Assembly (NCBI RefSeq): GCF_020166495.1
Contig: NZ_JAINZS010000004.1
Location: 124,001-188,000, forward strand
Reading direction: 5' to 3'
From: Robertkochia aurantiaca
GTDB lineage: Bacteria; Bacteroidota; Bacteroidia; Flavobacteriales; Flavobacteriaceae
DNA length: 64,000 nucleotides
Below the pieces are notes generated by a model. The model was not told the origin of the DNA and made no database searches. It was given only the letters and a program-made list of their open reading frames with translations. The position numbers were made by a program, and so were the translations under genes. Shown one piece after another: positions 1-64,000 of this stretch; position 1 is the stretch's first letter, and each line of letters begins with the position of its first letter.

Positions 1-940
1 AATGATTTTTATACTTGTCACTATTCCATTCTGATCGCATGTACTGCGGAAAAGCGTAATCGATATAAGAGACCACATCCAGTTTAAGTTTACCCCGATC
101 TGCATAATCTGCCAGTTGCTCATGATTTTGCATAGACCTCCCATCCTGAGCGGTGGTATATCCATAACTGAACGCCATTTCCTGTCCTTTATCAAGGTAG
201 TAATCCACCCAATTTTGCTCTTTCGGACTCAATGCCACTATCATGGCAGGTATGGCGGCTAGTTCTTCCAATACACCATTCGGCTCTTCTGATTGTGCCA
301 TCCTTCTGATAACCCCTCCTTCCGGGTTCTTACTGGAAGCATCATAACCGATGATTTCCAGACCTTTTGAATTGACCGCACAAAAATGACCGCTTATATG
401 AGTGGCCATCACCGGTATTTCGCCTGAAACCTTATCGAGGTCTTCCCTGGTGGGATGGCGACCCTCTTTAAGAACAGCATCGTCATAACCCATTCCTATG
501 ATCCAGCCATTGGTTTTATCAGTTCCATTTTCTTCGTGCCATTTTTTCAGCGTAGTGATCAGATCGTCTATGGTGTTTACACTCCCGTCGGGCTCGGCCA
601 GTAAGTTAGCCACCACGGCCTGAGTGCCAAAATTTGAAAAATGCGCATGCCCGTCAATAAAACCAGGTAACAATGTCTGGCCTTGCAGGTCGACCCGGGT
701 GGCATTTTCAAATTCATCCGGCACACTCTCCTCTGAACCTACATAAGCAATCGTATCCCTGTATGTGATAAGCACCTCTGCATATTGAGGTTCTTCTCCC
801 TCCATGGTAATGATATCACCCCCGTGGTACAAAGTAGCTGTACCGGCCCCTGAACCATTGTTTGCAGAGGTCGACATAGCCTTTTTACAGGAATAGGAAA
901 CCAGTAGTAATCCGATAAAAAAACTCCAGAATAATTTCAT
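1..940 (-). CDS. YtcJ-like amidohydrolase (3' end outside window)
   Basis: Secreted metal-dependent amidohydrolase of the amidohydrolase_3 (YtcJ-like) family; the substrate is not predictable. The gene starts with ATG at 938-940 on the minus strand and is still open at base 1, so only about the first 313 codons are present. The N-terminus is a hydrophobic signal with Cys18 preceded by VSYS, so it may be a lipoprotein, though the lipobox is weak. The family's first metal-binding segment is clear: LPGFIDGHAHF around residues 85-95, with the HxH pair. Further on come the stretches GWIIGMGYDD and HISGHF, typical of these proteins. The gene stands alone in this window; upstream (940-1322) lies repeat-rich non-coding DNA. 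Confidence 0.85.
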   Translation of the reverse strand, partial: MKLFWSFFIGLLLVSYSCKKAMSTSANNGSGAGTATLYHGGDIITMEGEEPQYAEVLITYRDTIAYVGSEESVPDEFENATRVDLQGQTLLPGFIDGHAHFSNFGTQAVVANLLAEPDGSVNTIDDLITTLKKWHEENGTDKTNGWIIGMGYDDAVLKEGRHPTREDLDKVSGEIPVMATHISGHFCAVNSKGLEIIGYDASSKNPEGGVIRRMAQSEEPNGVLEELAAIPAMIVALSPKEQNWVDYYLDKGQEMAFSYGYTTAQDGRSMQNHEQLADYADRGKLKLDVVSYIDYAFPQYMRSEWNSDKYKNH

Positions 941-1322
941 ATTTACAATTTATGCTTTATTCATCTTACCTGCAGCCAATTCGCCGAGGCAGAAACTAAT
1001 TTACTTATAATCATAACTTTAAAACTCCGGCATCGATAAAAGCATGCTGTTTTACGTTCAGAGGAGATAATGGGTTAGGGGATTAGTTATTGGAGATTAG
1101 TTATTGGGGGTTGTTATTATTCCCCTAAAGTCGACTTCCCATAACCGAAAGCTTCATTTTCAAAGTTTCCATATTTCATCCCGCCATACCCTTATACCCT
1201 CATCACCTCATCACCTCATCACCTCATAACTTGCCCGAAAGGATCATAGATTCTTTTTAAAATATTGATATTCAATTATTTACTACCTTTATCAGATCAG
1301 CAACCGCTTAACCACAAAAACG
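941..1322. repeat. Non-coding gap with two short direct-repeat tracts
   Basis: About 380 bases without a gene, between the divergent amidohydrolase and aminotransferase. Two simple repeats are visible. GATTAGTTATTGG occurs twice with a 14-base period (1081-1093 and 1095-1107). The 8-base unit CTCATCAC occurs three times followed by the variant CTCATAAC (1199-1230). The rest is AT-rich and presumably holds both promoters, but no convincing TAnnTTTG element was found. TACCTTTA at 1284-1291 is the closest candidate for the aminotransferase. Confidence 0.7.
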
Positions 1323-2657
1323 ATGGACCGACGAAAATTTATCAACGCCTCAGGATTAACCCTGGGAGCAGCAACAATTCTTCCTTCCCTCCTGACGGGA
1401 AAAGAAACAGCCTACGCTAAGAATCCTGGCAACCCTTCACAGCTCTCTGAATCCGCTACCTGGTCCTGGGTACGGGAGCAATTTGAGCTGGATCACAGCC
1501 AAATTCAGATGGCCCAGATGTTACTGGCCTCACATCCGAAGCCGGTAAACGACGCCATAGAGAAGCATCGAAAGGCTTATAATCGGAGTCCGGCCATGTA
1601 CTGGGAAGAACATTTTATGACCGCAGAAAAGGTAGTGACTAAGGCTGCAGGAGCCTATATGAATGTTGATCCGGAAGAGATCGCGTTGACCGATAGCACC
1701 ACCATGGGAACCTCCCTTCTTTTTAACGGGATGAAGCTAAAGCCCGGAGACGAGGTCATACAGACCACACACGACCATTATGTCACCGATAAATCGGTGG
1801 AATTCGCTTGCGAAAAAAGCGGAGCCAGCTTTAAGCGTGTCGAGGAATATACCGATCCCCGCACGGTATCAGCCGAAGAGGTGACAGAAAAGCTCAGGTC
1901 AGCCATAACAGATAATACCAGGGTGGTTATGGTTACCTGGGTTCACAGCTGTACAGGAGTCAAGCTGCCTATAAGAGATATCGCTGAGATGATCGCTGAA
2001 GTGAATCAAACCCGCAGCCCGGATGATCGTATCTATTTTGCAGTTGACGGGGTACATGGATTTGGAAACCAGGATGAGGATATCAGTTCACTGGGTTGTG
2101 ACTTCTTTTCTGCCGGAACCCATAAATGGATCTTCGGCCCGAGAGGTACCGGGATACTCTACGGAAAAAAATCTGCCTGGGATTTTGTACGACCCACCAT
2201 TCCCGCATTCTCGCAATATGCCTACGAAACATGGTTGGGATTTGACAGTACGGCAGAACCCACCTTTAATGAGATCATGAGTCCGGGTGGTTTCCACGCC
2301 TTTGATCATCGATGGGCACTGAATACCGCCTTTGACTTTCAAATGGAACTGGGCCGCGACAGGGTGCATCAAAGAACGACAGAACTGAGCAGCCGTTTAA
2401 AAGACGGACTGAAGGAGATCAGCAAAGCAGATTTAATCACCCCAACAGATCCCGAACTTTCTGCAGGGATTAATTGTTTCACCATCAAAGGTATGTCGCC
2501 TTCAGAACTCGTTAAAAAATTGCATGAACACCAGGTCATCGCCAGTGAATCTCCCTACCGGGTAAGTTATACCCGACTAACCCCCTGCGTGATTAATACC
2601 GAGGAAGAGGTAGATATCTCTATCGAGAAGATAGCAGAAATTGCCCGTAAGGTCTGA
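1323..2657 (+). CDS. Tat-exported class V aminotransferase (PLP)
   Basis: PLP-dependent enzyme of the class V aminotransferase fold (cysteine desulfurase / isopenicillin N epimerase group), 444 aa. The N-terminus DRRKFINASG followed by a hydrophobic stretch resembles a twin-arginine signal, implying export of the folded, cofactor-loaded enzyme. The fold markers are present: AVDGVHG with Asp242, expected to contact the PLP ring nitrogen, and SAGTHKW with Lys268 as the Schiff-base lysine. No desulfurase active-site Cys loop is recognisable near the C-terminus, so desulfurase activity is not claimed. The ATG follows a Shine-Dalgarno-poor leader, usual for this phylum. It has no operon partner. 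Family is certain, reaction unknown. Confidence 0.85.
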   Translation: MDRRKFINASGLTLGAATILPSLLTGKETAYAKNPGNPSQLSESATWSWVREQFELDHSQIQMAQMLLASHPKPVNDAIEKHRKAYNRSPAMYWEEHFMTAEKVVTKAAGAYMNVDPEEIALTDSTTMGTSLLFNGMKLKPGDEVIQTTHDHYVTDKSVEFACEKSGASFKRVEEYTDPRTVSAEEVTEKLRSAITDNTRVVMVTWVHSCTGVKLPIRDIAEMIAEVNQTRSPDDRIYFAVDGVHGFGNQDEDISSLGCDFFSAGTHKWIFGPRGTGILYGKKSAWDFVRPTIPAFSQYAYETWLGFDSTAEPTFNEIMSPGGFHAFDHRWALNTAFDFQMELGRDRVHQRTTELSSRLKDGLKEISKADLITPTDPELSAGINCFTIKGMSPSELVKKLHEHQVIASESPYRVSYTRLTPCVINTEEEVDISIEKIAEIARKV

Positions 2658-2667
2658 GGCGGCTGTA

Positions 2668-3264
2668 CATTTCAAAATACCTGCATTAATTCAAAGCATC
2701 ACGAGAAGAAAAGCTACAGTCGAAAACGACTCAAGGATCCCTCTGATTGCTATCGCAGTCCCTCGGGATGACTCGTATTTTAATATAAATACTGTTCCCC
2801 GGCAAATGAGTGGATTATCTCCCCTTCCTGCGTCAGGGTCGGTGATCCAAAGAGGGGGGGGCCATTCCAAAATCCCTGTGTTAATCCAAAACTTTGCCTG
2901 AAAAAGGGCTGCAGTCGAAAACGACGGAAAGATCCCTCTGGCTGCTATCGCAGCACCTCGAGATGACTCGTGTTTTAATATAAGTACCGTTACCGTGAAA
3001 ATAGGCGGATTACCTCCCCTCCCTGTGTCAGGGTCGGTGATCCAAAGAGGGGGTGGTCCATTCCAAAATCCCTGAATTAATCCAAAGCATCACCTGAAGA
3101 AGGGCTGCAGTCGAAAACGACTGAAAGATCCCTCTGGCTGCTATCGCAGCACCTCGGGATGACTCGTTTTTTAATAAAAATACTGTTCCCCGGCAAATGA
3201 GCGGATTACCACCCCTTCCTGCGTCAGGGTCGGTGATCCATGGAGGGTCCATTCCAAAATCCCG
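2668..3264. repeat. Three tandem ~194 bp repeats beside tRNA-Val
   Basis: Three imperfect head-to-tail copies begin at 2668, 2862 and 3058 (periods 194, 196 and 191). A fourth copy stops after about 16 bases at 3249-3264. Each copy carries the same order of blocks: (c)cattccaaaat, a small hairpin AGTCG-AAAA-CGACT, GATCCCTCT, a GCTGC-TATC-GCAGC type hairpin (degenerate in copy 1), a GGGATGACTCG segment (GAGATGACTCG in copy 2), an AT-rich stretch, and a CAGGGTCGGTGATCCA end. Small open frames inside the copies differ between copies and are not credible genes. Together with the flank this explains the 2658-3372 gap. Confidence 0.85.
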
Positions 3265-3289
3265 GCGCAGGATGCGCCGTGGTTTTTTT
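3264..3289 (+). terminator. Hairpin plus T-run after the repeat array
   Basis: GGCGCA-GGA-TGCGCC (3264-3278) is followed within five bases by seven T (3283-3289). It has the form of an intrinsic terminator for plus-strand transcripts that cross the array from the aminotransferase gene. Confidence 0.5.
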
Positions 3290-3342
3290 ATGCCCTTACG
3301 CTTCGCTCAAGCAAGCTTGGCTCGCTAAAGGGCATAAAAAAA
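3283..3342. repeat. Palindrome with T-tracts at both ends
   Basis: Fifteen-base arms: T7-ATGCCCTT (3283-3297) pairs with AAGGGCAT-A7 (3328-3342). The 30-base centre holds a further small hairpin, CAAG-caag-CTTG (3308-3319). Either strand would give a stem with a U-tract, so it could terminate in both directions. It closely parallels the palindrome beside tRNA-Arg at 32566-32630. Confidence 0.7.
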
Positions 3343-3369
3343 ATCCCGACAGTTTCCTGTCGGGATTTT
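3336..3369 (-). terminator. Terminator of tRNA-Val
   Basis: AAAATCCCGACAG (3340-3352) pairs with CTGTCGGGATTTT (3357-3369) around a TTTC loop. On the minus strand the stem is followed by a run of U from 3343-3336. It lies four bases past the encoded CCA of tRNA-Val. Confidence 0.8.
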
Positions 3370-3372
3370 GGG

Positions 3373-3450
3373 TGGTGGGCGATACTGGATTCGAACCAGT
3401 GACCCCCTGCTTGTAAGGCAGGTGCTCTGAACCAACTGAGCTAATCGCCC
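3373..3450 (-). tRNA. tRNA-Val (anticodon UAC)
   Basis: On the minus strand the cloverleaf is complete. Acceptor GGGCGAT pairs with ATCGCCC, the D-arm has GCTC...GAGC, and the anticodon arm is CCTGC-CTTACAA-GCAGG with anticodon TAC. The T-arm is ACTGG-TTCGAAT-CCAGT. The discriminator A is at 3376 and the CCA is encoded at 3375-3373. A well-formed promoter lies 35 bases upstream and an intrinsic terminator follows immediately, so it is a single-gene transcript. Confidence 0.95.
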
Positions 3451-3484
3451 TTTGTGCTGTAGGCTTGTTGCCTGATTGCGGATG

Positions 3485-3515
3485 CAAATATAGAACAGTT
3501 TTTTAATCCCGCAAA
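3485..3515 (-). promoter_or_regulatory. Bacteroidota-type promoter of tRNA-Val
   Basis: On the minus strand TTTG (3515-3512), a 19-base spacer, then TATATTTG (3492-3485). This matches the known Bacteroidota pattern TTTG / 19-21 / TAnnTTTG exactly. The start point would fall near 3479, about 28 bases before the mature tRNA. Confidence 0.75.
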
Positions 3516-3532
3516 AGAAAAATAAAAAATTA

Positions 3533-4741
3533 TCAAACTATTTCAGCGACCGTAAATGTACTGCCTCCAACATAGATCAGATCGTTTGTAGCCGCTTGCT
3601 TACGCGCCGATTCGAGAGCTTCTGAAACAGAAGCAAATACCTCGCCCTTCAAACCATAATCATGGGCTTTTTCCTGTAAAATTTGAGCTTCCAAGCCTCG
3701 GGGCACATCGGGTTTACAGAAATAAAAAAATGCATCTTCAGGGAGTAGCGGTAAAATTTTCGAGAGATCTTTTTCCTTCACCACCCCAAAAACCATATGT
3801 AATTTCCTGAAAGATTCCCGTGACAGCTGCTCCATCACCAAAGCCAGACCCTCTGCATTATGTGCGGTATCGCATATGATACGCGGATGATCATCCAGCT
3901 GTTGCCAGCGTCCTAATAACCCCGTATTTCTGACAACATTCAATAACCCTCTCTCGATAGCGTCCTCCCCTACCTCAATACCCGGTAAAGCCCTCACTGC
4001 AGCCACCGCTCCCGGAATATTAAGATCCTGGTATCCGCCTTTCAGATCTGAGACATAACGCATCTCCTTTTCCCAGGCTCTAATTACCGGAGCTTCCATT
4101 TCCGCGGCTATTTTCAAAAATACCGGAAAAGTTTCATCCTGGTATTCGCTGATCACCACCGGCACCTTTGGCTTAATAATACCCCCTTTTTCAGCAGCGA
4201 TCTTTTCAAGAGTATCACCTAATATCTCCGCATGATCAAAGCCGATATTCGTGATCACAGACACTTCAGGCGTAATCACATTGGTAGAATCCAGCCTGCC
4301 TCCCAAGCCGACCTCAATAACGGCTATATCGGTCTCTTCCCTGGCAAAATAATCGAAGGCCATCCCCACGGTCATCTCGAAGAATGAACAGGAATGCTCC
4401 CTGAAGAAAGCCTGGTGATTTTCTACGAAAGACACAACGTCCTCTTCAGGAATCAGCTCTCCATTGATTTTTATACGTTCTCTGAAATCGCGTAAATGCG
4501 GAGAAGTGTAAAGACCGACCCTGAGCCCGCTTTCCTGCAGTATGGAAGCGATCATATGGGAGACCGATCCTTTCCCGTTGGTTCCTGCAACATGAATAGT
4601 GGGGAATTTATGATGCGGGTAGCCAAGGTGTTTTACCAGGGCTTGTGTATTTTCAAGTTTGGGTTTTAAAGCAGTGGCACCCTGTCTCTGATACATAGGC
4701 AGCTGCGTAAACAGCCACTGCAAGGTTTCCTCGTATGTCAT
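3533..4741 (-). CDS. folC: Bifunctional dihydrofolate / folylpolyglutamate synthase
   Basis: ATP-dependent ligase that adds glutamate to dihydropteroate and then to folates, cytoplasmic, 402 aa. The Mur-ligase P-loop GTNGKGS is at residues 53-59, preceded by FPTIHVA. The central-domain motif GGRLDSTNVI and the C-terminal CDTAHNAEGL segment are also present. The start is the ATG at 4741 (MTYEETLQWL); the open frame continues upstream to 4861 but that part lies inside the tonB-like gene and does not look like FolC. The gene begins five bases after the tonB-like stop, so it is probably cotranscribed with the exb genes. Confidence 0.95.
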   Translation of the reverse strand: MTYEETLQWLFTQLPMYQRQGATALKPKLENTQALVKHLGYPHHKFPTIHVAGTNGKGSVSHMIASILQESGLRVGLYTSPHLRDFRERIKINGELIPEEDVVSFVENHQAFFREHSCSFFEMTVGMAFDYFAREETDIAVIEVGLGGRLDSTNVITPEVSVITNIGFDHAEILGDTLEKIAAEKGGIIKPKVPVVISEYQDETFPVFLKIAAEMEAPVIRAWEKEMRYVSDLKGGYQDLNIPGAVAAVRALPGIEVGEDAIERGLLNVVRNTGLLGRWQQLDDHPRIICDTAHNAEGLALVMEQLSRESFRKLHMVFGVVKEKDLSKILPLLPEDAFFYFCKPDVPRGLEAQILQEKAHDYGLKGEVFASVSEALESARKQAATNDLIYVGGSTFTVAEIV

Positions 4742-4746
4742 AATTG

Positions 4747-5667
4747 TTATTCCCCTAATTTGAAGTTGACAACAACAAATCCGATCTGACGCTGGGGCGC
4801 ATTCTGATCGGCATTCCACCTGTATGACCGGGCTGTTTTTAAAGCGGCATCGAGCAGACATTGAGCGGTGTTGGTGGAGCCCTTTACTCCCGGGGTAGCC
4901 CTTATTACACGGCCTGAACGGTCAACCTCGATCTTTACGACCACCCGGCCTGACTCATTACAATCCTGCACGTACTTATCTCCTGACACCAAACTTCTGC
5001 CATTAAGCCCATAACCGACCCCTCCGGAACCGCTTCCTGAAGCACCAAAATAGGAATTAGCATAAGGATCGCCGTCCAATTGCCCCTTATCTCCCGGAAG
5101 ATCATCATCACCCTCGTTGCCGGATGCAGTGCCATCTGAATTGTTGAGGCCTCCCATCAATTCATCCAACTGACGTTTCTTGGCTTCCTGCTCCTTTCTG
5201 ATGCGTTCTTCTTCGGCTTTTCGTTCCCGTTCCAGGCGGGCGGCCTCTTCCTGCCGTTCACGCTCCAGACGTTCAGCTTCTGCCTTCTTTCTTTCTGCCT
5301 CAGCCAACTGTCGCTTGCGCTCCTCTTCGGCCTTTTTGATCTTTACCGTTTCCTCCTCTTCACTGGTGAGCACCTTTTCCCCTTCAGGTTCGGCAGGAGC
5401 CGCTTCAGGCTCGCTTTTAGCCGGTTCCGGCTCCGGTTGCTGCTCCTCCTTCTTAGGTTCGGGTTGCTTTTCAGCCTTTATCTTTTCTTTGGGCTGTATT
5501 CTCCCGCTGCCCGTATCCATGGAACCGAAATTAACGGTGATCCCGTTCTCTATGGGCGGATCGAGATATGATAGCCCGACATAGAACATCAATAATATCA
5601 GCGCACTCAGCAGTAAAGTTGTGAGTGTAAATGATTTTCGCTTATGTCGGGTATCGAATAAAGACAT
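4747..5667 (-). CDS. TonB/TolA-like energy transducer
   Basis: Periplasm-spanning transducer, 306 aa, expected to couple the ExbB-ExbD motor to the outer membrane. One N-terminal membrane helix (about residues 16-37) is followed by an acidic Pro/Glu-rich stretch. Then comes a long Arg/Lys/Glu/Ala coiled coil (about 105-180) like that of TolA. After a Gly/Ser-rich linker there is a TonB-type C-terminal domain (about 230-306) with CNESGRVVVKIEVDRSGRVI. It follows exbD with a three-base gap. The coiled coil makes a TolA-like role as likely as a TonB role. Confidence 0.85.
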   Translation of the reverse strand: MSLFDTRHKRKSFTLTTLLLSALILLMFYVGLSYLDPPIENGITVNFGSMDTGSGRIQPKEKIKAEKQPEPKKEEQQPEPEPAKSEPEAAPAEPEGEKVLTSEEEETVKIKKAEEERKRQLAEAERKKAEAERLERERQEEAARLERERKAEEERIRKEQEAKKRQLDELMGGLNNSDGTASGNEGDDDLPGDKGQLDGDPYANSYFGASGSGSGGVGYGLNGRSLVSGDKYVQDCNESGRVVVKIEVDRSGRVIRATPGVKGSTNTAQCLLDAALKTARSYRWNADQNAPQRQIGFVVVNFKLGE

Positions 5668-5670
5668 ATG

Positions 5671-6057
5671 TTATTTGGGCCTTACGGCCAGTATCACCTT
5701 ATAATTATTCTGGTTTGCGATATCCATCACATTGACGGCATTATCGATGGGCACGCTTTTTTCGGCTCTCAGAATAATGGTAGGTTCATCGACATTCTTG
5801 AGTCGTCGCTTGAGTTCGGTTTCCAAAAACTCCTGTTTCACCTTTACGTTGTCGACAAAAATGTCCAGGTTGCTGTTAATACTTACCGCAACATTCTGGG
5901 TATTGGTCGATTTGCCTTTTGCCTTGGGGAGCAGCAGGTCCAGAGCATTGGGGGCGTTAGAGGTCAGCATGAAGAAGACCAGTAACAGAAAAACTATATC
6001 GGTCATCGAGCTCATGCTGAACTCAGGAGATACTTTATTTCGTCCTTTTAGTTTCAT
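5671..6057 (-). CDS. exbD: ExbD/TolR-family proton-channel subunit
   Basis: Inner-membrane protein, 128 aa, the normal length for ExbD/TolR. One membrane helix at about residues 17-35 contains the conserved Asp in MSSMTDIVFLLLVFFMLTS, which carries protons in this family. A small periplasmic domain follows, ending in ILAVRPK. It starts one base after the exbB stop codon and ends three bases before the tonB-like gene, so the three are clearly one transcription unit. Confidence 0.93.
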   Translation of the reverse strand: MKLKGRNKVSPEFSMSSMTDIVFLLLVFFMLTSNAPNALDLLLPKAKGKSTNTQNVAVSINSNLDIFVDNVKVKQEFLETELKRRLKNVDEPTIILRAEKSVPIDNAVNVMDIANQNNYKVILAVRPK

Positions 6058-6058
6058 C

Positions 6059-6748
6059 TTATACCGGTTCGTTTAACAGGTCAAGGAATTCCACAGCATT
6101 TGACTCCATGGTGTGTACCACCTTTTCAGTACGAACCACCAGGTGGTTATATCCGATATAAGCGATAATACCCACTACCAGCCCTGCTACGGTGGTAGTC
6201 ATAGCTGTGTAAATCCCGCTGGCCAACTGCCCCATTTCTGCCTGTCCGCCGCTGGTCGCCATCTGATGAAAGGCGATGATCATCCCGATCACCGTTCCGA
6301 GGAAGCCGATCATGGGTGCAGCACCGGCTACGGTAGCCAGGATACTTACATTTTTTTCCAGCTTATACACCTCAAGAGTACCGGCGTTCTCAATTGCCTT
6401 ATTGATATCTTCAAGAGGCTTTCCTATTCGGGAAATACCTTTTTCGGTGAGTCTGGCAACAGGCGAGTCGGTCTGTGCACAGAGAATACGGGCTGAATCC
6501 AGCTTACCGTTGGAAACGTGATCCCGAATCTGATTCATGAAATTCTTATCGATCTTCGAGGCAGCCTTAATGGCAAAAATACGCTCAAAGTAGATATAGA
6601 GGGCCACAAACAGCAATACAAACAGTATTGCGATAATTATGATGCTTCCGGTACCCCCGTTAGCGATAAGATCGATGACCGAGAGGGTCTTTTCCTCAGA
6701 AAGTGCTTCTTCAGCTATTTCCTGAGAAGCTTCTTGAAATAATAACAT
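6059..6748 (-). CDS. exbB: MotA/TolQ/ExbB proton-channel protein
   Basis: Channel subunit that with ExbD uses the proton gradient to drive the TonB-like protein, 229 aa. There is an N-terminal helix at about residues 34-54. Two further helices lie near 135-160 and 175-200, with the family signature APMIGFLGTVIGMI and the region SGIYTAMTTTVAGLVVG. It heads the exbB-exbD-tonB run. The nhaD stop is 46 bases upstream and no clear promoter is seen in that gap. Confidence 0.93.
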   Translation of the reverse strand: MLLFQEASQEIAEEALSEEKTLSVIDLIANGGTGSIIIIAILFVLLFVALYIYFERIFAIKAASKIDKNFMNQIRDHVSNGKLDSARILCAQTDSPVARLTEKGISRIGKPLEDINKAIENAGTLEVYKLEKNVSILATVAGAAPMIGFLGTVIGMIIAFHQMATSGGQAEMGQLASGIYTAMTTTVAGLVVGIIAYIGYNHLVVRTEKVVHTMESNAVEFLDLLNEPV

Positions 6749-6794
6749 AAGTCTTCAGATAGGTTAATCATATAACGATCCAATTGATCGAAAA

Positions 6795-8168
6795 TTATGC
6801 GTTCAAAATAAAATTACGGATCAGCACGAAAACCGCAGCTCCCGATAAAAAGCCGATCAGGGCATACAATCCGATCTTCTTCAGATACCAGAAAAAGTCG
6901 ATCTTTTCCATTCCCATGGCCACTACCCCGGCGGCAGAACCAATGATAAGCATACTACCACCCGTACCGGCCGAATAAGCGATAAAGTGCCAAACAGGGT
7001 CATCAATCGGAACAGAGAACATTCCCATACTGGCGGCAACCAACGGTACGTTATCAATGATGGCAGAACCAGCTCCCAAGATCAGGACCACCAGGTCAGA
7101 TACTTTCCCTCCGGCAGCCTCTGTTCCCAGGTATGGCATAGTGGCATCCAGATATTCAGCAAAATTGAAAAGCATTCCCAGTGATTCCAGGGCAGCAACA
7201 GCCATCAAAATTCCCAGGAAGAAAAGTATGCTCGGCATCTCTATACGGGAAAGCGAATGGTGTACCGGACTGTGATGCCCTTCGTGATTATCTTCTTCAG
7301 GATCCTGCCCCGGTAACTCTGTAAGGGTGAATTTCGAACTGCTGTAGATCTCGGCAAAGGTAGCTACAACAGCCAGTGACAACATCATTCCCACATAGGG
7401 AGGCAAGTGTGTTATAGTCTTAAAGACCGGTACGAATACGATCATTCCAAGACCCAGGTATAGCATGGTTGAACCATGTCTGCTGTCAGGTACTCCGTCG
7501 CCAAAATCTCCTTCAATATTACCTTTAAAAACTTCGAGTCTCGATGCGATCAGGGTAGGTACGGCCATACAGAATACAGACGGCACCAGTACGTGTTCGA
7601 TCAGTTGCAGGGTAGAAACCTTGTTTCCGATCCAGAGCATGGTAGTGGTTACATCACCGATCGGAGACCAGGCCCCACCGGCATTGGCAGCGATCACGAT
7701 CATACCTGCAAACCAAAGTCGCAGGTTTCGATCCTGAATCACCTTCTGTAATATCGTGATCAGCACGATGGTCGCTGTAAGGTTATCTATGATAGCAGAC
7801 AGAATGAAGCCCAGTATACAGAAGATCCATAACAGACTGCGTTTGCGTTTGGTAGTGATATATCCTTTTATGGTCGCAAATCCATCGAAATAGTCTATGA
7901 TCTCAACGATGGTCATGGCGCCCAGCAGGAAGACGAGAATTTCAGCTGTCTTACCCAAATGGTGCAGCAATATTTCTTCTACATGAGAGGGCTCGAGCTC
8001 CTTCAGCTCTGCATTAACCTCGAAAACAGGCATATGCGCCAGAGCGATTACAGCCCATAATAAAGCCATCATACCGATGGCGGGAATAAGCTTATCTATT
8101 TTGAGATTATGTTCAAGGGTTATGGCCAGATAGCCTACTACAAAGAGAATAACAATTATTGTTTCCAT
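6795..8168 (-). CDS. nhaD: NhaD-type Na+/H+ antiporter
   Basis: Inner-membrane sodium/proton exchanger of the ion transporter superfamily, 457 aa with roughly eleven or more hydrophobic segments. The segment NAGGAWSPIGDVTTTMLW at about residues 162-180 is the hallmark of NhaD, and the repeat-related segment DNLTATIVLI precedes it. A His/Glu-rich cytoplasmic loop (EEDNHEGHHSPVHH) sits near the middle. NhaD is typical of marine and alkaliphilic bacteria. The gene begins 22 bases after gdh, so the two probably share a transcript. Confidence 0.95.
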   Translation of the reverse strand: METIIVILFVVGYLAITLEHNLKIDKLIPAIGMMALLWAVIALAHMPVFEVNAELKELEPSHVEEILLHHLGKTAEILVFLLGAMTIVEIIDYFDGFATIKGYITTKRKRSLLWIFCILGFILSAIIDNLTATIVLITILQKVIQDRNLRLWFAGMIVIAANAGGAWSPIGDVTTTMLWIGNKVSTLQLIEHVLVPSVFCMAVPTLIASRLEVFKGNIEGDFGDGVPDSRHGSTMLYLGLGMIVFVPVFKTITHLPPYVGMMLSLAVVATFAEIYSSSKFTLTELPGQDPEEDNHEGHHSPVHHSLSRIEMPSILFFLGILMAVAALESLGMLFNFAEYLDATMPYLGTEAAGGKVSDLVVLILGAGSAIIDNVPLVAASMGMFSVPIDDPVWHFIAYSAGTGGSMLIIGSAAGVVAMGMEKIDFFWYLKKIGLYALIGFLSGAAVFVLIRNFILNA

Positions 8169-8190
8169 ATATGCTAGTTAGAGTATTTGT

Positions 8191-9423
8191 CTAAATTAAT
8201 TGTTTTAGTGCTATTTCAAAAGCTGTGCTACTGATATTTGTTTTTGAGGCATTATGCCCATGGGTATTTGTGAGCGCTTTTCGTATTGTCTCAGAGGTAT
8301 CTTCGAAGATCGCTTCATCGGTCATCTCCACCCTTCTTTCCATAAAGTAGGCAAAAACACGAGCCATACCGCAATTTGAAATAAAATCAGGAATCAGACT
8401 GACCTGCTTATCGGTATGTTCCATGATCTCTCCAAAGAAGATCTCCTTATCTGCAAATGGCACATTGGCACCACATGAAACCACTTCCAGGCGGTTGTCG
8501 ATCAGTGAATCGATCTGCTTCCTCGTTATCAGCCTGGAGGCAGCACAAGGTGCAAAGATCTCAGCAGGTAATTCCCATACGCGCCTGTTCATCTCCTCAA
8601 ACGGAATCAGATTGGCGGCGGCAAGGGTATTACCTTTTTTATTCAGGAAGAAATCGGTGATCTCCTCAAAGGTAAAGCCTTCTTCCTTGATCACGCCACC
8701 GGCAATATCGATGATACCGATCACATTGGCTCCCATCTGTGCCAGGTAATACGCGGCAGCAGAACCTACGTTACCAAATCCCTGAACAATTGCTTTCTTA
8801 CCCTTGATATCACCTCCGTAAATATCATAATAGTGCTTTACCGCCACAGCAACGCCGTAACCGGTAATCATATCTGCCACGGTATATTTTCTCCTGATAT
8901 CAGGAGAGTAGTCTTTGCTTTCTATCACTTTGATCACTCCCTGACGCAACTGTCCGATACGGTTGATCTTGTCAGCTTCCGAAGGTTTAAAGTGACCATT
9001 AAAAACACCTTCCTGAGGATGCCATACCCCACAGTCTTCGGTAATGGGTATGACTTCGTGGATCTCATCTACATTAAGATCTCCTCCGGTACCGTAATAA
9101 CTTTTCAGCAAGGGAGAAACAGCCTTATACCATCTTTCCAGCACGCCTTTCTTCCGGGGATCCCTGGGGTTAAAATTAATACCCGACTTGGCGCCTCCGA
9201 TTGCAGGACCAGAGACGGTAAATTTCACCTCCATGGTCTTGGCGAGCGATAACACTTCATTCATATCAAGCCCTTCCCTCATGCGGGTTCCACCTCCGGC
9301 AGCTCCCCCACGAAGCGAATTAATCACCGTCCACCCTTCAGCTTCTGTTTCGGGGTCATTCCAGTGGAAGACGATCTCAGGCGCTTTATCTTCATATTGT
9401 TTAAGCAGTTCCTTCATGGTCAT
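8191..9423 (-). CDS. Glu/Leu/Phe/Val dehydrogenase family enzyme
   Basis: NAD(P)-dependent amino-acid dehydrogenase, 410 aa, most likely glutamate dehydrogenase though leucine/valine activity cannot be excluded. The substrate domain has GPAIGGAKSGINF with the conserved Lys79, and GTGGDLNVDE follows. The Rossmann motif GFGNVGSAAAYYLAQMG lies near residues 215-232. Two in-frame ATGs (9423 and 9417) are both possible starts. A perfect TATATTTG lies at 9444-9437, giving a very short leader. It heads a compact run into nhaD. Confidence 0.9.
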   Translation of the reverse strand: MTMKELLKQYEDKAPEIVFHWNDPETEAEGWTVINSLRGGAAGGGTRMREGLDMNEVLSLAKTMEVKFTVSGPAIGGAKSGINFNPRDPRKKGVLERWYKAVSPLLKSYYGTGGDLNVDEIHEVIPITEDCGVWHPQEGVFNGHFKPSEADKINRIGQLRQGVIKVIESKDYSPDIRRKYTVADMITGYGVAVAVKHYYDIYGGDIKGKKAIVQGFGNVGSAAAYYLAQMGANVIGIIDIAGGVIKEEGFTFEEITDFFLNKKGNTLAAANLIPFEEMNRRVWELPAEIFAPCAASRLITRKQIDSLIDNRLEVVSCGANVPFADKEIFFGEIMEHTDKQVSLIPDFISNCGMARVFAYFMERRVEMTDEAIFEDTSETIRKALTNTHGHNASKTNISSTAFEIALKQLI

Positions 9424-9436
9424 TTTTAAAATTTCA

Positions 9437-9444
9437 CAAATATA
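9437..9444 (-). promoter_or_regulatory. -7 element of the dehydrogenase gene
   Basis: TATATTTG on the minus strand, a perfect TAnnTTTG, 14 bases upstream of the first ATG. No good -33 element is seen at the expected spacing. The leader would be only about 7-13 bases. Confidence 0.5.
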
Positions 9445-9657
9445 AAAAACTTAGGCTGCCTTCCTAAAAGCTACTTCCGGAGGCAACTAACATTTAACCT
9501 TACAGCCAAAGAAATCAGGATTTACCAATGATAGAAAACAGGCCGGCTTTAAACAAGATATCGCCACCTTTGATTTCCAACAAGGCCATTTAGTACATCA
9601 TCTCTCTTCTGAATGTTGCGTGCTGTGCTGCCCTGAACCTGATAAACCTATCCTGTC

Positions 9658-10722
9658 TTAAGACCTATCAGGAAGATAGATCATCCCGCTGCTGTGATCC
9701 TTTTCCGCCCCCGTAACCGAGCTCAGGCAATTGACCTCATTTCTTAATCGAAGCACTCCCAGTAAGGCGAATATCAGGGCTTCCTTGTATTCCACCAGTA
9801 GCGGCTCGGGAACGACCAGAGAATTTTCACTGTAATAATGCATGCGTTTCAGCAGGTAACTGTTATAGGCACCCCCGCCGGTAACAAGCGTTTTTCCCTG
9901 TTGCAGCAGGTTCTTACCAATTTGTTTGGCGATATGTTCAACATAGGTACGTAGAATAACCTCTTCCGGCAGGTCAAACCCATCGATGAGCGGAAACACC
10001 TTTTCCTCTACCCATTCAATTCCCAATGATTTGGGATACGACATCGAATAGAACTCCAGATTATCAAGCGCTCCCATCAGTTCTTTATCAACGCTTCCCC
10101 TGGCTGCGAATTTCCCTCCCTCATCGTATGGTTTTCCGAGCCTGAGGGCATAATGATTCATCACGGTATTGACAGCGCAGATATCCCAGGCGATTCGCGT
10201 ACCCTTGTCAACGGTAGAAATATTGGCAAAACCGCCCAGATTCAGACAGTTGTCGTAGTCAGCAAAAAGCATCTCATCACCAATCGGAACTAATGGAGCT
10301 CCTTGTCCGCCAAGCGCCACATCCTGCACCCTGAAATCACACACTACCGGCACCGACAGATTTGAAGCAAGCTCCGGTCTGTTCCCTATTTGCAGGGTGA
10401 CCCCTTTTTCGGGTTTATGCAATATGGTATGCCCATGGGAGCATACAGCGTCGGGCGTTTTTTGGGTGCCTTTTAAAAAACCGGCGATCACAGCCGTAAG
10501 ATAATCGGTATAGTCCCGGTCGAGCTCTTCCAGTTGTTGTTCGTTGAAATTGACAGCGGCCCGCAGCTTGTTCTCCCAATCTGCAGGATATGGTACGGTC
10601 GTGGCACGATGAATCTCAAAGTCCCAACCTCCGTTGTGGTAGAGACTGATCTCAGCCAGATCGATCCCATCCAGCGAGGTTCCCGACATCACGCCGATAA
10701 CGTTGTAGTATGATTTTTCCAT
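9658..10722 (-). CDS. anmK: Anhydro-N-acetylmuramic acid kinase
   Basis: Cytoplasmic kinase that cleaves and phosphorylates 1,6-anhydro-MurNAc to MurNAc-6-phosphate in cell-wall recycling, 354 aa. The N-terminal phosphate-binding motif GVMSGTSLDGIDLAEI is near residues 9-24. The segments VCDFRVQDVALGGQGAPLVP and NLGGFANIS are characteristic, and VTGGGAYN lies near the C-terminus. The start at 10722 (MEKSYYNVIG) is chosen; the open frame runs 13 codons further into the intergenic region with no family-like sequence. It is divergent from the acyl-CoA dehydrogenase. Confidence 0.95.
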   Translation of the reverse strand: MEKSYYNVIGVMSGTSLDGIDLAEISLYHNGGWDFEIHRATTVPYPADWENKLRAAVNFNEQQLEELDRDYTDYLTAVIAGFLKGTQKTPDAVCSHGHTILHKPEKGVTLQIGNRPELASNLSVPVVCDFRVQDVALGGQGAPLVPIGDEMLFADYDNCLNLGGFANISTVDKGTRIAWDICAVNTVMNHYALRLGKPYDEGGKFAARGSVDKELMGALDNLEFYSMSYPKSLGIEWVEEKVFPLIDGFDLPEEVILRTYVEHIAKQIGKNLLQQGKTLVTGGGAYNSYLLKRMHYYSENSLVVPEPLLVEYKEALIFALLGVLRLRNEVNCLSSVTGAEKDHSSGMIYLPDRS

Positions 10723-10746
10723 ATGGGTAAAAATAACCAAGTTCCA

Positions 10747-10777
10747 TTGAAAAAATTGCAATTTAAAGCTATCTTTG
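10747..10777 (+). promoter_or_regulatory. Promoter of the acyl-CoA dehydrogenase gene
   Basis: TTG (10747-10749), a 20-base spacer and TATCTTTG (10770-10777), a full match to the Bacteroidota promoter pattern. The leader to the ATG at 10806 would be about 23 bases. Confidence 0.65.
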
Positions 10778-10805
10778 AGCCCCTTTTAAAAAAAATTGAC
10801 AAGAA

Positions 10806-11948
10806 ATGGATTTTAAACTTTCCGAAGAACATTTAATGATTCAACAGGCAGCCAGGGATTTTGCACAGACTGAATTACTCCCCGGTGTGATAGAAAGAGA
10901 TGAAAAACAAGAGTTTCCCGCTGAACAGGTTAAAAAAATGGGAGAGCTCGGTTTTATGGGAATGATGGTATCTCCGGAGTACGGAGGGAGCGGCATGGAC
11001 ACCGTTTCTTACGTTCTGGTCATGGAAGAATTGTCAAAAATAGATGCCTCGGCTTCGGTGATCGTTTCGGTTAACAATTCACTGGTTTGCTGGGGTCTCG
11101 AAACCTTCGGAACAGAAGAACAAAAACAAAAATACCTGCCTCGCCTGGCTTCAGGAGAGATCATCGGAGCCTTCTGCCTCTCAGAGCCGGAAGCCGGAAG
11201 TGATGCAACAAGCCAGAAAACAACCGCTATCGATAAAGGTGATCACTACCTATTGAACGGCACCAAGAACTGGATCACCAACGGAGGTTCAGCCGACGTT
11301 TACCTGGTGATCGCACAGACCTATCCTGAAAAAGGACATAAAGGAATCAACGCCCTTATCGTTGAAAAAGGTATGGACGGATTTGAGATCGGACCGAAAG
11401 AACAAAAAATGGGAATTCGCGGAAGCGACACCCACTCGCTGATGTTCACCGATGTAAAAGTACCCAAGGAAAACCGCATAGGGGAAGACGGTTTCGGGTT
11501 TAAATTCGCTATGAAAACCCTTTCAGGAGGAAGAATTGGTATTGCTGCTCAGGCCCTTGGTATCGCCTCGGGGGCTTATGAAATGTCTAAAAAATACTCT
11601 AAGGAGCGTAAGGCCTTCGGGAAAGAAATCTACAAACACCAGGCCATCGCATTTAAACTGGCCGATATGCATACCAAGATAGAAGCCGCCAGACACCTGG
11701 TCATGAAAGCCGCCTGGGATAAAGACAACGGAGGCAATTACGATCTGTCAAGTGCCATGGCGAAACTCTATGCTTCTGAAGTTGCCATGGAAACCGCAGT
11801 GGAAGCCGTACAGGTTCACGGAGGAAATGGTTACGTAAAAGAATACCATGTGGAGCGACTCATGCGTGACGCCAAGATCACACAGATATATGAGGGTACC
11901 TCAGAAATTCAAAAGATTGTAATCTCACGCAGCATTCTGCAAGACTAA
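10806..11948 (+). CDS. Acyl-CoA dehydrogenase (FAD)
   Basis: Flavin enzyme of fatty-acid or branched-chain acyl-CoA oxidation, 380 aa, the family's usual size. The FAD/substrate signature GAFCLSEPEAGSD is near residues 119-131. The C-terminal signature VQVHGGNGYV is followed by QIYEGTSEIQ, where Glu363 is the position of the catalytic base in short-chain and medium-chain members. Chain-length preference cannot be read from the sequence, but the short-chain/butyryl type is the closest in overall appearance. It is monocistronic, with its own promoter and a strong terminator. Confidence 0.93.
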   Translation: MDFKLSEEHLMIQQAARDFAQTELLPGVIERDEKQEFPAEQVKKMGELGFMGMMVSPEYGGSGMDTVSYVLVMEELSKIDASASVIVSVNNSLVCWGLETFGTEEQKQKYLPRLASGEIIGAFCLSEPEAGSDATSQKTTAIDKGDHYLLNGTKNWITNGGSADVYLVIAQTYPEKGHKGINALIVEKGMDGFEIGPKEQKMGIRGSDTHSLMFTDVKVPKENRIGEDGFGFKFAMKTLSGGRIGIAAQALGIASGAYEMSKKYSKERKAFGKEIYKHQAIAFKLADMHTKIEAARHLVMKAAWDKDNGGNYDLSSAMAKLYASEVAMETAVEAVQVHGGNGYVKEYHVERLMRDAKITQIYEGTSEIQKIVISRSILQD

Positions 11949-11980
11949 TCGGCTAAGACCGATATTTAGATAAAATTCTA

Positions 11981-12015
11981 AGCACGAACACCTAAAGGTC
12001 TTCGTGCTTTTTTTT
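11981..12015. terminator. Bidirectional terminator between convergent genes
   Basis: AGCACGAA (11981-11988) pairs with TTCGTGCT (12001-12008) and is followed by a T-run to 12015. It ends the acyl-CoA dehydrogenase transcript. The last codons and stop of the nucleotidyltransferase (stop at 11994-11992) lie inside this hairpin, so the coding end and the terminator overlap. Confidence 0.75.
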
Positions 12016-12858
12016 GTTTAAATACGCCCGCATCTGCTCCAGGTCTTCTTTGGAAGTAAGGTCGGGTACGTGTTCTGAAACCGGGATACCATACACCGAT
12101 CCGGGCTTCGCAGCCACAAGATTCAACAGGGCAGTCGGAATCTCCTTCTCATCACGCACGGGGTGTAGCGGACAAGCCTTAAGAAAAGGCCAAATCTGCT
12201 CCCCGCTGAAGCGGAAGATGTTCATACTTACCCGTAATACCCCTTCTGAATCACGATATCGATCCATAGAGTCCGGGTTCGGCTTCTCGATAATGTCAGT
12301 AAGAAATCCCAGCTCATCAAAACGCATAAGGGCAAATCGTGCAATACGCTGGTTATCGAACCTGAGAGCGGCCCTGTCATATGCGATCAATGCATTTTCA
12401 TGGGTATCGTGCTTCAACGCCTTCAAAACCTCCACACTATAAAGGTTATCACTATTGCAAACAGTGAAGGTAGCACCTTGTAATTCCTGGTGTTGTTCCA
12501 TACACTGCAACAGAGCATCGGCAGTACCCATGGACTTGGACCTCCCGGGGGGCACCACCTGTCTGGCAAAGCGAACCTCCGGTTGCTCTTTTCCTTGAAA
12601 GGATGCGGAATGCCCGTAAAGCTTTCTGAATGCAGCATCGTTCTCCCCGGTGACCAGGTAAATGGTCTTATACCCCGCCTCTATCGCATGCTGAATAATA
12701 AAATCAAGCAGGGGTTTTCCTGTACCTCCCAGGGGAATAAGCCCTTTGCTAAGCGTATTTGCTGCCTGTTCATCCTGCTCTGAAAGGTTCCGGGCCTGTG
12801 ACTTTTTCATTCTGGAAGAAGCCCCTCCGGCCAAAATGATCAATTTATCGTGACTCAT
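11992..12858 (-). CDS. Sugar-phosphate nucleotidyltransferase-like protein
   Basis: NTP-transferase-fold protein of 288 aa, expected to make a nucleotide sugar from a sugar-1-phosphate. The signature LAGGASSRMKKS (residues 9-20) matches the nucleotide-binding loop, and TGENDAAFRKLYG and VCNSDNLYSVE follow as in this fold. There is no acyltransferase or left-handed helix domain. The start is the ATG at 12858, overlapping the GHMP kinase stop by 14 bases, so translation is probably coupled. Its direct pairing with a galactokinase-like kinase suggests that it uses the kinase product. The nucleotide and sugar are inferred, not shown. Confidence 0.8.
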   Translation of the reverse strand: MSHDKLIILAGGASSRMKKSQARNLSEQDEQAANTLSKGLIPLGGTGKPLLDFIIQHAIEAGYKTIYLVTGENDAAFRKLYGHSASFQGKEQPEVRFARQVVPPGRSKSMGTADALLQCMEQHQELQGATFTVCNSDNLYSVEVLKALKHDTHENALIAYDRAALRFDNQRIARFALMRFDELGFLTDIIEKPNPDSMDRYRDSEGVLRVSMNIFRFSGEQIWPFLKACPLHPVRDEKEIPTALLNLVAAKPGSVYGIPVSEHVPDLTSKEDLEQMRAYLNKKKHEDL

Positions 12859-13924
12859 GAAATCCTGTGTTTGCTCCTGTGATCTTTGCCTCAAATACCT
12901 CCCTGGGGTTACAGGCATCGATGGCTCTGATCACCTTTTCCTTATTCTCCTCCGGCAACAGGGCCACCATGCAGCCGCCGCCACCTGATCCTACGATCTT
13001 GGCACCACAGGCTCCTGCTTTCATAGAAGCTTCGATCATATTATCTATTTCAGGCACAGACACCCCGACAAGATCGCGTAAGATAGTATGATGCTCGTAC
13101 ATTAATCTTCCCAAAGACACTATATCCGGTTCCTCCCCGCGAAGAATTTCGCGTGCCTGCCGGGTAATGGAATGGTTCCTTACCGCCGCTTCAAAAAGGG
13201 GTATTTCTTTCTTCTTTAAAAGCGACCTGTACTCACCGATCGCTTCGCTTTTCACCTTCTTAATATCAAATGAGGGATCGGCCTCGGCCACCCGATCGAT
13301 GGCACTGGTAACCAGTTTTCTTTTCTCACCAAGCATGTTCAGGGTTTCTTTGGAAATACCTGAATCTCCGACCACCAATATTCCACCCGGATCATTCAAC
13401 CGCTCATAACTCGCCCTCAGGGGGTCGATTGCCAGCACACCACCCAGACTGATCGCATATTGATCCATCAAGCCTCCCGGACTGTCGAACTCGAGCACCT
13501 CAGCTTCATAGGCCATCTTTGCGAGCAGATCGGTTGTAAAATTCGTTACGCCTTCTGAAGCTTCCGCCAGAAATCGAATCCATGCCACCATTACAGCTGA
13601 CGAACTGGAAAGACCGGCATTTACCGGGATATTTCCCGAGAGCCTGATACGGTAGCCTTTGCGCAGATTCCAGCCATATCTCCTTGCAACGCGAAGACCG
13701 GCTATGAAATAACGAGCCTCTCCTTTCAGCTCCTCCTCATCTAACCGAAAACTCACTGATTTATTTATATCGGGCATGTCGATCTGTATGATATTCATAT
13801 CAGCCGGAGTCGACTCTAATCTGATGTATCTGTTTATAGTTGCTGCTATGACGGGCAAGCCCAGGTAATCCTGGTGATCTCCATACAGGCATACACGTGC
13901 GGGAACTATTATTTCTGCAACCAT
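12845..13924 (-). CDS. GHMP kinase, galactokinase-like
   Basis: Small-molecule kinase of the GHMP family, 359 aa. VPARVCLYGDHQDYLG (residues 7-22) corresponds to the galactokinase GEHxDY substrate loop. PVNAGLSSSSAVM (about 110-122) is the ATP-binding motif, FDSPGGLMDQ precedes the catalytic Asp region, and GSGGGGCMVALL is motif 3 near the C-terminus. The start is the ATG at 13924, four bases after the GH109-like gene; an upstream extension of the frame lies inside that gene. Candidate substrates are galactose, GalNAc or GlcNAc, or a heptose. The neighbouring GH109-like enzyme favours an amino sugar. Confidence 0.82.
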   Translation of the reverse strand: MVAEIIVPARVCLYGDHQDYLGLPVIAATINRYIRLESTPADMNIIQIDMPDINKSVSFRLDEEELKGEARYFIAGLRVARRYGWNLRKGYRIRLSGNIPVNAGLSSSSAVMVAWIRFLAEASEGVTNFTTDLLAKMAYEAEVLEFDSPGGLMDQYAISLGGVLAIDPLRASYERLNDPGGILVVGDSGISKETLNMLGEKRKLVTSAIDRVAEADPSFDIKKVKSEAIGEYRSLLKKKEIPLFEAAVRNHSITRQAREILRGEEPDIVSLGRLMYEHHTILRDLVGVSVPEIDNMIEASMKAGACGAKIVGSGGGGCMVALLPEENKEKVIRAIDACNPREVFEAKITGANTGFHESR

Positions 13925-13928
13925 AATA

Positions 13929-15290
13929 TCAGTAAGTTTCCTTGATCCAGTTATAAGGCTCTCTGCGCATCCAGTCTCCCCGGGTAAAATCAGGAAATGC
14001 CTGCGGCTCGCCATTATTAGCAATAGAAATTTCACTCAATGGGGTAATGGCACTCCAGGCAGCAGCGTCATAGGCGTCAATAGGCGGTGCCACCCCGGCC
14101 CTTGCCGATTCAACAAAAGCATTCAGCACAAAAAAATCCATCCCCCCATGTCCTGCATCCCTTGCGTAATCACCATAACGCCTCCAGAGTGGATGATCAT
14201 ATTTCTCCAGCCAGGGTGTGGCCTCATCCCACTGATGAGGCTCAGATACTCCTTCTATATATATTCGGGATCCGTCAACCTCCCATAATCCATTCGCTCC
14301 CTGTACCCGGAATCCCAGCGAGTACGGCCGTGGTAAATTACAATCATGAGTCACGATGATGGTTTCCCCTCTGGCTGTTTCTAGGGTGGTAGTGATCACA
14401 TCCCCTTGCTTAAATTTCACCGATGCGTTCGGGTGTTCAGGCCCGCCGGTCTGTACGACATAATTATGCAGCCCGATACCTTTAGAAGCATGAGAGCTCA
14501 GTGAAACAAACCGGTTACCTCTGTTGATATCACTCATTACAGCAATGGGCCCTATACCATGTGTAGGGTACACATCGGCATTACGCCTAACCGAATGCCA
14601 GGTACGCCAATGGGCTTCAGAAACCCCTTTCTCACCAAATTCTGCTCCTTTACCATAGGGGGTCTTTCCGTCATTGAACTTCACCCCTCTTAAATCATGC
14701 TGGTAGCCACACCTGAAATGCACCAACTCTCCAAAAACGCCCTCCCGCACCATTCGAAGTATGGCCATCACATCCCTGCGGTAATTAACATTTTCCAGCA
14801 ACATCAGATGGGTACCTGTCTCCTCATGGGTATTGACAAGGTCCCAGCATTCTTCCAGGGTATTGGCGGCAGACACTTCGAGCCCGGTGTATTTACCCGC
14901 CTTCATGGAATCTTTCGCCATTTTGGTATGCCAGAGCCATGGGGTAGCGATAACTACTGCATCCAGGGTGTCCTGCTGCAATAAATTGCGGTAATCCCAT
15001 TCATCTTTCCCGTAATAAGCAGGCTGTTTCAGGTTTCTCTCCCGGAAAATCTCACGACAGATCGAAATACGCTCCGGATCGATATCACAAATTGCTGTTA
15101 TCTCTACATCATTCCGCAAAAGCAGGTTCTTAAGATGTGAGGTACCCCGCAACCCTGCACCGATCAAGCCTACCCGTAAAACAGCATCCTTACTGTTACC
15201 TGAAAAGGCGATCGAGGGAGCTAGGCCAATTGCGGCTCCGGCCAGGGAGCTTTGCTTAATGAATCTTCTTCTCTCATTCGTGTAATTCAT
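13929..15290 (-). CDS. Gfo/Idh/MocA-family protein, GH109-like, Tat signal
   Basis: NAD-dependent oxidoreductase-fold protein, 453 aa, closely resembling glycoside hydrolase family 109, which removes alpha-N-acetylgalactosamine by a redox-assisted mechanism. The N-terminus ERRRFIKQSSLAGAAIG is a twin-arginine signal. The Rossmann segment RVGLIGAGLRGTSHL (about 38-52) and AICDID follow. The motifs VIATPWLWHTKMA and GLEVSAANTLEECW are typical of GH109-like members. It is the first gene of a three-gene run with the GHMP kinase and the nucleotidyltransferase. Exported location plus cytosolic partners implies that the released sugar is imported. Confidence 0.82.
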   Translation of the reverse strand: MNYTNERRRFIKQSSLAGAAIGLAPSIAFSGNSKDAVLRVGLIGAGLRGTSHLKNLLLRNDVEITAICDIDPERISICREIFRERNLKQPAYYGKDEWDYRNLLQQDTLDAVVIATPWLWHTKMAKDSMKAGKYTGLEVSAANTLEECWDLVNTHEETGTHLMLLENVNYRRDVMAILRMVREGVFGELVHFRCGYQHDLRGVKFNDGKTPYGKGAEFGEKGVSEAHWRTWHSVRRNADVYPTHGIGPIAVMSDINRGNRFVSLSSHASKGIGLHNYVVQTGGPEHPNASVKFKQGDVITTTLETARGETIIVTHDCNLPRPYSLGFRVQGANGLWEVDGSRIYIEGVSEPHQWDEATPWLEKYDHPLWRRYGDYARDAGHGGMDFFVLNAFVESARAGVAPPIDAYDAAAWSAITPLSEISIANNGEPQAFPDFTRGDWMRREPYNWIKETY

Positions 15291-15600
15291 AGGGACGGTT
15301 TTTTGATTTCATGTAATCAAGTACTGATATAAAAATAGTACAGTTGTGGTTCGCAACCTGATAACGGCGGCTATTGTTCACCAAAAAAAAGAACCCGCCG
15401 GCCTCCTTCAAAAGCTAAATTGCTGATTTCTAAAATTAAAGCCTGTGAATTGTACATTTCGCAAAATACCATCCGTCAAATTACACACCTAATAAAAATT
15501 CAACTTTTTAGCTCATTTTTTAAACTTAATTCACCTTTTTGAATTATACTTTAAATTAAAATCAGAGTTTTCTACAGCTCTGTGAAAATAATTGAAAAAG
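15291..15600. other. Non-coding gap upstream of gltB
   Basis: About 310 AT-rich bases between the divergent GH109-like gene and gltB. No open frame, perfect TAnnTTTG or stable hairpin with a T-run was seen. TACATTTC at 15453-15460 is a one-mismatch -7 candidate. The gap must hold the glutamate synthase promoter, but it cannot be placed. Confidence 0.5.
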
Positions 15601-20112
<4,512 letters not shown>

Positions 20113-20114
20113 CC

Positions 20115-21572
20115 ATGGGAGAGATAAGAGGATTTTTAACATATGACAGAAAGGAAGAGCCCGAGAGCCCTGTAACCCAAAGAACGAAAGACTATAAAGA
20201 ATTCACCAAGCCGCTTTCTGAAGAGGAAATGCAAGCGCAGGGGGCCCGGTGTATGGATTGCGGCATCCCGTTTTGTCACAGCGGGTGTCCCTTGGGGAAT
20301 CTCATTCCCGACTTCAACGATGCCGTATACCGGAATGACTGGGAAGAAGCCCTGCGATTACTGCATGCCACCAATAATTTCCCTGAATTCACCGGAAGGC
20401 TTTGTCCGGCGCCCTGCGAATCGGCCTGCGTCTTAGGTATCGTTAAACCACCGGTAGCAATAGAGCTGATCGAAAAAACAATTGTTGAAAGAGGTTTTAA
20501 GGAAGGTTGGATACAACCCCAACCACCGAAAGAAAGAACCGGCAAGACCGTTGCAGTGATCGGTTCAGGACCCGCCGGACTGGCGGCCGCCCAGCAGCTC
20601 AACCGTGCCGGGCACGAGGTAACCGTTTTTGAGAGGGATGCCAAACCCGGTGGTCTGCTGCGATATGGCATTCCGGATTTTAAACTGGAAAAACATATCA
20701 TCGACCGCAGAATAGCCATCCTTGAGGCAGAAGGCATCATATTCAGGGTGAATGCAGAAGTAGGAAAGAACGTCGCCGCAGAGGAGCTGGCTGATTTTGA
20801 TGCCGTAGTGCTTTGCATCGGGTCTACCACCCGAAGAAAGCTGCCCGTCAAAGGAAGTGATGCGACCGGAATCATTCAGGCCATGGAATTTTTAAAACAC
20901 AACAACCTGGTGGTCGACGGCCTTGCAAAACAAGAGCCCGGGTTGAATGCCAAAGACAAACACGTGATTGTGATCGGTGGCGGTGATACAGGGTCAGACT
21001 GCATAGGAACCTCCAACCGTCATGGCGCAAAATCTGTAACCAATTTTGAGATCATGCCACGCCCGGCTTCAGAAAGAACGACAGATCACCCCTGGCCATA
21101 CTGGCCCTTCACCCTCAAGACTAGCTCATCTCACGAAGAAGGGTGTGACCGGAACTGGAGCGTTATGACCAAGGAATTCATCAAAGACGACAATGGAAAA
21201 CTGACCGGACTGAAAACCGTTTCGGTTTCCTGGAAAGAGATACCCGGAGAGAGACCTCAGCTGGTGGAGATTCCCGAAACCGAGAAAGTCTGGCCCTGTG
21301 ATATGGTTTTACTGGCCCTGGGCTTTACCGGTCCGGAGCAACAGATAACAGACCTTTTACAGCTGAATACTGACAGCAGGGGAAATATCTCCGGCGAAAA
21401 TTACCAAACCAATCTGAAGCATGTATTCGCTGCCGGCGACGCCAGGAGAGGACAGTCACTCATCGTATGGGCCATATCTGAAGGAAGGGAGGCTGCCAGG
21501 GCAGTAGACACCTATCTTATGGGAAGCTCCCAACTGCCATCAAAAGGTCATGGGGATCTTCCTGCTGCATAA
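20115..21572 (+). CDS. gltD: Glutamate synthase, small subunit
   Basis: Small subunit of GOGAT, 485 aa, delivering electrons from NAD(P)H through FAD and iron-sulfur clusters to GltB. The N-terminal cluster-binding region is complete: CMDCGIPFCHSGCP and CPAPCESAC. The FAD motif GSGPAGLAAAQQL follows near residue 150 and the NADPH motif IGGGDTGSDC near residue 290. The C-terminal FAD-binding AAGDARRGQSLIVWA is typical. Cotranscribed with gltB, two bases apart. Confidence 0.96.
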   Translation: MGEIRGFLTYDRKEEPESPVTQRTKDYKEFTKPLSEEEMQAQGARCMDCGIPFCHSGCPLGNLIPDFNDAVYRNDWEEALRLLHATNNFPEFTGRLCPAPCESACVLGIVKPPVAIELIEKTIVERGFKEGWIQPQPPKERTGKTVAVIGSGPAGLAAAQQLNRAGHEVTVFERDAKPGGLLRYGIPDFKLEKHIIDRRIAILEAEGIIFRVNAEVGKNVAAEELADFDAVVLCIGSTTRRKLPVKGSDATGIIQAMEFLKHNNLVVDGLAKQEPGLNAKDKHVIVIGGGDTGSDCIGTSNRHGAKSVTNFEIMPRPASERTTDHPWPYWPFTLKTSSSHEEGCDRNWSVMTKEFIKDDNGKLTGLKTVSVSWKEIPGERPQLVEIPETEKVWPCDMVLLALGFTGPEQQITDLLQLNTDSRGNISGENYQTNLKHVFAAGDARRGQSLIVWAISEGREAARAVDTYLMGSSQLPSKGHGDLPAA

Positions 21573-21625
21573 AGAAACCTTTTATAAAAAGAAAGATTCA
21601 GTCGGGGGAATCGTACCTTCATGTT

Positions 21626-22114
21626 ATGAAAGAACATTTATACACCCTCGCCGTGGAGTGGACAGGAAATAACGGACAAGGAACCACCGCCTATGAATCT
21701 TATGAGCGGGAACATGTGATACGGGTACCGGGAAAAGAGCCTCTAAAGGGCTCTTCTGACCCCTCATTCAGAGGAGACATTCAACTGTACAATCCGGAGG
21801 AGCTCTTTATCGCCTCGCTTTCAGCCTGTCATATGTTATGGTATCTGCACCTCTGTGCCACAGACGGGGTGGTTGTCACTGAATATGAAGACAGGGCTGA
21901 GGGGGTGCTCACTCTTCATACCGACGGCTCCGGCCGGATTACTTCAGTACAGTTAAACCCGCTCATCAGTGTTACAGAAGGACATATGATCGAAAAGGCT
22001 ATCAGGCTGCATAAAAACGCCTCAGAAATGTGCTTTCTGGCCAGTTCCTGTAATTTCGAAGTTAAACACAAACCCACGGTCAAGATCGCAGGCGGAGAGA
22101 AAAGATCGCAGTAG
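21626..22114 (+). CDS. OsmC-family peroxiredoxin-like protein
   Basis: Cytoplasmic OsmC/Ohr-type thiol peroxidase, 162 aa. The family's two reactive cysteines are visible in SLSACHMLW (about residue 74) and LASSCNFEV (about 137). FRGDIQLYNPEELF, just before the first, is the usual OsmC segment. It lies 53 bases after gltD. No terminator is seen in that gap, so read-through from the glutamate synthase operon is possible. A second in-frame ATG does not exist close by; the ATG at 21626 is used. Confidence 0.88.
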   Translation: MKEHLYTLAVEWTGNNGQGTTAYESYEREHVIRVPGKEPLKGSSDPSFRGDIQLYNPEELFIASLSACHMLWYLHLCATDGVVVTEYEDRAEGVLTLHTDGSGRITSVQLNPLISVTEGHMIEKAIRLHKNASEMCFLASSCNFEVKHKPTVKIAGGEKRSQ

Positions 22115-22199
22115 AAGTTAAATTACTCTTAAACAAATCTCCTTCCCTTCAGAGTTTACGAGAATGTATATAAGTTTAGGGCCCTTATTATATCATTTT

Positions 22200-22769
22200 A
22201 TGACCCCTGATCAGAAAAGAAAGAAACAAGCCCGAACCCTCCGCCTATTCAGAAAAGCCCATCGCCTGACGGGTGCTTTTCTATTCGTATTCTTTTTTTT
22301 CATCTCCATATCAGGAATCATGCTGGGATTAAAAAAGCATGTCAATCACAGCCTGTTACCCAAAACCGAAACCGGAACCTCTTCTGAACTAAGCGAATGG
22401 CTGCCACTGGAGGAGCTCCACAAAAAGGCTGTTATCACACTGCATGAACGGGTTTCGCCCCATGCCTCTGCCGAGCTTGACAAGATAGACGTAAGAAAGG
22501 ACAAGGGTATTGCGAAGTTTGTATTTGCTGAAGGAAACTGGGGCATACAGTTGGATGGAGCTACCGGAGAGGTGCTTAATGTAGGTCGCCGTCACTCTGA
22601 CTTTTTGGAAGATCTGCATGACGGCTCTGTTCTGGATGACCTGCTGGGAACCAGCAACGAACAGATCAAGGTCACTTACACCACAGTGACAGGGCTTGCC
22701 CTTCTGCTTTTCACCATCACCGGGTTCTGGTTGTGGTACGGCCCAAAACGCATGAAAAGAAACCGCTGA
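22200..22769 (+). CDS. PepSY-associated transmembrane protein
   Basis: Small inner-membrane protein of 189 aa, like the PepSY-associated TM-helix proteins often found near iron-reduction or sensory systems. One helix follows an Arg/Lys-rich start (FRKAHRLTGAFLFVFFFF). A soluble, PepSY-like middle with KIDVRKDKGIAKFVF comes next. A second helix near the C-terminus (TVTGLALLLFTITGFWLWYG) is followed by basic residues. ATG at 22200 is preferred to one twelve codons upstream, because the extra residues are unlike the family. The function is unknown; there is no metal-uptake gene next to it. Confidence 0.75.
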   Translation: MTPDQKRKKQARTLRLFRKAHRLTGAFLFVFFFFISISGIMLGLKKHVNHSLLPKTETGTSSELSEWLPLEELHKKAVITLHERVSPHASAELDKIDVRKDKGIAKFVFAEGNWGIQLDGATGEVLNVGRRHSDFLEDLHDGSVLDDLLGTSNEQIKVTYTTVTGLALLLFTITGFWLWYGPKRMKRNR

Positions 22770-22829
22770 TACTTGCGAGATAAGGCGCAAAATGCCCGTC
22801 TGAAAAGAATTTCCATTTTTTTCATCTTT

Positions 22830-22860
22830 TTTGTAACATTTTTTGAGGCAACTACGTATA
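22830..22860 (+). promoter_or_regulatory. Candidate rpoD promoter
   Basis: TTTG (22830-22833), a 19-base spacer and TACGTATA (22853-22860). The spacing fits the Bacteroidota pattern, and the -7 half matches TAnnTTTG at four of six defined positions or better. The leader would be about 40 bases. Confidence 0.4.
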
Positions 22861-22904
22861 ATTACCTACACGCAGTTATTCATAAAACAATCAGGAGAGA
22901 TTAG

Positions 22905-23768
22905 ATGAGACAACTTAAAATTACGAAGCAGGTAACGAATCGTGAGACTGCTTCGCTGGACAAGTATCTTCAAGAAATAGGGAAAGTTGACCTGATCACG
23001 GCCGATGAGGAAGTGGAATTGGCACAACGCATCAAAAAAGGTGATCGCCTGGCTCTGGAGAAACTTACCAAAGCAAACCTTCGTTTCGTGGTATCGGTTG
23101 CAAAACAATACCAGAATCAAGGTTTGACACTGCCCGACCTTATCAACGAAGGTAACCTCGGTCTTATTAAAGCCGCTCAGCGTTTCGATGAAACCAGAGG
23201 ATTTAAATTTATCTCCTATGCCGTATGGTGGATCAGACAATCGATTCTTCAGGCATTGGCAGAACAATCCCGAATTGTAAGACTTCCGCTCAATAAGATC
23301 GGATCGATCAATAAGATCAATAAAACCTATGCTTTTCTTGAGCAGGCTCATGAACGTGTTCCTTCGGCCGAAGAGATCGCGAAAGAGCTCGACATGTCTG
23401 TAAACGACGTAAAGGAGTCTATGAAGAATTCAGGGCGCCACGTATCGATGGATGCTCCCCTGGTGGAAGGTGAAGATTCTAACCTGTACGATGTACTTCG
23501 AAGCGGGGAATCACCTAACCCCGATAAGGACCTGCTTCACGAATCCCTACGCACTGAGATCGAAAGAGCTCTTGAAACCCTTACTCCGCGTGAGGCAGAT
23601 GTGATTCGCCTGTATTTCGGACTGGGAGATCAGCATCCCATGACCCTGGAAGAGATCGGTGAAACCTTCGACCTGACGCGCGAACGTGTAAGACAGATCA
23701 AAGAAAAGGCGATCAGAAGACTGAAGCATACTTCAAGAAGCAAAATTCTCAAAACGTACCTGGGTTAG
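22905..23768 (+). CDS. rpoD: Primary RNA polymerase sigma factor
   Basis: Housekeeping sigma-70, 287 aa, the short form usual in Bacteroidota that lacks region 1.1 and the long non-conserved insert. Region 1.2 begins at [15 protein letters not shown]. Region 2 includes [29 protein letters not shown]. Region 3 holds [16 protein letters not shown]. Region 4.2 ends in the helix-turn-helix [19 protein letters not shown]. This factor is expected to read the TAnnTTTG promoters seen across the window. It is monocistronic and followed by an intrinsic terminator. Confidence 0.96.
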
Positions 23769-23877
23769 GGATTTTGGAATTTTTTTCGTATTTTTCACTC
23801 GAAAATTGCTATAAATAATCACAATATACACGATTACAACAGTTTATCATAACTGTTCGTTTTTTGATTGATGAATG

Positions 23878-23905
23878 AACTCCGGCTGATTACCGGAGTT
23901 TTTCA
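23878..23905 (+). terminator. Intrinsic terminator after rpoD
   Basis: AACTCCGG (23878-23885), a seven-base loop, CCGGAGTT (23893-23900), then T. It ends the rpoD transcript before rpe. Confidence 0.8.
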
Positions 23906-23975
23906 ATTTATATACCCTTACTTCCTCAATCGTTAACAGCTTGTAAAAGCCACCCGTTAAAAGATTTATTTCTGT

Positions 23976-23983
23976 TACTTTTG
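23976..23983 (+). promoter_or_regulatory. -7 element of the rpe-ypdA unit
   Basis: TACTTTTG, a perfect TAnnTTTG, 19 bases before the rpe ATG. The -33 region is poor, with no TTG at the expected spacing. Confidence 0.5.
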
Positions 23984-24002
23984 CAACAACAATACACCTG
24001 AT

Positions 24003-24662
24003 ATGAGCGCTACAATTATTGCACCTTCTTTACTGGCAGCCGATTTTGCCAACCTTCAAAGAGATATTGAAATGGTTAACAACAGTGAAGCAGACTGGTT
24101 TCACATCGACGTGATGGACGGAGTTTTCGTTCCGAACATCTCGTATGGGATGCCGGTGGTAAAGGCGATCGGAAAACATGCCAAAAAACCACTTGACGTA
24201 CACCTGATGATCGTTGACCCAGACCGATATATCAAAGACTTCGCCGAGTTGGGAGCAGCTGTGCTAACCGTTCACTATGAGGCGTGCACCCATCTGCACC
24301 GTACCCTGCAGGCCATCAAGGCTGAAGGTATGAAAGCAGGGGTTGCCATCAATCCGCATACCCCGGTATCACTTCTTGAAGAGGTGATCAAAGATATCGA
24401 CGTGGTACTGATCATGAGTGTCAATCCCGGATTTGGCGGACAAAAATTTATCGAAAACACCTATAAAAAGATTCAGCAGCTGAAGGAGATGATTCTCAAC
24501 AACAATGCAGAAACGCTGATCGAGGTTGATGGCGGAGTGAATGCCGGAAATGCCCCTTCACTTGTGGAAGCCGGTGCAGACGCCCTGGTAGCGGGGAATT
24601 TTGTCTTCAGTAGTGAGGACCCCATACAAACCATAGGAAATCTAAAAGAAGTAACCGTTTGA
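24003..24662 (+). CDS. rpe: Ribulose-phosphate 3-epimerase
   Basis: Interconverts ribulose-5-phosphate and xylulose-5-phosphate in the pentose phosphate pathway, 219 aa, a TIM barrel of normal length. The metal-binding and catalytic segments are present: APSLLAADFA at the start, WFHIDVMDGVFVPN, DVHLMIVDP, VLIMSVNPGFGGQKF and EVDGGVNAGN. The stop codon overlaps the start of ypdA (TGATG), so the two are translationally coupled. Confidence 0.97.
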   Translation: MSATIIAPSLLAADFANLQRDIEMVNNSEADWFHIDVMDGVFVPNISYGMPVVKAIGKHAKKPLDVHLMIVDPDRYIKDFAELGAAVLTVHYEACTHLHRTLQAIKAEGMKAGVAINPHTPVSLLEEVIKDIDVVLIMSVNPGFGGQKFIENTYKKIQQLKEMILNNNAETLIEVDGGVNAGNAPSLVEAGADALVAGNFVFSSEDPIQTIGNLKEVTV

Positions 24663-25651
24663 TGACCCGAACCGAGATCGTTATTATAGGAGGAGGTCCC
24701 ATTGGAATTGCCTGTGGGCTGGAAGCCAAGAAGAGAGGTTTTGATTACGTGATCCTGGAAAAAGGCACTATCGTCAATTCCCTGTTCAACTATCCGGTGA
24801 ACATGCAGTTCTTTTCTTCTTCAGAAAAACTGGAGATAGGTGGCGTACCTTTTATAAGTAAGGAGGCCAAGCCAAAACGAAACGAAGCGCTCGAATATTA
24901 CAGGCGTATCGTCACATCCAACGATCTCAACATAAAACTTTTCGAGAGAGTAGAATCGGTAGAAAGGCCCGGAGAACGCTTTATTGTGAAAAGCAGTAAA
25001 GAAACCTATGATGCGCGGTTTGTGATCGTAGCCACCGGATTCTACGACATTCCCAATTACATCGATGTTCCGGGAGAAGATCTTCCCAAAGTAAATCATT
25101 ACTACAACGACCCCCACTTTTACGCCATGCAGAAGCTGGCCGTGATAGGGGCCAGTAACTCTGCTGTCGATGCCGCACTGGAGTGCTACCGAAAAGGTGC
25201 CCAGGTGACCATGGTCGTTCGCGGGCCGGAGATAGGGCCAAGAGTAAAATACTGGGTAAAACCCGATATTGAAAACCGCATCGAGGAAGGAAGCGTTAAG
25301 GCCTACTTTAATTCTGAAGTAAAAGAGATCACCGAAAATTCACTGATCATCGACACTCCCGAGGGGGAGGTCGTTCTGGAAAATGATTACGTACTGGCTT
25401 TGACCGGCTACCGTCCGAACTTTGCATTTCTTAAAAAATTAGGGGTAAGCCTTTCTGATGACCAGAAACGTTACCCCCAATATGATACCGAAAGCATGGA
25501 GACCAATGTACCTAACCTCTATCTCGCCGGAGTGATCTGTGGTGGCATGGACACCCATTTATGGTTCATTGAAAATTCACGCGTTCATGCCGGGATGATT
25601 CTCGATACCATCTCACAAAAAATGGAACCGAGCAGGGTCGATCAGGAATAG
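24662..25651 (+). CDS. ypdA: YpdA-family flavoprotein, putative bacillithiol disulfide reductase
   Basis: FAD/NAD(P)H-dependent oxidoreductase, 329 aa, of the YpdA family proposed to reduce bacillithiol disulfide. The FAD motif IGGGPIGIACGLEAKKRG lies at residues 7-24 and the NADPH motif GASNSAVDAALEC near 165-177. The family stretch NYPVNMQFFSSSEKLEIGG is present. There is no CxxC redox pair, as expected for YpdA and unlike thioredoxin reductase. The ATG at 24662 overlaps the rpe stop. The 3' end overlaps the convergent CBS gene by 10 bases. Bacillithiol use in this strain is inferred from the family only. Confidence 0.88.
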   Translation: MTRTEIVIIGGGPIGIACGLEAKKRGFDYVILEKGTIVNSLFNYPVNMQFFSSSEKLEIGGVPFISKEAKPKRNEALEYYRRIVTSNDLNIKLFERVESVERPGERFIVKSSKETYDARFVIVATGFYDIPNYIDVPGEDLPKVNHYYNDPHFYAMQKLAVIGASNSAVDAALECYRKGAQVTMVVRGPEIGPRVKYWVKPDIENRIEEGSVKAYFNSEVKEITENSLIIDTPEGEVVLENDYVLALTGYRPNFAFLKKLGVSLSDDQKRYPQYDTESMETNVPNLYLAGVICGGMDTHLWFIENSRVHAGMILDTISQKMEPSRVDQE

Positions 25652-26067
25652 CATTCCTCTACATAATACCTGATGATATCTGTGGTGGTCACGATTCCCA
25701 CCAGGTGACCTTCGTCTACCACAGGCAAAGCATGAAATTCTTTTTTGGTAAAGATCTTTGCAGCTTCCCTGATGGTGGTGTCAGAACTAACGGTCTCTGG
25801 TATTCGGGTCATCACTTGTGAGAGCGAGAACATATCATAAACCACGCTTTCAACCGTATCGTCATCTTCATCCAGCACATCAGCATAACTGATACGCATA
25901 AGATCTGTATGACTGATTATACCTGCGATCTTTTTACCCTCTACTACGGGGATATGCCTTATATGATGTTTTTTAAAAAGTTTTTCGGCCTTATAAAGAT
26001 CATCGGTGGTGTTAAGCTGGACCAACTCCCTGGTCATAATTTTTGCTACGGTATCTTTTTCGTACAT
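25642..26067 (-). CDS. Two-CBS-domain protein
   Basis: Stand-alone CBS pair, 141 aa, probably a sensor of adenine nucleotides or a related ligand in the cytoplasm. CBS1 runs from about residue 8 (VAKIMTRELVQLNTTDDLY) to 60, and CBS2 from about 80 (LSQVMTRIPETVSSDTTIRE) to 138. Each contains the usual HxxPVVE/ALPVVD strand followed by a GI(V/I)(S/T)xTD motif. An acidic linker (DEDDDT) joins them. There is no fused effector domain, and the partner is unknown. The small downstream-oriented unknown gene at 26086 lies 18 bases upstream and may be in the same transcript. Confidence 0.9.
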   Translation of the reverse strand: MYEKDTVAKIMTRELVQLNTTDDLYKAEKLFKKHHIRHIPVVEGKKIAGIISHTDLMRISYADVLDEDDDTVESVVYDMFSLSQVMTRIPETVSSDTTIREAAKIFTKKEFHALPVVDEGHLVGIVTTTDIIRYYVEECYS

Positions 26068-26085
26068 CTCTCTGAAATTTTAGGG

Positions 26086-26508
26086 TTATGGATTTCTCCT
26101 TTCTAATATCTGGTCACCATACGACAATAGCCGGTCTTTTAGCGATCTGAACTCAAGGCAGAGATCGATATAGTACTTACGCAATTGCCGGTGTTCTTCG
26201 ATATAATCTTCATCACAAACACCTTCACGGGATTCATAGAATCCTGATAACCGCTGTCTGTGTTGCCGGGTTGTTTCAAGCAGCTCGGCAGTTCGGGGAA
26301 GCAGAACGTTCAGACGCTGCTTCATGCGTTCCCATTTCTTAAACAGCTGTTCTGTTTCGGGAACGAATTTGTAATCATCTAAGAGGTTTTTAAAAAACCT
26401 GCTTTCTACGAGAAAAAAATGCAGCTGGGAGTCCCAGTGTCTGTTTTCATCGTGGAGGTCATTGAGGGGCACACGGGGCAATGTCTTTTGGCGTGTTGCA
26501 TCATTCAT
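26086..26508 (-). CDS. Conserved-looking hypothetical protein
   Basis: Not recognised. A soluble, charged, helix-rich protein of 140 aa with many Arg, Glu and Leu residues and no signal peptide or membrane helix. The central part (LFKKWERMKQRLNVLLPRT) and the C-terminal half look like paired amphipathic helices. One Cys pair of unclear meaning is present (C at about 98 and 117). It is 18 bases upstream of the CBS gene on the same strand. Codon use looks like that of its neighbours. Confidence 0.7.
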   Translation of the reverse strand: MNDATRQKTLPRVPLNDLHDENRHWDSQLHFFLVESRFFKNLLDDYKFVPETEQLFKKWERMKQRLNVLLPRTAELLETTRQHRQRLSGFYESREGVCDEDYIEEHRQLRKYYIDLCLEFRSLKDRLLSYGDQILERRNP

Positions 26509-26591
26509 CGTTCCTCCTTTTACATGTTAGTCAGACTAAGATAGCCTGAACAAGGAGAAAAAAACATGACAATTATCAACCCGGAGAGAAG

Positions 26592-28172
26592 TCACTCTTC
26601 TTTTAGCAGTGGAGAATGGTAATAGTTGATACCCATGCTGTCAAGTCTCGGCAGGTGGGCTATAAGCCGCTCACGATAATCGTTCCAGTTGCGATCGGAA
26701 GGTTTACTCCAGCCGATTTCGGCCAGCCCCATTAGCCTCGGATATACCATGTATTCAATATCTTTTACAGAGGTAACAGTCTCTGTCCACAACGGAGCTT
26801 CGACCCCTAATATCTGGTCTGCGGAAACCCCAGGCAGGATTTGTGCCGGAAACCAGTTATAAGCCTGATCGACTTCGATATACCCCGCCCAGTTAAGACC
26901 TAAGGGTGTTATGGAATCGTATTTCATATCGAGATAGATATGCTTGGAAGGAGACATGATCAGTTTATGCTCTTTATTAACCGCCTTTACCGCATTCTCT
27001 TCACTGGCCCAGAATTGCACGACGGCCTCGCGGTTCAAGGTGGCATTAGCGATCTCATCCCAACCGATCATGGTCTTATTGTATTTTGATAAGATAGCAT
27101 TCAGGCGTTCGATAAAATAAATGTAGTCATCCTCATTGGTCGCATGAGACTCATCTCCTCCGATATGAAGATAGCGTCCGGGGCTCATGGCAGCTATCTC
27201 ATTTACCACATCATCGATAAATACATAGGTCTGCTCTTTGCGCACACACAAACTGCTGAAGCCGACTTCTGTACCCGTATAGAGTTCCGGCGATTCACCG
27301 CTGCAGTTAAGCTCCGGATATGAGGCCAGGGCCGCATTGGTATGACCGGGCATGTCGATCTCAGGCACGATGGTCAGAAAATGCTTCTGGCCATAGGCTA
27401 CGATCTCTCTGAAGTCTTCCTTGGTATAGAAGCCTCCATCACCTCCCCCCACTTCAGAACTACCGCCTTTATTGGTCAGTTCCGGCCAGGAATCGATCTC
27501 GATACGCCAACCCTGGTCATCGGTAAGATGCAGATGCAGGTAATTGATCTTATACATAGCGATCTGGTCTATGAATCTTTTTAAGGTCTCCACCGGAAAG
27601 AAATGACGGGATACATCCAGCATAACACCCCGATAGGCGTACTGAGGCTTATCAATTATCTCAAAGGCCGGTATGTTAAAAGAAGTGATATTTGCAGACT
27701 GGTTTACCTTATGAACCGGAAAGGCCTGCCGAAGGGTTTGCATGCCACGAAAAAGTCCTTCGTGGGTTGCTGCCGTAATAAGAATACTGCCGGGCACTAC
27801 AACGAGCTCATACCCCTCCTTCCCCAGCTCATTAGCCAGGTAGGTGGTTAGCTGTAACCTGATATAGTTATTTTCATCACTTTGTCCTTCGGTGATCAGA
27901 GGCAGGACCAGGCCGGTCTGATCTTTAATGATCTCCTGCATTTGAGAGGCAATGCGTTTTACCTCAGGGTTACGGTCAATATAAACGATGCGGGTATCAG
28001 GTCCTAACCTGAAAAAACCCTTTAGATGTTCCAGCTCCTGTGGCTTCGGAATAAAAACAGGCTTACTGACCTCCTGTATTTCAGACTGAGAAACAGCCCG
28101 GTTACAGCTGCTGATCAAAAATACGGTGAGAAGCAGCAGGGAAAAGGTCAGAAAAGGTAATTTTCTCTTCAT
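26592..28172 (-). CDS. GH20 beta-N-acetylhexosaminidase, lipoprotein
   Basis: Exported exo-hydrolase that removes terminal GlcNAc/GalNAc from chitin, glycan or peptidoglycan fragments, 526 aa. A signal with lipobox LISSC (Cys23) predicts attachment to a membrane. The GH20b domain covers about residues 35-165. The catalytic barrel begins at YRGVMLDVSRHF. LHLHLTDDQGWRIEI and the catalytic Asp-Glu pair in HIGGDESHA are intact, and FWASEEN and PLWTET follow as expected. It could feed GlcNAc to the salvage enzymes encoded elsewhere in the window. Confidence 0.95.
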   Translation of the reverse strand: MKRKLPFLTFSLLLLTVFLISSCNRAVSQSEIQEVSKPVFIPKPQELEHLKGFFRLGPDTRIVYIDRNPEVKRIASQMQEIIKDQTGLVLPLITEGQSDENNYIRLQLTTYLANELGKEGYELVVVPGSILITAATHEGLFRGMQTLRQAFPVHKVNQSANITSFNIPAFEIIDKPQYAYRGVMLDVSRHFFPVETLKRFIDQIAMYKINYLHLHLTDDQGWRIEIDSWPELTNKGGSSEVGGGDGGFYTKEDFREIVAYGQKHFLTIVPEIDMPGHTNAALASYPELNCSGESPELYTGTEVGFSSLCVRKEQTYVFIDDVVNEIAAMSPGRYLHIGGDESHATNEDDYIYFIERLNAILSKYNKTMIGWDEIANATLNREAVVQFWASEENAVKAVNKEHKLIMSPSKHIYLDMKYDSITPLGLNWAGYIEVDQAYNWFPAQILPGVSADQILGVEAPLWTETVTSVKDIEYMVYPRLMGLAEIGWSKPSDRNWNDYRERLIAHLPRLDSMGINYYHSPLLKEE

Positions 28173-28263
28173 TCGGTCTTTTAGAATAAAGATACGTAAT
28201 AAAAGTCTCTGACTTTCTTGATTAAATCTTAAGAGTTCGTGAAAATAATTTAAAAATCACGCC

Positions 28264-29247
28264 TCAATTCTCCTTCTCTTCAGATTCCAGTGCCCTCGTT
28301 CTTTCCTTGTGCTTTTCGACATCCCAGTTGATATTCCATCGGGAAACATACTCTTCGATGGGGCCCAGTCCGACAGCTGCCCTTCTTTCATTGACTTTTT
28401 CCGGTTCCAGGAGTGGAGATACATAGAATTCACCTGATTCATCTCTCGCAATCTGACTGCCGTAAACCTGCTTTTCTCCGGACTTCATGGCCACCCTGTC
28501 TTGGAGCAGGGCCAGCATCCCTCCCTGGGCATTCCCGAGCTCAACCGCCTCCCTCAGCATAGGCAGGTATTTTTTCTGAGTTTCCAGGTCTGCATGCTGT
28601 ATCACGAGAAAAAGCGCATTGCTTCCATTTTTTCCGATCACATCAGGCCCCAGCCACCCACGTTCGTCCAATATTTTAGTTACCTCTATAACGTTCAATG
28701 AATCAGTTACCCAGGTAGTCCTGTATTGTTTCAGATATTCTTCAGATTCCCGGCCGTATTCTTTCTCCATCTCACGCAATTTTCGCCGGCTTCCCTGGTC
28801 AGAGGCCAGGATGGTATCCAATTTGGCGACCAATGGTTTATCCAGATCCTTTTCATACTCATCTTTATTGGCCTTTACCGTTGCGATCAGCTTTTCCCAG
28901 CGTTCGTCGTCGTGGAGTGCCGTAAGATCTGAATCCGTAGTGATGTGTCTCAGGTTCTTATACTTTACATGTGGATTATCTGCCAGGCGAAACAAGTGAA
29001 AAAATGATCGCTCGGTATCGCCTGAAAGAGCATGGGAACAGGCAGCATTGTAACGGTGATTCGTATAGGCTCTCCCTTCAAGGGCCTGAAAGGCTGTTTC
29101 GTAAGCCTCCGCTGAATCATCGTATACTCCGGCGTCATATAAAGAATCAGCTTTCTTAACGTATTTAGTATATTTTTCCTGATCCTGGGCAAATGAAATT
29201 GCAACTATTAATATACCGAATAGTGTCAAGGTAGTTCTAAGTGTCAT
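28264..29247 (-). CDS. Exported DUF6624-like protein with TPR-like N-terminus
   Basis: Exported protein of 327 aa with a cleavable signal ending near FAQDQ. The first half (YVKKADSLYDAGVYDDSAEAYE) resembles a tetratricopeptide repeat. The second half carries segments I associate with DUF6624, such as DERGWLGPDVIGKNGSNALFLV and LLQDRVAMKSGEKQVYGSQI. The function of that domain is not known to me. No operon partner lies close: the M23 gene ends 142 bases upstream. Confidence 0.75.
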   Translation of the reverse strand: MTLRTTLTLFGILIVAISFAQDQEKYTKYVKKADSLYDAGVYDDSAEAYETAFQALEGRAYTNHRYNAACSHALSGDTERSFFHLFRLADNPHVKYKNLRHITTDSDLTALHDDERWEKLIATVKANKDEYEKDLDKPLVAKLDTILASDQGSRRKLREMEKEYGRESEEYLKQYRTTWVTDSLNVIEVTKILDERGWLGPDVIGKNGSNALFLVIQHADLETQKKYLPMLREAVELGNAQGGMLALLQDRVAMKSGEKQVYGSQIARDESGEFYVSPLLEPEKVNERRAAVGLGPIEEYVSRWNINWDVEKHKERTRALESEEKEN

Positions 29248-29389
29248 TTTGTTATTGATTGATTTGATGGTTACAGGAAACTACTTTCCCTTAATACTTC
29301 AGAGCTTAAGATATGATTATTTTCTATAAAAATGAGAAATGGAAAGTGCATACTGAACTTCTGATATCATTTGTACAGCAGATCAATAT

Positions 29390-30252
29390 TCACTTTTTTA
29401 CCCTGTATTTTTTACCTTGTTCTAACTTCTCTCCCTTGTAACCCTTAAAGTAAACCGGAATCGAAAGATCATTTTCTTTCCTGACCACAAAGTGTAGATG
29501 AGGCCCCCGGGTGTATCCGGTTAAACCGGAAACCCTATCTTTTCTCCTTCTTCAACCCAATCACCTTCTTTAACGAAACTGCCCCTGTAATCCAGATGCA
29601 CATACGATGCCATGGTGCCATCGTCATGTCTGATCACGATCTTATTGGCAGCATACTTTAATTCTTCACCACCTTGTTTGGTGAACCAATCGATCACCTT
29701 AAAAACCATTCCGCTTCTTGCAGCATACACCGGTTCACCCACATCCAACTGAAAATCAACCGCATATTTTGACTTTTCACTGAAATGAGAAGACTTACCA
29801 TTAAAACTCTGACTAACCTCGTATTTCTTCCCCCTTTTGAAAGGCAATCTGTAGAGGTGATCGAGATCGGGATCTATGAGCGACCGGTGCCCGAAATAAT
29901 AAGATACACGAACACTGTCACGAAACCTCTTTTTAAAAATCGTGTCAGACTTTACGGCTGGCACAGCCAGTAAACGAAGACTATCTCCGGGCATTAACAG
30001 AAATGAATTCAATTGGTTTCCGTTGATTCTTCCGTGAAAATAAATTTGCACAGGGATCAGTGATCTGCTGGCGGCCCGGAGCAATAAGGTATCAGCGACA
30101 TTCTGCCATTCAAGTTCAAGATCATCTGTATAGCTCAAAGGCTCATCTGCTTTTCTTTGAGCCTGAAGGCTGGTAAGGCTACAGATGAACATACCTATAA
30201 GTGTAAAAAAAGCCGATTTATGTATGCCGGGGTTATGAGGTATTAGTTTCAT
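29390..30252 (-). pseudogene. M23-like peptidase gene with a one-base frameshift
   Basis: Exported LytM-type zinc peptidase or an inactive relative. The ATG at 30252 starts a signal peptide (CSLTSLQAQ), then a beta-rich N-domain and an M23 core with KYAVDFQLDVGEPVYAARSG. The frame stops at 29523-29521 right after GEKIGF. In the next frame the sequence continues as GLTGYTRGPHLHFVV, the M23 HxH motif, and runs to a TGA at 29392-29390. Adding one base to the three-A run at 29530-29532 restores one open frame. So it is either a real frameshift mutation or a homopolymer error; the two halves are otherwise well kept. Confidence 0.85.
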
Positions 30253-30268
30253 TATTGAATTCCCGAAT

Positions 30269-31267
30269 TTACCGATTACTGTCAAGATTCCAGAATCTGA
30301 TCCCACCTTTCAGATCAACCGAGACCAACTGATCTTCTCCCGCTGAAACATCCATTGCACTGACGGTTGCGCGGTGACCCAAAAACTCATCGATCATTTC
30401 ACCGGTATCTTTATTCCAGACCCGTATGGATCGATCTATACCTGATGTCAGTACCAGGTTCTTGGCAAAAGCACCGGCGGTCAGAGACAGGCTTACGGGA
30501 GCACGAAAGACCGTATCTCTCGAAGCTACATATATGGGCCAGTCAGGATGCCTTTTCTGAATTACTATGCTGTCTGAAGCTGTATCGTAAAGCCTGAACT
30601 GATCGCCATGGAGAAATAAAACCAATCCCTTTTGATCAAGAGCTGTTATATTTCCGACGGCATCTACCTTTTCAATCTGATTGTTGTCATACAGATTCCA
30701 GATGCCCATTTGCCGGTTCCCGTCAAAGTACAACTTCATATCACCTGAAAATCCCTTGGGAGACATCCCGGCCAGGTCATCGGGAACAGGCATTTCATTA
30801 AAGCCTTCAGAAACTTTCCAAACATATATATTGTTACCATAATCAGCCGTCATCAAAATTTGATGCTCTTCATTATAGCTCAGGTAAGGAGCCCATTTAT
30901 TTTTTACTTCCAGACTGCTTAATACCTCGCCCCTCTGGGCATCAATCACAAGAATTCCTGAATGTAGAGTCGTGGCATATATCTGTTGTTGCTCCCTATT
31001 GTAAGCAAGAGAATATATCTCATCATCGATTCGGGTGATTACTCTAACCTTTTCCCCATCAGTATGGTTGATAATTTCAGAGATACGACCGTCGAAAGTG
31101 GACGCCAATACGGTATCAACCGAACCCATATAGATTACATCGGTATAAGACAAGGGATTTATGGCGGTCTGCTTCGCCTCTTTTAATTTGATTTGTTGCT
31201 CACAACCGATCATTAAAAATGCTAAAAGACACAGATTAGTTAACATTGATATTTTCATGGGCATCAT
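30269..31267 (-). CDS. Beta-propeller lipoprotein (WD40-like)
   Basis: Secreted lipoprotein of 332 aa. The lipobox LMIGC places Cys22 at the mature N-terminus. The rest is a series of short beta-strand repeats in WD40/YVTN style, for example DGRISEIINHTDG, NNIYVWKV, RSIRVWNKDTGEMIDEFLGHRATVSAMDV-type blades at the C-terminus. It probably folds as a propeller for protein binding; no enzyme motif is visible. It overlaps the stop of the upstream gene by four bases (ATGA) and lies 16 bases before the M23 gene, so the three form one operon. Confidence 0.78.
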   Translation of the reverse strand: MMPMKISMLTNLCLLAFLMIGCEQQIKLKEAKQTAINPLSYTDVIYMGSVDTVLASTFDGRISEIINHTDGEKVRVITRIDDEIYSLAYNREQQQIYATTLHSGILVIDAQRGEVLSSLEVKNKWAPYLSYNEEHQILMTADYGNNIYVWKVSEGFNEMPVPDDLAGMSPKGFSGDMKLYFDGNRQMGIWNLYDNNQIEKVDAVGNITALDQKGLVLFLHGDQFRLYDTASDSIVIQKRHPDWPIYVASRDTVFRAPVSLSLTAGAFAKNLVLTSGIDRSIRVWNKDTGEMIDEFLGHRATVSAMDVSAGEDQLVSVDLKGGIRFWNLDSNR

Positions 31268-31755
31268 TTATTTAACAGGTTAAAATCTTCACCGTTTTTC
31301 CTTGCCCGTATCCAGGAACCCTCATCACCCGATCCTATTTCAACCTGGTTCCCGTTCTTACCCCACATTCGTAGTGTGGCAGTACCCTGGGGCTCAGCCA
31401 CGAACAGCACCCGTTGAGAAGTTTTGGAGTCCAGGGTAAAGAATACATTTCCGTAGTCATTGTCAGTAACATAACCGCTTCTTTCCTGTCCTTCGGAGTC
31501 ATAGAGCATCACCCCTGACACCTCGGAGTTTTCGCCCCGGTCGAAACGATATCCATGCATTTGCGGGGGTGGTAAAGGAGCGCCTAAAATGACTCTTTCC
31601 ACACCAAGGGAGTCCACCACTACCAGGCCTCTGACCTTCAGAATATCATCGGAAAAGTCAACTTCGAGGGTGTTGTTCTGATACAGGTATAACCCGATAA
31701 GGGCAGTGAAAATCAAGTTCAGGAAAAGCAGAATGGTTAATGTCTTATTCTTCAT
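31264..31755 (-). CDS. Membrane-anchored hypothetical protein
   Basis: Not recognised. It is 163 aa with an N-terminal hydrophobic helix (LTILLFLNLIFTALIGLYLY), probably an uncleaved anchor. A beta-rich extracytoplasmic part follows with several Gly-Asp turns (RVILGAPLPPPQMHG, GVMLYDSEGQERSG, NDYGNVFFTLD). First gene of the operon with the propeller lipoprotein and the M23 peptidase. No promoter of the TAnnTTTG type was found in the upstream 60 bases. Confidence 0.7.
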   Translation of the reverse strand: MKNKTLTILLFLNLIFTALIGLYLYQNNTLEVDFSDDILKVRGLVVVDSLGVERVILGAPLPPPQMHGYRFDRGENSEVSGVMLYDSEGQERSGYVTDNDYGNVFFTLDSKTSQRVLFVAEPQGTATLRMWGKNGNQVEIGSGDEGSWIRARKNGEDFNLLNK

Positions 31756-32105
31756 TGGTTGTGTTTTTTACGTGATAATAAAATTATTACACCTTGAACT
31801 TTAATAAGTTACTAAATTCTAAGGGAAGACAAGAAATGCTGTCAGCGGCTCATCAAGAAAGGGCAACAGATGAGTGAGTCAGCGAAAAAGGCTGCTCTCA
31901 GAGAACTCAAGTATTACCTTTAAAAGATCGGCCATTATCCTTCCCTTTTTAAGGAGGGCCGAGCGTTTAAAAATGGTTCGGTGAACCATTTTAGCGATGG
32001 AGCAAGCCGGCGCGCTGAAAGCGCGCAGGGCTGACGGAAGGGTTTTGCTTAAACCAATTGCATGATTACCTGACCTCGGGATTACTCCCTGACGCTCGTG
32101 ATCAT
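31756..32105. other. Non-coding stretch with a nested-hairpin element
   Basis: No credible gene. Between 31939 and 32041 there is a compact set of inverted repeats. Outer arms are CCTTCC (31939-31944) and GGAAGG (32036-32041). Inside are a 10-bp hairpin AAAATGGTTC-ggt-GAACCATTTT (31970-31992) and a 7-bp hairpin GCGCGCT-gaa-AGCGCGC (32010-32026). This could be a small structured RNA, a mobile-element relic or a REP-like sequence. A 17-codon open frame at 31871-31924 was seen but is not supported. Confidence 0.5.
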
Positions 32106-32606
32106 CAGTAAATTCCCCTTTGCAAATAGAAAACCCTCGCCTTGCTCCCGCAAGGCTGGTTTTTTTACCCCATTTCGCTTACAAGTGCGGGAGGATTTCA
32201 GATCCTCAGTAAATTCCCCTTTGCAAATAGAAAACCCTCGCCTTGCTCCCGCAAGGCTGGTTTTTTTATACCCCATTTCGCTTACAAGTGCGGGAGGATT
32301 TCAGATCCTCAGTAAATTCCCCTTTGCAAATAGAAAACCCACGCCTTGCTCCCGCAAGGCTGGTTTTTTTATACCCCATTTCGCTTACAAGTGCGGGAGG
32401 ATTTCAGATCCTCAGTAAATTCCCCTTTGCAAATAGAAAACCCTCGCCTTGCTCCCGCAAGGCTGGTTTTTTTACCCCATTTCGCTTACAAGTGCGGGAG
32501 GATTTCAGATCCTCAGTAAATTCCCCTTTGCAAATAGAAAACCCTCGCCTTGCTCCCGCAAGGCTGGTTTTTTTATACCCCATTTCGCTTACAAGTGCAA
32601 GCACTT
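32106..32606. repeat. Five tandem ~102 bp repeats next to tRNA-Arg
   Basis: Copies begin at 32106, 32207, 32310, 32413 and 32514 (periods 101, 103, 103 and 101; the two-base difference is TTTTTTTACCCC versus TTTTTTTATACCCC). Copies are nearly identical. Each holds GCCTTGC-tccc-GCAAGGC followed by TGG and T7, a terminator-like hairpin. Each of the first four also has a CACTTGTAAGC / GAGGAT block when read on the minus strand. There are no unique spacers, so it is not a CRISPR array. Open frames across it merely repeat the same peptide. Confidence 0.95.
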
Positions 32607-32630
32607 GACGCGAAGGGGTATAAAAAAACC
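32566..32630. repeat. Large nested palindrome
   Basis: GGTTTTTTTATACCCC (32566-32581) pairs perfectly over 16 bases with 32615-32630. Inside, TTCGC (32584-32588) pairs with GCGAA (32610-32614), and CAAGTGC (32592-32598) pairs with GCACTTG (32601-32607) around a two-base loop. T-tracts at the foot on both strands give a bidirectional terminator form. The right arm overlaps the tRNA-Arg terminator stem, so the two hairpins exclude each other. Confidence 0.85.
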
Positions 32631-32652
32631 CATCGCCTTCGCGATGGGTTTT
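32622..32652 (-). terminator. Terminator of tRNA-Arg
   Basis: AAAACCCATCGC (32625-32636) pairs with GCGATGGGTTTT (32641-32652) around CTTC. On the minus strand the stem is followed by a U-run (32628-32622). It lies about 10 bases past the tRNA 3' end. Confidence 0.8.
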
Positions 32653-32662
32653 CTGCTTGTAG

Positions 32663-32736
32663 TGACCCCGGGAGGATTCGAACCCCCAACCCTCAGAGCC
32701 GAAATCTGATATTCTATCCAGTTGAACTACGGGGCC
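32663..32736 (-). tRNA. tRNA-Arg (anticodon UCG)
   Basis: On the minus strand acceptor GGCCCCG pairs with CGGGGTC, the D-arm has GTTC...GAAT, and the anticodon arm is TCAGA-TTTCGGC-TCTGA with anticodon TCG. The T-arm is GGGGG-TTCGAAT-CCTCC-like. CCA is not encoded: the discriminator A at 32663 is followed by CTAC. It lies 22 bases downstream of yqeY without a visible promoter, so it may be cotranscribed with it. Confidence 0.93.
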
Positions 32737-32758
32737 CCGACTACAGTCTATTCTTAAC

Positions 32759-33208
32759 TTAACTTAATTTCTTCTTTACGATATCCGATATGGTCTTACC
32801 GTCGGCTCTTCCGGCCAGCTTCTTCGAAGCCATCCCCATCACCTTACCCATATCTTTCATACTGTCTGCTCCGGTCTGCCCAATAATCTGCTCTACCTCA
32901 GCAGCGATCTCTTCTTCACTCATCTGTTCAGGAAGGAACTGCTCGATCACTTCAGCCTGCTTTAACTCTGGTTCTGCCAAATCTTCACGACCCTGCTCCT
33001 GGTAAACCAATGCACTTTCCTTTCGTTGCTTCACCAGTTTCTGAAGCAGTTTGATCTCCTGCTCCTCTGAAAGACCATCTTTGGTCTCAGCGTTAGATTT
33101 CGCCAGCAGGAGTTCAGATTTTACCGCGCGCAACGCTTCCAAAGCCAAGGTATTCTTCGACTTCATCGCGTTTTTCATCTCGGTCATAACTCTGTCCTGT
33201 AAACTCAT
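32759..33208 (-). CDS. yqeY: GatB/YqeY domain protein
   Basis: Soluble protein of 149 aa of the YqeY family, related to the tRNA-binding tail domain of GatB. The family sequence is complete: MSLQDRVMTEMKNAMKSK at the start, VIEQFLPEQMSEEEI in the middle and a C-terminal GMASKKLAGRADG segment. The role is unclear; binding of tRNA or amidotransferase partners is suggested by homology. Placement right before tRNA-Arg is notable. It is separated from ftsZ by an intrinsic terminator and so is probably transcribed on its own, perhaps from the TATATTCG at 33250-33243. Confidence 0.93.
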   Translation of the reverse strand: MSLQDRVMTEMKNAMKSKNTLALEALRAVKSELLLAKSNAETKDGLSEEQEIKLLQKLVKQRKESALVYQEQGREDLAEPELKQAEVIEQFLPEQMSEEEIAAEVEQIIGQTGADSMKDMGKVMGMASKKLAGRADGKTISDIVKKKLS

Positions 33209-33249
33209 CTTTCTGATCTTTTTGTATTCCGGTTTAGCGCTGCGAATAT

Positions 33250-33288
33250 AAAAAAATAACCCGAAATCTTAACCAAAAGATCCCGGGT
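33250..33288 (-). terminator. Terminator at the end of the dcw cluster
   Basis: On the minus strand AACCCGGGATCTT pairs with AAGATTTCGGGTT (33288-33258, one mismatch) and is followed by A and a run of U (33256-33250). It ends the mraZ-to-ftsZ transcript before yqeY. Confidence 0.75.
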
Positions 33289-33323
33289 TTCTTTCTACCA
33301 ACTAACAAGTTTAAAAATGGCTG

Positions 33324-35261
33324 TTAATCCACATTATCGTGTAAAAAGGAGTTATTACTCCTTAATTGAGTCTCATCATTACTATCGGTATTCACGCTCA
33401 TACGGCTGCTTTCATTACCGGGCTTCCGCTCCTCGAGGTCTATCCCCATTCGCTTGTAAGCCGGTTGCTTCTCGATCTCGTCGATACGCGCCGAATTATT
33501 ATGAAACTTATAATTGAAATCCTTTAGTTTTCGACGACGTTCCTCAGCGCGCTTTTTCAGGCTTTCCTCGATCGAACTGTTCATCGGGTCTATTTCTGCA
33601 GCTTCTTCTTTTTTCTCTGATGGCTTTTCTTCCACCACTTTCTTTTCGATCATCAGGTCTTTATCGACCTGCTCTGTCTGCTGCTTCTTCTTTTCGGGTC
33701 TGGCCTGGCTCAACTGATCTTCCATTTGCATGTAATCATCCAGGCTGTAACGGCGTTCTGCTTCGGGCTCTTCCTGTACAGGACGCACCTCTTCAGCATC
33801 TTTAACCTCGTAATTTCTGATGGTATCATTAAGGTCGAAAGTTACCGTATGGCCTTTCTCCTCTTCTTCCTCTTCCTGTTGATTCAACGGCATATCGAAA
33901 GAAAGCGTAAACTGATTCTCATCTTTAGGCTGCAGTACCTCAGGATCGGTCACATCGATATCTTTGATCTGAGCCGTGGTATCGATGATCACAAAATCAT
34001 CTTCCTCAGCCATTACCCGGTCATACACCACATCTATATCTTTTATGAACTCGGTAGTGGGAATGATGTTCATTTCATCATTTCTGTCTTCCTTCAGTTC
34101 ATGCTTGATCACCTGAGGTCTTTCCGTTGTCTTTTCTGCCTGTGGCTTTTGTTCCGGTTTGAAACGCAAAGGCTGCTGTGCTCCACCTTTAGGACTCAGG
34201 TCCTGTACGGCCCGTTGTTCGTCTTCCAGGGTATGAATGATCTTCTTGGCCTCGGTATTGACGATCTCATTCTGTTGTTCGGTATTAAAACCGGTTGCGA
34301 TAATGGTCACCGAGATAGCATCTCCCAACCCTTCATCTTCACCCACACCCATGATGATGTTGGCGTTGTAACCCGCTTCATCCTGAATATGGTCGTTGAT
34401 CTCACCGATTTCATCAAGAGTGATCTCTTCAGCACCTGAAACGATAAGTAGCAGTACGTTCTGGGCTCCGGAGATCTTATTGTCATTAAGCAGGGGCGAG
34501 TCAAGAGCCTTCATGATAGCTTCCTGGGCCCGGTTCGACCCGGTAGCCGTTGCAGATCCCATAATGGCGGTTCCGCTGTTGGATAACACGGTCTTGGCAT
34601 CGCGAAGGTCAATGTTCTGGGTATAGTGATGAGTAATTACCTCTGCAATCCCGCGGGCTGCGGTAGCTAACACTTCATCAGCTTTGGAAAAACCTGCTTT
34701 GAAACCGAGGTTCCCGTAAACTTCTCTCAGCTTATTGTTGTTGATCACGATCAGGGAATCGGTATTGGAACGCAAGCGTTCCACCCCTTTTTGTGCCTGT
34801 TGGTTTCTCATTTTTCCTTCGAACTGGAAAGGAATGGTAACGATTCCCACTGTGAGAATGTCCATGTCTTTGGCTAGTTTCGCGATGATCGGAGCGGCTC
34901 CTGTACCCGTTCCACCACCCATTCCGGCCGTTACAAAGACCATTTTGGTGTTGGTGTCGAGCATCGACTGCAGCTCCTCCAGGCTTTCAATGGCGGCCTG
35001 TTCCCCTACTTCCGGGTTAGCACCGGCCCCGAGTCCTTCCGTAAGGGAAACCCCCAACTGCACCTTATTTGGAACCGGACTGTTTTGCAAGGCCTGGGCA
35101 TCGGTATTACATACTACGAAGTCTACTCCGTTGATGCCCTGCTGGAACATGTAATTGATAGCATTGCTACCACCACCTCCAACGCCGATCACCTTGATGA
35201 CATTGCTTTGGTTCTTTGGTAAATCAAATGAGATGTTTCCTAAATCTGTGTTGCTACTCAT
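33324..35261 (-). CDS. ftsZ: Cell division GTPase FtsZ with long C-terminal tail
   Basis: Tubulin homologue that forms the division ring, 645 aa. The GTPase core (about residues 15-330) has GVGGGGSNAINYM, the tubulin signature GGGTGTGAAP near 110, and the synergy-loop segment DEVLATAARG. The remaining half is a long, acidic, low-complexity linker typical of Bacteroidota FtsZ, rich in Glu, Gln and Lys. It ends in a conserved block KRMGIDLEERKP and a short tail. It is the last gene of the dcw cluster, after ftsA, with 37 bases between them. Confidence 0.97.
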   Translation of the reverse strand: MSSNTDLGNISFDLPKNQSNVIKVIGVGGGGSNAINYMFQQGINGVDFVVCNTDAQALQNSPVPNKVQLGVSLTEGLGAGANPEVGEQAAIESLEELQSMLDTNTKMVFVTAGMGGGTGTGAAPIIAKLAKDMDILTVGIVTIPFQFEGKMRNQQAQKGVERLRSNTDSLIVINNNKLREVYGNLGFKAGFSKADEVLATAARGIAEVITHHYTQNIDLRDAKTVLSNSGTAIMGSATATGSNRAQEAIMKALDSPLLNDNKISGAQNVLLLIVSGAEEITLDEIGEINDHIQDEAGYNANIIMGVGEDEGLGDAISVTIIATGFNTEQQNEIVNTEAKKIIHTLEDEQRAVQDLSPKGGAQQPLRFKPEQKPQAEKTTERPQVIKHELKEDRNDEMNIIPTTEFIKDIDVVYDRVMAEEDDFVIIDTTAQIKDIDVTDPEVLQPKDENQFTLSFDMPLNQQEEEEEEKGHTVTFDLNDTIRNYEVKDAEEVRPVQEEPEAERRYSLDDYMQMEDQLSQARPEKKKQQTEQVDKDLMIEKKVVEEKPSEKKEEAAEIDPMNSSIEESLKKRAEERRRKLKDFNYKFHNNSARIDEIEKQPAYKRMGIDLEERKPGNESSRMSVNTDSNDETQLRSNNSFLHDNVD

Positions 35262-35298
35262 AAAACTTGTTTTATACCCTGTTAAATCGTTTTCTTGC

Positions 35299-36636
35299 TT
35301 ATTCTGCGTTATCTAAAAAGTCTTTAAGCTTTTCAGACCATTTCTCCAGGAAGGAACGACGCTCCCTGGGCGGGATGGTTACCTGCGGCTCTTCACTTTC
35401 CGCCATACCATCTTCTATTTGTTCAGCCTGTCTTTCAGCCTGTTTTTCTTCTTCTTTGATGATCTTGTTCTTGCGCTGCTGATCCAGTGCATTCATCACG
35501 AGCCCCACTGCAGTGGCATATACAGGACTAGCAACCTCAGAATCTGAGTCACCTGCCAGATGTTCATTGGGATACCCGATACGGGTGTCCATACCAGTGA
35601 TATATTCGACCAGCTGCTTGAGGTGCTTCAACTGGCTGCCACCCCCGGTCAGCACGATACCTGCGATCAGTTTTTTCTTTTGCTCTTCGTGACCGTAATT
35701 CTTGATCTCCATATAGGCCTGTTCGATGATCTCGACGACCCGGGCATGAATGATCTTTGATAAATTCTTAAGGGTGATCTCCTTGGGTTCACGTCCGCGC
35801 AACCCGGGAATCGAAACGATCTCGTTGTCTTTATTTTCTCCCGGCCAGGCTGAACCAAACTTTACCTTAAGCAGTTCTGCCTGTTTCTCTATGATCGAAC
35901 AGCCTTCTTTGATATCTTCCGTAATCACATTACCCCCAAAAGGAATTACCGCCGTATGCCTGATAATACCATCTTTAAAAATGGCCAGGTCTGTGGTTCC
36001 CCCACCGATATCGATCAGGGCCACCCCGGCTTCCTTTTCCTCCTGGCTAAGCACTGCATTGGCCGAAGCCAGGGGCTCGAGGGTTATTCCTGCCAGGTCC
36101 AGGCCTGAGCTTTTGACACAACGCCCTATATTTCTGATGGAAGACACCTGCCCGACCACCACATGAAAATTGGCTTCCAGTCTTCCGCCATACATCCCTA
36201 TAGGCTCTTTTATCTCTGCCTGTCCGTCTACCTTATATTCCTGAGGAAGCACATGAATGATCTCTTCGCCCGGAAGCATCACCAGCTTATACACCTGGTT
36301 GACCAGTTTATCAAGATCTTCTTCTCCGATCACTTCTTCTGAATCGGGTCGCGTGATATAATCGCTGTGTTGCAGGCTGCGAATATGCTGGCCGGCGATT
36401 CCCACGACACAATCATTGATCTTCATTCCCGATACGCTCTCTGCTTCCTGCACCGCCTGCTGTATGGATTGTATGGTCTGGGTAATATTATTGACCACCC
36501 CGCGGTGGACCCCAAGGCTACGGGAGCGCCCGATACCCAGTATCTCGATCTTACCGTAATCGTTTTCACGACCTACCATGGCCACGATCTTAGTGGTTCC
36601 GATATCTAATCCGACAGCGTATTTAGTACTCTCCAT
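35299..36636 (-). CDS. ftsA: Cell division protein FtsA
   Basis: Actin-like ATPase that anchors FtsZ to the membrane, 445 aa. The phosphate-1 motif GLDIGTTKIVAMVG is at residues 9-22, phosphate-2 VALIDIGGGTTDLAIF is near 205-220, and the adenosine motif VLTGGGSQLKHL is near 330. The C-terminus has a charged Glu/Lys/Gln coiled segment (KIIKEEEKQAERQAEQIEDG). It ends in an amphipathic KWSEKLKDFLDN helix that should serve as the membrane-targeting sequence. Confidence 0.97.
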   Translation of the reverse strand: MESTKYAVGLDIGTTKIVAMVGRENDYGKIEILGIGRSRSLGVHRGVVNNITQTIQSIQQAVQEAESVSGMKINDCVVGIAGQHIRSLQHSDYITRPDSEEVIGEEDLDKLVNQVYKLVMLPGEEIIHVLPQEYKVDGQAEIKEPIGMYGGRLEANFHVVVGQVSSIRNIGRCVKSSGLDLAGITLEPLASANAVLSQEEKEAGVALIDIGGGTTDLAIFKDGIIRHTAVIPFGGNVITEDIKEGCSIIEKQAELLKVKFGSAWPGENKDNEIVSIPGLRGREPKEITLKNLSKIIHARVVEIIEQAYMEIKNYGHEEQKKKLIAGIVLTGGGSQLKHLKQLVEYITGMDTRIGYPNEHLAGDSDSEVASPVYATAVGLVMNALDQQRKNKIIKEEEKQAERQAEQIEDGMAESEEPQVTIPPRERRSFLEKWSEKLKDFLDNAE

Positions 36637-36639
36637 AAC

Positions 36640-37359
36640 CTATTTTTTGGTGCATACCACCTGATTGTCATATTTTAAGTTCACTTCCTTGTATGCACTG
36701 AGTTTATTATCTTTCAGAGCCTTCTTGTAGAAGGCTTTAAAATTGTTGAATTTTTCTTCCAGCCTGGTTGTTGTTCCCAGGTCCAGTACGAAATCGTCAT
36801 TCCTGAATCTTAATTCGTAGTCTTTCCCCTTTCGATGAATGCCGATCACATTCTTTTTCAGAAAATCATCTTCATCGATATAAGCCGCCAACGAAAAGAT
36901 CTCTGAAATTTGATTTTCATCAAACTTTCCGGTAACCAACGGCACCCGGGCCGAATAAACCGGCGATAAGGGCATGGCCTTACCTTGTGAATCTATATAA
37001 AAGGAACGGTCTCCCGAAACCCTGGCTACCGGAATGCGTTGTGTTATTTTTACCCCCAGTCTGCCGTCTACGTCTATGTAAACATCTGCGTGTCTGATCA
37101 TTTCGTGAGCGTTCAAGGCAGACTCCATCTCTTCCAAAACTAATTTTTCTTTGGCTACACCCGAACCGCCACCGGCTTTTTGTATTAACAATTTATTAAC
37201 CATTGCAGGAGTGATGAACATAGGGCCACCATCTTCAAACCTGATCTCAGGTTCCAGATCGAGCTTACGCTCCATATTCCTGATATTGGTGAAGGAATAA
37301 AGGCCGGCAACCAAAAGAACCACCAGCGTCAAACGTATATGGATCCAATATTTCTTCAT
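36640..37359 (-). CDS. ftsQ: Cell division protein FtsQ
   Basis: Bitopic divisome protein, 239 aa. A single N-terminal helix (LTLVVLLVAGLYSFTNI, about residues 9-25) is followed by a POTRA-like periplasmic domain. The segments AHEMIRHADVYIDVDGRLGVKITQR and FYIDSQGKAMPLS are characteristic. The start codon overlaps the murC stop (ATGA), and ftsA begins three bases after its stop, so it sits in a tightly coupled run. Confidence 0.92.
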   Translation of the reverse strand: MKKYWIHIRLTLVVLLVAGLYSFTNIRNMERKLDLEPEIRFEDGGPMFITPAMVNKLLIQKAGGGSGVAKEKLVLEEMESALNAHEMIRHADVYIDVDGRLGVKITQRIPVARVSGDRSFYIDSQGKAMPLSPVYSARVPLVTGKFDENQISEIFSLAAYIDEDDFLKKNVIGIHRKGKDYELRFRNDDFVLDLGTTTRLEEKFNNFKAFYKKALKDNKLSAYKEVNLKYDNQVVCTKK

Positions 37360-38708
37360 GCTGTAACCGCCATTTTAATCGTTTCTGTTTCCCTGCCTAT
37401 ATCCCCGGCTCCCAAAGAGAGATACACAGTAGCCTTATCGCTCTTGGCCTTTTCTGCCAATTCTTCTTTGCTGATCACCTGCACAGGTGTGTCACGGATC
37501 TTTTCCGCCAGCCAGGCCGAGGTAACTCCGGGTATAGGTTCTTCCCTTGCCGGGTAGATCTCTAATAACAAAATCTCATCGAACTGAGCAAGGCTACGGG
37601 CAAATTCATCGGCAAAATCTTTGGTACGGCTGAACAGGTGGGGCTGAAATATAACCCGGGTACGTCTGCCCGGATAAAAACTTCTCACTGCTTCGGCCAC
37701 GGCATCGATCTCTGCCGGGTGATGCGCATAGTCATCGATATACACCACCTCGTCACTTCTGTGATGTGTCGTAAATCTTCTTTTCATTCCTTTGAATGTA
37801 GACAGCGCCTTTGCAAGGCGGCCAAGGGGGGCTCCCGATTCTGCCGCCATTGCCAGTGCTGCCAGAGCGTTCAGCAGATTATGCCTTCCAGGCATGCCGA
37901 ACGAAACCTCATGAATCTCCCCATAGGGGGTGCCCATAGTAAATAGGTAGGTTGAGTCAGAAATCTTTATATCACTAATCGAATAATCATCATTTTTATC
38001 AAAACCAAATGTCATGCCCTTCAGAGGCAGACCACTTCTCACCAGCAGCTTTCCATCATTGCCGATCCTGGCGGCGAAATCCCGAAAGGCCTTTTCCAGT
38101 TGATACTTGTCTCCGTAAATATCCAGATGGTCAGCATCCATAGAGGTCACACAAGCAATATCGGGGTGTAATTGTAAAAAGGAACGATCGAACTCATCGG
38201 CCTCGACCACGGTATATTTCGTTCCGGTATGTACATAATTATTGTTTAAATTCACTGAAATACCCCCCAGGAATGCTGTAAAGGGCATCTCTGTTTCTTT
38301 CATTAGGTGCGCCAATATACCTGAAGTGGTGGTCTTCCCATGGGTTCCTGTAACGGCAAGACAGACAGAATTGCGGGTAACAGCACCTAGCACCACCGCT
38401 CTCTTCTGTATATCAAAACCGTGCTCTCTGAAATAACGCAGTTCAACATGATCTGCCCTGATCGCAGGGGTATAAATCACCAGGGTATCTTCTTTACTGC
38501 GGAAGGCTTCCGGAATATTTGAAACCGAGGCTTCGTAATGAATCTGAGCGCCGGCCTCTTCAAGCTCAAGGGTGATCTCACCCGGAGTCCTGTCAAAGCC
38601 TGCCACAGACTTCTTATTCTGCATAAAATAACGCGCAAGGGCAGACATCCCGATACCACCGATACCGATGAAATACATGCGTTGATATGTCTCCGGACTT
38701 CTATTCAT
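37356..38708 (-). CDS. murC: UDP-N-acetylmuramate--L-alanine ligase
   Basis: Cytoplasmic Mur ligase adding L-Ala to UDP-MurNAc, 450 aa. The UDP-binding motif [16 protein letters not shown] lies at residues 13-28 and the ATP loop [10 protein letters not shown] near 120. The C-terminal domain has [15 protein letters not shown], specific for MurC, and [14 protein letters not shown]. It overlaps murG by eight bases upstream and ftsQ by four downstream. Confidence 0.97.
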
Positions 38709-39804
38709 TACTTTTTTTATGCAATAGGCGTTCTATCTCGTCTACTATTTTTTGTGTAGCATCTGGCAGGGCCAATGCTTTAAATCTTTCACCCAGGGTC
38801 TTTCTTTTTTCCTGATCCTCCAGCAACTCTTCAAACAAATCATCAAACTTATCATGCATCTCACCCTCGGAAAGCATCAGTGCCGCCTGCTTCTCTACCA
38901 CTGCCAGGGCATTCTTGGTCTGGTGGTCTTCTGCCACGTTCGGAGAAGGGATGAAGATCACAGGTTTTCCGACGATGGCCAGTTCAGACACCGAACCCGC
39001 CCCCGCTCTGGAAACAATAATATCGGCGGCCGCATAGGCCAGTTCCATGTCGGTGATGAAATCCAGCACCTTTACCGCTTCATTTTCATGCCTGCGATAC
39101 TGGTCGTAATACAATTTTCCGCATTGCCATAGCACCTGCACGTCAAGCGAACGAAAAAGATCGAGTCTTGAGGCGATCAGTTTATTGATCTCGCGCGCGC
39201 CTAAGCTTCCGCCCATCACAAATAGCACCGGTTTATCTGCTGAAAGTCCAAAATGTTTCAGAGCCTCCTGCTTCTTCTTTTCCAATGCTGAAAAACCACT
39301 TCTTACAGGATTCCCTGTCAAAATGATCTTTTCTTTTGGAAACACCTTTTCCAGTCCTTCGTAAGCTGTGAAAATGCGATCTACCTGAGGAGCAAGCCAT
39401 TTATTGGTGATGCCTGCAAAAGAGTTCTGCTCCTGTATCACCGCCGGTATACCCAGGTCGGTTGCCGCCCTGAGCAAAGGGCCGCTGGCAAACCCCCCGG
39501 TACCAACAACCAGATCAGGTTTAAAAGAGCGTAATATCCTTCTTGACTTTATCAGACTGCTTAGCAACTTAAGCGGGAACAGCAGGTTCTTCAGGCTCAG
39601 TTTTCTTTGAATCCCGGAGATCCATAATCCCTTTATTTCATATCCCGCCTGGGGCACCTTTTCCATCTCCATACGATCACTGGCTCCCACGAACAGGAAA
39701 TCAGCATCGGGGTGCCTGCGCTTCAGCTCATCGGCTATAGCCACAGCCGGGTAGATATGTCCACCGGTTCCTCCTCCTGATAATATGAATCTATATTTGC
39801 CCAC
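38701..39804 (-). CDS. murG: Lipid II synthase MurG
   Basis: Membrane-associated glycosyltransferase that adds GlcNAc to lipid I, 367 aa. The N-terminal glycine loop [19 protein letters not shown] (residues 9-27) and the C-terminal donor site [23 protein letters not shown] are typical. The start is GTG at 39804, since no ATG lies near and the glycine loop must be within the first ten codons. It overlaps ftsW by 14 bases. Confidence 0.96.
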
Positions 39805-40993
39805 TCAGTACGTCTAAGGGATTATCACTTGTTTCATTTTCATGTTTCTGTTCCAGCTCAGCCTCTCTCCTGGCACTCACACTGAGAATAATACCCAGAG
39901 CGAGACAGGTCATCCAGATAGAGGTTCCTCCACTGCTTATAAGCGGGAGGGTTTGTCCGGTAACCGGAAACAACTCTACCGCAACCGCCATATTGATAAA
40001 GGCCTGGAAAACGATCGGCAGCCCTGCCGCCGCTACCAGCAATTTCCCATAAATGGAGTCTGCCTTATGAGCTACGATTACAATACGAAAGAGCAACAGC
40101 AGGTACAGGAACACCAGTACCAGCCCGCCAAACAGACCATATTCTTCGATGATGATGGCGTAAATAAAATCTGATGAACTCTGCGGAAGAAAATTCTTCA
40201 TCACGCTTTTCCCCGCACCGAGGCCAACCACCCCGCCTTTGGCAATGGCGATCTTGGCTTTTTCGATCTGGTAATCATCTTCAGTATCTGCATCATCAAC
40301 AAAGTTTTCCACCCGGCTTATCCAGGTATCGACCCTGTTGGGAAAGAGCCCCGGGAAAGCCTTGGCCGTCAACACGAATAAAGCCAGGCATACGATCCCG
40401 ACACCAACGATACTCAGTAAATATTTTATGGGGTACCCTCCCAGAAAACACAACACCATCACCATAAAAAAGAGTATGGCTGTGGTAGAAAAGTTAGCAG
40501 GAAGAATCAATATCAGTACGACGAATACAGGCAACCATAGTGGCAAAATGGTTTCCTTAAAGCTTATCTTCTCATCTTTGATCTTACTCAGATAACGCGC
40601 CACATTGACCAGCAGCACTATAGCCGCCAGGGTTGAAGTCTGGAAAGAGATACCCACAAAAGGCACCTGTATCCACCGGCTCGCATTGGCACCTCCGATA
40701 GTGGTACCCTGAGCCAGGGTATAGATCAGCAGCAGGATCACTACCGGCATAGCTATTATCGAGAGGCCTCTGAAATAGTGGAAGGGAATTTTATGCACCG
40801 CATAAATAATCACAAACCCGAGAACCAGCAACATGGCATGTTTGAGCAGGTGACCGAAGGTCGTTCCGTTACCCACCACATATACCAGATTGGTACTGGC
40901 ACTGTATACCGGCAGGAATGAGAATAGGGCGAGAAGGGCAACCACCGCCCAGATCGTTCTGTCTCCTTTGATATTTTTAAAAATTTCCTGCAA
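39791..40993 (-). CDS. ftsW: FtsW/RodA-family peptidoglycan glycosyltransferase
   Basis: Polytopic SEDS glycosyltransferase of septal peptidoglycan synthesis, 400 aa with about ten membrane helices. The family motifs [14 protein letters not shown], a large periplasmic loop with [25 protein letters not shown], and [11 protein letters not shown] near the C-terminus are present. The start appears to be TTG at 40993; the downstream sequence matches the N-terminus expected for the family and no ATG lies nearby. The tail is short, cytoplasmic and Glu-rich. Confidence 0.93.
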
Positions 40994-41014
40994 TTGATTT
41001 CTTATTTACTCGGT

Positions 41015-42349
41015 TTACAGATTACGAACTGCCTCTTTAAACTTGCGCCCGCGGTCTTCATAATTTTCGAAAAGATCGAACGAAGCACAGGCCGGCGACA
41101 ACAACACAGTATCTCCCTTATCGGCCACTTTCCTGGCGATCTTTACAGCCTCTTCCATGTCGGTGGTCTCCACCAACACATCAACCACGTTACCAAAAGC
41201 TTCGACCAGCTTACGGTTATCGACACCCAGGCATACCACCGCCTTTACCTTTTCCCTGACAAGCGGCATAAGGGCCAGGTAATCATTACCCTTATCCACC
41301 CCGCCAACGATCCAGACCGTCGGAGCCTTCATGCTGTCAAGCGCATAATAGGTAGCGTTAACATTGGTAGCCTTAGAATCGTTGATATACTGCACATCTT
41401 TGATCTTCAACACCTTTTCCAGGCGGTGTTCCACCCCCTGAAAACTTTGCATACTCTCTCGTATGGTTGATTTTCTGATCTTCAGTAATTGAGCTACGGC
41501 AGAGGCGGCCATAGCATTCTTCTGATTGTGTTTCCCTTCTAAGGTTAAGCTTTCTGTTGTCATGGTATTCGTGTCGTTATTGATTTTTATTGTCATTGTC
41601 TGGTTTTCGATATAGGCTCCTTCATCAGGTTTTCGCATCAACGAAAAAGGAAGCAGCCCTGCGCGCGTTTTATGGCTCGCCAGCCATGTTGTTATTTCTT
41701 CATTATCGGCGTCGTAGATCAGCCAGTCATCATCATTTTGATTCATGGTGATACGAAACTTAGACGCGATATATTTACTGTAATCATTCTCGTACCGGTC
41801 TAAATGATCGGGTGAGATATTAGTGATTACCGCGATATGAGGCCTGAAATCAATAATGCCATCCAGTTGAAAGCTACTGATTTCAAGCACATAGTAATCG
41901 TAATCTTGAGAGGCGACCATAGCGGCAAAACTGTCACCGATATTCCCTGCCATTCCCACATGAAGTCCTGCCGATTTCAAAAGATGGTAGGTCAGCATGG
42001 TGGTTGTGGTCTTCCCGTTACTCCCGGTGATACCGATCAGGGTGGCATCGGTATAGCGCGATGCGAATTCGATCTCAGATATAACCGGGATCCCGGCCTC
42101 CTTCAGCTGCCTGATCACTGACACATGGTCCGGTATACCCGGACTTTTCATCACCAGGTCTGCTTTCAGAAGACGGGGAACGGTATGCCCGTTTTCCTCC
42201 CACTCGATCTCATTATGTTCAAGAACGTCTTTATACTTGTTTTTAAGTTTCCCGTTGTCACTTACAAAAACCTCATACCCTTGCTTTTTCCCGAGCAGGG
42301 CTGTTCCCACTCCGCTTTCTCCTCCGCCCAGTATGACCAGTTTTTTCAT
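41015..42349 (-). CDS. murD: UDP-MurNAc-L-alanine--D-glutamate ligase
   Basis: Mur ligase that adds D-Glu, 444 aa. The UDP-binding N-domain starts [15 protein letters not shown]. The ATP loop GITGSNGKTTTTML is near residue 110, and NISPDHLDRY and the C-terminal YINDSKATNVNATYYAL motif identify MurD. The ATG at 42349 overlaps the mraY stop by one base (TGATG). A GTG one codon upstream, overlapping by four bases, is an alternative start. Confidence 0.97.
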   Translation of the reverse strand: MKKLVILGGGESGVGTALLGKKQGYEVFVSDNGKLKNKYKDVLEHNEIEWEENGHTVPRLLKADLVMKSPGIPDHVSVIRQLKEAGIPVISEIEFASRYTDATLIGITGSNGKTTTTMLTYHLLKSAGLHVGMAGNIGDSFAAMVASQDYDYYVLEISSFQLDGIIDFRPHIAVITNISPDHLDRYENDYSKYIASKFRITMNQNDDDWLIYDADNEEITTWLASHKTRAGLLPFSLMRKPDEGAYIENQTMTIKINNDTNTMTTESLTLEGKHNQKNAMAASAVAQLLKIRKSTIRESMQSFQGVEHRLEKVLKIKDVQYINDSKATNVNATYYALDSMKAPTVWIVGGVDKGNDYLALMPLVREKVKAVVCLGVDNRKLVEAFGNVVDVLVETTDMEEAVKIARKVADKGDTVLLSPACASFDLFENYEDRGRKFKEAVRNL

Positions 42350-43578
42350 CACCTTACCTTCAGCGTTACTATGGTTATCACCGCAAGCATGATCCCGACG
42401 ATCCAGAAACGGGTTACGATTTTACTCTCGTGGTATCCTCTTTTCTGATAATGGTGGTGCAATGGCGACATCAGGAAAATTCGCCGGCCTTCTCCATATT
42501 TCTTCTTGGTGTACTTGAAATAAGACACCTGCAGCATTACAGACAGATTTTCAGCCAGGAACACTCCACAGAGAATAGGGATAAGCAGTTCCTTACGCAC
42601 CGCTATGGCGATCACAGCAATGATCCCTCCGATGGTAAGACTACCGGTATCTCCCATAAACACCTGAGCGGGATAGGTATTATACCAGAGGAAGCCCACC
42701 AATCCGCCGGTAAAGGCTGAGATAAAAATGGTGATCTCTCCTGCCCGAGGGATATACATAATGTTCAGGTAATCTGAAAAAATGATGTTACCCGATACCC
42801 AGGCAAAGATCCCCAGTGTCAGTACGATAATCGCAGAGCTTCCGGCTGCGAGTCCATCGATACCATCGGTCAGATTCGCACCGTTGGAAACGGCGGTTAT
42901 GATAAAAATGACAATTGGAATGAAGATCAGCCAGGCATAGTCTTTGGCGCCTTCACCTGCCCATGCTATGAGTTCGGCGTAGTCGAATTCGTTGTTCTTT
43001 ACAAAGGGAATAGTGGTTTTGGTTGACTTCTCTTCTTCCCCGGTTTCAAACTGGGTTACCTGGGTAATACTCGTGGTATTCTGAGGAACGTCGATCACTT
43101 CCTTCACGGTGACTTCAGGATGAAAATACAATGAGAACCCTACAATGATACCCAGGCCTACCTGGCCCAGCACCTTAAACCTTCCCTTAAGTCCCTCTTT
43201 ATCCTTTTTAAATATTTTGATATAGTCATCTATAAAACCGATAGACCCCATCCACAGGGTAGTGGCGATCAATAGCAACACATAGATATTACCCAGATTG
43301 GCGAAGAGTAACACAGGAATGAGGGTGGCGATAATAATGATCAAACCACCCATGGTAGGCGTACCCGCTTTTTGTATTTGCCCCTCCAGCCCGAGCTCTC
43401 TGACACTCTCACCGATTTGTTCCCTTCTCAGGATATTGATCACCTTTTTACCGAATATCGTCGAGATAAGTAACGACAGAATAATGGCTGCTGCGGCACG
43501 GAAGGATATGAACTGGAATAATCCGGCCCCGGGCAGGTCGTAGTTTTTCTCGAGAAATTCAAATAAATAGTATAACAT
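42349..43578 (-). CDS. mraY: Phospho-MurNAc-pentapeptide transferase
   Basis: Integral membrane enzyme that makes lipid I, 409 aa with about ten helices. The diagnostic segments are GTPTMGGL, the catalytic Asp pair in [18 protein letters not shown] and a C-terminal [15 protein letters not shown]. It is longer than the usual 320-360 aa because of an insert of some 50 residues after the helix near residue 160. The insert includes [17 protein letters not shown], is hydrophilic and lies between two helices. Such an insert is seen in Bacteroidota MraY. Confidence 0.97.
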
Positions 43579-43617
43579 AGGTCTCTTTATCTGTAGGTTA
43601 TCGGCTCTGGTTCGTTC

Positions 43618-45081
43618 TTATTTTTCCAATTCTTTTAACAGCTCTTTCACCACCTGAAGATCATCAAAGTCATATCGTTTGCCCTTGATCTCCTGGTAGG
43701 TTTCATGCCCTTTTCCCGCTATGAGAATAATATCACCGCGCTCTGCGAGCTGGCAGGCGGTTCTGATGGCCTGTCGACGGTCGGTGATCGACAACAACTT
43801 TTTTGTATGCTGGGGCTCCACCCCCTTTTCCATATCCTTGATTATTTCTTCCGGGTTTTCACTTCGCGGGTTATCAGAAGTGAACAAAACCCGGTCGCTC
43901 AAGGCTGTGGCAATATTTCCCATTACAGGCCTTTTGGTGGTATCGCGGTCTCCTCCGCATCCCACAACGGTTATAAGATTTTCATTGCCCGTACGGATGT
44001 CGTTGATAGTACCCAATACATTCTTCAGGGCGTCGGGAGTATGCGCATAATCCACTATGGCGGTAATTCCGCCTGAAGATTCCACATACTCGAAACGCCC
44101 GCCGACACTCTCAAGCTCACTGAGATATTTGAGCACCTCAATCTTTTCCAGCCCAAGTAAGGTCGCAGTTGCATAAACAGCCAGCAGGTTATAGGCATTG
44201 AAATCTCCGATAAGCCTGGTCCACACCTCGTGATCTTCGATCTTCAACAATAGTCCGCCCAGCTGATTCTCCAGTATCTGAGCCTTAAAATCGGCTACCG
44301 TACGAAGCGCATAACCGTGAATCTCAGCTTTGGTATTCTGCAGCATGACAGCTCCGTTCTTATCATCTTTATTGGTCAGGGCGAAAGCCGATTTCGGCAG
44401 ATGGTCGAAAAAGGACTTTTTCACGTCCCTGTACTCGGCGAAAGTCTTATGGTAATCAAGGTGATCATGACTCAGATTGGTAAACACCCCACCTCTGAAC
44501 TGCAAGCCTTCCGTGCGTTTTTGATGGATGCCATGGGAGCTAACCTCCATAAAGGCAAATTCAACCCCGGCTTCATTCATCATACTGAGGTAGCGATTGA
44601 TCGCCATGGGATCAGGGGTGGTATGAGTGGCCGGATGTTCAGCCAGGTCGACCATCACCTTCACCGTTGAAAGCAGACCTACCTTATACCCTGCCTTTCT
44701 GAATAGCTGATACAGAAGGGTGGTAACGGTGGTCTTCCCATTGGTCCCGGTCACACCAACCAGCTTGAGGTTGGCCGATGGATTCCCGAAGAAATTTGAG
44801 GCCATGATCGCCAGAGCTGCTTTACTGTCTGCAACCCTGACATAGGTTACCCCGTTCACCAATTGCTCAGGCAGTTCTTCACACACCACGGCAATGGCAC
44901 CCTGGTCAACCGCCTTATTCATAAACTGGTGGCCGTCTGCCTGTGTTCCTCTTACAGCGACAAACACATCATCAAGCGACACTTTTCTCGAATCAAAATG
45001 TACGGTGTTGACCGGTACAGCGGTATTTCCGTTGACCGATTCAATGCTTACCTTATATAAAAGATCTTTCAGTAGCTTCAT
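43618..45081 (-). CDS. murE: UDP-MurNAc-tripeptide ligase (meso-DAP type)
   Basis: Mur ligase adding the third residue of the stem peptide, 487 aa. The ATP loop GVTGTNGKTTVTTLL is near residue 110, and NLSHDHLDYH follows. The specificity motif TSDNPRSENPEEI at about residues 401-413 contains DNPR, which marks meso-diaminopimelate rather than lysine. The start overlaps the ftsI stop (ATGA). A 39-base gap separates it from mraY. Confidence 0.97.
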   Translation of the reverse strand: MKLLKDLLYKVSIESVNGNTAVPVNTVHFDSRKVSLDDVFVAVRGTQADGHQFMNKAVDQGAIAVVCEELPEQLVNGVTYVRVADSKAALAIMASNFFGNPSANLKLVGVTGTNGKTTVTTLLYQLFRKAGYKVGLLSTVKVMVDLAEHPATHTTPDPMAINRYLSMMNEAGVEFAFMEVSSHGIHQKRTEGLQFRGGVFTNLSHDHLDYHKTFAEYRDVKKSFFDHLPKSAFALTNKDDKNGAVMLQNTKAEIHGYALRTVADFKAQILENQLGGLLLKIEDHEVWTRLIGDFNAYNLLAVYATATLLGLEKIEVLKYLSELESVGGRFEYVESSGGITAIVDYAHTPDALKNVLGTINDIRTGNENLITVVGCGGDRDTTKRPVMGNIATALSDRVLFTSDNPRSENPEEIIKDMEKGVEPQHTKKLLSITDRRQAIRTACQLAERGDIILIAGKGHETYQEIKGKRYDFDDLQVVKELLKELEK

Positions 45082-47081
45082 GAAAGTATCAAAGTGATCT
45101 TTTTATGGTTATTGATCTTTTCTCCTTTTTTCACCGACTGCTCCCTCACCTTGCCGTTCCCCTTAACCTGCACGTGCAGCCCAAGGTTTTCAAGCAGGGA
45201 AACCGCGTCCATACCACTCATACCCCTTACATCGGGGATGGTCTGATGACCCTGGCGTAACTTGTCATAATAAGCCTGGTATTCCTTTTCTACCGCAGGT
45301 AGTTTCACTTTTAATTCCGGGAGCACATCGATCTCCGGGGAGGTCGAATAAATCTTCTGAGCGATCGATTTAAACACCGGACCCGACACATCAGCCCCGT
45401 AATATCCCACTCCTTTATCGGGTTCATGAATCACCACTATACAGGAATACTTCGGATCTTCAGCCGGAAAGTATCCTGCGAAGGTTGAGATATATTGCTT
45501 TTTGCTTTTATCGGCGTAATTCTTCTGAGCTGTACCGGTTTTTCCCGCCATGGAGAAATTAGGCGAATAGAGTTTATGCCCTGTTCCATGCTCCTTTTCA
45601 ACCACATTTTTAAGCAGCACCTGCATCTTCCTGATGGTTTCTTCAGAACATATGGAAGGGTTTATCACTTCCTTATCAAATCGCTCAATGGTTTTATTCC
45701 ATTCTTTTACTTCCCTGATCAGCCTGGGCTTCACCATTTCACCATTATTGGCAACCGCGTTGTAAAAGGTCAGAATCTGCAGCGGCGTCATCTGAACCCC
45801 GTAGCCGTAAGCCATCCACTGCAGGGCAATACCACTCCAGCGGGATTTATCATTGGGGTGCGGAATGATCGGCTCCCCTTCTCCCTTTATCGGAAGACCT
45901 AATTTTTGGTCGAGCCCCATATTGTAAAGGCGGTTCACAAACTTTTCCGGCTGCCGGCTGTAAAAACTGTCGATTATCTTAACGACCCCTGTATTTGAAG
46001 AAACCTCGAACACTTCCGAGGCTGGTATTTTACCATAACCGCCCCATTTGGAATCACGCACCTTTTTTCCGTAGAAAGTCAAAACCCCTTTTTCAGTATC
46101 GACAACCGTATTGGTATCGATCACTTTATCTTCCAAGGCGGCGATCATCGACATCAATTTAAAGGTAGAGCCGGGCTCATGCGATTCCCAGATAGCATAA
46201 TTACGGTCTTCGTAATATTTACCCTCATCGGTGCGCCCCAGATTTGAAATGGCTTTAACCTCGCCTGTCGCGACCTCCATCACGACCACGCAACCGTGAT
46301 CGGCATCATATTTTTCCAGTTGTGAAAGCAGTGCATGGTGAGCGATATCCTGTATATTGATATTGATAGTAGATATCACATCATACCCATCTACAGGCTC
46401 AACCTCATTGTAGTCGGTTATGGGTTTCCACTGACCTTTAGCAATCTTTTGCTTCAGACGTTTTCCCTCTGAACCCCGTAAAAAATCTCCGAAAGCACCT
46501 TCCAGGCCTACCCGGGTGATATATCCTTTATCGTCTATGCGCTCGTAACCTACACTGCGTTGTGCAATAGCGCCCAGCGGATATTCCCGCTTGGTCTCCT
46601 GCTCTACGATCAACCCACCTTTATACGGCCCCAGGTTGAACATGGGAAAGCTCTTCACCTTCACATATTCTGCATAGCCCAGATCACGCGCTACAAGCAA
46701 ATAACGGTTCTTTGAGGCACGGGCCTTTCTGAACAGGTTCTGGTAATACGAAGAAGATCTTGTGAGTACTTTGGAAAGAGAGTCTGCCAGGGCAGCCACG
46801 TTATTTTCAAACACCTGTTGCGATGGTGTCACCGCATCAAATCGAATATCATACTTGGTCACCGAAGTGGCCAGGAGGCTGCCATTATCAGAATAGAGGT
46901 TCCCTCTTTTAGGCGCGATCGTAAACTTTCTGATCGTACTCTCCTGGGCTAGTTCTTTGTAATGATCACCTTCAACCATCTGAATGCTCACCAGCTTTAC
47001 CACCACAGCGATGGCAAAGACCAGCATACAGCCGGCTATAAAGTACAAGCGGTTCGATATTTTTTTCTCGGTAACAGGCAT
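45078..47081 (-). CDS. ftsI: Septal transpeptidase (PBP, FtsI type) with PASTA domain
   Basis: Class B penicillin-binding protein for septal cross-linking, 667 aa. There is one N-terminal helix (about residues 11-31), a dimerisation domain, and a transpeptidase domain with Ser of the STFK motif near 305, SSN near 360 and KTGT near 512. A single PASTA domain closes the protein (IPDVRGMSGMDAVSLLENLG). A C-terminal PASTA domain on FtsI occurs in Bacteroidota and differs from the E. coli protein. It follows ftsL with a 14-base gap. Confidence 0.96.
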   Translation of the reverse strand: MPVTEKKISNRLYFIAGCMLVFAIAVVVKLVSIQMVEGDHYKELAQESTIRKFTIAPKRGNLYSDNGSLLATSVTKYDIRFDAVTPSQQVFENNVAALADSLSKVLTRSSSYYQNLFRKARASKNRYLLVARDLGYAEYVKVKSFPMFNLGPYKGGLIVEQETKREYPLGAIAQRSVGYERIDDKGYITRVGLEGAFGDFLRGSEGKRLKQKIAKGQWKPITDYNEVEPVDGYDVISTININIQDIAHHALLSQLEKYDADHGCVVVMEVATGEVKAISNLGRTDEGKYYEDRNYAIWESHEPGSTFKLMSMIAALEDKVIDTNTVVDTEKGVLTFYGKKVRDSKWGGYGKIPASEVFEVSSNTGVVKIIDSFYSRQPEKFVNRLYNMGLDQKLGLPIKGEGEPIIPHPNDKSRWSGIALQWMAYGYGVQMTPLQILTFYNAVANNGEMVKPRLIREVKEWNKTIERFDKEVINPSICSEETIRKMQVLLKNVVEKEHGTGHKLYSPNFSMAGKTGTAQKNYADKSKKQYISTFAGYFPAEDPKYSCIVVIHEPDKGVGYYGADVSGPVFKSIAQKIYSTSPEIDVLPELKVKLPAVEKEYQAYYDKLRQGHQTIPDVRGMSGMDAVSLLENLGLHVQVKGNGKVREQSVKKGEKINNHKKITLILS

Positions 47082-47095
47082 TTAATCTCTTGCTT

Positions 47096-47413
47096 TTATT
47101 CAACAGCCACCTTTATAACCTTAGGCGGCACTTCAGAAGGTTTCAATCCGCTTTCCTTCACCCGGGAGACCACATTCGACTCCAGACGGGCCTGTTGTAC
47201 CCGCGTGCGGGTATCAACGAATTCACTGCGCAATTCCAGCACCTCTTCACTGAGACGAGCCAGGTCATGAACCTTCTGGTCGGCCCTGTGAGCACTGGTG
47301 ATCATCACCCCCGCCAAAAGGGAAGCAAAAATGATAAAGCGCCAATTCCTGAACGAATCCTCGCTTATCAAAAACTTCCCTTTTAACAGGTCCAACAACC
47401 TTCTCTTCACCAT
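47096..47413 (-). CDS. ftsL: FtsL-like divisome protein
   Basis: Small bitopic protein, 105 aa, in the canonical ftsL position between rsmH and ftsI. It has one helix (WRFIIFASLLAGVMITSAH, about residues 25-43). A short coiled coil with heptad Leu follows (VHDLARLSEEVLELRSEFVDTRTRVQ). The sequence family is poorly conserved, so the call rests mainly on position, length and topology. Confidence 0.85.
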   Translation of the reverse strand: MVKRRLLDLLKGKFLISEDSFRNWRFIIFASLLAGVMITSAHRADQKVHDLARLSEEVLELRSEFVDTRTRVQQARLESNVVSRVKESGLKPSEVPPKVIKVAVE

Positions 47414-47446
47414 TTGCTATTAATCCTAATCTGTTATCCTTATATA

Positions 47447-48343
47447 TTATATACGTTCCGCAACCCTCAGCCGTGCACTGCGAGCCCGGTTATTTGCTTC
47501 GATCTCTTCTTCTGAAGGCGTCACCAGCCCTCCCACCTTTTTAAAAGACACAAGCGGATTGCCGTAAAAATCCTTATCGGGGTCTCCCTCGAACTTTCCA
47601 CTTCTGATAAAGCGTTTGACAAGCCGGTCTTCCAGCGAGTGATAACTGATGAGACTCAGACGCCCGCCGGCATCCATCACCTCAGGAGTCTGCAATAAAA
47701 ACTCCTTGATCACCTCAAGCTCCTGGTTGACCTCGATGCGTATCGCCTGGTAAATAGGCGCCAATACCTTCTGCTCTTTAAAGGAAGGCAGGAAACGCTT
47801 CACCGCCTCTTTTAGCTGGTCGGTGGTTTCGATCGCGCTCTTTTCCCTGGCCTCAACGATAGCCTTAGCCACTGAAAAAGCGTTTTTCATCTCACCATAT
47901 TGTCTGAAAATATCCGTGAGAGCCTGTAGCTCATAATCATTGACCACCTGATAGGCAGACAATTCATTTCGCTTGCTCATGCGCATATCCAGCTCAGCAT
48001 TGAAACGGGTGGAAAACCCTCTTTCGGCCACATCGAACTGGTGAGACGAAACCCCGAAATCTGCCAGGATGCCATCTACCTTATGTATTCCGTGAAATTT
48101 GAGAAACCGCTTAATGAACCTGAAATTTTCACCGATAAGGGTAAAACGATCATCATCGATAGCATTCTCAAATGCATCTTCATCCTGGTCAAAAGCAAAC
48201 AATCTGCCCTCAGGCCCAAGACGCTTCAGTATTTCCCTGCTATGCCCGCCACCTCCAAAAGTGACATCCACATACACCCCCTCAGGCCTGATCGCCAGAC
48301 CGTCAACAGATTCTTTCAGCAAGACAGGGTTATGATACGTCAT
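47447..48343 (-). CDS. rsmH: 16S rRNA (cytosine1402-N4)-methyltransferase
   Basis: SAM-dependent methyltransferase acting on the ribosomal P-site, 298 aa. The N-terminus MTYHNPVLLKESV and the SAM loop VDVTFGGGGHSREIL are typical, and LADFGVSSHQFD and SYHSLEDRLVKRF follow. The reading frame overlaps mraZ by 14 bases. It is present as the second gene of dcw clusters in most bacteria. Confidence 0.97.
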   Translation of the reverse strand: MTYHNPVLLKESVDGLAIRPEGVYVDVTFGGGGHSREILKRLGPEGRLFAFDQDEDAFENAIDDDRFTLIGENFRFIKRFLKFHGIHKVDGILADFGVSSHQFDVAERGFSTRFNAELDMRMSKRNELSAYQVVNDYELQALTDIFRQYGEMKNAFSVAKAIVEAREKSAIETTDQLKEAVKRFLPSFKEQKVLAPIYQAIRIEVNQELEVIKEFLLQTPEVMDAGGRLSLISYHSLEDRLVKRFIRSGKFEGDPDKDFYGNPLVSFKKVGGLVTPSEEEIEANNRARSARLRVAERI

Positions 48344-48806
48344 CTGTAAGATTGTTTTCCCGGTTACCCATCACCTCTTCAGCCAGATCTGAAAAATCAT
48401 CAGCACCCGAATCGAGCACCTCATAATATCGGTCCTTATCCCAGACCTCAATACGATCTACAGACTCAGACAAAACCACACCTTTTTCTATTCCGGCATA
48501 ACTCAGCAAATTCTTGGGAATGGAGATACGACCCGTACTGTCGATCTCCACCTTTCGCACTCCGGCAGTGAATTGCCTGATGAAATCGTTATTCTTTTTC
48601 ACAAAACGATTCAGCTTGCTCACCTCCTTCATTTCCCTGTTCCAGGCCTCCATGGTATAGATCTCCAGACACTTCTGAAAAATGGACCTTTTTAACACCA
48701 ATCCCTCTTCCAAAACAGGCGCGAGTTTGGCACGCATAGCAGAAGGAACCATGATACGGCCCTTGCTATCTGCCTTACACTCATACTCTTCTGTGAAGTG
48801 GAACAT
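48330..48806 (-). CDS. mraZ: Transcriptional regulator MraZ
   Basis: Dual AbrB-fold protein of 158 aa that represses the dcw operon in other bacteria by binding tandem operator repeats. The N-terminal half has EYECKADSKGRIMVPSAMRAKL, and the second half repeats it as VEIDSTGRISIPKNLLSYAGI. It is the first gene of the dcw cluster. Its promoter region carries four 10-base-spaced repeats at 48851-48890, consistent with autoregulation. Confidence 0.95.
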   Translation of the reverse strand: MFHFTEEYECKADSKGRIMVPSAMRAKLAPVLEEGLVLKRSIFQKCLEIYTMEAWNREMKEVSKLNRFVKKNNDFIRQFTAGVRKVEIDSTGRISIPKNLLSYAGIEKGVVLSESVDRIEVWDKDRYYEVLDSGADDFSDLAEEVMGNRENNLTDDVS

Positions 48807-48833
48807 CTACTGATCGGATTGACGGTTATTTTT

Positions 48834-48841
48834 CAAATATA
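48834..48841 (-). promoter_or_regulatory. -7 element of the mraZ/dcw promoter
   Basis: TATATTTG on the minus strand, a perfect TAnnTTTG, 28 bases before the mraZ ATG. Its -33 region falls inside the tandem operator-like repeats. Confidence 0.6.
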
Positions 48842-48850
48842 TATAAATAT

Positions 48851-48890
48851 TTACCACAATTTACCACATTTTGGCACTTTTTACCACAAT
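48851..48890 (-). promoter_or_regulatory. Four tandem MraZ-type operator repeats
   Basis: Plus-strand 10-mers TTACCACAAT, TTACCACATT, TTGGCACTTT and TTACCACAAT lie back to back with an exact 10-base period; the third is degenerate. On the coding strand they read (A/T)(A/T)GTGGTAA. MraZ of E. coli binds TGGGN repeats spaced by about 10 bases, so length, spacing and position all fit. They cover the expected -33 region of the promoter. Confidence 0.75.
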
Positions 48891-49058
48891 GTTGATAAAT
48901 TACAAAAAAGACCGTTCAATAGCCACCATCCTGCCCGGTTGTGAAAATAACGCCCGAACACCTTAAAAGTCAAAGCACTTAAAATCAAGCTCTTCTGAAG
49001 AAGGCTGCACAAGCCATCTCCAAAGAGCACAAAACCCCCGCGATAAAAGTGAAATGAC

Positions 49059-49066
49059 TATATTTG
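49059..49066 (+). promoter_or_regulatory. -7 element of the hydrolase-engB unit
   Basis: TATATTTG, a perfect TAnnTTTG, 26 bases before the hydrolase ATG. No clear -33 element. Confidence 0.5.
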
Positions 49067-49092
49067 CTTCGAAGAAATGTAACTAACCATTA

Positions 49093-49857
49093 ATGGTACA
49101 CGAATTAAAGAAGGAAGGAAAATTTGCCTACATAGAAGTTGGCGAAGGAACCCCGATGATCGTTCTTCATGGACTCATGGGCGGACTCAGCAACTTCAAA
49201 GGGGTTACCGATTACTTTTCTGAAAGGGGCTACAAAGTCCTGATACCGGAACTACCTATCTACACTATGAGCCTGTTAAAAACGAACGTAAAAAGCTATG
49301 CTTTGTTTTTAGAGGCCTTTATCGAGTATAAGAATTTTGATGAAGTGATCCTTTTAGGAAACTCACTTGGGGGACATATTGGTCTTTTGCACACCAAACT
49401 TTTTCCCGACAAGGTTAAAGCCCTGGTGATCACCGGAAGTTCGGGGCTTTATGAAAGCGCCATGGGTGACGGTTATCCCAAAAGGGGCGATTATGAATTC
49501 ATCAAGAAAAAAAGCGAGGAGGTGTTTTACGATCCCAAGGTGGCTACTAAAGAGATCGTAGACGAGGTTTACGCCACGGTGAATGATCGCAATAAACTGA
49601 TCAAGACCCTTGCCATCGCGAAAAGTGCCATTCGTCATAATATGGCCAAAGACCTCCCACATATGCACACTCCAACCTGTATTATCTGGGGAAAGAACGA
49701 CACGGTAACTCCTCCCAATGTGGCGGAAGAGTTTAATCAACTACTCCCTGATGCAGAGTTATTCTGGATCGACAAATGTGGTCACGCCCCTATGATGGAA
49801 CATCCGAACGATTTCAACCGGATCTTACACTCCTGGTTGGAAAAACGCAATTTGTAG
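49093..49857 (+). CDS. Alpha/beta-hydrolase fold protein
   Basis: Cytoplasmic esterase/lipase-like hydrolase of 254 aa; the substrate is unknown. The oxyanion-loop [10 protein letters not shown] is at about residues 25-34. The nucleophile elbow GNSLGG holds the Ser near 98, the Asp is in [10 protein letters not shown] near 205 and the His in [11 protein letters not shown] near 232, so the triad is complete. There is no signal peptide. It ends two bases before engB and shares its transcript. Confidence 0.88.
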
Positions 49858-49859
49858 CT

Positions 49860-50468
49860 ATGCAGATCAAGTCGGCCGATTTTGTAATGAGCAACAGCGA
49901 GGTAGCCAAATGCCCTGCTGAGTTCATACCCGAATACGCCTTTATCGGCCGTTCGAACGTGGGGAAATCTTCCCTGATCAATTTGCTGACCAACCGGAAA
50001 AACCTGGCCAAGACCTCCGGCAGACCCGGAAAAACCCAACTGATCAACCATTTCAGGATCAACAACAACTGGTTCCTGGTAGATCTTCCCGGTTATGGCT
50101 ATGCGAAAGTCTCGAAAAGTGCAAAAAAGGAATTTCAAAAGTTTATCACTGCTTATTTCGAACAGCGTAAACAACTTGTCTCTGCCTTTGTGCTGATCGA
50201 TTCCCGCCATGAACCCCAAAAGATTGACCTGGAATTCATGCGCTGGCTGGGCGAAAGGGAGATTCCGTTTTCTATAGTTTTTACCAAGGCAGATAAACTG
50301 AAGCCCAAAGCTCTGGAACGCAACGTGAAGAATTACCTGGAGCAATTAACCGAAGGAGCCTGGGAAGAACCTCCCAATTACTTTATCAGCTCCTCTGCCA
50401 GAGGCGACGGAAGAGATGAAATACTGAATTACATAGAAACTATCAACCGCCAGATCAGAGAATCCTAG
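49860..50468 (+). CDS. engB: Ribosome-biogenesis GTPase EngB (YihA/YsxC)
   Basis: Small GTPase needed for large-subunit assembly, 202 aa. The P-loop GRSNVGKSS is at residues 30-38, the switch [11 protein letters not shown] near 75-83, NKxD-equivalent TKADKLKP near 145, and SSSARGDG at the C-terminal side as G5. The start is the ATG at 49860; the frame is open further upstream inside the hydrolase gene, but [12 protein letters not shown] is the normal N-terminus. Its 3' end overlaps the convergent unknown gene by 14 bases. Confidence 0.96.
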
Positions 50469-50829
50469 ACTTTTTCGTTCGCTTCTTTAACAGCACTGTC
50501 AAAGCCGAAACATCTTTGAGCTCTGCCATTTCAAAGGCGGTGATCAACACTTGGAAATCAGACCCGGAACAGTAGCCGATTACAGGCAATGGCATTTTAG
50601 AAACCCTTTCACTACAAGGCAATTCCCACAGCTCATCCCGATGAACAAATCCGATCTCCGCAGTTCTGAATTCTTCGACATATGCCTTCCATTCCTTACG
50701 CATGCCAAAAGCATGATGGGTCAATCGGCACAGATCGCATCTATATGTAGACGGGCTGATTATTTTATGAAGGCTGTCAAGGGCTGCATGACCCATGCCA
50801 GACCGGGCATTGTAAATGAAATACAGCAC
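50455..50829 (-). CDS. Small hypothetical protein with a CxxC pair
   Basis: Not recognised by function. It is 124 aa, soluble, starting at GTG (50829) three bases after the gldC stop in the same frame, so no other start is possible in that register. [18 protein letters not shown] carries a CxxC and a His, which might bind a metal or a redox partner. A Cys-rich C-terminal half ([15 protein letters not shown]) follows. Tight coupling to gldC suggests a shared transcript with the gliding genes. Confidence 0.72.
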
Positions 50830-50832
50830 GGA

Positions 50833-51171
50833 TTACTGCTTCTTCAGCTCCAGTTTCTCTGCGAAATAATCACAAAAATCTTTCATGGTAGCAGTCATCT
50901 TCTCATCCTGAGTAGCCTTATAAAAGGTTTCACTCATGGCCATGAGCGTCTGATGGAAAAACTTTTTCATCTCATCGACGGGCATGTCCTTGGTCCAGAG
51001 ATCGATCTTTAGAGTCTCCTGTTTTTCACTGTCCCAGACCGAAAGCAACATGGCTTTGGCTTCCTCATTATTTACGCCTCCATCTTCGGCACTCCAGAAG
51101 AGTTTTTCGGGAATTCTGTTTTCATCGAGTTCCACCTTCAGGTTGATATCAGAGGTATGTGTTTTTGACAT
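50833..51171 (-). CDS. gldC: Gliding motility protein GldC
   Basis: Cytoplasmic protein of 112 aa needed for normal gliding in Flavobacterium johnsoniae. The sequence is the family throughout: SDINLKVELDENRIPEKLFW, DLWTKDMPVDEMKKFFHQTL and ATMKDFCDYFAEKL. It has no signal peptide or membrane helix. Its start overlaps the gldB stop by one base (TAATG), as expected for the conserved gldB-gldC pair. Confidence 0.94.
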   Translation of the reverse strand: MSKTHTSDINLKVELDENRIPEKLFWSAEDGGVNNEEAKAMLLSVWDSEKQETLKIDLWTKDMPVDEMKKFFHQTLMAMSETFYKATQDEKMTATMKDFCDYFAEKLELKKQ

Positions 51172-52136
51172 TATTTTTCAGGTTTATATTTTGCTTCATT
51201 AAAAATCACTTCTGCAGGTGTCTGCAGCATCTGCTGCAAAGATACCTCATTATTCTCCATATATGCCTGCACAATCTTCCACCCTAGATAGCGCCCGAGG
51301 CGGCCCGGGGATTCATTATCAAGTTCCAGGTAAAATTTAGAAAAAGGTGCCGGATCGATGAATCGCTCCTGAAGTTTGCGATCTGTAGAGAACAGCAGAT
51401 CCCGTTCTACAAAATACCTCCATATCTCAGCTTCATTGGCATCTGCCCAGGCATAATCATCTTCGGTATACCCCATAACCGCAGCCTCTGATTTTTCGGG
51501 TAACAAACGGCTGATCAGATAATAAAGTTTCCCGTAATAAACCATTTGAGCCACAAAGGCCCTGTCGTTATAACCCGGCACTTTCGAACGTCCCATGGCC
51601 ATCGCCACATCGACCGATATTTGCTCACTTTCCAGGGCCTCTTTTACATAGACCGGAATACCGGCATAGAAATGGTGCTCCGGACCCAGGTAATTATCCA
51701 ACCCGATCAACACTAGGGAATCTGCGTATATCACGCGGTTACGGTAATCGACATCAGAAGTGACCGTTACCACATCAGGGATCGAAGTATCGGGGAAATA
51801 GTATTTGTAATGCTGCATGAGTTCATATAGTTCCTGTTCCAGATCGCTGTGATCGGGAAATCTATCGCCAACCTCAGCAAATAATTCCTGTTGAATGGTG
51901 TCGGTCATTCTTTGGTACCAGACACTGTCTTCAAACTCATCAGGAAAGAGATAAGGAAAGTCGCTTTTAAGACGTGAAAGATCTTCTGGACCAGCCTGAG
52001 CAAATTCACGGTCAAAACGCATGAGCTCCATTTCGACCTGGATCTTATCGATCTCCTGCTCTCTTTTACTCTCCCCGGCACAGGAGAAGACTAACAGGAC
52101 AATACCGCAACAAAAAATTCTCTTTAAATATGACAT
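51171..52136 (-). CDS. gldB: Gliding motility lipoprotein GldB
   Basis: Lipoprotein essential for gliding in F. johnsoniae, 321 aa. The start is the ATG at 52136 (MSYLKRIFCC); a TTG eight codons earlier is not preferred. The signal ends in LVFSC with Cys19 as lipidation site. The body contains FDREFAQAG, YKYYFPDTSIPDVVTV, the NYLGPEHHFYAGIPVYVK segment and RYLGWKIVQAYMENN near the C-terminus, all typical of GldB. A perfect -7 element lies upstream, back to back with that of nadE. Confidence 0.95.
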   Translation of the reverse strand: MSYLKRIFCCGIVLLVFSCAGESKREQEIDKIQVEMELMRFDREFAQAGPEDLSRLKSDFPYLFPDEFEDSVWYQRMTDTIQQELFAEVGDRFPDHSDLEQELYELMQHYKYYFPDTSIPDVVTVTSDVDYRNRVIYADSLVLIGLDNYLGPEHHFYAGIPVYVKEALESEQISVDVAMAMGRSKVPGYNDRAFVAQMVYYGKLYYLISRLLPEKSEAAVMGYTEDDYAWADANEAEIWRYFVERDLLFSTDRKLQERFIDPAPFSKFYLELDNESPGRLGRYLGWKIVQAYMENNEVSLQQMLQTPAEVIFNEAKYKPEK

Positions 52137-52177
52137 ACAGATCTGAGGTTTAGCTTTCAAAACGAGAAATAAACTGT

Positions 52178-52185
52178 TAAATTTG
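52178..52185 (+). promoter_or_regulatory. -7 element of nadE
   Basis: TAAATTTG, a perfect TAnnTTTG on the plus strand, 86 bases before the nadE ATG. The opposite-strand gldB element begins five bases away. Confidence 0.5.
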
Positions 52186-52189
52186 TTTG

Positions 52190-52197
52190 CAAAGGTA
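52190..52197 (-). promoter_or_regulatory. -7 element of gldB-gldC
   Basis: TACCTTTG on the minus strand, a perfect TAnnTTTG, 53 bases before the gldB ATG. It nearly abuts the divergent nadE element, so the two promoters overlap. Confidence 0.5.
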
Positions 52198-52271
52198 AGC
52201 CTATCAGCGATAAGATATCTGCCTAATTACCGGCTGCTTCAACAAACTGTTTGTCCAAATTTAAACCAAAG

Positions 52272-53060
52272 ATGAAAGAAGAAAAAATTATCGATCATAT
52301 TACCAACTGGCTGAAGAGTTATGCTGAAAAAGCCGGCATGAAAGGGTTCGTAATCGGGGTTTCCGGAGGGATCGACTCAGCCCTCGCCTCCACTCTTTGT
52401 GCGCGTACGGGCCTGGAGGTTCTTTGCCTTGAAATGCCAATACACCAGGCTGAAAATCAGGTCAACAGAGCGTTAAGGCATATCGACTGGTTGCAAGAAA
52501 AACATCAGAACGTACGCATGGAGACGGTGAACCTTACACCGGTATTCGATTCGCTGGTAGCCGAATTCCCAAAAGTTGAAAACGAGGTCGATCGTTTTAT
52601 GGCCCTTGCCAACACCCGCGCCAGACTTCGCATGACCTCCCTTTATTACTTTGCTGCCTACCACAAGCTCTTGGTCGCTGGCACCGGAAATAAAGTGGAA
52701 GATTTCGGGGTCGGTTTCTTCACCAAATATGGTGATGGCGGGGTAGATCTGAGCCCCATCGCAGACCTGATGAAAACCGAGGTTTATGCACTGGCCTCAT
52801 ATCTCGGCATCAACCATGAAATCCTGGATGCCCCGCCTACAGACGGGCTCTGGGGAGACGACCGTACCGACGAAGATCAGATCGGAGCAAGCTACCCCGA
52901 ACTCGAATGGGCCATGCGACAAGATGCCCTTGGAAAACAATTGGATGACTTTAACGGGAGAGAGAAAGAAGTCTATGATATTTACAAGAGACTAAACAGG
53001 GCGAATCAACACAAAATGAACCCCATACCGGTATGTGAAATACCCGAAAAGTGGAAATGA
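52272..53060 (+). CDS. nadE: NAD+ synthase, ammonia-dependent
   Basis: Amidates nicotinate adenine dinucleotide to NAD+, 262 aa; the short length and absence of a nitrilase domain indicate the NH3-dependent form. The PP-loop SGGIDSALAS is at residues 31-40, and TGNKVEDFGVGFFTKYGDGGVD and the P2 segment PPTDGLWGDDRTDE follow. The start is the ATG at 52272, not the TTG at 52251. It sits next to gldB on the opposite strand, as often seen in flavobacteria. Confidence 0.95.
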   Translation: MKEEKIIDHITNWLKSYAEKAGMKGFVIGVSGGIDSALASTLCARTGLEVLCLEMPIHQAENQVNRALRHIDWLQEKHQNVRMETVNLTPVFDSLVAEFPKVENEVDRFMALANTRARLRMTSLYYFAAYHKLLVAGTGNKVEDFGVGFFTKYGDGGVDLSPIADLMKTEVYALASYLGINHEILDAPPTDGLWGDDRTDEDQIGASYPELEWAMRQDALGKQLDDFNGREKEVYDIYKRLNRANQHKMNPIPVCEIPEKWK

Positions 53061-53238
53061 ATGGAAATAATAATACTTTAAACGAAAGTTTTTTCTACTA
53101 TTTTGCTTACGTATTTTTTTTCGTTAATTTTACTGTTAAGTATAATTTCCCCGAACCATGCGTCTCTGTCTGGTATACCTGATGAAATTATCCTATAGTG
53201 TATTGGCTCACTAAATAATAACAACAAAACGTATTATT

Positions 53239-53868
53239 ATGATCAAGGTATTAGTAGCCGACAACCATCCTATTGTTCGCGCAGGATTGAAAGCGGTTTT
53301 GAATGATTCCAGCGACTTTGAGGAGGTGGGCAGTGTGAGCACCACTACCGAACTTTTCAATGAGCTGAAGAATGCAAGTCCGGATGTCATCCTTTTGGAA
53401 ATGGACATCCCTGAAGTTAATGGTATTACCGCGTTACGAAAACTCAAAAAAGATTACCCCGATATTAAAGTGCTGATATACAGTACTCAGGCTGAAGATG
53501 TATATGCCCTTAGCACCTTACGTGCCGGAGCAGCCGGATATGTTTCAAAAGCCGCGTCACTCGACACCTTAAAGAACGCCATCAACAAAGTGGCAGAAGG
53601 AGGTATGTTTATCACAAATGAACTCGCTCAACGCCTGGCCTTTGACGAAAGCACCAATAAACCCCGTCGTTTTTTCAGAAAGCTTTCAACCCGCGAGGTG
53701 GAAGTACTCAAGTTGCTGGCATCCGGTAAAAGAAACAAACATGTGGCGGAAGAACTCGGCTTGAACGAAAAGACCGTAAGCACCTACAAGGCTCGTCTGA
53801 TGCGAAAGCTGAACGTGGATAACATGGTCGATATGCTGCAGCAGGCAAAAGCCCTGGAATTATATTAA
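53239..53868 (+). CDS. NarL/LuxR-type response regulator with Glu at the phospho-acceptor site
   Basis: Receiver plus LuxR helix-turn-helix protein, 209 aa. The DNA-binding domain (about 145-205) has LSTREVEVLKLLASGKRNKHVAEEL and NEKTVSTYKARLMRKL. In the receiver, the strand that normally reads LLDxxMP is LLEMDIPE, so the acceptor Asp is Glu54. The first acidic pair is Asp8-Asn9 instead of two acids. The Lys in GYVSKAAS and the Ser/Thr strand remain. Phosphorylation-independent activity is inferred. No histidine kinase is adjacent. The gene is convergent with dnaG, overlapping by four bases. Confidence 0.9.
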   Translation: MIKVLVADNHPIVRAGLKAVLNDSSDFEEVGSVSTTTELFNELKNASPDVILLEMDIPEVNGITALRKLKKDYPDIKVLIYSTQAEDVYALSTLRAGAAGYVSKAASLDTLKNAINKVAEGGMFITNELAQRLAFDESTNKPRRFFRKLSTREVEVLKLLASGKRNKHVAEELGLNEKTVSTYKARLMRKLNVDNMVDMLQQAKALELY

Positions 53869-55823
53869 ATAACCCGATTCAATTTTTTTGCAAGGAGCCT
53901 TCTTAACTGATGGTAATTTATGATCTCTTCCAGAGTTTCTGAATTGCCCTCATTCGAATATTCCTTTACGCTTTCCTGAAGGTGGTCTACCCTTTTGTCG
54001 ATCAGCTGACATCGCAAACTCAGAATTGTCTCAGTTACCAGCTGAGCCACGACCGCCTGCTTATCTTTCACAAAGATATCTTTACGGTCCCAATCATGGA
54101 GCCGGTACTTCTCTTCTTCCATAAGCAGGGAAGATACTTCAGAGGCCACATCTCCTGATGCACTTTTCACAAAGGTTTCAACTGAAAACTGGTCATCGCT
54201 GTTCATTCGCTCGATCAGTTCATCATAGATCTCGCGAAACAACGGATTACTCAGGGCCACTTCATCCTGCTGAAGGTCGAGATAAATCTTTTCATACACC
54301 TTTGCCCGATGTACCTCGGGCTCCAATATAAGCTCGCCCTTGTCATCTGCTTTCAGTACCAGGTCTTCAAAATCCTCTTCGTGTTTTCCATATAAAAGCA
54401 GCAACTCAATGATCTTTCGCTCCAGCTCCTGCAAGGCGTCAACCTTTTCAAGTTTGTGATCGGTTTTGACCACTTCAAAGGCTTTATGCTGTTGCTTCTG
54501 AATTTTCCCCAGGTCATTGATCTCTTTTTTTCCGATCTGAGCCAGGGTATTGAAAAGCACGTCTTCAGAAATATCCATTATGCGGGAACATTCCTGTATG
54601 TAAATCTCCCGTTTTATCCGATCGGGAATCTTCGAGATACTATTAACGATATCCCTGATCGTCTCAGCTTTCCTGATGGGATCATCAGCAGCTTCCTTCA
54701 CAAGGACAGAGGCCTTAAAACGAATGAAATCGGTAGCCCGGGTTTCCAGATAATGAGTCACCTCTTCCAGACTGTTCTTTCTGGCAAAACTATCGGGATC
54801 TTCTCCTTCCGGAAAGGTACACACCTTTACATTCATCCCCTGCTCCAGGATCAAATCAACTCCCCTGAGCGAAGCTCTTAAGCCTGCCGCATCTCCGTCA
54901 AAGAGCACGGTAATATTATCGGTAAGTCTTTTAATAATCCTGATCTGATCGGGAGTCAGTGCCGTACCGCTGGACGCAACCACATTGGTAAGACCCCTCT
55001 GGTAAAACTGAATCACATCGGTATAACCCTCTACAAGGTAACAGTTGTTTTCTTTGGCAATAGACTGTTTGGCCTGGTAGATCCCGTAAAGCACCTTGCT
55101 TTTATGATAGATCTCGCTTTCCGGAGAATTGAGATACTTGGCTGCTTTCTTATCATTATTCAGAATACGCCCGCCAAAACCCAACACACGTCCGCTCATG
55201 GAATGAATAGGAAACATTACTCTTCCTTTAAAGCGGTCAAACTGCTTTTCCCCCTTAACGATCGTGAGTCCTGTTTTTTCGAGAAATTCCAGCTGATAGC
55301 CGTCTTTAAGCGCTCTTGAAGTAAAGGCATCCCATTGATCGAGACAATATCCGAGCCGAAATTCCCTTATAGTCTCAGCAGTGAATCCTCTTTCCTTGAA
55401 ATAGGTAAGACCGATGGCTTTTCCCTTCTCGCTCTCCCAAAGGTTTTCTTCGAATACATCGGCCGCATATTCTGATACCAGAAACATGCTTTCCCGTTCA
55501 CTTGCCTTTTCCTTTTGCTCGTCGGTCTGCTGAGTTTCAATGATCTCTATGCCATATTTATTGGCCAGGTAGCGAATGGCTTCAGGATAGGAGAAATGCT
55601 CGTGCTCCATCACAAAGGCGATCACGTTCCCGCCTTTTCCCGAACTGAAATCTTTCCAGATCTGTTTGACCGGAGACACCATAAAACTGGGGGTACGTTC
55701 GTCTGTAAACGGACTCAGCCCCTTAAAATTACTTCCCGAACGTTTGAGGTTGACGAAGTCGCCGATCACCTCTTCCACCCGGGCCGTCTCAAAAACTTTA
55801 TCTATGGTTTCTTTTGCAATCAC
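53865..55823 (-). CDS. dnaG: DNA primase
   Basis: Primase that makes RNA primers for replication, 652 aa, starting with GTG at 55823. The N-terminal domain aligns with the zinc-binding domain (GLSPFTDERTPSF, KDFSSGKGGN), but the four usual ligands C, H, C, C are Ser37, Thr40, Asp58 and Ser61. The catalytic TOPRIM core is intact: LVEGYTDVIQF and VLFDGDAAG. The C-terminal helicase-binding part is helical and charged. It is separated from the outer-membrane protein gene by a terminator. Confidence 0.96.
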   Translation of the reverse strand: MIAKETIDKVFETARVEEVIGDFVNLKRSGSNFKGLSPFTDERTPSFMVSPVKQIWKDFSSGKGGNVIAFVMEHEHFSYPEAIRYLANKYGIEIIETQQTDEQKEKASERESMFLVSEYAADVFEENLWESEKGKAIGLTYFKERGFTAETIREFRLGYCLDQWDAFTSRALKDGYQLEFLEKTGLTIVKGEKQFDRFKGRVMFPIHSMSGRVLGFGGRILNNDKKAAKYLNSPESEIYHKSKVLYGIYQAKQSIAKENNCYLVEGYTDVIQFYQRGLTNVVASSGTALTPDQIRIIKRLTDNITVLFDGDAAGLRASLRGVDLILEQGMNVKVCTFPEGEDPDSFARKNSLEEVTHYLETRATDFIRFKASVLVKEAADDPIRKAETIRDIVNSISKIPDRIKREIYIQECSRIMDISEDVLFNTLAQIGKKEINDLGKIQKQQHKAFEVVKTDHKLEKVDALQELERKIIELLLLYGKHEEDFEDLVLKADDKGELILEPEVHRAKVYEKIYLDLQQDEVALSNPLFREIYDELIERMNSDDQFSVETFVKSASGDVASEVSSLLMEEEKYRLHDWDRKDIFVKDKQAVVAQLVTETILSLRCQLIDKRVDHLQESVKEYSNEGNSETLEEIINYHQLRRLLAKKLNRVI

Positions 55824-55836
55824 AAGCGATGGGATT

Positions 55837-55867
55837 AAAAAACGATTCCCGCCACAGGGCGGGAATC
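55837..55867 (-). terminator. Terminator of the sigma/anti-sigma/outer-membrane unit
   Basis: GATTCCCGCC (55844-55853), ACAG, GGCGGGAATC (55858-55867), followed on the minus strand by a base and a U-run (55842-55837). It separates the unit from dnaG. Confidence 0.75.
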
Positions 55868-55892
55868 AAAAATACTAATAAATCGTTATGTC

Positions 55893-56993
55893 TTAAAGCT
55901 CAAATCTCAATCCGGCTGAGATATTGCGCTGCTCCGTATTCTGATCTTTAAAAATGGTATTCAGATCATATTTGACATAGAGCGAAACATCTCCGAAACC
56001 TACATAGCCTGCAAGACCATAAATGGTGTTGTTGGTGTTATAATTGTCGATGATCTTTTCTTTGACACGTTCACCATTCTCACGATATTTCAGTTTTTGC
56101 CTGGTGGTATAATTGAGCCCCACATATCCCCCTAGCCCCATTCTGAACTGATCATGGGTGGAGTACCTGAAGTAATCTTCCCTTTCTATTTTTTTGGAAG
56201 GTCCGAATTCAAAATATACAGGAATCACAATATTGTCCATTCGCAGCTTCGACTTATTCAGGTCAAGGTCGAAGGTTTCAAGGGTTGTAAGATCTCCGTC
56301 TTTGACAAAGTACTGGTTATCGTCGGGCTTCAGTCCGTTCTGCTGGATTGAAAAACCATAGCTGACCCGTAACCAGTTTGAATTTTTAAAGACGCGGGTT
56401 TTCCACTGCCAGCCGATCTCAAAGAAGCGGCTCCCTCCTATTTTATAAGGGGTGTCATTAAATGATTCCCCTGAGAAGATCGCATTATTGAATCCGAAGG
56501 CTATCACCAGGTCGCTGTAGGTTCTGCGATCATACCGCCGCTCCTTATGTTCCCAAAAGTCCCAATCATCCCAGTCATCCCAGTCAACTCCGAAAACACA
56601 GGAATCACAATCATCATCGTCCATACCGACCTTGGTTCCCTTGTGAACTTCGAACTCATAGGTCTCACCGCGCTCCAGCAGGGCGATCTTGTTTTCAATA
56701 ATGGCTGTTTTATTCTCTATGTTCCGCGCACTGCGCATAGCAGCCTCTTCCTTCAGTCGCTTCGCCTCGGCATCGCTGATCTCACCTTTTTCCAGGCGGG
56801 CATCGATACGGGAGACTTCAGCCTTCAGACGGTCCTTTTCCTCTGCAACTATATTATCACGCTCAATGCGTAATTGTTCGAGCTGATATCGTTGCTGATC
56901 GGTTAGCGTCGAATCTTTGACCGTTTGGGCCGATGAGAAAAAAACATTAAAAATAAGCATCACCAGGGCGATGCAAAGCATTCTTGCATACAT
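55893..56993 (-). CDS. Outer-membrane beta-barrel protein with N-terminal coiled coil
   Basis: Exported protein, 366 aa, with a signal peptide ending near FFSSAQ. Residues about 30-110 form a charged coiled coil (QLRIERDNIVAEEKDRLKAEVSRI and onward). A short acidic Cys/Asp/Trp-rich patch (DDDDCDSCVFGVDWDDW) follows, and then a beta-strand-rich part (about 155-366) of the outer-membrane-barrel type ending in the aromatic-like RNISAGLRFEL. It is the last gene of the ECF sigma/anti-sigma run, so its expression is probably tied to that sigma factor. Confidence 0.78.
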   Translation of the reverse strand: MYARMLCIALVMLIFNVFFSSAQTVKDSTLTDQQRYQLEQLRIERDNIVAEEKDRLKAEVSRIDARLEKGEISDAEAKRLKEEAAMRSARNIENKTAIIENKIALLERGETYEFEVHKGTKVGMDDDDCDSCVFGVDWDDWDDWDFWEHKERRYDRRTYSDLVIAFGFNNAIFSGESFNDTPYKIGGSRFFEIGWQWKTRVFKNSNWLRVSYGFSIQQNGLKPDDNQYFVKDGDLTTLETFDLDLNKSKLRMDNIVIPVYFEFGPSKKIEREDYFRYSTHDQFRMGLGGYVGLNYTTRQKLKYRENGERVKEKIIDNYNTNNTIYGLAGYVGFGDVSLYVKYDLNTIFKDQNTEQRNISAGLRFEL

Positions 56994-57024
56994 AATTGTT
57001 TGATTTAAAAGATTGATGAATAAA

Positions 57025-57735
57025 CTATTGATTGCGTTCAGCTACAGCTGTTTTGACTTTTTTAAAACCGCTTTTAAGCATATCGAACATCTTTTCTTTA
57101 AAGGTTTCATCCAACTCGTCTTCCACCTCCTCGAGCAAGGCCATGGCATCGACATCTTCATCTGCTGAAAGCGTGTCTTTATAAATTTTACTCTGTGCCT
57201 CTGCCAACAAGACCGCTACTTCTCTCTCTGCTGCTTCTGCCGGGGAAAACTCATGATCTTCCTGGAACGCGATCGCATGATCTGAGGAATCTTCCATAGG
57301 GTCATCTGCCGGTTTTTCAACATGAGTCACCACTATTTGTCTCTCACCGGGATCAGCAATATCCGAATGGTTTATGGCGCGTTTGCTGTCGGTGGAATCG
57401 TCCTGAACGGCCACTGCATTGGAGGTCACAGGTTGGATCAATTGCTGTTCAATCTGATCGGGATGATCTTCTCCCGGGCCTGGTGCAGGGGTTGTGGTCA
57501 CCTCAATCTGATTTTGTTGTACCGGACTCAGGTAATAAAAAAGGCTGCCTGCCATGAGAAACAGTAAAACGGCGGCCGCAACAGGACGATAATCCCTCAG
57601 CCTTTTTACCGGCTTCTCAGCATCCTTATCAAGCATCTCCTCCAGACGATCCCAGGCCATATTCCCCGGCGACATCTCTTTGTTACGGAATGCCCGCTTT
57701 ACCTGCCTATCCAAATATTTCTTTTCGTTTTCCAT
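57025..57735 (-). CDS. Putative anti-sigma factor
   Basis: Single-pass membrane protein of 236 aa downstream of an ECF sigma gene. The cytoplasmic N-terminus (KKYLDRQVKRAFRNKEMSPG) is followed by one helix (AAAVLLFLMAGSLFYYL, about 52-68). A long acidic, low-complexity periplasmic part follows and ends in a basic helix. There is no ZAS-type HxxxC motif, so the assignment rests on gene order, topology and the 29-base overlap with the sigma gene. Confidence 0.72.
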   Translation of the reverse strand: MENEKKYLDRQVKRAFRNKEMSPGNMAWDRLEEMLDKDAEKPVKRLRDYRPVAAAVLLFLMAGSLFYYLSPVQQNQIEVTTTPAPGPGEDHPDQIEQQLIQPVTSNAVAVQDDSTDSKRAINHSDIADPGERQIVVTHVEKPADDPMEDSSDHAIAFQEDHEFSPAEAAEREVAVLLAEAQSKIYKDTLSADEDVDAMALLEEVEDELDETFKEKMFDMLKSGFKKVKTAVAERNQ

Positions 57736-58294
57736 CTTTCAATAAGTTCAACTCTTCTTTCAACGCTTTTCTGGCTTTGTGCAATTGGGATTTTGAAGTG
57801 CTTTCAGATATACCCAACATTTCGGCAATCTCTGAATGACTGTATCCCTCAACAGCATACATCAGGAAGACCGAACGATACCCGTCAGGCAGTCTTTCGA
57901 TCAAGAGTCGTATGGTTTCCTCATCATAGAGAATTTCGCTGTCCTGGTGGTGTTCTGCCATTTTATATTCCGGCAATTCATCACGAAAACTGATCCCCTC
58001 TTTTCTTGCTCGTAAAAAATCGATCGCTTCCCGCACCATGATCCTTCTGATCCAGCCTTCAAAACTTCCTTTTTGTTCGAATGAATAAAGATTTTTATAA
58101 ACCTTAAAGAATCCTCTGATCATCACATCCTCAGCAAATTGCCTGTCTTTTACATAAGAATGACAAACCGCCAGCATTTTCGAGGCGTAACGGTCGTAGA
58201 TCGCACGCTGAGCACTGCGATTTCCCTTCAGGGCTCCCTGAATTAATTTTTCCTCGTTGCGATATAAGGGTATGACCTTCAAAATTCCTTTCAT
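57707..58294 (-). CDS. ECF-family RNA polymerase sigma factor
   Basis: Alternative sigma of 195 aa. Region 2 covers GALKGNRSAQRAIYDRYASKML to GWIRRIMVREAIDFLR, and region 4 covers IERLPDGYRSVFLMYAVEGYSHSEIAEMLGISESTSKSQLHKARK, a clear helix-turn-helix. The start is the ATG at 58294; an upstream extension of the frame lacks sigma similarity. It overlaps the anti-sigma gene by 29 bases. No extracytoplasmic signal can be guessed. Confidence 0.9.
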   Translation of the reverse strand: MKGILKVIPLYRNEEKLIQGALKGNRSAQRAIYDRYASKMLAVCHSYVKDRQFAEDVMIRGFFKVYKNLYSFEQKGSFEGWIRRIMVREAIDFLRARKEGISFRDELPEYKMAEHHQDSEILYDEETIRLLIERLPDGYRSVFLMYAVEGYSHSEIAEMLGISESTSKSQLHKARKALKEELNLLKDGKRKEIFG

Positions 58295-58436
58295 TCGTTC
58301 TTCTGTTAATAAAGACGAAACTTTTGTCAATATGGTTGCCTGGCCTATGGAAAAAAATTAATAACCCGGGCTAAATCACTGATAAACCTGCTTATATAAG
58401 AGAAGTGAAAAAGCGTAAAATGTTACAAGAGAGGCG

Positions 58437-59414
58437 TTACTTTTTACGTTCGATCACGTAATTCACCATCATTTCGAGAGAATCACGGTAAGGTGACGGG
58501 GGGTACTGACATAGAATCTCCATGGCTTCGGCCTGGAATTTATGCATTTGCTTCTCGGCATAGTCAAGTCCGCCATTTGACTTCACAAAGGCAATAACTT
58601 CATTGATACGCTTCTTGCTTTTATTGTGATTCTTAACCGAATTTATCAACCATCTTCGATCTTTCTCCGCAACGGTATTGAGCACATGAATAAGCGGAAG
58701 GGTCATCTTTTGTTCCTTCAGATCTATTCCGGTAGGTTTCCCGATAGGACCATCGGTATAGTCGAAAAGGTCGTCTTTGATCTGAAAGGCCATACCGATC
58801 AACTCACCAAACTTCCTCATCTTTTCGACCTCTTCTGAATCTGGACTCACCGAACAGGCACCCAGGCTACAGCAGGCAGCGATGAGCGTGGCGGTTTTCT
58901 GCCTGATGATTTCGTAATAAACCGATTCTGTGATATCGAGCTTGCGGGCCTTTTCGATCTGCAAAAGCTCGCCTTCGCTCATTTCCCGCACCGCGACCGA
59001 GATGATCTTCAACAGATCAAAATCATCATTATCTATGGAGAGGAGCAGCCCTTTAGACAACAAATAATCTCCGACCAGCACAGCGATCTTATTCTTCCAG
59101 AGGGCATTGATGGAGAAAAATCCACGTCTGCGGTTACTGTCATCTACCACATCATCGTGCACCAGGGTTGCGGTGTGGATCAGTTCTATAACGGAAGCCC
59201 CGCGGTAGGTACGCATATTCACCTTCCCTCCCGAGACCATCTTGGCCACCAGGAAGACGAACATAGGGCGCATCTGCTTCCCTTTTCTGTTTACAATGTA
59301 GTGGGTAATACGATTGAGCAAGGCCACTTTTGAAGACATGGATTCGTAGAACTTCTTTTCAAAAAGTTCCATCTCATCATGTATGGGCCCTTTAATTTGC
59401 TCAACTACCTTCAT
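58437..59414 (-). CDS. Polyprenyl diphosphate synthase
   Basis: Trans-prenyltransferase of 325 aa that elongates FPP for quinone side chains. The first aspartate-rich motif HDDVVDDSNRRRG is near residues 84-96, with FQIKDDLFDYTD as the second near 210-220. The stretch GKQMRPMFVFLVAKM precedes them. Chain length cannot be read from the sequence; menaquinone synthesis is likely in this phylum. A perfect TATATTTG lies nine to sixteen bases upstream of the ATG, implying an almost leaderless transcript. Confidence 0.92.
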   Translation of the reverse strand: MKVVEQIKGPIHDEMELFEKKFYESMSSKVALLNRITHYIVNRKGKQMRPMFVFLVAKMVSGGKVNMRTYRGASVIELIHTATLVHDDVVDDSNRRRGFFSINALWKNKIAVLVGDYLLSKGLLLSIDNDDFDLLKIISVAVREMSEGELLQIEKARKLDITESVYYEIIRQKTATLIAACCSLGACSVSPDSEEVEKMRKFGELIGMAFQIKDDLFDYTDGPIGKPTGIDLKEQKMTLPLIHVLNTVAEKDRRWLINSVKNHNKSKKRINEVIAFVKSNGGLDYAEKQMHKFQAEAMEILCQYPPSPYRDSLEMMVNYVIERKK

Positions 59415-59422
59415 CGGAGGAT

Positions 59423-59430
59423 CAAATATA
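59423..59430 (-). promoter_or_regulatory. -7 element of the polyprenyl synthase gene
   Basis: TATATTTG on the minus strand, a perfect TAnnTTTG. The expected start point lies only about three bases before the ATG at 59414. No -33 element is visible. Confidence 0.4.
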
Positions 59431-59475
59431 GTATTTCGCTTTGATAATTAAGCGGTGTGATCACAGAATATCGCC

Positions 59476-60516
59476 TTATGATTTATTGGCAAGCTGCCCG
59501 CAGGCAGCATCGATATCCTTACCCCGTGAGCGTCTTACGGTTACGGTGATCCCGGCTTCCTCCAAAATTTCACGGTACATCTCTATAGCATTGAAATCAG
59601 CCTGCCTGAATGTATCATCACCTATCGGGTTATATTCGATCAGGTTGACCTTTGAAGGGGCAAAGCGACAAAATTGCACCAGGGCCCTGGCATCTTCCAC
59701 GGTATCGTTAATGCCCTTCCAGACAACATATTCATAGGTGATCCTGCTTTTGGTCTCCTGGTACCAGTATTGCAAAGCTTCCCGTAGGTCTTTCAGCGGG
59801 AAGGTTTCGTTAAAAGGCATGATGCGGCTTCGCACTTCATCTATGGCAGAATGCAGGGAAACCGCCAGCTTAAACCTGACCTTGTCGTCGGCGAGTTTCC
59901 GTATCATCTTGGGAACACCGGAGGTAGAGACCGTTATTCGTCGGGGTGACATCCCCAGGCCGTCTTCAGAAGTGATCATTTCGATCGCCTTCAGAACGTT
60001 CCGATAATTCATCAGGGGCTCACCCATTCCCATGAAAACGATGTTGGAGAGCGGACGATCAAAATACAGACGGCTTTCATTATCGATGGCCACCACCTGG
60101 TCATAGATCTCATCGGGATTCAGATTGCGCATACGCTTTAATTTGGCAGTCGCGCAAAACTTACAATCCAGACTGCATCCCACCTGGCTGGAAACACAGG
60201 CTGTTGTTCTGGTTGAAGTAGGTATCAAAACCGATTCAACCACCAGCCCGTCATGCAGTTTCACCGCATTTTTGATCGTGCCGTCCTGGCTTCTCTGCAT
60301 CTGATCGACCCTGATATGATTGATCACGAAATGCTCTTCCAGCATGGCTCTCGTTTCTTTAGAGAGGTTAGTCATCTCATCGAAACTATGAGCAGACTTG
60401 GCCCATAACCATTCATAGACCTGATTTCCCCTGAAAGCCTTATCGCCCTCAGAAACAAAGAAGTCCCGCAACTGATCCCTGCTAAGGGCTCTGATATCTT
60501 TTTTTTCCTTTATCAT
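59476..60516 (-). CDS. rlmN: 23S rRNA / tRNA adenine-C2 methyltransferase
   Basis: Radical-SAM enzyme that methylates A2503 of 23S rRNA and A37 of some tRNAs, 346 aa. The radical-SAM cluster ligands are in SLDCKFCATAK (CxxxCxxC with the preceding Cys), and NIVFMGMGEPLMNY and LAVSLHSAIDE follow. The second catalytic Cys is in DIDAACGQL near the C-terminus. The start is the ATG at 60516 (MIKEKKDIRAL); an upstream ATG at 60549 is in frame but less like the family. Confidence 0.96.
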   Translation of the reverse strand: MIKEKKDIRALSRDQLRDFFVSEGDKAFRGNQVYEWLWAKSAHSFDEMTNLSKETRAMLEEHFVINHIRVDQMQRSQDGTIKNAVKLHDGLVVESVLIPTSTRTTACVSSQVGCSLDCKFCATAKLKRMRNLNPDEIYDQVVAIDNESRLYFDRPLSNIVFMGMGEPLMNYRNVLKAIEMITSEDGLGMSPRRITVSTSGVPKMIRKLADDKVRFKLAVSLHSAIDEVRSRIMPFNETFPLKDLREALQYWYQETKSRITYEYVVWKGINDTVEDARALVQFCRFAPSKVNLIEYNPIGDDTFRQADFNAIEMYREILEEAGITVTVRRSRGKDIDAACGQLANKS

Positions 60517-60569
60517 AATCTTTGCAAAGATAAGAGATTCTTTTTCCATGCCTTACGGGCATGGGCAAC

Positions 60570-60600
60570 AAAAAAGCCCCGTGAATCTCACGGGGCTTTT
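60570..60600 (-). terminator. Terminator of queA
   Basis: AAAAGCCCCGTGA (60572-60584) pairs with TCACGGGGCTTTT (60588-60600) over thirteen bases. On the minus strand the stem is followed by U (60575-60570). It lies 20 bases past the queA stop and 53 bases before the rlmN start. Beyond it is a smaller hairpin, CATGCC/GGCATG (60547-60563). Confidence 0.85.
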
Positions 60601-60620
60601 CCTGATATTATATGACCTCT

Positions 60621-61670
60621 TTACAGGATCAGCATGGCATCACCGTAGGAGTAGAATTTGTAATTCTCTTTCACAGCCTCCTTATAAGCCTTCATGATCA
60701 GGTCGTGACCGGCGAAAGCAGAAACCATCATCAACAGCGTTGATTTTGGAGTATGGAAATTGGTCACCATACAATCTGCGATGCTGAATTCGTAGGGAGG
60801 AAAGATAAATTTATTCGTCCACCCATCATAAGGATTCAGTGTTCCTTCAGAAGAAACCGAGCTTTCGAGTCCTCTCATAACAGTGGTCCCCACGGCACAA
60901 ACTTTATTCTTTTTGGCTTTCGCAGAGTTAACGATCTCAGCAGATTCTTCGGTGATGAACAACTCCTCACTGTCCATTTTGTGCTTGGAAAGATCTTCCA
61001 CCTCAACCGGGTTGAAAGTTCCCAAACCTACGTGAAGGGTCAGTTCTGCAAAATCAATTCCCTTTATCTCAAGGCGTTTCAGCAGGTGCTTTGAAAAGTG
61101 AAGTCCGGCTGTCGGAGCGGCTACTGCTCCTTCCTTCTTGGCATAAATGGTCTGGTAACGCTCTTCATCTTCAGGCTCTACCTCTCTCTTGATATATTTC
61201 GGAAGCGGGGTCTCACCCAACTCATTCAATTTGCTGCGAAACTCATCATAAGAACCATCATACAGAAAACGAAGGGTTCTTCCGCGAGAGGTCGTATTAT
61301 CGATAACCTCGGCCACCAGGCTCTCATCTTCCCCGAAATACAGTTTATTACCGATTCGGATCTTACGAGCCGGGTCTACCAACACATCCCACAGGCGTTG
61401 TTCCTTGTTCAGTTCCCTAAGAAGAAAAACCTCGATACGGGCTCCTGTTTTTTCCTTGTTACCAAAGAGACGGGCAGGAAATACCTTGGTATCATTCAAT
61501 ACCATCACATCACCTTCATCAAAATAATCGATCAGGTCTTTAAAGAGCTTGTGCTCGATTTTTCCACTTTCACGGTGAAGCACCATTAGTCTGGCCTCAT
61601 CACGATGTTCAGAAGGATACTCTGCCAATAATTCCTTGGGTAATTCGAAATTGAAATTAGATAGTTTCAT
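60621..61670 (-). CDS. queA: S-adenosylmethionine:tRNA ribosyltransferase-isomerase
   Basis: Makes epoxyqueuosine in tRNA by transferring the ribosyl part of SAM to the modified preQ1 base, 349 aa, the usual length. The N-terminus [53 protein letters not shown] and the C-terminal [16 protein letters not shown] are all standard. It is monocistronic with a strong terminator and a long leader of about 150 bases from the promoter at 61827-61858. Confidence 0.97.
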
Positions 61671-61826
61671 CTGCTTTATTTTCTTTTTTCACAGCAGACC
61701 AAAAATGAATAAACCGCGAAGAAAGCCTGTTACAGGCATTCAACACGGATCGTATTTTTGATCTAAGGTCTGTTATTCATGTATTCAGTAACCTGAAAGG
61801 CAATATTTTATACCTGACAGGAGGCG

Positions 61827-61858
61827 CAAATATACAACTTCAACAGGGGGGATGTCAA
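61827..61858 (-). promoter_or_regulatory. Promoter of queA
   Basis: On the minus strand TTG (61858-61856), a 21-base spacer and TATATTTG (61834-61827). It fits the Bacteroidota pattern. The start would fall near 61820, giving a leader of about 150 bases that holds a small GCCTGT/ACAGGC hairpin. Confidence 0.65.
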
Positions 61859-61932
61859 GGAATTGAATGATTATTTTCTCAGTAGACAGAAGGTTATGCG
61901 AGCCTCGGGCATCACTGTCCAGAAAAGATTAT

Positions 61933-63159
61933 TTAGATTTTCTCAACGGTGAAACCCAAAACCTCCAGATCGTTCCAGAAATCGGGATATGATTTACTTA
62001 CCACCCCGGCATCCTGAATGCTCAGCGGCACTTTTAAAGCCAGAGGAGCAAAAGCCATTGCCATTCTATGGTCGTTATACGTAGCTACGGAAACCCCGTT
62101 TTGTATGTTACCTGATGGCTGAAGCATCAGTTCCTTATCGGTCACCTCTATCTGTGCTCCAAATTTTGACAACTCGGCTTTAAGCGCTTCTAACCTGTCG
62201 GTTTCTTTGATCTTCAGGGTGTGTAACCCGGTTAACCGGCATCCTATTCCTAATCCGAAGCAGGTTACCGCTATCGTCTGGGCTATATCGGGAGCATTGG
62301 AAAGATCCAGTTCCATATAATCTGTAACGGCTGCATCAGCAGACCTGCTAAGATGTAACCCATCTCCCTTGAAGCTGGTTTCCACACCAAAATGCCTGTA
62401 AATCTCTGAAAGTACGCTGTCTCCCTGCAAACTGTCTTTTCTGTAGCTGCTAAGAGAAATCGATGCAGACTCAGAAAGGGCGGCAATACTGTAAAAATAA
62501 GAGGCTGAGCTCCAGTCAGATTCCACAACAAGTGTTTGCTTTTCGACAGTGGTCTTCGGTTGCACCCGGATCAGATTGCCCTTAAACTCATAAGGTACCC
62601 CGATGCGATCGAGCAATGACAAGGTCATTTTAATATAAGGAACAGAAGTAATCTTCCCCTTCAGCTCAAGCATAAGACCCTCCGGCAAAGAGGGCGCGAT
62701 CAATAGTAGCGCCGATATGTACTGGCTGCTTACATCGGCCGGAATGGTAACCTTATTACCCTGCAATCTTTTGCCCTGAATAAGAAGTGGCGGATACCCC
62801 TCTTCATTTTCATAACTAATATCCGCGCCAAGCTCGCGAAGTGCCTCCACCAATATCCCGATGGGCCTCTCAGTCATTCGTCTGGAACCTGTGAGCCGGA
62901 TATTTCGTCCCGGCTGAGTGGCAAAATAAGCCGTAAGAAACCTCATAGCCGTTCCGGCATGATGAATGTCGATCTCTGATGCTGAGCTTTTCAGTCCCTT
63001 TTGCATGACCAACGCATCATCTGAATTAGAGATGTTCGCGATGGTTAACTGAGGGTAAAGTGCCTGCAGCAGTAAAAGTCTGTTGGTTTCGCTTTTTGAA
63101 CCGGTAATGGTAATATCTCCGTTTAAGCGGGATGTTCTGGCGCTTATATTGATGTTCAC
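61933..63159 (-). CDS. aroA: 3-phosphoshikimate 1-carboxyvinyltransferase (EPSP synthase)
   Basis: Sixth step of the shikimate pathway, 408 aa, starting with GTG at 63159. The shikimate-3-phosphate site GSKSETNR is at residues 20-27. The PEP-binding loop reads HAGTAMRFLTAY; it keeps the Gly of GTAMR but has Phe where the classical enzyme has Pro. VSSQYISALLL, NDHRMAMAF and the C-terminal SKSYPDFW are present. It is followed downstream by the small unrelated gap before queA and has no closely spaced partner. Confidence 0.95.
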   Translation of the reverse strand: MNINISARTSRLNGDITITGSKSETNRLLLLQALYPQLTIANISNSDDALVMQKGLKSSASEIDIHHAGTAMRFLTAYFATQPGRNIRLTGSRRMTERPIGILVEALRELGADISYENEEGYPPLLIQGKRLQGNKVTIPADVSSQYISALLLIAPSLPEGLMLELKGKITSVPYIKMTLSLLDRIGVPYEFKGNLIRVQPKTTVEKQTLVVESDWSSASYFYSIAALSESASISLSSYRKDSLQGDSVLSEIYRHFGVETSFKGDGLHLSRSADAAVTDYMELDLSNAPDIAQTIAVTCFGLGIGCRLTGLHTLKIKETDRLEALKAELSKFGAQIEVTDKELMLQPSGNIQNGVSVATYNDHRMAMAFAPLALKVPLSIQDAGVVSKSYPDFWNDLEVLGFTVEKI

Positions 63160-63183
63160 AGGAAAAATTTTAGGGATAAAAGT

Positions 63184-63210
63184 AAAAAAGTATCCCGCAT
63201 TGCAGGATAC
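63184..63210 (-). terminator. Terminator after the MazG-like gene
   Basis: On the minus strand GTATCCTGC (63210-63202), AAT, GCGGGATAC (63198-63190), one wobble, then a U-run (63189-63184). It separates the MazG-like gene from aroA. Confidence 0.7.
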
Positions 63211-63220
63211 CTCTTAACAC

Positions 63221-63547
63221 TTATTTCAGCTTTTCATTGTTGTGATGCCGGTCGTGATCACGTTTGGTCTTCAGTTCCATCTTCTTATCGAAAGAAGCCT
63301 GCAGGTCGACACCTGTCTGATTGGCCAGGCACAGAACCACAAAAACCACATCGGCCAGTTCCTCGCCAAGATCCTTGTTCTTATCGCTTTCCTTCTCACT
63401 CTGCTCTCCATACCTCCTGGCGATAATACGAGCCACTTCACCCACTTCTTCGGTGAGTTGTGCCATATTTGTCAGTTCATTAAAATATCGAACTCCGTGT
63501 TCCTGTATCCAGCTGTCAACAACCAGCTGTGCATTTTTTAAATCCAT
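63221..63547 (-). CDS. MazG-like nucleotide pyrophosphohydrolase
   Basis: All-alpha NTP pyrophosphatase-like protein of 108 aa. The metal-binding motif EEVGEVARII (about residues 30-39) and the second EExxD helix LGEELADVVFVVLCLAN (about 60-77) fit the MazG superfamily. There is one domain only, as in dCTPase-like or house-cleaning members; the substrate is unknown. The gene starts four bases after the stop of the transglutaminase-like gene, suggesting one transcript. Confidence 0.9.
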   Translation of the reverse strand: MDLKNAQLVVDSWIQEHGVRYFNELTNMAQLTEEVGEVARIIARRYGEQSEKESDKNKDLGEELADVVFVVLCLANQTGVDLQASFDKKMELKTKRDHDRHHNNEKLK

Positions 63548-63551
63548 CGTA

Positions 63552-64000
63552 TCATACCTTTACCAAAACGATCTTTTCGGTTTCCTTTTTTACCATCAGG
63601 TCAAAAAAGCTCCGTAAAGCCTCGTAATAATCTGCGGGCACAATATCGGTATTTATTTCTGAAGAAACCACCAATTGAATTCTGCTGCCATTCACTGCAA
63701 CATTGAAAGTAAACTTCCCCAGATTATCGGGAAGCAGAACAGCAGTAGATTCAGGAAGGTGTTCTATAGTGAAGTTTTCAGGGATATTTAGATTCACCAT
63801 TATACGAGTTATCTTTGGATACAGGAAATCGACCGGGAATTCTCTTTTTTCCAGTTTAAAGGGATTTTCATCTTCAGCAAAAAATAACATAGGAGATAAA
63901 AGCATCTTATTTCCACTAAATTCTGCTGTAGTTTCCTGGGTAAATTTGAAACTTTCTACCAATGGCATTTTATGATCTTCCATATTATCCCTGGAATATT
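63552..64000 (-). CDS. C-terminal part of a transglutaminase-like (DUF3857/DUF3858-type) protein
   Basis: The frame runs from the right edge of the window (open at 64000) to a stop at 63552, so only about the last 149 residues are seen. The segments GNKMLLSPMLFF, REFPVDFLYP and ADYYEALRSFFDLMVKKE are like the C-terminal domain of large DUF3857 transglutaminase-type exported proteins of Bacteroidota. An internal ATG at 63983 is not the true start, since the codons before it stay open. The catalytic part lies outside. Confidence 0.7.
   Translation of the reverse strand, partial: YSRDNMEDHKMPLVESFKFTQETTAEFSGNKMLLSPMLFFAEDENPFKLEKREFPVDFLYPKITRIMVNLNIPENFTIEHLPESTAVLLPDNLGKFTFNVAVNGSRIQLVVSSEINTDIVPADYYEALRSFFDLMVKKETEKIVLVKV

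Follow-up and report, generated by a model that had tools for sequence, protein, structure and literature searches.

A MraZ operator and an abutting DnaA-box-like element at the dcw promoter of Robertkochia aurantiaca and its relatives

How bacterial division is coupled to replication is a long-standing question. The window, the whole stretch of 64,000 nucleotides of R. aurantiaca DNA that was analysed, carries on its minus strand mraZ (48330..48806, 158 aa; PF02381, 85.1 bits, two repeats), encoding the transcriptional regulator of this cluster. Directly downstream, Pfam matches identify further dcw genes on the same strand, namely mraW (rsmH; 47447..48343; PF01795, 308 bits), an ftsL-like gene (ftsL_2; 47096..47413; PF19579, 130 bits), the penicillin-binding transpeptidase of the cluster (45078..47081; PF00905, PF03717 and PF03793) and a Mur ligase (43618..45081; PF08245, PF02875 and PF01225), probably murE, a name presumed from its position in the usual gene order. 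The mraZ gene, upstream of which the original prediction had placed the repeats, is confirmed by the PF02381 match.

A protein search found mraZ to be single-copy in its own genome, and MraZ relatives are present in the PDB (1n0e, 9qlr, 9qlg, 9sx6). Hereafter, "family" refers to the Flavobacteriaceae and "order" to the Flavobacteriales, and f-numbers are arbitrary family labels. The gene is present in 5/5 genomes of the genus, in 194 of the 199 sampled from the family and in 96 of the 119 sampled from the order. No mraZ match was seen in any of the listed reduced genomes (∼0.3–0.6 Mb) of f57.

The tandem boxes upstream of mraZ

On the plus strand, TTACCACA occurs at 48851, 48861 and 48881; the unit at 48871, TTGGCACT, is degenerate. 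Read toward mraZ on the minus strand, this gives four boxes, in the order GTGGTAA (box 1, distal, 48881..48887), GTGCCAA (box 2, degenerate, 48871..48877), GTGGTAA (box 3, 48861..48867) and GTGGTAA (box 4, promoter-proximal, 48851..48857). The site thus contains at least three direct repeats with a GTGG core and a 10-bp period. The repeats had been predicted at these same positions, and the sequence confirms them: four GTG with a 10-bp period are found once in the 64 kb and in 0/100 dinucleotide shuffles, as is the fuller operator pattern (likewise once, 0/100 shuffles), and a chance origin was rejected on this basis.

Beyond the boxes lies TATATTTG (48834..48841, minus strand), whose TANNTTTG core I take to be the −7 element of a Bacteroidota-type promoter. 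It starts, at 48841, 16 bp past the start of the last GTG, and the earlier description of the operator as "touching" it is therefore too strong. The boxes cover the upstream part of the predicted core promoter, above the −7 element; together with the 10-bp spacing and its retention in relatives, this agrees with the proposal of a MraZ-type operator lying over the promoter.

A scan of the R. aurantiaca genome with the tandem pattern returned the mraZ site as the sole match with one mismatch. The remaining 14 matches, one of which is the mraZ site in another register, have three mismatches each, and are fewer than the 27 obtained with the control; on these counts, an extended MraZ regulon was rejected for this genome.

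The comparison of mraZ upstream regions proposed with the original prediction was carried out on 93 family loci, a non-random set made of the 34 best-matching loci and 59 picked down the ranking, and the repeats proved to be conserved. Three consecutive GTG units are found in 85/93 loci and four in 6/93, while the remaining two (L026 and L083) have ATGG as the middle unit. With the four-box group set aside and the remaining 87 loci aligned at their first GTG, GTGG is conserved at 98–100% in all three units, and TANNTTTG is located 14–16 bp from the third GTG in every case (87/87). Of the six four-unit loci, five represent the five genomes of the genus and the sixth is from G034, and every one of them has a unit reduced to the GTG core; four units are also found in L328 (Robertkochia solimangrovi) and L342 (Galbibacter), among 80 pattern-selected named loci. 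By these alignments, four boxes are a local variant, and three are the family norm. In the four-box group (the window and L002–L006) the N-terminus of MraZ reads F-TEEYEC or F-SEEYEC; in most of the family it reads FIGTYEC. This start of the protein is possibly linked with the extra fourth box.

The site in the window is almost certainly an ordinary MraZ operator. MraZ most likely binds to it and represses from it, autorepression being favoured because MraZ is described as a repressor in both E. coli and M. genitalium in passages of PMC8475190. A MraZ ring would engage one AAWGTGGTAA box per helical turn, and its presence on the boxes would deny RNA polymerase access to the upstream part of the core promoter, so that MraZ would repress its own cluster.

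A conserved 9-mer beside the operator

The interval originally predicted, 48834–48890, falls short of a second conserved element that had been missed. This is TTATCAACA (48890..48898, minus strand), a DnaA-box-like 9-mer that abuts the MraZ operator, two bases from the first GTG box. Taken alone it is unremarkable in the 64 kb, with one match against 0.70 expected. Its position is what is conserved: after removal of four duplicates (L143, L144, L149 and L155), TTWTNMACA was found at the same place in 90/96 family loci and in 43/48 loci from the order's other families. At this position the pattern is absent from family loci L010, L023, L028, L031, L084 and L105 (6/96), and from L241, L242, L259, L260 and L261 (5/48), these five being all of the f47 (3/3) and f50 (2/2) loci. 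In 87/93 family loci, 11 or 12 bases separate the start of the 9-mer from the first GTG; all other offsets within 200 bp upstream yield 26 matches, summed over the 93 loci. In Robertkochia, the fourth box would move the site by 10 bp, that is one helical turn, and so keep it on the same face.

The spectrum of variants is DnaA-like. The 90 family loci are divided between TTATCAACA (52), TTATTAACA (35) and TTATGAACA (3), and those of the order's other families between TTATCAACA (26), TTATTAACA (7), TTATCCACA (4), TTTTCAACA (4), TTATAAACA (1) and TTATGAACA (1). The four loci in which the canonical TTATCCACA replaces TTATCAACA are from one genus of f48 (L153, L245, L247 and L251). A separate scan of a contig collection for TTATYAACAAWGTGGTAA returned at least 116 stretches, and MraZ is encoded within 800 bp downstream in 70 of the 80 examined; this set is pattern-selected and gives no basis for frequencies, and some of its records are labelled Bacteroidales or Chitinophaga.

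Outside the order, the element was identified in 11/18 loci of the class's other orders, where the reversed pattern gives 1, and in other classes 1 match was obtained against 2 for the reversed pattern (24 loci); both sets include relatives, and their loci are not independent. In these other orders the element is mostly inverted and displaced, and mostly takes the form of canonical DnaA boxes (TTATCCACA, TTTTCCACA, TTATGCACA). In f4 (5/7 loci), it is on the minus strand, as TTATCCACA, TTTTCCACA, TTATGCACA and TTTTCCACA at −37 in four loci and as TTATCCACA at −27 in the fifth, and in f3 (4/4) it is a minus-strand TTTTCCACA or TTTTCAACA at −16/−14. The sole f5 locus has a plus-strand TTATACACA at −50, the sole f6 locus a plus-strand TTATCAACA, and no element was found in the f8 (0/3) and f9 (0/2) loci.

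Candidate readings of the 9-mer

DnaA boxes are known in a wider form, TTWTNCACA. The consensus given in passages of PMC8203912 is TTATCCACA. TTATCAACA deviates from both at its sixth base, and for this reason is not a canonical DnaA box; it would nevertheless work like one. The best reading of the promoter, and one that I consider probable, although well short of assured, is that it combines MraZ autoregulation with a DnaA site. DnaA would be the factor at the 9-mer and would act on the promoter from there.

The other promoters examined bear on this reading and also on its main rival, in which the 9-mer is the site of a different transcription factor and its likeness to a DnaA box is fortuitous. 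In keeping with this rival, which I regard as unlikely, no TTWTNMACA is present in the 300 bp upstream of the dnaA gene of R. aurantiaca itself. Across 24 resolved dnaA promoters, there are 14 matches against 5 for the reversed control, and six further dnaA loci contribute 9 matches, of which two genomes within a single genus account for 8, a tally that has no control count. Two f3 genomes of one genus (L417 and L418) carry TTTTCCACA, TTATTAACA, TTATCCACA and TTATCAACA within 120 bp before dnaA. This mixture of canonical and A-type boxes argues against an unrelated factor, as does the substitution of canonical DnaA boxes for the element in f48, f4 and f3.

The E. coli counterpart of nrdB is under DnaA control, according to part of the text of PMC8203912. 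Among 30 flavobacterial nrdB loci, 29 possess one or more TTWTNMACA sites within 500 bp, and 62 matches were counted against 26 in the reversed control. A minus-strand TTTTTAACA is located at −178 to −146 in 21/30 loci, nine of which have a second site 20–21 bp on. The nrdB sites would support the DnaA reading weakly, their presence alone saying little because the reversed control is high. In many family genomes (L380–L409) a row of DnaA-box-like sites, for example TTATAAACA-TTGTCAACA-TTTTTAACA on the minus strand, is seen ∼125–180 bp before the nrdB match.

The rival is also favoured by the origin searches, as no cluster of DnaA type was found at an origin in the genomes examined. No oriC with TTWTNMACA-type boxes was located using GC skew, clusters and sampled genomes. 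In four one-contig family genomes, no two of the listed TTATCCACA matches are within 500 bp of each other, and the matches listed show no clear excess over the reversed control (38 v 36, 46 v 50, 24 v 108 and 44 v 48). If the DnaA reading is true, the 9-mer supplies a candidate DnaA box form for a family without canonical-box clusters, as judged from the matches listed for these four genomes.

GC-skew-guided sampling of two genomes yielded a single cluster of six TTWTNMACA sites (L205), which sits upstream of nrdB and was not called an oriC. In R. aurantiaca, an inverted pair of TTATCAACA ∼65 bp apart (G000:C3:471933-472006; L076 1434-1509) is the closest among the 72 TTATCMACA sites of the genome. 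It is located in an AT-rich intergenic region, with an MFS-like gene on one side and a small gene on the other. This pair was likewise rejected as oriC: there is no clear switch of GC skew, and the adjacent small gene is found in 0/59 other family genomes. Short tandem repeats of the TTACCCACTTACCTAC and TAGTGTGG types are dispersed around the same locus (L076 1–170 and 2262–2350), the latter type resembling the GTGG box but with a different period.

The DnaA protein itself offers a further comparison. Passages of PMC5043019 list residues 399, 423, 432–435 and 438–439 as its base contacts, and suggest that 435 and 438–439 may account for differences in the boxes recognised. I compared residue 435 in 30 genomes with the sixth base of the element. 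An alignment shows a threonine here in both E. coli and B. subtilis DnaA; T435 is also found in f4 (5/5, sixth base C) and in f9 (no element). S435 is found in f2 (sixth base A), f3 (2 C, 2 A), f5 (C, at the distant site) and f8 (no element), and A435 in 17 genomes of f1, f45, f48 and f6, where the sixth base is A in 13 and C in 4, these four being from one genus of f48. With the four f48 genomes (A435 and C) and f2 (S435 and A) as exceptions, the correspondence suggests a trend across few independent lineages, and is not proof.

A second rival holds that MraZ alone acts here, TTATCAACA being part of the MraZ site, either as a diverged inverted half-box or as a preferred flank at the end of the ring. 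The 9-mer does abut the boxes at a fixed spacing across the order, and its reverse complement is loosely like GTGGTAA. However, the element is independent of the MraZ boxes: in f52 loci L145, L148 and L157 the boxes have changed to GTGGGG yet the 9-mer is still TTATCAACA or TTATTAACA, and in L158 and L162 (f48) and L228 (f6) the first MraZ box is lost but the 9-mer is retained. In other orders, moreover, most copies of the 9-mer are inverted, and their distance to the first GTG reaches 37 bp; I consider this explanation distinctly improbable. That the 9-mer is a mere AT-rich promoter part, such as a UP-type element for RNA polymerase, is very improbable indeed: it is AT-rich, preceded by a run of A and placed at about −50 to −68 from the presumed start, but it is a defined 9-mer whose C is conserved at 85% in a C-poor background (family columns), and inversion and displacement are tolerated in other orders.

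To return to the reading with both MraZ and DnaA, the dcw promoter would bear two adjoining operators, the MraZ boxes and, next to the distal one, a flavobacterial type of DnaA box (TTATYAACA, or in its wider form TTWTNMACA). DnaA at the 9-mer might tune the promoter by helping or strengthening MraZ, by displacing it, or by contacting RNA polymerase, and the expression of division genes would thereby track the state of the replication initiator. Direct interplay between DnaA and MraZ is favoured because the spacing is fixed within the order, whereas strict protein contact is disfavoured because the element is inverted and distant in other orders. A broader proposition, on which I am evenly divided, is that the dcw promoter serves as a composite DnaA/MraZ switch in a large part of the class, with DnaA beside the MraZ ring setting the expression of the division genes, and that the sixth base of the flavobacterial box went from C to A with residue 435 going from T to S or A. 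The DnaA-like box beside the MraZ operator across the order provides a precise 9-bp mutational target in a tractable flavobacterium. Among the matches listed on MraZ with DnaA box, on MraZ with Flavobacterium, and on DnaA/dcw/Bacteroidetes, no title or abstract opening announced a DnaA site at a MraZ operator, subscription papers being mostly outside this coverage.

Comparison with known MraZ operators and DnaA-controlled promoters

In E. coli, the MraZ boxes are TGGGN repeats. As in the window, they stand in tandem at the dcw promoter with a spacing of one helical turn, but the window has GTGGTAA in place of TGGGN, as had been pointed out originally. Elsewhere in the phylum, relatives belonging to other classes have MraZ boxes that read GTGGGG, which would accommodate both GTGGTAA-type and TGGGN. 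The GTGGTAA box is itself not peculiar, which corrects the original prediction: AAWGTGGTAA matches the Mollicutes MraZ box consensus, given as (AAAGTGK-N3)3 in passages of PMC5282649, and a new class of MraZ half-site was rejected on this basis.

The Mollicutes operators, from what parts of PMC5282649 and PMC8475190 describe, similarly consist of AAAGTGG-like direct repeats with a 10-bp period before mraZ, and the published M. genitalium motif is found only at mraZ, as in the R. aurantiaca genome. In contrast to these, the flavobacterial boxes mostly end in a fixed TAA, are usually three in the family (four in Robertkochia, one of them degenerate), and are adjoined by the DnaA-like 9-mer. An excerpt of PMC7761207 reports four 7-base repeats with 3-base spacers in Burkholderia cenocepacia, the same arrangement as in the window, and a GTG motif shared by distant bacteria; the B. 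cenocepacia operator however overlaps the transcription start, downstream of the −10 box, while that of the window is upstream of the −7 element.

For DnaA, passages of PMC8203912 describe boxes at replication and division promoters, as is proposed here, for E. coli nrdAB and dnaA, B. subtilis ftsL and C. crescentus ftsZ. The flavobacterial promoter differs from these in that one predicted box is locked to a MraZ operator and kept across the order, and in that the sixth base of this box is mostly A, not C.
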